A DNA stretch of 31,084 bases from Thraustochytrium sp. TN22. Its lineage: Eukaryota; Sar; Bigyra; Thraustochytrida; Thraustochytriidae. This document shows, one piece after another, positions 1 through 31,084 of the stretch. The stretch spans positions 1 to 31,084 of the forward strand of contig JABLUY010000338.1 of NCBI GenBank assembly GCA_013306675.1, read 5' to 3'. The stretch's first letter is position 1; every line of letters starts with the position of its first letter. The notes under the pieces are model-generated. The model was not told the origin of the DNA, made no database searches, and saw only the letters and a program-made list of their open reading frames with translations. Made by a program: the position numbers and the translations under genes.

Positions 1-137
1 AGCGCGAGAAAGCTGGTCTGGGCCGCCGCGGCCCAGGGAACGGCGCGTCGAGCTGCGGCGGCGCGCGCGGCGCAGCCCGCGCGGGGGGCGGCGCGCGCGC
101 GGCGCGACGACGCGGAGCGCGCGGAGGCAGCGCGGCC

Positions 138-362
138 ATGGCCACGCCGGAAGCGGCCGCGGCGCCGCCCGTCGCGGACAAGCGCACGCTGGCTGATGGG
201 GATCAGCCGGCGAGGGCAGCGGGGGAGGACCCGGGCGAGGACGAAGACGGCAAGGCCGACGCCGAGGAAGACGACGCAGCAGAGGAGAACGAGGGCAACG
301 TCGGTGTCCGGGACGACGGGCAGGACGATGCGGCTGAGGAAGATCAGGCGGGAGAAGATCAG

Positions 363-400
<38 letters not shown>

Positions 401-3400
401 ACGGGGCTACGAGGGCGACAAGTCAGAGGACGCTGGGCCGGCTGCCGCGGCGGCGGCGGCCAGCGCCTCACCTTCGCCGGCGGCCGAGGGCGAGGACATT
501 GATGCGCAAGAGGTGACTGCGGCGACACGTGTCGTCGGACCGTCCGCGGCCGCGGTGCCGCCGCGGGCAGTTGGGGGCACGTCCTCGTCCTCATCCTCGT
601 CTTCATCCTCGTCCTCGTCCTCGTCCTCGTCCTCACTAGTCTCCTCCGTGTCTGCGAAACGCGGGCTCGACGGCGAGGTGGCGCGTCCGTCTGCGACCGC
701 GCCAGACACCGCAGCCTCGGGCGAGCCGGCGCAGAGTCTTGACAAGAAGCGAAGGGTCGCTACACCGCCCGAGCGAGAGGGCGTGGGCATGGCGCCCGCG
801 AACCCCGCGTTGCCGCGTAGCCTGGCTTTGGCGCCCACCCCAACGCGCCCGTGTTGTTCTCTCGGTCAGTGTTTGGCGGCGTGGTGCGAGTCCGACGCGC
901 TCCGCACAGTGCATGTCGCACTGGAGGGCCGTCCAGGCCCCTCCGCGGAGCGCGAGGTGCGCCTGCTGCTCTCCCTGGCAGGCTTCGTGGAAAGCTTGCA
1001 GCTGCATGAAGCGCAAGGGAGCCTAGCTGGCACAGCTGTGATGAGCCGTGTGAGCGAGGCGGTCGTGGCTGCCGAGATCTGCCATCGGCAGCCGGTCGCC
1101 CAGGGCGAGGCCGAGGTTCTGGTGACCTGGTCACCACATGGGCAGGATCTGAACGCGGAGGATGCCAACAAGGTCATCGTCACGCTAGGCGAGGAGGACC
1201 CGAGCCTCACGCTGGACTGGGTCACGGAGAATGCTGTTGAGGGCGGCGCGCGGAACCAGACCGTCGAGGACCTGATCCACTTCCGCTTCTCGCACCTTGG
1301 GCCCATCAGCAGCGTGCGAACCTTTGTGGCCTCGAGCGAGGGCACCGGCGACAGTCATGATACCAGCCTCTCCGCCAGTGCAATTGTCACCTTCATCAAG
1401 CCCTCCGGCGCGCTCCGCGCGCTCGAGGACTGGGCCCTGCGCGGCGCTCTGCTCCCGGACAGACCCTCGATCCGCTGCCTGCACAGCATCGGCTTCCTCC
1501 TGCAGACTGGACTGGGCACCGAGGAGTCCACGCCGCATGCTGCCAAGCTTGTGCCTTTCAACAAGCGCACGCGGTCTGCGTCGCCGCTCGCCGGCGAAGC
1601 GCACCTGTCCACAGGCGGCGCCGCCACCGCCTCGACACCCGCCAGCAGCAGCGACGATGCGCCCCACCACCTCTTGCACCAAGTCAAGCGCTCCAAGGCC
1701 GCTGGCGCGCAGCCCGAGCCGCACGTGGTCCGCATCCGAAACATCCCCGCCAGCGCACGCGACGCGGTTCACGAGCTGGTCGCCAAGCTTCCCGGGCTCG
1801 AATCTGTGCGCCTGCCCGCGCGCTCCAGCTCCGATTCGAGCGGCGCAGTCTTCTTCGCGACCGCGGCGGCCGCCGAGGCCGCCGCCCGGGCACTCGATAG
1901 CCTCGATCTTGAGCCCCGCGGGGGGCGTGCACTCGTGCTCGAGTGGGGCCGCGTGTCGCAGGAGGCCGCCGCACCGCCACCGCCGCGCCCCTCGGCGCTG
2001 GCTGCTCTGGACGGTCCCGCCGTGCTTGAAGGCGCCTCATCACCGTCACGATCCTCGCGCGTCTCGCGCAGGGACTCCACGGCCTCGTCGCCCTCAACCT
2101 CGCGCTCGCCGCAGCGCTCGATGAGCGCCGCCGCAGAAGTACGGCCCGAGCCACTTGCGCCTTCATCCGTCGCCGGTAACCATCGCTCGCATCTCTCGAC
2201 CAGGCCCAGCTCGCCACGGTCATCCTCGTCAACGCGCGCCGACACGCGAAAGCGGCGGCCCAATGACGCCGAGACCACGCGTGGCCGCTCCAAGCAGCAG
2301 GCCACCGAAGCAAGTCAGACGCGGCGCCCGCGTTCTGACTCGGTGCACTCTCAACGAGAGGGGGCGCACCACAAGGAGCGGCGCGTTGGCAATGAGGTGG
2401 CGAGCTCGTTCTCTACATCATCTTTCCGCAGGGGCCGCCCGCGGCCTGCTTCGACGGGCCGCGACAACGCCCGCCGCCGCGCCGAGCTCGAGCTCCAGCT
2501 CGAGCTGGAGGCCGCGCAGCGCCGCAGCAACGAGGAGAACGCCGACCGCCTTGCGGACAACTTCCGCTCCGCCGTGGCCTTTGCGCCCTCCAGCAACAGC
2601 AGCAGTAGCACCGCATCAGTCTCCTCGCGCCGCATGGAGGTTGACACAGAACACCTGCCGCACGTGCGGTCGCGCGGTCGCTCGGTTCACGTTGGCAGTG
2701 ACCGCGCTCACATGGACGCGGACGAACTCGGCAGCGGTGCCGCGTCTGAAGAGGCCCTTGGCGTCCGCGTGCAGCAGCAGCAGCAGCAGCAGCAGTCACA
2801 GCAGTCACAGCAGTCGCAGCAGTCGCAGCAGTTGCAGATGCAACAGCAACCGTCGCAGCAGCAGCAGCAGTCGCAGCAGCAGCAGCAGCAGCAACAACAA
2901 CAACAACAGCAACAGGTATTTGACCCGCCACACTTTGACCCGCAGCAACAGCAACATTCACAGGCCTTCATCCACCACCCGGCTGTGCACCCGCACGTGG
3001 CTGCACATCACATGTATTCGCACCAGACGGCATACCCGTCATATCCAGGCGGCTCAGGCGGACCTTCGCCACCGCCGCACTATTTCGTGGGGGCACCTGG
3101 ACATCCGCATGGCCCCAGTGCCTCCCCGCACATGTACAGTCCTGCCGGCATGGGCTGGCCTCCTTATGCCGGCCCACCGCCGCCGCCCTTTGCGGGCCCT
3201 CCTCCACCCGTGCCGCCTCCACCACCACCGCAATCTCATCAAGCCGTTCACGTGTCGGCTGTTACGGTGGCTTCTCCTCTTTCCGCGCCCCCGACACCGC
3301 CGCACCCAGCAACCTACGACCGTGCGAGAGGTGGTAATGGGACGTCGCCGGCACGTGATGACCGGACGGGTAGCCGCCGCGCGCGCCACGGCTCCCCCCG

Positions 3401-3920
3401 GAGCGACGACAACGATGACGACGACGATGACGACGACGATGATGATGACGACAGCTCCATGCGCACCGGAGGGGGCAGAGCTAGCGAGGGCGGCTCGCTG
3501 AGCCGACACGCTGGCGATGGCAAAAGCGGCGGAAGACAGAGCCCGCCGCCAGGCAGTCGGGCCCGCAAGGACCGAGGCTCCTCGGCTCCTTTGGAGACCT
3601 CGCGCCTGTACGTGAGTTTCTCGCGGCCTTTGCCCGAGGATGCTCTCAAGTCGCGCTTCCACGAGGCGGCGCCGGGTCTCGAATATGTGAGTCGCCACAA
3701 GGACAAGTGCTTCGCCTTTGTCAAGTACAACTCAGAGGCCGCCGCGAAACTGGCCGTGCTACGGCTGAACGGCGCTCAAGTGCTTGGCCAGGCGATTCGC
3801 GTGTCCATCGCGCAGCCGCCCCGCGCAGGCCCCGGCCAGTCAGGCCTTGCCGCGTCCACGTCCAGTCGTAAGCGCCAGCGAACGCTGGACCAGGACCATC
3901 ACAATCACCCGCGTAAGTAG
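138..3920 (+). CDS. RRM-family RNA-binding protein, RBM45-like, with poly-D, poly-S and poly-Q tracts
   Basis: The 1260-residue product starts at an ATG in good context (GGCCATGG). The clearest domain is a C-terminal RRM at about residues 1155-1230, beginning SRLYVSFSRPLPEDAL and carrying an RNP1-like KCFAFVKY. It resembles the last RRM of RBM45, which also has a PLPED element. A second RRM-like fold lies at about 529-605 (HVVRIRNIPAS). Weaker RRM-like stretches at about 240-320 and 385-450 could make four RRMs, as in RBM45. The rest is low complexity: poly-Asp at about 75-88 and near 1090-1105, poly-Ser near 150-166, Ser/Arg-rich parts at 640-790, Gln-rich 878-928, and Pro/His-rich 930-1070. 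The expected role is binding RNA in the nucleus or in granules; targets cannot be told. RRM membership is confident, RBM45 orthology only moderate. Its stop lies 106 bp from the PACRG stop on the other strand. Confidence 0.75.
368..404 (+). repeat. (GAC)n microsatellite coding poly-Asp
   Basis: This near-perfect GAC tract encodes the N-terminal aspartate run of the RRM protein. It is likely length-variable. Confidence 0.9.
583..637 (+). repeat. TCCTCG hexanucleotide repeat coding poly-Ser
   Basis: Tandem TCC/TCG/TCA/TCT serine codons form a poly-Ser run. The opposite strand reads as alternating Glu-Asp, which makes an open but spurious minus-strand frame. Confidence 0.85.
2772..2923 (+). repeat. 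(CAG)n-rich tract coding poly-Gln
   Basis: CAG codons are interrupted by TCA/TCG (Ser), TTG, ATG and a CAACAACAA run. They encode the Gln-rich segment at residues 878-928. The interruptions should lower slippage compared with a pure CAG tract. Confidence 0.9.
3405..3456 (+). repeat. (GAC/GAT)n tract coding the second poly-Asp run
   Basis: Mixed GAC and GAT codons encode about 15 aspartates just before the C-terminal Gly/Ser/Arg linker and the last RRM. Mixed codons suggest selection on the acidic run rather than simple slippage. Confidence 0.85.
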
Positions 3921-4026
3921 TCTTAGTCCCAACGAGGTTTTCTCCTGCGCGGGTGCCTTTGTATAGATCGTCAAGATGCTCGCAGAATGTGGCTTTCACC
4001 CGGTTTGATGGTGTGTATGTTTCTAA

Positions 4027-5176
4027 TCACATGTGCATGGACGACTCATACGAGGGAATCTGGTACTTGATGTTGATGTATGCGTCGCGACCGCCCGTGT
4101 TCTCAAGCATCTCCAGCGTCTCGGTCACAAGATCGACGAGGTTTTCGCGCTTCTGCTGGCCGTAGTCGATCTGGTCGCCCAGGCTACACCGCTTCTCAAG
4201 CAGCAGCACCGTGTTGAAGATGGGCAGGATCTGGCGGTAGTACGGCACAAGTGCCTCCCCAATATGAGGCGCCGCACTCACCAGATGCTGAAGCACCTGC
4301 AGCACGCGCCCGATCGTCTTGCGGTTCTTCGTGTCGAGCGCCTTCTTTATGGGCATAATCAGCTGCGGCACCACCGGCAGGATCTTCTCGCTGCCAGCAT
4401 CCAGCAGGTCCATGATACCTGCCTGGGCGAGGAAGGTGTACGGCTCGCGCGTCTCGCGGAGGCCCTCGAAGAAGAGGGGCAGATCTGCAGCACGCATTTT
4501 CAAGCGTCACGCGGTCAGTACCTAAGCAGCCATACTCATATGCAACTGACAGACAAGCAACTTACAGTGATGGTAGTCCAGGTTGGCCGCCGGAATCTTC
4601 CAATGCACGCGCCTCTTTGCGCCGTGCTCTTTGCGTGCAGAACGAGGAGGAAGCGATCGAGTTAGTCTTGCGGCTCTTTTCGCGCGTGGGGATGTTGTTG
4701 ATGATGGCGATGTGGACGAGGATGCAAGAGCCGAACCTACCGATGCAGACGGGAATATCGCCGCGGTCGTAGAATGTACGAAAGGGCGTGCGCACGTGTG
4801 TCGTGCTGCCGGCCCGAGTCCAAGCGCCCGCACGAGGCGGAGCCGGCACCGGCCGCGGCTTCGGCTTGGCCGTGCTGCTGGCGAGGCGCACCGGCTGCTT
4901 GGTGGCCCTGGTCGAAGGCTTGGACACCGCCTCCTGCCGCGGGGCCTCGGCTTGACGCTCGTGCTCCAGCCGAGGTCGGTACGCGCTGCGATAGTTCTGC
5001 GCGCGCTGGTGCAGCGACACGATGCGCGGCACCGTGTGCATCGCCGCAGCCACCGCCGCCGCCTGACTGCTCTTGCGTGCCTTCACTCGGTCCCGCGCAG
5101 TGGCTTTACCCACTCTACCGCCCCACGCCGTCGCGCGCAGCGTCGCGTCCGGCCCGATGTGGTCCACGAAGGTCAT
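4027..5176 (-). CDS. PACRG: PACRG, parkin co-regulated protein (ciliary microtubule protein), 3 exons
   Basis: Exons are 5176-4741, 4628-4566 and 4484-4027; joined they give 957 nt and 318 residues. Both joins restore the conserved PACRG core: [11 protein letters not shown] continues into [18 protein letters not shown], then YHHYLPLFFEG. The third exon holds the well-conserved helical repeats, with [50 protein letters not shown] and the ending [16 protein letters not shown] is known as a microtubule inner protein at the A-B junction of ciliary doublets and is needed for motile axonemes. The first 100 or so residues are basic and low complexity, as in other PACRG proteins with variable N-termini. 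The ATG at 5176 is the first in frame and gives about the usual length (human 257-296). It is divergent from SPATA4, which suggests shared ciliary control. Confidence 0.96.
4485..4565 (-). other. PACRG intron 2 (81 nt)
   Basis: The donor is T|GTAAGT and the acceptor GCTGCAG|AT. The split Tyr codon (T+AT) lies in the invariant DYHHY-LPLFF motif, so the join is precise. A branch-like TACTGACC lies about 30 nt before the acceptor. Confidence 0.93.
4629..4740 (-). other. PACRG intron 1 (112 nt)
   Basis: The donor is ATCG|GTAGGT and the acceptor CGCAAAG|AGCAC. The join makes GAG (Glu) and restores the family pattern [11 protein letters not shown] strong branch motif GACTAAC lies 33 nt before the acceptor, followed by a pyrimidine-rich stretch. 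Confidence 0.93.
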
Positions 5177-5187
5177 CTCGCCCCCCT

Positions 5188-5227
<40 letters not shown>

Positions 5228-5621
5228 CGCTTGCGCGCAGCGCCGCGCAGCGCAGCCCTACCGATCGCCGCCAGCGAGCGCTTTGACGGCTCCGCCCCCG
5301 CCTCGAAGCCGCCTCGCAGACTCTTCTTCTCAGAGGCCGATCTCCGCGCCGCACCGCAGCGCCGCCGCAACGTGCGCCATTCAAGGGTCACAAGGGTGCC
5401 CGCGGACTCGAAATCCGAACCAGGTTCTCCGGAGCGGATCTCTCAACGGAACGTTATGGGGTTCTCGCACAGGCTCGGCGCGCACGGTCTCGCTCGCTCA
5501 CTAGCTAGCGGCAAATCAGGTCAACGTCAAGGCTCGGCGGCGAAGCGCTCGCGCCGCCTGCCTGCGAGTGCCAGATAGCCGGAGCTTGAGAGCGAGCGGC
5601 GGCGGAGCAGGAGCGCGCAAG
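5177..5621. promoter_or_regulatory. Divergent intergenic region between PACRG and SPATA4
   Basis: These 445 bp separate two start codons pointing away from each other, both of ciliary genes. The PACRG side begins with a GCC/CTC-rich tract (5183-5226), which is G-rich in the PACRG transcript. No clear TATA box or full RFX X-box was found by eye. It probably works as a two-way promoter; that is inferred from geometry. Confidence 0.6.
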
Positions 5622-8282
5622 ATGAGCGGGCTGCCCGCGAACAGGCTGCCCCGCGAGGTGTTGCGCTGGCTGCAGGGGCTGGACCTCTCGTACACGGTGA
5701 AAAACGTGAAGCGCGACTTCGCGAATGGCTTCCTGTTCGCGGAAGTCTGCGCCAAGTACTTCCCCGATGAGGTGTCCATGCACAACTACTCGAACGGAAC
5801 GAGCATGACGAGCAAGAATGACAACTGGTTCCTCCTTAAAAAGCTGCTGGCCAAGTGCGGTGTGGACTGCTCCACGGAGCAGGTATCGGAGATCGTCCAC
5901 GGTAAGGACGGTGCCGCAGCGGCGCTCATCGAGCAGCTGTTCACGCATCTCACGGAGCGGACCGTGCTCAAGACGGAGCCGCGGCAGGAGGCCCTGCGCG
6001 TGCCTGCGTTCGCCCGCGACACGGCCTCGCAAATGGTCAAAAAGAGACTCAAGCAGCCGGATCTCATCACGATGCAGGACAAGCTGGCCCGCGAACACAG
6101 CCTGATTCAGGCGCTGAGCGAGCACAGCTCCAAGTCACAGCTCGTCCGGCAGCAGCAGCGGGACGCGATGGAGTCGAGCATTGCCTCGGGCAGCAAGACC
6201 GTCTCGCGAGACCTGAGCGGCACGGCCTCGCTCACGCTCGGCTCGAGACTCTCGGCGGGCGGGAGCGAGCTGATGCGCTCCTCCCAACGGCATCTGCCCG
6301 GCGCGCCCAGCCCGGTGAACACCTCCGGGCCCGGCCCGCGCGGGGTGCAGGTCAAGATGGTCAAGGTGAAGCAGATCGACACCAACCTGTCGGCGCTGCG
6401 TGCGCGCCACATGGCCGGCCGCGCCTCGCCCATCGAGGTGGGCTCTTTCGGGAGCGGCCGCGCCTCGGCTAGGTCTCGAGGCGGTCCCGGCGGCGCCGCC
6501 CTGCCGCGCGAGTCCATCATCGACGCGCTTTCCCAGGCGCTCGTCGGCGTCCTCCCCGAGGCGAGCTGCGTTCCGCCGATGAAACCAGACGAGCCGCTCC
6601 TGCAGACGCTCGTGCGGACCTTGGCCGACGACGCGGCATGCGTGTCCCTGGGTGTCAAATCGGCTGGGGCCCGCAGTGCTCTCGAGGACACCGACCTGCT
6701 CAGCGCCTTTGGCGCGCTCGCCGAGTGCCTGGACGCCCTTGACCACCCGGTGCAGCTCGAGGAGGTCTGGCGGGTCACGCAGCTCTTCATCTCCGCGCTG
6801 GAGCTCGTCCCGGAGACCTCGGACGCCTTCCAGGCCTGCCTCGACGCCTTCGTGCGCCTTGCCCACATGCTTGCGCGCCAGGCAGACCTGCACGGGGCGC
6901 CAGCGGACCGTCGCGCGCTCCTGGACCTTTTCCTGGACGCGGCGCTCCCGCGGCTCGCACAGACCTTGCAGCAATCGCCGCGCAAGCGCCACGCATGCCT
7001 GACGGTGATTGACGCATTCGCGGAGCATGAGCCATCCACGCGCCGCTGGCTCATCAAGCGACTGCACGAGGCGGTGAACCAGACGGGAGCATTCTTGCAG
7101 TGCCTCACCATCCTCATTTTCATGGAAGAGAGCCTGAGCGCGTCGGGGCCCGGCATGGCCTTGCTCGACCTCTACACGTACTACGCGTTGATCGGCCTGT
7201 CGCTCCCATCGCCTTCACTACGCGCCGCCTCGCTCGCCATGTTTGCCGTCATCCTGCAGCACGACACTTCCATCGTGGATCGCTTGCTGCCCAAGATGAC
7301 TCAGCTCGTGGATGATCCGTGGTGGGAGGTGCAGTGCCAGCTGCTCATTGTCTCGTCCAAGCTCTTGGATGTGCTCGTGCTGCAGCTCGAGGACGCCCTG
7401 GATCTCGTCGGTGATGCCGCGAATGAGGAGAACGAGGCGCTCGACATGATCCAGGAACAGCTCGCAGCCACTGTGCAGATCGTGAGCGCCGTCTTCGCAG
7501 CGGGCGCGGCGGTCAACGTACGCAAGGTTGGCCTCGCATACCTGAGCCGCCATGTGCAGACGCACTCGGAGCTCGGCCGTCTCGTCGTGCAGCGCATGCT
7601 GGAAATGGCGCGGGATGCCTTCCAGGACCAAGGCGACTCGCCCAACAGCCTGACGCGCCTCCTTGGGCTTGTTCCGGAGACGGAGGAGCTGCCGCTTCCG
7701 AGCGCCTCCGGCGGTCGCTACCACCTGTCTCCAATTGTGGGCGCGTGGGACGCGGAGGGAGTAGCGCGGGAGCTTTCGCGGCTCGTGCGGGAGGAGAATT
7801 TGCAGAATCCCGAGTATTGGCACTTGGAGATTCTGAACGCCCTCGTCCAGGACGCACAGCGCACGCTGGACGCCGCTGCCGCCAAGGAGGGCGCAAGTGA
7901 GTCCAAGGTGGACGGCTTGGACGCCTGCGAGACGCACCACGCGGAGCTCTTCGAAACCTTCAAGGACCTCGTCTTTCTGGCGCTCTGCGATCCGGTCAAC
8001 TACAGCCTGGCCGTCTTCATCACGCGCACCTGGGCGCTCTCGCCATCACTTCAGGTCGCCTCGACACCGACGTTTGCAGGCGCGCTGCGCCTCTTGTTTA
8101 GCAAGCCGCCGCAGGAGGCGACATGGAACGGCCAACAGGCCATGGCGGATCTTCTCCTGGACCTGCACGGGTCCGGTCCACGCCTCGCCGACCAGGTTTC
8201 ACAGTGCGTCTCTTCGCTCTGCGTGGACTTTCCCGAGCTGCTGGAGAATGATATTCTCTGCGACGTTGAGCAGAAGTTGTAG
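5622..8282 (+). CDS. SPATA4: SPATA4-type CH_2-domain ciliary protein with long helical C-terminal half
   Basis: The start is the first ATG (GCAAGATGAGC), giving 886 residues; a longer frame exists only from a GTG at 5568. Residues 1-120 are a CH_2 calponin-homology domain closely resembling SPATA4: VLRWLQGLDLSYTVKNVKRD, then FANGFLFAEVCAKYFP and LDNW-like DNWFLLKKLL. CH_2 proteins such as SPATA4 and SPEF1 bind microtubules in cilia and sperm tails. Residues about 150-305 are Ser/Arg/Gly-rich and probably disordered. Residues about 305-886 are a run of amphipathic helices that look like HEAT/ARM-type repeats (for example ALVGVLPEA, WWEVQCQLLIVSSKLLDVLV). Human SPATA4 is only about 305 residues, so the helical part is extra. 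It is head-to-head with PACRG. The CH_2 call is strong; the repeat type is an inference from pattern. Confidence 0.85.
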   Translation: MSGLPANRLPREVLRWLQGLDLSYTVKNVKRDFANGFLFAEVCAKYFPDEVSMHNYSNGTSMTSKNDNWFLLKKLLAKCGVDCSTEQVSEIVHGKDGAAAALIEQLFTHLTERTVLKTEPRQEALRVPAFARDTASQMVKKRLKQPDLITMQDKLAREHSLIQALSEHSSKSQLVRQQQRDAMESSIASGSKTVSRDLSGTASLTLGSRLSAGGSELMRSSQRHLPGAPSPVNTSGPGPRGVQVKMVKVKQIDTNLSALRARHMAGRASPIEVGSFGSGRASARSRGGPGGAALPRESIIDALSQALVGVLPEASCVPPMKPDEPLLQTLVRTLADDAACVSLGVKSAGARSALEDTDLLSAFGALAECLDALDHPVQLEEVWRVTQLFISALELVPETSDAFQACLDAFVRLAHMLARQADLHGAPADRRALLDLFLDAALPRLAQTLQQSPRKRHACLTVIDAFAEHEPSTRRWLIKRLHEAVNQTGAFLQCLTILIFMEESLSASGPGMALLDLYTYYALIGLSLPSPSLRAASLAMFAVILQHDTSIVDRLLPKMTQLVDDPWWEVQCQLLIVSSKLLDVLVLQLEDALDLVGDAANEENEALDMIQEQLAATVQIVSAVFAAGAAVNVRKVGLAYLSRHVQTHSELGRLVVQRMLEMARDAFQDQGDSPNSLTRLLGLVPETEELPLPSASGGRYHLSPIVGAWDAEGVARELSRLVREENLQNPEYWHLEILNALVQDAQRTLDAAAAKEGASESKVDGLDACETHHAELFETFKDLVFLALCDPVNYSLAVFITRTWALSPSLQVASTPTFAGALRLLFSKPPQEATWNGQQAMADLLLDLHGSGPRLADQVSQCVSSLCVDFPELLENDILCDVEQKL

Positions 8283-8373
8283 TCTTTTCCTGCCTGCCGG
8301 GCCTGCCCGGGCCCGTGTACCACTATTGCTTTTGTAGTCTGGCTTTTCACGCAGGCGCGGCGCATGAAAAAAA

Positions 8374-8379
8374 AATAAA
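8374..8379 (+). terminator. Probable polyadenylation signal of SPATA4
   Basis: AATAAA lies inside an A-rich stretch about 92 nt after the SPATA4 stop, in the 230-bp gap between two convergent genes. Nothing else was seen in that gap. Confidence 0.45.
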
Positions 8380-8512
8380 AAGGGAATTGTTGCACGCACT
8401 GTCCGAGTCAGTGCGGAGCTGCGGGTCAAACCGCTCGCAGCAAGTCATTCTTCCATGTTGGTTGATGTAGTGGATAAAAGAAGACAAGATTACCATGGTA
8501 CATACATTTGGC

Positions 8513-11500
8513 CTACATGGTAGCACCATTCTCACAAGTCGAAAGCACGGCGGCTGGGAGAGATCGCGGATAGCCCTTGTACGGCCCGTACATCATGACT
8601 CGCGTACTGCCAGAGTACGCCTGGAGCCGGCGCATGCCCCAGCCGTCGTCCTCATGAATCTGCTGCTCGCTTAAAGCCTCGCGGAACTCGCGCTCGTGCG
8701 CGCGGCGACTCCACGCCTCCGGGTAAGCGGAGGCGGACGGCGCGATCCAAGGCTGCGCAGCCTGCGGGCCGGCCCGGTGCAGCTCGGCGCGCCACATGCA
8801 GGCGCTGGACGGGTGCTCGTACAGGCTAAAGGGGTCTTCGTACTGGCGCGCGTAAGCCTGGGAGACGGGGTCGATCTCCTTGACGAGAAACCCGAATTCC
8901 GGCGCGAGTATGGCCTCGTTAATCGGCATGTTCTGGGAGAGGCTGAGCGAGCTGTGATGCGAGAGGCTGTCGTCCACGTCCTCGCTAGCGCCGTCCTCCT
9001 GCACGGCGTCACTCTCGCGACGCAGGTGCAAGGCGGAGCGGGCGCCAAAGAGACGCGCGCGAATGTCGGGCGTCACGATCGTGGTCCTCGTGCTGGCCGA
9101 GGTGGCCGAGGTGGCGGTGTCGCTGGACAGGCCGGCGCGGCGCAGGCGCGCCACGTACGCAGCCTTGGCGCGGATGTTGGCGGCGGTGCCGAGTGTCTCG
9201 GGCGCGCCAGCGAAGTCGCTCGGCTCGTCCGGGTCAACGAGGTCGCGCGGGCGAAAGTATGGCTTGGCGAAGAGCGCGTCAAAGCTCTCCAGGCCGCCGT
9301 CCTCGCCGTCCACGGCCTGCGCCTCATCGAGCGAGCCCGGCGTGAGCAGGTCCCACGGGTGCTGCGCCAGCGTGCGCAGCGGCATGACGACGCGCTCCGC
9401 AAAGCTGCTGAGCGGCTTGACCCACCACTGGCCGAGCTCCAGCACACGGGGCCGCAGCGAGAAGTTCGGCAGGTCCTGCACGCCACGATTGTGCAGGTAA
9501 AAGTCGCCCGCGCCGTCAATGTTCTCGCGCTGCCGCTTGTGGTGCTCAGGGCGGTACAAGCCAAGAAAGACATTGATGGCGTCCTGCTTGGCATGGTCTG
9601 TGAAGGCATTCGAGTAGTAGCGCTTGAGTGAAGTGTAAAACGCCTGCTGTCGCGTTGACGTGGACGCGCTCGACATAAGCTTGCCGCCCTTGCGGTGCGC
9701 ATCAGAACCGCCATACTGGAGCGCGATACGGTCGCCAAGCTCTTCGTACATTTCCATCAGCACTGCGGCAATGGGCGCGTCCGTCGTGACGCGCCCACCC
9801 TCGTTCAAGATGCCGAGCGCGATGAGCTGCTCGTTGATGACGTGCAAGCCGATGAGAAATTGCGCGAGATTGGTCCGGTCCAGGCAGTCGATGCAGTTGG
9901 TGCGAATAACGCCGTGCTGCACGCGGTCGGCCGCCCCCGTTGGAGACTGCGGGTGGAATGCAGCGCTTGTTTCGGAACGCGCGGGCTGTCTCGGCGACGA
10001 GGCGCCGTGCCTCGTCTCCGCAGCGTCCACCAGGTCGGTGAAGCCGATTTCGCCGTCCTCGTCCTCCTCGTCCTCGTCCCCGGCGTCCATGCTGCCAATG
10101 CGCGGTGGTGTCAGCGGCGGGCCTCCCCCTGCCTCCGTGGCGGCGCTGTCCTCGGCAATGTCTGGCAACATCCCGGGCTGGTCAAACTGGCCGACGATGG
10201 ACCTGCCGTCTTCCACGATGGTCCGGGTGCGAAAGACGCGAGCGGCCCGCACCTGCGCCGCGAAGCCGCGCTCATCGTCGTCGCCAAGGCCTCCAGCAGG
10301 GCCGCCCGGGTCGTCGTGCAGTTCTCCGTCGTGGTGACCGGAAGCACCACCTCCATCATGATCGGCGTCAAGGTTGCGATCGAGGTCCTCGCTGCCGCGG
10401 CTGGCGCCGCCGCCGCCGCCGTCACCAGGATCATTGTCCGAGTGCTCGGCGCGCGAGTCTGGCCGTGGCGGACCATTTTCCTCGTCGTGGTCGTGGTCGT
10501 CGTAGTCATCCTCGTCGGGAACGAAGGTGCTCTCTACGTCATCCGCCTCCGGCCCGATGTGTCCTGGGCCCCGGCTCGTGGTCGCTACCCCTGCGGCGGA
10601 CGGGGGCACCGCAACCAGCGCGCCGTGTTTGTCGACAGTATTGAGCGAGAACATGGGCGGCGCGCTGGCGCGCAGGGGGGAGTGAGGCCCGGTGCGTAGC
10701 TTGAGTGCTGAGTTGGCGGGCATCGGCACGAACTTGCTGAGGCGGCTGGACCAGCGCAGCGGCAGGCGCTGCGCCTGCGCCTGAGCATTGCGCGGCCAGC
10801 CACCACCGCCGCCCGCAGGCCTCGACGCCCTGGATCTGCGGCGCAGCGTGCCGAAGGGGTGGCAATCCGGGTCGCGCAGGGCGACTCCGAGGTCCATGTA
10901 GGTCTTGGCGAGCCATGCAGGCGTATCGGGATTCACCTCGGTGAAGCGGAGCGCCTTGGAGGGCGCCATGAAGAAGCTAGTCTCAGCGATGCCCTGCTTG
11001 GCAACGGTGTCGAGCGCGCGCAGGAGCGAGCTGGGATCGATCTTGCTTAGACGCGTGAAGTCGACGGCGCAATACTCAATGGCCTTGCTGTCAGGTAGCG
11101 TTGAGTTGAGAACCTCAATGGCGTGCTTGAAGTCGCTGCCGACGATGGTTTCGCGGCGGCGCTTCTCGGTCTGTTTCACGAGATTGAGCACGAGAATAGC
11201 GTCGCCGTAGCGGCTGTAGAGATCCATAAAGTGGCGGCGCGTGGCGTTGTACCAGGGATCAAAGCGCTGGCGCTTGATGGGCGGCTTGGGCATGGCGACG
11301 CTGGTCTCCTGCGACCAAAAGGTCGGGATGGACCCGCGCATCTGCACGTAGGCACTGATACCGCCCGGGTCCGTGGATAGGCGCATGTGGTCCTGAACGA
11401 TCTGCTCGATCTCCACGTCGTTCGCCACGTAGCCGTCATCGTTCACCCCGCGCTTCAGGTAGCGCGTCCCGGCGTAGTGGCGCGAACGTCGTGCCACGAG

Positions 11501-12397
11501 CGTGAGCGTGAGGCTGCGCGAGAGGATGGAGCAGCGCTGCTGTTTGAAAGATCCGTGCACGAGCGCCACAGTCCACGGGCAGAGGAAGACGGAGCGCGGG
11601 CTGGAGCGCAGCGCTTCGAGCAGGGGCCGCGCCAGGAATTCATTCCAGATGAACATGTTCTCCTCGGCAAGTGCCTGCGCAGCGCCAGCCGGCACGAGCA
11701 AGGGGTCGCGTTCGCGCGCGCGCGCCGCCACGCGCGCCGCCACATTGCGCTGCACCGACATGGACAAGTTGTACGTGTATGACCAATAAAAGGCCTTGGA
11801 CAGGTCAACGAGCTTGAAGAGCGACTTAAACTCCTCCTCCATGGCCGTGGACGGATCCTGCGGTCCGGAGAAGAAAGACCAGGCCGACTTGCGCGCCGTG
11901 CCGCCGGTGCTCGCGTCCACCGCCGCCTCGTCGAAGAGTGGCACGAGCTGCGAGCCCTTGGCGGAGTAGATGACATGGTCGTCCAGCTGGCCCTCCTCCA
12001 CGCGCTCCATGATGAGCACCAGGTAGTAGCCCTTGACGAAGCGCACCACGCCGGCAATCGCCACGGCTTCCGCGATGCAGGTCAGGCCGCCCACGCGGCG
12101 CTTGCCCTCCGCCAGGCGCGCCAGCACGCCCTCCAGCTCCGCCGCCGTGTACAGGCTCGGGTCTTCGTACACAAAGTCTTTGAGCTTGCGCGACTCGGGG
12201 AGCATCTCGTGCGCCTTTTCAAACCGCAGCACGCGGAAGCGCTCCGCGTTCTCACGCGTCGGTACCTCGCTCCTGCCCTCCAAACTTGACGCGAACTCGC
12301 GTCCTGCCGCCGTCAGTAGGCACCGCCCCACCACGTACACGAAGTCGCGCGCATCGTACACGCGCACCTCGCCCACCTTGGCGCGCTGCAGCTCCAT
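8513..12397 (-). CDS. FIG4: FIG4/SAC3-type phosphoinositide 5-phosphatase (Sac domain)
   Basis: The 1294-residue product has the Sac N-terminal fold from residue 1 (YDARDFVYVVG; GVVRFVKGYYLVLIMER; HVIYSAKGSQLVPLF). Its CX5R(T) catalytic loop, RTNCIDCLDRTN, has the nucleophile Cys near residue 835. FIG4-type signatures follow: EELGDRIALQYGGSDAH, RYYSNAFTDHAKQDAINVFL and YFRPRDL. FIG4 removes the 5-phosphate of PI(3,5)P2 and works with VAC14 and the PIKfyve/Fab1 kinase on endolysosomal membranes. Human FIG4 has 907 residues with its Cys near 486. Here about 300 residues, rich in Asp, Gly and Ser, are inserted just ahead of the catalytic loop (about residues 530-825, window 9920-10810). The ATG at 12397 is the first in its frame after a stop; the upstream frame is a GGC tract without ATG. 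The frame is open throughout with no intron needed. Confidence 0.95.
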   Translation of the reverse strand: MELQRAKVGEVRVYDARDFVYVVGRCLLTAAGREFASSLEGRSEVPTRENAERFRVLRFEKAHEMLPESRKLKDFVYEDPSLYTAAELEGVLARLAEGKRRVGGLTCIAEAVAIAGVVRFVKGYYLVLIMERVEEGQLDDHVIYSAKGSQLVPLFDEAAVDASTGGTARKSAWSFFSGPQDPSTAMEEEFKSLFKLVDLSKAFYWSYTYNLSMSVQRNVAARVAARARERDPLLVPAGAAQALAEENMFIWNEFLARPLLEALRSSPRSVFLCPWTVALVHGSFKQQRCSILSRSLTLTLVARRSRHYAGTRYLKRGVNDDGYVANDVEIEQIVQDHMRLSTDPGGISAYVQMRGSIPTFWSQETSVAMPKPPIKRQRFDPWYNATRRHFMDLYSRYGDAILVLNLVKQTEKRRRETIVGSDFKHAIEVLNSTLPDSKAIEYCAVDFTRLSKIDPSSLLRALDTVAKQGIAETSFFMAPSKALRFTEVNPDTPAWLAKTYMDLGVALRDPDCHPFGTLRRRSRASRPAGGGGGWPRNAQAQAQRLPLRWSSRLSKFVPMPANSALKLRTGPHSPLRASAPPMFSLNTVDKHGALVAVPPSAAGVATTSRGPGHIGPEADDVESTFVPDEDDYDDHDHDEENGPPRPDSRAEHSDNDPGDGGGGGASRGSEDLDRNLDADHDGGGASGHHDGELHDDPGGPAGGLGDDDERGFAAQVRAARVFRTRTIVEDGRSIVGQFDQPGMLPDIAEDSAATEAGGGPPLTPPRIGSMDAGDEDEEDEDGEIGFTDLVDAAETRHGASSPRQPARSETSAAFHPQSPTGAADRVQHGVIRTNCIDCLDRTNLAQFLIGLHVINEQLIALGILNEGGRVTTDAPIAAVLMEMYEELGDRIALQYGGSDAHRKGGKLMSSASTSTRQQAFYTSLKRYYSNAFTDHAKQDAINVFLGLYRPEHHKRQRENIDGAGDFYLHNRGVQDLPNFSLRPRVLELGQWWVKPLSSFAERVVMPLRTLAQHPWDLLTPGSLDEAQAVDGEDGGLESFDALFAKPYFRPRDLVDPDEPSDFAGAPETLGTAANIRAKAAYVARLRRAGLSSDTATSATSASTRTTIVTPDIRARLFGARSALHLRRESDAVQEDGASEDVDDSLSHHSSLSLSQNMPINEAILAPEFGFLVKEIDPVSQAYARQYEDPFSLYEHPSSACMWRAELHRAGPQAAQPWIAPSASAYPEAWSRRAHEREFREALSEQQIHEDDGWGMRRLQAYSGSTRVMMYGPYKGYPRSLPAAVLSTCENGATM

Positions 12398-12555
12398 GTC
12401 CTTGCCCCTGAAGCTGCCGCCGAAGAAGAAGCCGTCGCCGCTGCCGCTGCCGCCGCCGCCGCCGCCGCCGCCGCCGCCTCCACCGCGCGCGGCGTGCGAC
12501 AGCGCTCTGATGAAGATGATCCTGCTGCGCTAATCCTGCTGCGTCCAAAACACCC

Positions 12556-12565
12556 CATAAAATAC
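12556..12565 (+). promoter_or_regulatory. TATA-like element CATAAAATAC
   Basis: The same 10-mer occurs at 27679 upstream of PHF5A. Both are on the + strand in A/T-poor surroundings and upstream of a + strand gene (about 355 and 200 bp before the start). They are candidate TATA boxes. Confidence 0.4.
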
Positions 12566-12770
12566 ACCCCGCGCCTCACCGCACGGCACCGCGCTGCGCC
12601 GTGCCGCGCTCGTCGCCTGAGCTGCGCGCTGCGCACGTGTGCGCACGCGTGCGTGCGCGAGCGCGCGCGAGCGCCCGCGCGCGGCTCGAAGCGGGCTCCA
12701 TCCGTGCTTGGAGGTTGGACCATCCAGATTTGAATTTCGAATTTGACCCGAGTTCAAGCTTTTCGGAGGC

Positions 12771-12800
12771 ACGGTCCGCGACGGTCCGCGACGGTCCGCG
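12771..12800 (+). repeat. Three perfect tandem copies of ACGGTCCGCG
   Basis: A 10-bp unit is repeated three times and followed by a partial copy (ACGG). It lies 110-140 bp before the start of the membrane-protein gene. The unit contains the palindromic-like CGGTCCG and could be a repeated factor site. Confidence 0.8.
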
Positions 12801-12827
12801 ACGGCGTCCGGCCAGTCCCAGGTGAGC

Positions 12828-12869
12828 AACAAGACAAGACAAGACAAAACAAGACAAGACAAACAAACC
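12828..12869 (+). repeat. ACAAG-type pentanucleotide microsatellite
   Basis: Imperfect tandem ACAAG units (with AAAACAAG and AAACAAAC variants) lie directly ahead of the membrane-protein gene, probably in its 5' UTR. It is A-rich in an otherwise G+C-rich region. Confidence 0.8.
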
Positions 12870-12910
12870 CGGTTCTTCGATCAAGCGCGGCGCGCGGAGG
12901 CGAGGCGAGC

Positions 12911-13951
12911 ATGGCGACGCGGCTCGCGCTGGGCGTGCTGTGGCTGGTGGTGGCCATGACGCTGTACAGCATCTACTCGGGCGCGCTGCGGCTGGAGCGC
13001 CTGCCGTGGGAGTCGCTGCCCAACAGCCTGCAGTTCGACGGGAGCAAGGAGTGGGTCGGCGCGCCGGCGACGGCCGGCGGCCGGCGCGGCGACGCGGCGC
13101 GCGCCGCGGACGACGACGAGCTGCTCGTGGCGGCCGACGACGATGAGCTGTATCATGAGAGCGAGACGGAGCCCGCCGGCGAGCAGCCGCCGCCCGCGAC
13201 CACCGTCGTCGTCGCCGCCTCGCGCGACCGTGAACGGCTGCATGACGCCGATCAGCATCAGCATCAGGAGCGTCAAGGCGAGGAAGCCGACCCGGCCGGC
13301 GCCGAGGCCGGCGGGCCGGAGGGCGGCCCCGCCGCCCCGGCAGGCGGCGGTGCGGTGCCCACGGACTCGCGCGTCGTCATCCAGGGCACGCTCCTCAAGG
13401 AGCTGCTGTCGTCCAACGCGGAGATGGTGCCCATTCCGGTGGACGCCCAGGATCTGCGCCGGCTCAAGCTCACGCAGTGGCTCCCTTCCTACGTCATCAC
13501 TGCGCCCTCGGTCACCGTGCTCACGGCGCCGAGCTTCGCCGCTTCGCCAACGAATCGCACGCTCGTCAAGGGCGACTACGCCATGGGTATTCGCACCGTG
13601 AAGAAGGCCTACGTGACCTGGCTCGAGATGGAAAATGACCACTTCTTGCCGCTGGCTCTGGAGCCCAACACGCCGCGCTTCCGCATCATCGCACAGCCCT
13701 ACCTCAAGTTCAACGCGATCAAGGCGTTCAACGAGCGCTTTCTGGAGCCCCTCGAGGACTGTGCCGCGTCCGCCGCCCCGGATACCTGCGATCGGGACAA
13801 CCAGATCCGCCGAGAAATCCACCGCATCGTCAAAGCTTACGATGTCATCGATTACGCGCCCAAAACGATCGGCGCCACGCGGGGCGACGCCGCCGAGAAG
13901 CGTGTTCTTCATGTCATCGAGAGTCTCTTCGAGTCCCACGCACCCTTTTGA
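12911..13951 (+). CDS. Unrecognised protein with N-terminal signal anchor
   Basis: The first in-frame ATG (GCGAGCATGG) gives 346 residues; a longer frame needs a TTG start. Residues 5-25 (LALGVLWLVVAMTLYSIYSG) form one hydrophobic segment after a single Arg, which fits a signal peptide or type II signal anchor. A low-complexity stretch follows (about 50-150), with two near-identical ADDDEL acidic motifs, then His/Gln-, Gly- and Pro-rich parts. The C-terminal 200 residues look folded (VVIQGTLLKELL, WLPSYVITAPSVTVLTAP, GIRTVKKAYVTWLEMENDHF, RFRIIAQPYLKFNAIKAFNE). They contain one N-glycosylation sequon (NRT) and a nearby cysteine pair (DCAASAAPDTC), in keeping with a luminal or outside location. 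No family is recognised. FIG4 is divergent to it; it need not share a role. Confidence 0.8.
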   Translation: MATRLALGVLWLVVAMTLYSIYSGALRLERLPWESLPNSLQFDGSKEWVGAPATAGGRRGDAARAADDDELLVAADDDELYHESETEPAGEQPPPATTVVVAASRDRERLHDADQHQHQERQGEEADPAGAEAGGPEGGPAAPAGGGAVPTDSRVVIQGTLLKELLSSNAEMVPIPVDAQDLRRLKLTQWLPSYVITAPSVTVLTAPSFAASPTNRTLVKGDYAMGIRTVKKAYVTWLEMENDHFLPLALEPNTPRFRIIAQPYLKFNAIKAFNERFLEPLEDCAASAAPDTCDRDNQIRREIHRIVKAYDVIDYAPKTIGATRGDAAEKRVLHVIESLFESHAPF

Positions 13952-14391
13952 CGCCGGAGTGGAATCAAGGGCCTGAAAGGGGTGCTTGACGGTGCTTGCA
14001 GTTTTTTAAGTCCGCGTCTTCACGAGAAAGGGAAACAGGGAGCCTCGGCCAGGACGAGGGGCTTGCCTCCCGGATGGCCGAGAGCCAGTCGCCCAAGCAG
14101 TGATCGACAGTCCGTTGTGGACGCGCTTCTGCCAAGCGCAAGAGTCAGTCGCGGGCGTGCTTTGCTGCGCACTCGCTGCTTTTGACCCCACTCTCATGGG
14201 CGCTGCGCCGTCGTTGGGGCGCGATGGCAAATGTATTCACACATGAGAAGTGACACTTTCCTTTCTCCCCATAAATATCATTCGGACACCTCATGACACC
14301 GCGTGGTGGAGGCCTAGGCGAAGCGCCGCAAGCGCAAGAACGTGGCGCAAAATCAGCGAAGCATTACTTTCTCTGTTGTTACAAACAGCTC
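13952..14391. other. Convergent intergenic region, no gene seen
   Basis: These 440 bp lie between the 3' ends of the membrane-protein gene and FYV7 and should hold both 3' UTRs. An A/T-rich CCATAAATATCATT at about 14269 is the only notable element. No open frame with a credible start or recognisable product was found. Confidence 0.5.
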
Positions 14392-15052
14392 TCATCCGCG
14401 TAGCCCGTTGTCCTCTTCGAGCTTCTTGAGGAGCTTGTCCATCTTGTGGCTCAGGACGGGCTGGCCCTTGCGGGTCTTTTGCGTCATCTTGCGCTTGAGC
14501 TCCTTGCGCTCGCGATGCTTGCGCTGCGCGTCCTGCGCCCTCTCCTCGCGCTCGCGCTGCTTGCGCAGGCGCTCCTGCTCGCGTTCCTCGGCCACCTTGC
14601 GGGCCTTGGCGAAGCGGTCGGCCGGCGCCGGTGCCGGCGCCACGTCATCCTCGCGCTTGCCGCGCTTCGCCTTGGCCGGCTCGGCACCCTCTGGCTCGGC
14701 GCGTGCTCGCTTCTTGCGTGGCGCGGGCCGCGCTTTCGAGGAAGGCGCACCGGCAGGCTTGGCCTTGGCCTTGGCGTCCTCGCCCGTGAAGCCCTCCTTC
14801 TTGAGCGCGCGCTCGAGCTTGCGCCGGAGCTTGGCCTCCTCTCTCGCCTTCTTCTGTTGCACTGTGTCCTCGCGCCATCGCCGCTCTCCGCCGTCAGCCT
14901 CACCTGCTTGAGCAACACCTGCTGCAGCTCCTGCTGCGTCGCGCCCGCCACCTCGCCCCTGGCGCTCTCCACTTACACTCTTTGGCGAACTTGGGGTCGT
15001 GCTGCTTGGCCTTGACGAAGGACTGCAGCGAGAGCGCGGCCCGGCGCTCCAT
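14392..15052 (-). CDS. FYV7: FYV7-like rRNA-processing protein, 2 exons
   Basis: Exons 15052-14977 and 14861-14392 join to 546 nt and 181 residues (yeast Fyv7 has 151). The first exon reads MERRAALSLQSFVKAKQHDP, like the SL-x-AF-x-x-AK start of plant and fungal rRNA-processing proteins of this family. The splice gives FAKELQQKKAREEAKLRRKL, then ERALKKEGF. That matches yeast Fyv7 around its KEYLKALKDEGY. The C-terminal MTQKTRKGQPVLSHKMDKLL matches yeast LTQRTRTGQPLMGPKIEDLL. The middle is a highly charged Lys/Arg/Glu coiled coil. Fyv7 is a nucleolar factor for 18S rRNA maturation. A continuous 290-residue frame exists from 15264, but its N-terminal part is composition-driven and lacks the conserved start. 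The exact splice is chosen on homology and motif; a 43-nt intron is the alternative. Confidence 0.8.
14862..14976 (-). other. FYV7 intron (115 nt)
   Basis: The donor is GAGT|GTAAGT and the acceptor GGACACAG|TGCAAC. It joins phase 1 ends to code FAKE-L-QQKK. A GCTGACG branch-like motif lies 32 nt before the acceptor. The length fits the PACRG introns. A nearer acceptor (GACGCAG) would also keep frame but adds a Gly/Ala insert. Confidence 0.65.
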
Positions 15053-15395
15053 CGTGCCGCGCCCGCCGCGCGCTGGACGCCGCCGCTCTCCCGCTGCGCG
15101 CGCGGCCGCCCGAGGCCGAGGTCTCGGGACTGCGCGCTCGCGCCGTGCCAGCCACCCGGGCGGGCGGCCGCTGCGCGCGGCACTGTCGCGGCCACCCAGG
15201 TCCACGTGCGGGGACCCAACGGCATCATGCACCACGGCCGCACTCGCAGCCTGAGCCTGAGCATTACAGAGGAACCGCGGGTTCTGAGAGGAGCTAGCCG
15301 CGCGTGAGACCCGGCGGCAGCAGGCTCAGGCTGCCGCCGTGACAGGCGCGCGTCGGAGGTCGGCGCTTGTGCGCAGCGCGCGACCGCACTGCACG
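15053..15395. promoter_or_regulatory. Divergent intergenic region between FYV7 and the IQ protein
   Basis: These 343 bp separate two outward-facing start codons. They are very G+C-rich with no TATA-like box seen. They probably hold both promoters and 5' UTRs. Confidence 0.5.
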
Positions 15396-17096
15396 ATGCG
15401 CTCCGGCCGCCTGCTGGAGAGCGCGGGCACCAAGGCAGACATGCGGAGGCAGGCGGCGCGCGAGGCGCGCGAGGCCGCGCGCCGCGCCGAGGCCGCCGAG
15501 GTAGGTGTGCAGCGACGCCTGACCAAGCTGCGCGAGGCGCAAGCCACAGCCGCCGCGGCCGCAGCCGTGGCTGAGGATTCCGTCGACCCGGAACCCTCGC
15601 ACGGGCGCGCCTCGCCCACCGGCGGCGCCTCTATATTCTCCTACGCGCCGGTGAGCCCGACCAAGGGACTGCGCGACCTTCAGCTCAAGCCGCGACAGCA
15701 GAAGCTCAGCATCATGGAGGAGTTCATGCTGGAACTCGATGAGATCAAGATGCTCAAGGACGTGCTGCGCGAACGCATTTTGGTCGAGTGCCAGGAGCGC
15801 CTCGAGGAGGGCCACCGCGCCGCCACCGACATTCAGCGCGTTGTGCGTGGCAAGCAGGCGCATCAGCGCGTCAAAGATCTCATCTCAGAGCTTGCCGAGC
15901 CCGTCTACGGCGCCGAGCACCACGAAGCTGTCACCAAGGTGCAAAGTCACGTCCGTCGGCGCATCGCCACGCGCGTGGTGGACAGGAAGAAGGCGGTGCG
16001 CGAGGAGCGGCGCCAAGCCGCGCGTGAGCAGCAGAGGCGGCGCCGGGAGCAGCGCCGCCAGTCGAAGGAGCACGCGCAGCGCGAGGAGGAGCAAAAGCAG
16101 GAGTCCAAACAGCGCGAGCGCGCCTCGCTAAAGGCGCGCGAGCGCAGGGAGCTCGAGCAAGACGTGGCGCGACAGCGCAAGGTCACTGAGGAGATGCGCG
16201 AGGAGGCGCGCAAGAAGGCGGAGGCGGAGGCGCGTACCTTGCAGGGAGCCAGGAAGCGCCATGCCCAGGAGATGGCCGACGAGGTCAAAGAACAGGAGCG
16301 CCAGCTCAAGGAGCAGCTTGCGCGCAGCGCGCAGGCAGCGCAAGGCACGCAGGCCGTGCAGTCGCTGCCAGCGCCTGTGTGCGCGGTGCCTTCTGACCAC
16401 AAGCCAGCACCGGTTCAGCCTAGTCGACGGTCGCCAACACCACCCGCCGCGCTCTCGCCAGTGGCATCCATCGACGAAGACATCCCCGTTTCGCCCATCG
16501 CTCAACCTGTGGAGGAGAGCCGCGCTGCCGACGCCCTGGCATCGGCACGCCCGGCCCAGAGCCCACAGCACGCCGCCAAGCCGCAGGCTGCCAAGCGGCT
16601 GGACCTCAGCTCGGATGGCGAAGTGGTGGATGAGGAAGACGAGCAGGAAGGTGACATCGAAGAGGCCGCGTCCATCCCAGAGATTCCGACCATCGCGCCC
16701 CAGCAAGTCAACGAGACCACGCACGGCGATCCGGCCGCCCGTGATGAGGTGGAGGAAGACGAATCGTCCGACGATGACGGCGGCATGGCCGGCTTGCTTG
16801 CCCTCGCTCAGCAGACGCGTGAACAGAAGCACTCCGCGCGAAGCGAGAGCAAATTTCTCGACAGCGACGATGACGACGAAGACCGCGTGCCTGAGTCGAA
16901 GCTGCCCGTGCCATCTGCAGACCAGCGCTCAGATGGCGGCGGCTCCGAGGACGCCGGTCTCCTGAGCCCTCCTCACTCAATGGCCTCACGCAAGCAAATG
17001 CGGCCGGATCCGAGCTCGCCGCCCTCCTCTCTAGCGCGCCAGTCGGTCGCGGACTACGACGATGACTTTGAAGACCTTGACGAGATCGCCATCTGA
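15396..17096 (+). CDS. IQ-motif coiled-coil protein
   Basis: The first ATG in frame (GCACGATGC) gives 566 residues; a longer frame needs a GTG. Two IQ-like motifs are visible: ATDIQRVVRGKQAHQRVKDL at about residue 142 and VTKVQSHVRRRIATRVV at about 180. IQ motifs usually bind calmodulin, centrin or myosin light chains. A long Arg/Glu/Lys/Gln-rich stretch (about 190-310) should form a single helix or coiled coil. The C-terminal 250 residues are Pro/Ser-rich, then strongly acidic, ending SVADYDDDFEDLDEIAI. Proteins with this layout are common in axonemes and basal bodies, and three neighbours are ciliary, but no specific family is recognised, so a ciliary role is only a suggestion. The coding frame is continuous. 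Confidence 0.8.
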   Translation: MRSGRLLESAGTKADMRRQAAREAREAARRAEAAEVGVQRRLTKLREAQATAAAAAAVAEDSVDPEPSHGRASPTGGASIFSYAPVSPTKGLRDLQLKPRQQKLSIMEEFMLELDEIKMLKDVLRERILVECQERLEEGHRAATDIQRVVRGKQAHQRVKDLISELAEPVYGAEHHEAVTKVQSHVRRRIATRVVDRKKAVREERRQAAREQQRRRREQRRQSKEHAQREEEQKQESKQRERASLKARERRELEQDVARQRKVTEEMREEARKKAEAEARTLQGARKRHAQEMADEVKEQERQLKEQLARSAQAAQGTQAVQSLPAPVCAVPSDHKPAPVQPSRRSPTPPAALSPVASIDEDIPVSPIAQPVEESRAADALASARPAQSPQHAAKPQAAKRLDLSSDGEVVDEEDEQEGDIEEAASIPEIPTIAPQQVNETTHGDPAARDEVEEDESSDDDGGMAGLLALAQQTREQKHSARSESKFLDSDDDDEDRVPESKLPVPSADQRSDGGGSEDAGLLSPPHSMASRKQMRPDPSSPPSSLARQSVADYDDDFEDLDEIAI

Positions 17097-17274
17097 AAGT
17101 GGCGAGAAAGACCGAGAAGGACGAAGAATGCCGAGCTCGCCCGCTTCTTCTGCAACACCACTCAGCAAGCTGCAAAGTCAATCTCGTTCGCTTCTGTTGA
17201 AAACGCCATACGCACGGCGAGCTCGCCGAGTCGATCGCTCCATGCTTTTGTCAATCCGCCAAGCTCGGGTTCGA

Positions 17275-17331
17275 GCTCGATCTGTGACCGCTCTTCCAAG
17301 CACAAGCTGCAAAAGTCCGCTCGATCTGTGA
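17275..17331 (+). repeat. Imperfect direct duplication (GCTCGATCTGTGA)
   Basis: GCTCGATCTGTGA occurs at 17275-17287 and again at 17319-17331, each followed by a similar CTCTTC. The 44-bp spacing suggests a small tandem duplication. Confidence 0.65.
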
Positions 17332-17486
17332 TGCCTCTTCGTCCCTGCACCTTCGGGGTGGGGTGGGGGCGGCAACGCGTGCCCGGCCGTACGTACTACT
17401 GGTGCCAGGGTACCAGTACCAAGTTCGAGCATGACGCGGCGCCGGGCGGGCAATGGCGCAGGTTCCTGTCATTTTTATTTTCAATA

Positions 17487-17507
17487 ACTCGACTCGACTC
17501 GACTCGG
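17487..17507 (+). repeat. (ACTCG)n microsatellite
   Basis: Four tandem ACTCG units lie in the intergenic region. Confidence 0.85.
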
Positions 17508-17533
17508 CTTGGCGTACTTCGCTCGGTTCGCTT

Positions 17534-17569
17534 CGGCTCGGCTCGGCTCGGCTCGGCTCGGCTCGGCTC
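17534..17569 (+). repeat. (GGCTC)n microsatellite
   Basis: About seven tandem GGCTC units lie 27 bp after the ACTCG tract. The units of the two tracts differ, so they may have grown separately by slippage. Confidence 0.85.
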
Positions 17570-17937
17570 AGCTCTGCCAGTGATCAGGCTAACACAGACT
17601 TCATGTTTTTTTTTCGCAGATTTGGTCCGCCTGCGGTCGTCCGGTACTGCGTGCGCTCGGGTAGGGAAGTGAAGAGAGACGGCCGCCGGGCCGCCACTCC
17701 AGGCGAGCATTGCCGAGCAAGCAAGCGCACCGTCACGGCTCCCACGCGTCCGGGCGGTGAGATTACGCGCATGGGCGAGTGAGAGAGAGAGAGGAGAGTG
17801 ATTGAGCTGCTGCTGGCGACCACCGCCTGCCTGATCGCAGCCAAAGCTACAGATCGCCTGTGCGCGCGGCGCGAGGGGCGAGCGCGGCGGCTCAAGCGGC
17901 GCACAGCAATCGCGCAGGCCAGACGAGAGAGGGCGAG

Positions 17938-20485
17938 ATGTTGCCTAAGATCAGGAGCTTCAGCAACAAGACGCGCAGCTTCAAGAGCAGGTCCCCCTCG
18001 AGCAAGAGGGATGCCGACTCGTTGCCCGCGACACCGCCGCCGCAGCAGGGCGACGGGGAGAGCGAGGACGGGGCGAAGTGCGAGGCGATGCCGGCGCCCG
18101 AGTCGCCAGGCATTTTGGGCTTGACGGCGCCGATGCCACTGGCACTCAACATTGCAGTCGTCAAGAGCAACCCGCCGGCCCCGAAGGCCTCGCCCGAGGA
18201 GCCCTCGGACGACCGCGCGCGCATCGTGCAGGAGATCCTGGCTACGGAGACCTCTTTCAAGGACTTCATGAGCGCTCTGCAGTCCACATACGCGGCCAGG
18301 CTGGAGAAGGAGCTTTCAGCGGCGGACCACAAGATGTGCTTCGGCCAGATTGACCAGCTCATACGCTTCTCCGAGCAGATGATCGCAGACCTCACTAAAG
18401 AGATGGGCGCCAAGTCGACAAGTGGCGCCTGCGTTGGCGCGCTCTACCTTCGGCTCTCACCATTCTTTCGCATGTATACAGCATACGCGCGCGAGCACTT
18501 TCGTATCTCGCAGGTGATCGAGGAGCTTGCCCGCAAGAAGGCGGCATTTCGGCGCATTTGCGACGACTGCAAAGTAAGTCGTGGCGTGCTCCTGTCGTCG
18601 TTATCGCGAGATCAAGCACCACTAACCCTTTATTCAATGTGTCACTCAGCAACAACCCGCGTGCAGGGACCAGACGCTACAGAGCATGCTCATCATGCCG
18701 GTGCAGCGCATTCCGCGGCACATTTTGCTCATCAAGGAGCTCCGAAAAGCGACGAGCGAGACACACGAAGACCATGCGTCCGTGGAAGCGGCGCTAGAGG
18801 CGCTCTCGGAGGTGGCCAGTGCCATGAACCGCGAGATCGGCGACATCGAGCGCACGCTGCAGCTGCTAGAGCTGCAGCGCAAGATGAAGCCGCAGCCCGA
18901 ACTTTTCAAGACGGGCCGCGTCTTGGTGCGATCCGGGGCCCTGCGCAAGCTCTCGCACGACAACTCGCAGCACGAGCTGCATTTCTTTCTCTTCAACGAC
19001 TGTCTTGTCTACGCCAAGCCGCTGGCTCGCCCTATGGGTAGCGTCAAGTACCTCTTTCGGCGCATGATTCAGGTCGCGCGCGTTGAGGTGGTCGGTCAAG
19101 ACGACTCGGGCAGCTTTCTCGCGACGCTTCCTGCCGATGCCGCGGCAGTAGACGTAGACTCAGACCCAGCGGCCGCAGCGCGGACGCTAGAGCCGCGCCG
19201 CGAATCTGCGATGTCCCTGCGGTCCTCGAACTCAGACTCGACCACGAGCGAGGGCGCCGGCGCAGGCGCGAGCACAAGCGCAAGTCCGGCACCGGCGTCT
19301 CCGGCCGGAAAGCCGTCACAGGCGCGCGATGACCTGGTTCACAACAGCCATCATCACCAGCACACCTTTGGCTTCCGCGTGCTTGGCACCAAGTCCCTGA
19401 CGCTGTTCGCCTCGAGCGAGGAGGAGCGGCAAGCCTGGGTGACGGATCTCGAGCTGCACGCGGACCCACACGTGACCACGGACGCGGAGCGCATGCAGCA
19501 AGAGGAAGAGGCGAAGCTCCGGCAGGCCATGGAGGCTGCAGAGGAGCGCATTAAGGACATGCGCGTCTCGGATCCGGTGCGCGTGCACACCGCAACGGCT
19601 TGGGTCAAGCTCAACCCTGAACTGGACGGCGAGGGCGCAAATGCTGATCCAGAGCTGCAGCTCAAGTTCCTCGTCTCCAGAACGGGCTCCGATTTGCACT
19701 CGGGCGGAGGCATCAGACCGTTCTCCGTGCTCTCGCTCAACCTGACCATTATGGATTCGCGAAGCGTGAGCCGCTTTGCGGTTGCCCAAATCCCGAAGAA
19801 CTGCTCTGGCGTGTACTGCCACGTGCACTTCGGCAAAACCACACACAAGACCAAGGTGTTTCAGATGGATGGCAGCGCAGAGGGTGGATCTGGTCATTCA
19901 CGACAGGAGCCCGCGTGGATGGAAGAGTTTCACGGCCTGACGTTCCTTGCCGGCTTCCACAGTACGCTTCAGATCAAGGTTAAGCTGGCGAGCAAATCCA
20001 AGCTGCGCAAAGACCCGTGCATCGGCACGCTCGAATTGCGTACGCAGGACATCCTCGGATACACGGGCGTCAAGGTCGACACGGACCACGAGCAGGAAGC
20101 CATCATCGACGCTTCGGCAGACGTCGTTAACAAGAAGGTGCAGCGCATGAAGCAGCCCAAGGGCGTGCAGCTCATGGCCAGCGCGCTTACGGACGACCTC
20201 AAGCTCACGCAGATCCGCCCCACCACGGATCGCCTCCCTCTTTCCGCCAAGGCCCTCCCGCCGCTTCCCGCTCGCCCAGTCTCACCTCCCGTCGCCAAGC
20301 AAGGTGCTCGTCGCGGTCCCATTGCTCGTGAGCTCTCCAATCGCTCCACAGACTCCACCATTTCCACGGACTCCGTCGAGCACAAGCTTAGCGTCGGCGA
20401 CCTTGCAAATGAAGTCACTGAGCGCTTGCGTGCGCGCCCGCTGCCCCCCACGCCGGGTTCTCCTTCGGTGCCACCCATGGCTTGA
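17938..20485 (+). CDS. Rho guanine-nucleotide exchange factor: DH, PH and C2 domains, 2 exons
   Basis: Exons 17938-18573 and 18650-20485 join in phase 0 to give 823 residues. Residues about 95-280 are a Dbl-homology domain: ARIVQEILATETSFKDFM (CR1), and after the join CKQQPACRDQTLQSMLIMPV then QRIPRHILLIKEL (the CR3 helix). A PH domain follows from about 290 (FKTGRVLVRSGALRKL, HFFLFNDCLVYAKPL) and ends near 480 (LTLFASSEEERQAWVTDLEL). Its middle loop carries about 90 Ser/Ala-rich residues. Residues about 530-690 look like a C2 domain (LSLNLTIMDSRSVSRFAVAQ; VYCHVHFG; FQIKV-like STLQIKVKL). The tail is Pro-rich with possible SH3-type sites (LPPLPARPVSPP, PLPPTPGSP). Such proteins load GTP on Rho/Rac at membranes. 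The GTPase target cannot be told. ATG 17938 is the first in frame. Confidence 0.92.
18574..18649 (+). other. RhoGEF intron (76 nt)
   Basis: The donor is AAA|GTAAGT and the acceptor CACTCAG|CAA. A strong branch motif CACTAACC lies 24 nt before the acceptor. The join restores the conserved DH helix ahead of LQSMLIMPVQRIP. Confidence 0.94.
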
Positions 20486-20874
20486 CTCATCACGAGCAAC
20501 GTGAACAGTCAAAATCAAAAGAGAAATCGAAATGCGAACTCCTGCCGATAACAGTGGCTTCGCAGCTGGCTGCTGTCACGTGGCAGTCTCTCAAGGCAGC
20601 CTCTTTTTTTTCCTCTCTCTGAATAAAGCTTTCCTGGCTACCACTGTTTATTTTACGCGCGACACACCATTCGACAATGACAACTTCGTGACCGTTGTGG
20701 GCATGGGACGAATTCGTCCCAACGCAGCCCAGACAAGCAAGCAAGAGCAAAGCAAGCATAGCCTGAACGCCGGCTGCGCGCGGCACCGGCGGGGACAGTG
20801 CGCGCGCGCGCGCTGCGGCCGGCCAGCGAGCGAGCGAGCGAGCGGCACGGCGCGGCGCGGCGCTGCACAGCATC
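20486..20874. other. Intergenic region between the RhoGEF and BBS9
   Basis: These 389 bp hold the RhoGEF 3' UTR with its polyadenylation signal, then the BBS9 promoter. The last 90 bp are (GC)n- and (GCGA)n-rich, for example CAGCGAGCGAGCGAGCGAGC at about 20824. No gene is seen. Confidence 0.5.
20622..20627 (+). terminator. Polyadenylation signal AATAAA of the RhoGEF gene
   Basis: A canonical AATAAA lies 137 nt after the RhoGEF stop, preceded by a pyrimidine-rich run (CTTTTTTTTCCTCTCTCT). Confidence 0.6.
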
Positions 20875-23694
20875 ATGGCGGTCTTCTCGGTGCGCGAGAA
20901 CTGGCGCTGCGAGCTAGGCGCGTCCGAGGAGGAGGAGTTCGACAGCCGCGCCATGTGCGTGGGCGACCTGGTGTGCGGCGACGCGGACTTCAAGGCCGGC
21001 GAGGAGGCCAGGCCAAGGCCCGTGTACGTTGCGACCGGTAGTCTCAGCGGCGTGCTGCGCGTTTATACGCCCCGTCTTGTTCCGTACAATGCGGAGGACC
21101 TGGTGTTGGAGACCATTCTGAGCGCTCCCATCTTACAGGTGGAGTGCGGCAGGTTCGTGTCAACGGCAGCGCCGGATGAGCTGGCTCTGGCGGTGCTGCA
21201 TCCGTGCGAGCTGGCCGTGTACCGCATTCTGCGCAAAAACAAGGACTTGGTGTTGCTGGAAAAGCAATACGCGCACGCCCTCGGCAACGGCGGCGAGCAC
21301 TTTTCAGCAGCCAATTTTGTCTACGGACCCTTCGGAGGCGTACGCAATCGCGACTTTATCGCGGTACAGTCGCTGGACGGCCAGGTGCACGTGTTCGAGC
21401 AGGAGAGCTTCGCGTTCATTCGCCAACTCAACGACGTCCTACTGCCCGGGCCGATGCACTACGTGCCGAAGCTGGACGCCTTTTTGGTGTGCAACTCTCA
21501 GTTCCAAGTGGACTGCTACAAGTATCAGATGCTTGCCAGCTCGACGTCGCGCGTGAGCGCATCGTCCAAAGCGAGCCTGCAGACCGACTGGACCTTTACA
21601 GCTGGCGAGCAGGTGTTGGATATCCGCAGCGGGCGCGTGAGCAAGGGGCTGGCCGACGGTCAAATGGACCTCGTGCTGCTGTGCGACCGCTCGCTGTACT
21701 GCCTCACGGAGCGCGGCGCTGTCCGCATGCACATCAAGCTTGAGATAGGTTGCAACCCCATGTGCCTCGCGGCCTTGCCGCTCCCGCAAGGCGAGCACCA
21801 CGTGCCGATGGTCGAGGAGAATCTGCTGATTTGCTCAGAAGCAGGTCAGCTGTCTGTTCTGCACGAGCTCGGCCTGGTGTGGAGCGCGGGGATGTCTTCG
21901 CACCTGCCCGTGGCGCTCGCCGTCGCGCCCGTGGAGGGCGTTGAGGGCATGATGGTGTCCATGTCGGACGACGGCAAGGTGATTGTTTCGCACCTCGGCA
22001 CGGAGACCAGCAAATCGGTGTTGGCGCCGCGCCGCGCGAAGCGACGCATGGCGCTCGCCGGGAAGCAGCACAAGGGGCCCGAGTCAGAATCCAAGTCCGA
22101 CTCGGAGAACAAGGCAAGTGAGCGGCGCGAGGCGACGCTCGAGGAGCTCGAGCGCGCCGAGGACATGGCCTATGAGGAGATGGACCAGGAGTACCAGCGC
22201 CTGCTGCAGCGCATTCGCAACTTGCACCGCGATCTGGAAGATAAGGAGAACGACAACAACAACAATGCGGGTGGGGCGGCGGCTTGCGGCCGCGGTCCTG
22301 GTACGCATCGCGTCCTGGTGCAGGTGGAGGCGCCAGAAACACTCGACGAGTTAAGCACAACGGACGCCGCCTTGGCAATCTCGGAGGACCCTGAGCGCGC
22401 GTTTGGGTACCGGCCGGATGGGCAGGTAATGCAGGTGACGCTTGCCCTACAGATCGCGAATCGCAGCGCTGAAGACCTAGAGCACGTGCAGGTCGTCCTG
22501 CGCATGGATTCTGCATTCGTGCCGTCGGACAACTCCTTCCACCTAGAGCGGCTGCACTCTGGCGCGCCTGAGGTGCTGCACGTGCCTATTCGCGTCAAGG
22601 CACATGTAGTGCCGGCCACGCTGGGGGCGGTGGCAGTGTGCTCCTTCAAGCTGCGCGACGGCCGCCTCCGGACTGAGCAGACGTCCTTTGTCGTGCCACT
22701 CTTTCTCGCGGTACGGCCACGGCCAGCGATCAAGAACAGTGCGAGCAAGATCACGCTAAACACCAACATGGACGCAGCGCGCATTCCGGTGCTCTTCGAC
22801 GAGCTGCTGCGGCAGCCCGGCTTGGACGCCAACGTGGTGGCGGCAGTGGGCGGCGCGACCTCGAACGTGCTCAGCGTGGACTTTTTGGACGGCGCCAACG
22901 TGACGGTGCTCACGGCCAAGTCCGGCGGCCGCTACCGCGTGCAGGGCACGTCTTTGCCGCATCTGCAGGTCATGACGGAGGAGCTAAAGCGGCGGCTGCA
23001 GCTCAAATTCGGCAGCGCCCTCGAGTTTACCGTGGCGGATGCCCTGCCCACCAACGCGCTTCTCGCCGTGGTGGAGGTGCACCACGCGGCGCGCCTGCGG
23101 CTTGCACGCGTAGGCTCGGAGCTCAACGACCGCGCGCACCAGTATCGCCTCGTGCAGAAGCGGCTGCTTTCGCGCTTCAAGGACAAGAACGCACCACCCT
23201 TGGCAGGAATGGATGCTCTGCTGCAAGTCACTCATGAGCAGGTGATGAGTGCGGTGGCAGGGCTCGAGACCGCCATGGAGGATCGTCGCCGGGCCGCTCA
23301 GGCGCTCTCCGCGGCGCTCCGGCTTGTCCTTGGCCTCGCTGCCATCAAGTTTGAGCTCTGTCCCGACGACCTGGAAGCGCTCTTTGCGCACGTCCCTGTC
23401 GACGTGGCGGCCTGCGACGGCGATGAAGTCGGCTGGGAGGAGACTGTCGACCTGGGCATCACGCATCTCTTACGCACCACCCTGGCCAAGGTGCCTAAGG
23501 AGGTCCTTCCCGCCACGGCCGCTGCAGCTCAGTCCATGCCCACGCTCGGTCCAGACGCCTCCAAGGTTTGCAAGCGCATTGCCATGCTCCTTGATCGGCT
23601 TTCCAAGGGCGCTCGTCCCGGCGTCCTCGTTGCCGCCTCTGAAGCCTTCGCGGAGCACATCGAGGCCAAGACCGAGGCCAAAACTGCAGTATAG
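20875..23694 (+). CDS. BBS9: BBS9 (PTHB1), BBSome core subunit
   Basis: The 939-residue product (human 887) starts at ATG 20875 with the PTHB1-type opening MAVFSVRENWRCELG, followed by CVGDL and VATGSLSGVLRVYTP. The N-terminal 400 residues form the seven-bladed beta-propeller (FVYGPFGGVRNRDFIAVQSL, VHVFEQESFAFIRQL, PMHYVPKLDAFLVCNSQFQV). An acidic coiled coil follows at about 405-460 (LEELERAEDMAYEEMDQEYQ), then GAE/platform and helical parts (LHSGAPEVLHVPIRVKA; HAARLRLARVGSELNDRAHQ; RLLSRFKDKNAPPLAGMDAL). BBS9 scaffolds the BBSome, the coat that carries membrane proteins in and out of cilia with ARL6 and IFT trains. There is one continuous exon. It supports a ciliated organism together with PACRG and SPATA4. 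A short Asn run (NDNNNNAGG) marks a flexible loop after the coiled coil. Confidence 0.96.
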   Translation: MAVFSVRENWRCELGASEEEEFDSRAMCVGDLVCGDADFKAGEEARPRPVYVATGSLSGVLRVYTPRLVPYNAEDLVLETILSAPILQVECGRFVSTAAPDELALAVLHPCELAVYRILRKNKDLVLLEKQYAHALGNGGEHFSAANFVYGPFGGVRNRDFIAVQSLDGQVHVFEQESFAFIRQLNDVLLPGPMHYVPKLDAFLVCNSQFQVDCYKYQMLASSTSRVSASSKASLQTDWTFTAGEQVLDIRSGRVSKGLADGQMDLVLLCDRSLYCLTERGAVRMHIKLEIGCNPMCLAALPLPQGEHHVPMVEENLLICSEAGQLSVLHELGLVWSAGMSSHLPVALAVAPVEGVEGMMVSMSDDGKVIVSHLGTETSKSVLAPRRAKRRMALAGKQHKGPESESKSDSENKASERREATLEELERAEDMAYEEMDQEYQRLLQRIRNLHRDLEDKENDNNNNAGGAAACGRGPGTHRVLVQVEAPETLDELSTTDAALAISEDPERAFGYRPDGQVMQVTLALQIANRSAEDLEHVQVVLRMDSAFVPSDNSFHLERLHSGAPEVLHVPIRVKAHVVPATLGAVAVCSFKLRDGRLRTEQTSFVVPLFLAVRPRPAIKNSASKITLNTNMDAARIPVLFDELLRQPGLDANVVAAVGGATSNVLSVDFLDGANVTVLTAKSGGRYRVQGTSLPHLQVMTEELKRRLQLKFGSALEFTVADALPTNALLAVVEVHHAARLRLARVGSELNDRAHQYRLVQKRLLSRFKDKNAPPLAGMDALLQVTHEQVMSAVAGLETAMEDRRRAAQALSAALRLVLGLAAIKFELCPDDLEALFAHVPVDVAACDGDEVGWEETVDLGITHLLRTTLAKVPKEVLPATAAAAQSMPTLGPDASKVCKRIAMLLDRLSKGARPGVLVAASEAFAEHIEAKTEAKTAV

Positions 23695-24468
23695 ACATCG
23701 AGAAAGCGAAGTGAGACGGACTGTCAGAGAGGCCAAAACAGGCAACCTTCTGAGAGACCAAAACCTTGAGAGAAGAGGCCACCTCAGACTTGCTGATGTC
23801 GGTCAGCGGCGCAAATTTCTCCGGCGACTACTGAATAGGACATTGCGAAAGGCTTCGATCAGCAGACGGGTCTTAAAATTAGCGTGGCGTGTCGGAGAAT
23901 CCTCGGTGAAACGCACACAGTTCGGGCGAAGACTGATGCTTTGATCCGATACCCACTCAAACCAAACGATCGAACGCCCGGTCTTCGACCACGGCAAACC
24001 CAGACCGCCCAGCACCCGCCAAGTTCGCACGGCGATACTCCAGTGCTTTCTTTTTCGCCGCGCTTTACCACGAGCCTCGCGCTTTACCCCTGGCGACGCT
24101 AGTCTCGCCGCGCCCGGCTCTCCCTGTCAGCACGCGAGCAGCCAGCCCAGCCGGGCCGCGCCGCGCCGCAGCGAGCAGGCTGATCGCGTGGACAAGCATG
24201 TCAGCAGTGGCGGGCGGAGGCCGAGGTGACTGACGCGAAGTTGAAGTTCTGTTGACTCGGACTCGGAGACAGCCCGGCCAACTGCGAGAAAGACTCCAGC
24301 TAGCTTGTAGCGCAGCACGTGGAGAAGAAGGACTCGGAGAAGAAGTGCTCGGCGGCGCGGCGCAGGGACGCGCAGAGCAGAGCAGAGCAGAGCGGAGCGG
24401 CAGAGCGCGCAGAGCGGGCAGAGCGCGCGGCGCGGCGCGCGATGGCGGAGGCGGCGGCGGCGGCGGCG

Positions 24469-24502
<34 letters not shown>

Positions 24503-24680
24503 CGGGCGGCGCGGGGCGCGGCGGGGCCGGGGTGGCGGCGCGGCCAAGGGCGGCGGCCCCGCGGCGGCCGCGGCGGCGGCGGCGGCGGCGGGCGCGCAGC
24601 CGCAGGAGGAGGAGGCCGGCGCGCGGGAGCTCTTCGCGCGCAGCGAGGCGCTGTGGGCGCCGTACTGCAAGGGCGACGAG
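23695..24680. other. Intergenic region between BBS9 and JMJD6, may hold the JMJD6 5' exon
   Basis: These 986 bp hold the BBS9 3' UTR, then a promoter region. GCAGA-type repeats lie at about 24370-24430. An ATG in good context (GCGCGATGG) at 24442 opens a frame rich in Ala and Gly that differs from the JMJD6 frame. The stretch 24600-24680 reads like coding sequence in the JMJD6 frame. No other gene is seen. Confidence 0.5.
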
Positions 24681-26126
24681 ATGGAGGAGATGGTGACCAA
24701 GCCGTTCGGGGGCCGCACGGCGAAGCTACTGCGCGAGGCGAAGCGCGACCACCGCACGGACGTGTCGGCGCGGTCGTGGGGCAAGTACAAGCATCACGAG
24801 ACGTGGCCGAAGATGCGCGAGCAGCTGGAGCGGAACAATCTGGACAATGTGCGGCGCATTCACGGGGACTGCTACTCGCTGGAGCGGTTCCGGCGCGAGT
24901 TTGAGCACACCTGCCAGCCGTGCCTGATCCAAGGCCTTGCGGACTCGTGGCCGGCGCGCACGGAGTGGAGCTTGCCTCGACTTCGCGAGGAGTTCGGCGA
25001 GCGCCGGTTCAAGTGCGGCGAGGATGACGAAGGCTACGCCATCAAGGTCAAGCTCAAGCACTTCATGCGGTACATGAACAGCGACGCGGAGGGCGGCGCC
25101 AAGATGGACGACAGTCCGCTGTACATTTTCGACTCGCATTTTGATGACGACCGCATTAGCAAGCAGCTGCTGCAGGAGTACCAAGTGCCGCACCTGTTCA
25201 AGGAGGACCTCTTCCGCCACGTGGGCGAGCGGCGGCGGCCGCCGTACCGGTGGATCCTCATCGGGCCGGAGCGCTCCGGCAGCGGTGTGCACTGCGACCC
25301 GCTGGGCACCTCGGCGTGGAACACGCTCATCCGGGGCCACAAGCTGTGGACGCTCTTCCCGCCGGGCGAGTCCCGCTCCGTCGTCAAGGGCCGCAGTTTG
25401 GTGGACTGGGACAAGGAGGACGATGAGCCGATCGACTGGAACGTCAACATTTTGCCGCGCATCCTCGCCAAGGAAGGCCCCGAGTTTCGCGGCAAGATGA
25501 TCCAGTTCATTCAGAAGCCCGGCGAGACCGTCTTCGTGCCCAGCGACTGGTGGCACGCCGTGCTCAACCTAGACACCACGGTCGCCGTCACACAGAACTT
25601 TTGCAGCACGGGCAACTTTGACCTCGTGTGGCGCGAGACGCGCACCGGCCGCCGCAAGATGGCGCGGACCTGGCGCCGAGCGCTAGCGCTGGAGCGCGAG
25701 GATCTCGCCCAGCGCGCCCATGACCTTGATGCCGAGGACAACTTCGATCTTGACGCCGAAATCCAGCGCGCAGACGACAACCGGCGCCGGCGCAAGATTG
25801 CCAAGAAGGAGCGCAAGCAGCGTGAGGAGCAGGAGCGCCGCAAGCGCGATGCCGATCAGGATCAAGGCCAGGACGATGAAAAGGACAACGAGGACGACGA
25901 GGACGATGAGAGCGGGAGTAGCGAGGGCCGTGACAAGGCGAGTGGTGGTGACGATGGTGACGGCAGCGACGACGATGACGACAACGACGACGATGCTAGC
26001 GGTGGCGAGGCTCCGGCCAAGAAGGAGCAGGGGCGCCCCGGGCCGGCTAGCTCTGCGAAGGCTCCCTCTGCGTCTGCGTCCGGTGAGCAGCCCACTAGCG
26101 GCGCTTCTCCCGAAAACGACGCCTGA
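24681..26126 (+). CDS. JMJD6: JMJD6-type JmjC lysyl hydroxylase / arginine demethylase
   Basis: From the first in-frame ATG (24681) the product has 481 residues (human JMJD6 403). It matches JMJD6 across its length: KLLREAKRDHRTD, FKCGEDDEGYAIKVKLKHFM, DDSPLYIFDS, RRPPYRWILIGPERSGSGVH, DPLGTSAWNTLIRGHKLWTL and KPGETVFVPSDWWHAVLNLD. The Fe(II) ligands are His204 and Asp206 (VHCDP) and His292 (WWHAV); the Lys in RGHKLW should bind 2-oxoglutarate. JMJD6 hydroxylates lysines in splicing factors such as U2AF65 in the nucleus; its arginine-demethylase activity is disputed. The poly-Ser tail of human JMJD6 is replaced by an acidic Asp/Glu/Ser tail. The N-terminus is uncertain: coding-like sequence continues upstream to about 24600. 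A model with a 5' exon 24442-24531 and a 68-nt intron stays in frame (538 residues) but its splice sites are weak. Confidence 0.93.
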   Translation: MEEMVTKPFGGRTAKLLREAKRDHRTDVSARSWGKYKHHETWPKMREQLERNNLDNVRRIHGDCYSLERFRREFEHTCQPCLIQGLADSWPARTEWSLPRLREEFGERRFKCGEDDEGYAIKVKLKHFMRYMNSDAEGGAKMDDSPLYIFDSHFDDDRISKQLLQEYQVPHLFKEDLFRHVGERRRPPYRWILIGPERSGSGVHCDPLGTSAWNTLIRGHKLWTLFPPGESRSVVKGRSLVDWDKEDDEPIDWNVNILPRILAKEGPEFRGKMIQFIQKPGETVFVPSDWWHAVLNLDTTVAVTQNFCSTGNFDLVWRETRTGRRKMARTWRRALALEREDLAQRAHDLDAEDNFDLDAEIQRADDNRRRRKIAKKERKQREEQERRKRDADQDQGQDDEKDNEDDEDDESGSSEGRDKASGGDDGDGSDDDDDNDDDASGGEAPAKKEQGRPGPASSAKAPSASASGEQPTSGASPENDA

Positions 26127-26182
26127 TCAGAGTAGACATTGACAGACACCAGACGTTTTCACATCAGACTTGAACGTACATG

Positions 26183-26204
26183 GAGAGAGAGAGAGAGAGG
26201 GAGG

Positions 26205-26239
<35 letters not shown>
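26183..26239 (+). repeat. (GA)n microsatellite
   Basis: GA dinucleotides are interrupted once by GGAGGGGAA. The opposite strand is a pure (TC)n pyrimidine run within the RPB3 downstream region. Confidence 0.9.
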
Positions 26240-26242
<3 letters not shown>

Positions 26243-26357
26243 GAGGGAGTGAGTCTGAGAGAGGTTCAAAGAGAGCGACATCATGAGCGAGAAAATTGAA
26301 GATTGAATTTGTTTTCACGTTGCAAGCGGCAACAGCGGCGAGGCCCGCCACTGCAAG

Positions 26358-26371
26358 TTTTTTTTTTTTTT
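26358..26371 (+). repeat. Poly-T run (poly-A on the minus strand)
   Basis: Fourteen T residues lie about 80 bp beyond the RPB3 stop. They are read as poly-A in the RPB3 sense strand and may lie near its 3' end. Confidence 0.8.
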
Positions 26372-26449
26372 CTTTGCCAAGAGCTGATCGACGAGCGCTC
26401 TCGAATTCGCCGCCAAACTCAAAAGCCCACGCTTTCGAGAAGACGCCCA

Positions 26450-27463
26450 TCAGATAAAGCCGCCCGTATCGACAAAGCCGCCCTGGCCCTCCTTGAGCGG
26501 AACCTCGTCCGAGTTGATCTCCATGAGGTGGCGCTCGATGAGCGCAAGCTTATCCTGCAGCACCTTGAGCGCGGAGAAGACGGCCTCCTCGGGCTTGAGC
26601 GCACCGGTCGTCTCGACCTCGAAGATGAATCGGTTGGGCGTCTGCGTGACCGAGACAACGTTGTCCTCTTCGTGGCTACGCTTCCATGTCTCGCCGAGCT
26701 TGACACACTCGTCGCAAAACATGCATGCGCTGCGCTTAGCGACGGTGATCTTACCGGTCTGCTGATCCAGCTTGTACACCCCGGTCGGACAGGACTCGAC
26801 GAAGTCCTTCTTTTGCGTGTCGTTAAGCTCGTCGACCAAGACGTCATTCAGCTCAATGACCGGGTCGTACGCAAAGGTGGCCACGCTGACTGGGCACCAC
26901 TTGGCGTGGATCTTGCTAATGCCCTTAATGGCAATGCACTCCACTTTGAGGCGCTGACCGGCGCCCAGCTTGACGATGGTGATACCAGACGGCAGGTCCG
27001 GGTTCGTGTCGCGCACAAACTCGTCCTCCTCAAGCGAGGAGTACTGCACGGCCTCGGCCGCATCCGACTTTAGGTCCGCGCTCGTCACGATACGCACCGC
27101 CTCTTCCGGGTCGTCGTGCGAGACGTCCAGCGTGAACTTGACCGAGCACCGCGGGCACATGGACTCGCAGAAGCAGTCCTGCTTATAGTTCATGCCAGCC
27201 ACGCCCTCTTGCGACGTGATGCGGATCGGGATGAGACCCAGCCGGTGCGCGATGAACTCGTCGTGCAGCGCCGTCGAGTTCTCGTGGATCGTCACCAGGT
27301 CGATCGCCACCGTCGGCACCTCCGCGATCAGCGTCCGCCGCAGCGCGTTCGCCATGCTAGGGTCGCATCCGGTCAGTACAAACTTGATGTAGTCCTCCTT
27401 CAGCTCCAGCACCTCCACCTTCGGGTCCCGCGCGCTGCGCGTGAGCGGCTTCGACTGCTCCAT
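26450..27463 (-). CDS. RPB3: RNA polymerase II subunit RPB3
   Basis: The 337-residue product (human 275, yeast 318) opens with the alpha-like dimerisation domain: KVEVLELKEDYIKFVLTGCD, MANALRRTLIAEVPTVAIDL and HRLGLIPI. The RPB3 zinc site is intact: Cys97, Cys99, Cys103 and Cys106 in CFCESMCPRC. The second half has the alpha-like AKWCPVSVATFAYDP and a Cys-rich CMFCDEC. It ends with the dimerisation helix PEEAVFSALKVLQDKLALIE. RPB3 pairs with RPB11 to nucleate Pol II assembly in the nucleus. ATG 27463 begins MEQSKPLTRSARDPKVEV and there is no intron. The tail ends with a short Gly-rich stretch. It is divergent from PHF5A. Confidence 0.97.
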   Translation of the reverse strand: MEQSKPLTRSARDPKVEVLELKEDYIKFVLTGCDPSMANALRRTLIAEVPTVAIDLVTIHENSTALHDEFIAHRLGLIPIRITSQEGVAGMNYKQDCFCESMCPRCSVKFTLDVSHDDPEEAVRIVTSADLKSDAAEAVQYSSLEEDEFVRDTNPDLPSGITIVKLGAGQRLKVECIAIKGISKIHAKWCPVSVATFAYDPVIELNDVLVDELNDTQKKDFVESCPTGVYKLDQQTGKITVAKRSACMFCDECVKLGETWKRSHEEDNVVSVTQTPNRFIFEVETTGALKPEEAVFSALKVLQDKLALIERHLMEINSDEVPLKEGQGGFVDTGGFI

Positions 27464-27490
27464 CTTAGATGACGAGGACGAGGACGAGCC

Positions 27491-27640
27491 CGGCTCCTGC
27501 CGCTGCCGCCGCCCGTCGCCGCCGCCGCCGCCGCGCGCGCGCCAGCCGCCGCCGCCGCCGACGCCGCCGCCGCCGGCCCCGCCGCCGCCGCCGCCGCTGC
27601 CGCCGCCGCCGCCGCTGCCGCCGCCGCCGCGCTCGGGCTC
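27491..27640. repeat. (CCG)n/(GGC)n trinucleotide-rich tract
   Basis: CCG triplets dominate, with GCC, CTG and CGCG interruptions. The minus strand is G-rich with many GGCGGC runs and could form G-quadruplex or hairpin structures in the RPB3 promoter or 5' UTR. Confidence 0.85.
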
Positions 27641-27678
27641 TGCCGCTCCGCTGCTGTCGCCGTAAAAATCGGCAGCCG

Positions 27679-27688
27679 CATAAAATAC
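27679..27688 (+). promoter_or_regulatory. TATA-like element CATAAAATAC, PHF5A promoter
   Basis: A short A/T-rich island lies in a G+C-rich region about 200 bp before the conserved start of PHF5A, identical to the 10-mer at 12556. Confidence 0.5.
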
Positions 27689-27886
27689 GCGTAGCTTATT
27701 CGATCGCCGTCGTGACGGGACTCGATCAAATCAGAGTCGGAATCGAAGGGCGTGAGCGCGCGCGCGCGGCGGCTCGCGCGGGCGGCCCGGACAGGCGGCG
27801 CGGCGCGGCGCGGCGCGGCACGAAGCGGGGTGAAGGCTCGCTGCGCGTCCTGGGACGCAGCGGACGCGGAGGCGGCGGCCGGCGCC

Positions 27887-28222
27887 AGGGCGGCCAAGCA
27901 CCACACGGACTTGGTGCTCTGCCGGAAGCAGGCGGGCGTGTCGGTGGGCAAGGTCTGCGACAAGCACGACGGCCCGTGCCCCATTTGCGACTCCTTCGTG
28001 CGGCCTGACACGCTGGTGCGCGTCTGTGACGAGCACAATTACGGGTCCATGCAGGGAAAGTGCATCATCTGCAACGCCGCCGGCACGGCCGAGGCGTACT
28101 ATTGCAAGGAGTGCTGTGTTCAGGAGAAGGACCGCGACGGCTGCCCCAAGGTCATCAACCTTGGTACCTCGCGTGCCGACAATTTTTATGAGCAGCGCAA
28201 GTACGGCTTCACGAAGCGGTGA
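27887..28222 (+). CDS. PHF5A: PHF5A/Rds3, SF3b subunit; start codon not ATG
   Basis: The product is about 111 residues if begun at 27887 (human PHF5A 110) and is near-identical in pattern: [54 protein letters not shown] and the end [15 protein letters not shown]5A is the zinc-knot protein of the U2 snRNP SF3b complex. With SF3B1 it forms the pocket that holds the branch adenosine. The codon at the conserved Met position is AGG, in the context GGCGCC-AGG-G, a perfect Kozak site except for T to G. No ATG lies on this strand between 27472 and 28047. Human Cys26 and Cys49, both zinc ligands, are His here (CDKH, CDEH). Cys40 is Asp, Tyr36 is Phe, Lys29 and Val31 are Pro. An upstream exon supplying the start, or a base error, cannot be excluded. 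Confidence 0.92.
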
Positions 28223-29099
28223 TCGAGCTCTCCACGGTCACGTTTCAGCGCTTCAACACGAGCGCAGCAGCATTACAACATGCGCTCCATATGTGCGAGC
28301 GCTCCATCTGTACAAGCGCTTCATCGGTACGCGCGCTCTATGCGCCTCGGCCGTGATTTGCAGAGGATGCTATTTTCTAGCGAGGTGGGTGTGGCTCTCA
28401 CCTCAAACGCAGACGACTCAGACAGCCAAGGACATTCTCGATGGACATGGGAACCCAACTCATATCGAGCGGAGATGGCTGGGCGTCGCGGGGTTGCCGG
28501 CCGTCCTGTGAGTGGAAAGGCACAGCCAACAGCAGGCCAGAGGCGGGGCTATATGTTCTAAAACTCTCCGCGGGCGTGGAAAACTCTCTGATGAAGGGTC
28601 GCGACAGTCTTCGCGCATTTACTCTCAAAGGATATCACATGGCGTGGCAGGGCGCCACGTCACGCCACACAACGCTGCGCCGCGCTCCAAGACATAAATA
28701 CGCGATGTCTCCTCATCCTCCTCATTCACAGCAGCAGCAGCGACAGCGACAGCGCCAAACTAATGTCATTCGGCCCCGGCGTGCGCGTACCTGACGGAGT
28801 CTAGCTCGGAGGGCCAGTCAGAGTGTCGGCGACGAGGCGACCCATTGGGGGGCACTTGTGGTGGTGCCATGAACCATCCATTCCTGTCGCATGGACGGGA
28901 CTGTACCCCTCGAGACACTTGCTCTGGTGTCGGGTAGGCAGCCCTCCGAAAGGTATGGCGCAAAACGCTTCACGCAAGTATTCGTGGAGCTCGTCCTCTT
29001 CAAGTCGCTCTCATTTCGACAAGCCGCGCCGGTTTTTCGTGTACGTCGGTGTCTTTTGTAGGTTTTGAGTGAGTAGAGCTCAGATGCTTTGATGGCCTG
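28223..29099. other. Intergenic region after PHF5A, no confident gene
   Basis: This stretch includes the PHF5A 3' UTR, with a loose repeat of GCGCTCCAT/GCGCTTCAT-like words at 28246-28360. It also has a short hairpin at about 28640 (CGTGGC/GCCACG) and a TATA-like site at 28693. Short open frames on both strands (for example 28823-29068 +) have no recognisable content. Confidence 0.5.
28693..28701 (+). promoter_or_regulatory. Orphan TATA-like element CATAAATAC
   Basis: A + strand TATA-like site is followed by a pyrimidine-rich stretch and CAGCAGCAGCAG, then an ATG at 28763 that opens only ten codons before a stop. A donor-like GTACCT follows. It may mark an unrecognised transcript or be chance. 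Confidence 0.25.
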
Positions 29100-30330
29100 C
29101 TAGCTAGCGTACAAAGGAATGCCCCGCTCCTCGTCCGCCGGGGCGGAACGAGAGGACGCGGCAAGAAAAAGGAGCGAACGCTGCTGCTTGTCGCTCCTCG
29201 CGTTCTCGCTTACCGGATCCGAGCTGTGTTTCAGGTCTGCTTGCGGCCGCCGGAGGATAGGAGCGACTTGGTTCTGGCCTACGAGTTGGTTGGGCGCTTC
29301 CACGTAGAAGCTCGTGCTCTACAACCCTGGCGAAGAGGACGTCAACCACTGGCGACCACTTGCCGATTCTAGCGACCTCCTTTCTTGGCAGCCAGAACTC
29401 GCCCCGCGTCACGCGAGCCTTCTCCGGCGCAACCGGTGCGGAGTTGGTCGACGGGCTCTTGGACGACGCCGCCGACGGAATCTTGGACGATGCCGTCGAC
29501 GTGCCCTTGTATGATGCCCCCGAGCCCCGTCCGGCATTCTGAAACGATGCTGGCTCGACATACGTTGCGCCTGCCGCCGCGTTGCCTTCCATGGCTTCTC
29601 CGGCGCAGGCCCGACCTTGACGTTCACGCGAAAGACGCGGTTGCGGGCGGGTACGGCGTTCTGCTTCTCTGCGAGTGCAACCTCCCGTGCGACCACCGTG
29701 ATATCGCGGCGGGCGGCGCGCGCGCGGCCGACGATGTCTGCAGCGCTAGGGCCTGCATCAAGCGTGGCACTGGAAAATGCCGCACTCTCCAGGGAGCCGA
29801 CGGAAAGGCATGGCAAGCTTGCCGGGAGGTCGACTCCGCGTAAGGTAGCCGGCGACGTCGCTCGTGACCTCCGCCTCGAGGCCTCCGAACCCCTCTACCG
29901 GTGTGGCGGCGTACAGACTCGTCCTACGCAGCCTGCACTACCCTTACTACCTCACCACACCCCCCCCTTCCGTTTGCTACCTGTGCCTTCTCATTCGACG
30001 GCTCGGGATGCTGGTGCTCAGTTGGTCACATGAGTAGCGCGCAGGGGCTGCGTCTCGCGAGTCATTCAGCACAAGATGTTGCACGCTCTTGACGTGTGGC
30101 ACGAACATAGTCGCCCGGACAGGGATAACTACGTCGTGATCCTCTGGGTCAGCATTCAAGAGGGCGAGGCTTTCAACTTTGAAAAGAGAACGGCCGCCCG
30201 CGTTAACACCTGAGACTACCCATACGACGCTGCTGCCCACGACGGCCCCCCACGACGGCGACCCCCACGATGGCTTCCCTCCGACGACGGTGCCGCCCAT
30301 GACGCCCCCCCTCCCCCCCAACATCATCGC
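29100..30330 (-). pseudogene. Coding-like remnant in several frames, unrecognised and apparently broken
   Basis: On the minus strand, successive stretches read like ordinary protein but in changing frames, with no single frame spanning them. Examples are FKVESLALLNADPEDHDVVI, ATMFVPHVKSVQHLVLNDS and DITVVAREVALAEKQNAVPA. The composition is less G+C-biased than that of the active genes nearby. No domain was recognised. It may be a decayed host gene, a decayed mobile element, or a real multi-exon gene. It looks broken in a handful of places if not spliced. Some short frames on the + strand overlap it. Confidence 0.3.
30232..30312 (+). repeat. Minisatellite of CCCACGACGGC-like units
   Basis: Diverged 9-13-bp units such as CCCACGACGG, CCCACGATGG and CCGACGACGG recur about six to seven times. 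In the minus frame they read as Pro-Ser-Trp-Gly/Val-Val-Gly repeats. The array lies at the upstream end of the broken minus-strand remnant. Confidence 0.65.
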
Positions 30331-30674
30331 TCACCACTGCGGAGTGCGGCTGGAAGTAGTTCAACAACTGTCGCTGGCGGCAGCGAGAGCCGCGCGTGTA
30401 CACGCCCCGGCCGCCAGCGCGCCGGCCGACTCAGAGTCACAGCCGCAAGCGACCAAGTTCTCTCAAGCGGCCGCCGGCGCCTATTAGTACTACCGCCGTC
30501 ACGTCAGGACGGAGTGAGCGACACTTCAGCCAGCCAGGCCCGGCCCGGGCCGCCCCGAGCCACTGACAGTACTTTCCGCCAGCCCATGTGCCGTGCGGCC
30601 ACCGCGACAGAGTTGTGCACGGCTGCCACCATGAGCACTGCTGCAGCCTGCGTGTGCAAGGGCCGCAAGCCACC
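30331..30674. other. No gene seen
   Basis: This G+C-rich stretch lies between the minisatellite and the partial + frame. Open frames exist on both strands, but none has a recognisable product. Confidence 0.4.
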
Positions 30675-31084
30675 ATGGCCACTGCTCAGCGGCAGCCTGA
30701 CTGTGAGAGTGTGCACGGCGCCAGCCTCGACCCGCCGAGGGCCGCCCCCGGCCGCCGCCGCCCTAGCTCGCGCACAACGACAACGCGCGCACGCGACACT
30801 CCGACTCTGCTCCTCCTGCCAGCGGGTCGCGTGGTGCGCGCAGCCGTCGCCGAGCGCGGCGTGCGTCCAGACAACCAGTCGCTTGGTGTTTTCATCTGGC
30901 AGCCGCGCGCGTGCCGGCTGCTGTGGCACAGTGCCACAGTGGCTGCGCTGCTGCAGGCTGCTGCCGGCCATGCGCTGTACAGCCTGTACTGGACGCCTCA
31001 ACGCGCGTGCCCGACAATGCGCCGAGGGTTCCGATCTGGAGCAGCGGCAGCAAACACGCAACGCAAGAAGGCGCAAGACGCAAG
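30675..31084 (+). CDS. Possible partial gene running off the window end
   Basis: An ATG in an ideal Kozak context (GCCACCATGG) opens a frame of at least 136 codons that stays open to the window edge. The first 40 residues are Pro/Arg/Thr-rich. Then follow TPTLLLLPAGRVVRAAVAER, SLGVFIWQPRACRLLWHSAT and HALYSLYWTPQRAC, which look like folded protein with hydrophobic helices. No family is recognised. Two other frames over the same bases are also open (one + from 30631, one minus), and G+C-rich DNA favours long chance frames, so this is tentative. Third positions are mostly G or C, as in the real genes here. Confidence 0.35.
   Translation, partial: MATAQRQPDCESVHGASLDPPRAAPGRRRPSSRTTTTRARDTPTLLLLPAGRVVRAAVAERGVRPDNQSLGVFIWQPRACRLLWHSATVAALLQAAAGHALYSLYWTPQRACPTMRRGFRSGAAAANTQRKKAQDA

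Follow-up and report, generated by a model that had tools for sequence, protein, structure and literature searches.

Histidine at two zinc-ligand positions of the SF3b subunit PHF5A in Thraustochytrium sp. TN22

PHF5A (SF3b14b/Rds3) of Thraustochytrium sp. TN22 has histidine at two positions where the human protein has zinc-binding cysteines, which raises the question of whether the gene specifies a three-zinc protein with mixed ligands, a protein that has lost metal sites, an altered branch-site pocket, or a decaying copy. The window, i.e., the whole stretch of DNA analyzed (31,084 nucleotides of contig JABLUY010000338.1, assembly GCA_013306675.1), has a GC content of 65% and long open frames, and the gene for PTHB1 (BBS9) was also found. 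The PHF5A coding region is located at 27887–28222 on the plus strand as a single open frame that includes the stop codon TGA and has no ATG; in translation, it reads as PHF5A from the second codon through TGA. The protein was matched to PDB chain 5syb_A (E = 1.9e-53) and to the Pfam family PF03660 (E = 1.3e-44, 151.1 bits, cut-off 26.7, profile positions 2–104 of 104), which was the only Pfam family in this copy, with no further domain. The family match of the predicted protein is far above chance, and the identification as PHF5A made in the sequence-only reading was upheld by both searches.

Residues are numbered as in human PHF5A; one is added for the TN22 protein, which starts with MAA (MA in human). 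The PHF5A proteins compared from the PDB were human and yeast only. The six substitutions relative to human that had been listed earlier (C26H, K29P, V31P, Y36F, C40D, and C49H) were all present in the translation. Human PHF5A (5SYB and spliceosome entries) has 74 of 110 aligned residues, the length, 10 of the 12 ligands, and an aromatic residue at position 36 in common with the window protein, whereas TN22 has His at Cys26 and Cys49, Pro or Leu at Lys29, Phe36, and Asp at Cys40. Position 40 is a non-ligand residue, being Lys in yeast and, in the crystal construct, Ser. Yeast Rds3 (2K0A, 5GM6) is identical at 52 of 106 aligned residues and also has Pro31, but it has twelve Cys ligands, Lys29, and Tyr36. 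Human and yeast are identical at 59 of 106 aligned residues, and the earlier description of PHF5A as nearly invariant from yeast to human was therefore too strong: by these comparisons, the family is well conserved, yet not nearly invariant.

A second PHF5A copy was found on contig C213 (3331–3666, minus strand). It has ATG at the start, where the window copy has AGG (27887–27889, plus strand) and so lacks the start codon expected of a working gene; the first in-frame ATG of the window copy is codon 55. Counted from its ATG, the C213 protein has 111 residues, in agreement with the PHF5/PHF5A length (about 110). The two proteins are identical at 109 of 111 residues and differ at the start codon and at human position 29, where the window copy has CCG for Pro (27974–27976, plus strand) and the C213 copy has CTG for Leu. 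Both His residues and Phe36 are carried by the C213 copy as well. The assembly (37.9 Mb, 453 contigs) was searched with the protein and with the PF03660 model, and just these two copies were obtained, with no third or all-Cys PHF5A. The standard PHF5A that was sought as a challenge to the earlier claim was thus not seen in the assembly: a second copy exists, but it has both His. The AGG start and the existence of two copies had been overlooked in the sequence-only reading. Most likely, the working PHF5A gene is the ATG-bearing C213 copy, and the window copy is probably silent or poorly translated, although non-AUG initiation may occur there. The loss of its ATG looks recent.

In human PHF5A, as described in passages of Teng et al. 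(2017; PMC5458519), there are three zinc fingers and five CXXC motifs. Motifs 1 and 4 form finger 1, motifs 2 and 5 form finger 2, and motif 3 combines with two single Cys in finger 3; motif 1 includes a short turn of helix, and motif 3 derives from a helix. Rds3 is described as three GATA-like fingers in excerpts of PMC7614390 and PMC4999995. When the motifs were counted along the human sequence under the topology given in those passages of PMC5458519, the CAC codon at 27965–27967 (plus strand) placed His at Cys26, the second residue of CXXC motif 1 in finger 1, and the CAC codon at 28034–28036 (plus strand) placed His at Cys49, the second residue of CXXC motif 3 in finger 3, so that two of the three fingers are changed at an equivalent position. 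On this topology, ligands of two different zinc sites (ZnF1 and ZnF3) are replaced, as had been proposed. Of the 12 zinc-ligand positions, both copies have Cys at 10 and His at two, unlike the three Cys4 sites described for human and yeast, and each His-bearing site has Cys at its other three positions. Histidine is the other common zinc ligand. Both His residues occupy the second ligand position of a CXXC motif with helical structure, one in finger 1 and the other in finger 3, which favours retained Cys3His sites over decay. The protein likely has Cys3His ligands at two sites and Cys4 at the third, with zinc bound by the His residues. We know of no Cys3His precedent in the PHF5A/Rds3 family, and no Cys-to-His PHF5A was found in the titles and abstract openings on PHF5A, SF3b14b, and Rds3 listed from one open-access library. 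AlphaFold, run on the two own-genome copies, gave a mean pLDDT of 39.2, too low for a usable model of the fold.

Alternatively, the same substitutions could have weakened or abolished zinc sites 1 and 3. His26 and His49 would then be non-ligands, and the fold would depend on site 2, the knot, and the SF3b partners. We consider this unlikely, since both swaps are to a common zinc ligand at an equivalent place in two fingers and the other ten ligands are kept, including the three that remain in each affected site. It is nevertheless in line with passages of the review PMC7614390, in which the ligand Cys of the Rds3 alignment are called absolutely conserved, and with the BUD31 protein of TN22 (C321:109591–110004), which keeps four of the nine zinc-cluster Cys (LCST, SVC, and GCRGC, counted on the human chain) and indicates that spliceosomal zinc sites can shrink in this organism. 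In yeast BUD31, the nine Cys hold three metals (as given in part of PMC7614390). Chlamydomonas BUD31 (chain N of PDB 8XI2, the Chlamydomonas spliceosome according to an excerpt of PMC11833078) retains the identical four Cys, so a reduced BUD31 is not unique to the TN22 genome. Chlamydomonas BUD31 is thus a further spliceosomal zinc protein with altered ligands, but it is a different protein from PHF5A, and its Cys were lost and not swapped for His.

Three other proteins of the genome were inspected for Cys or His motifs that we take to be zinc ligands, and these were present in YJU2 (CAEC and CSRC), U1C (C2H2 pattern), and RPB3 (CFCESMCPRC). Zinc ligands were therefore altered in two of the five proteins examined (PHF5A and BUD31), and a genome-wide loss of zinc motifs was rejected because the motifs of YJU2, U1C, and RPB3 are intact. 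It is doubtful that the spliceosomal zinc sites have been remodelled as a set, with two swaps at equivalent positions in PHF5A, a reduction from nine to four zinc Cys in BUD31, and fewer thiolates overall. If this were true, the remodelling might reflect adaptation either to the supply of zinc or to oxidation within a cell that contains much polyunsaturated fat.

At human Tyr36, the aromatic residue of the branch-site and modulator pocket, the window has TTC for Phe (27995–27997, plus strand; translation and human comparison). It had been suggested that the branch-site pocket is altered, and a check for SF3B1 residues that co-vary with Phe36 had been proposed. A lineage-specific SF3b pocket that handles substrates or drugs differently would fit Phe36 and the Pro or Leu that stands at position 29 instead of Lys. 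Lys29, which is reported as acetylated in colorectal cancer in part of PMC10362332, is absent from both copies, a genuine difference from human, whereas Pro31 is the yeast residue. Against a changed pocket, the Y36F and Y36W mutants of human PHF5A had a very minor protective effect and group with the wild type in the available passages of PMC5458519. Neither a small or charged residue at position 36 nor a change at SF3B1 1071, 1074, or 1078, by which the modulator-resistant type is recognized in those passages, was found. The SF3b partners that were sought, SF3B1 (C190) and SF3b10 (C26), are both present. In the alignment with human SF3B1, which covers frame residues 310–1133 and was numbered from the offset between chains u98831 and u83267, the pocket residues checked (K1071, R1074, and V1078) are unchanged. 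One U2 snRNA was found (C53), with GTAGTA in TTGTAGTATCTGTTCT, a branch-site sequence that we take to be standard. Nothing at the checked sites thus co-varies with Phe36, the suggested alteration was not supported, and a changed pocket appears very unlikely. Separately, human Lys700 of SF3B1, a cancer hotspot, is aligned with Gln in TN22 (L010:1134–4661).

The window segment 27664–31084 is duplicated on C213 (3895 to 461, opposite strand). Substitutions between the two amounted to 3.5% in 27664–27889, 1.2% in 27890–28222, and 8.0% in 28223–30400, and the difference between the coding region and the 3' flank was significant (Fisher p = 2.2e-7). Three codon changes between the copies are synonymous and one is non-synonymous, in addition to the start codon; with the start counted, this corresponds to 3 of 72 synonymous and 2 of 258 non-synonymous sites, a weak synonymous excess (Fisher p = 0.07). 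Low coding divergence with few, mostly synonymous differences points to constraint on the His-bearing protein, and gene conversion could also account for the low divergence; judged from these counts, constraint or conversion has probably acted on PHF5A during most of the period after the duplication. RPB3, an RNA polymerase II subunit encoded by the divergent neighbour of PHF5A (26450–27463, minus strand), has no second copy on C213, and its sole other match in the assembly, on C427, has an identity of 33%. A Ras-family GTPase gene, not RPB3, is located upstream of PHF5A on C213. RPB3 and the SF3B1 PF08920 domain were each found a single time in the assembly. Together with the Ras-family GTPase gene, this led us to reject allelic versions of the same locus and to interpret the pair as a segmental duplication.

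A contig end is found about 3 kb away from each PHF5A copy, so the assembly may be faulty in these regions. The AGG, the nearby contig end, and the diverged 3' flank of the window copy might suggest that its His codons arose by drift in a pseudogene or through sequence error. This is extremely unlikely, because the ATG-bearing C213 copy has the identical two His codons, which largely refutes drift for them, and because the copies show few coding differences, most of them synonymous. Moreover, turning a Cys codon (TGC or TGT) into CAC takes no fewer than two substitutions, and this applies to two codons, each of them in both copies. With both His in both genome copies, the change is not the decay of a single copy, as had been argued earlier on other grounds.

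Several features were observed around the duplicated segment and elsewhere in the genome. RPB3 and PHF5A are divergently oriented, and the interval between them contains a long GCC/CCG-rich tract (27499–27650); the C213 homology stops just beside this tract, which may mark the duplication breakpoint. A dispersed element of about 150 bases (29089–29246) occurs in at least nine further places besides the window and C213 copies, with 71–77% identity. Two hairpins were predicted within it at 29110–29200 (z-score −2.5), and an Rfam search of the window gave no match. A frame of 3044 aa, which together with its neighbours scores 2539.7 bits (cut-off 1010.1), represents a polyunsaturated fatty acid synthase of the PfaA type and is adjoined by a 2083-aa frame on the opposite strand. 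Along with the GC content, the long open frames, and the PTHB1 gene, this synthase fits a thraustochytrid. At C410:25857–39995, a single open frame of 5691 aa has repeated matches to the PfaA model (about 176–473 and 2095–2267) and is probably a giant multi-module synthase.

Sequence collections were also searched for PHF5A. In viral contigs, no pattern match was obtained with the PHF5A protein, and an alignment that included human PHF5A gave 38 pattern matches, none of which was confirmed; in prokaryote genome contigs, the same alignment gave 138 pattern matches, again with none confirmed. The DNA pattern for EKDRDGCPK was not found in viral contigs, and that for EKDRDGCP was found in six stretches of genome contigs, all from prokaryote MAGs, with a convincing PHF5A in none of the six. 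No PHF5A was detected in phages and plasmids by tblastn. As these collections consist of viruses and prokaryotes, the absence of PHF5A is expected and is uninformative on protists.

Taken as a whole, the locus is quite probably explained by an SF3b PHF5A of TN22 in which two of the three zinc sites have changed from Cys4 to Cys3His with normal function, the window copy being a start-less duplicate. Zinc sites 1 and 3 would have been turned into Cys3His sites, and the protein should take the usual knotted scaffold with three zinc ions. His26 and His49 each take the second ligand position of a pair carried by a helix within a GATA-like finger, where they could bind zinc with the backbone barely changed. 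PHF5A would then, jointly with SF3B1, accommodate the branch-point adenosine and function as PHF5A does elsewhere. The window copy would be one half of the segmental duplication, its ATG probably lost recently.

The TN22 protein is a genuine sequence variant of a known SF3b subunit, with its function most likely conserved, and it gives no pointer to a new branch-site pocket. A PHF5A with two His residues would reveal which ligand positions tolerate change, and the variant would serve tests of how the knotted three-zinc fold holds together.
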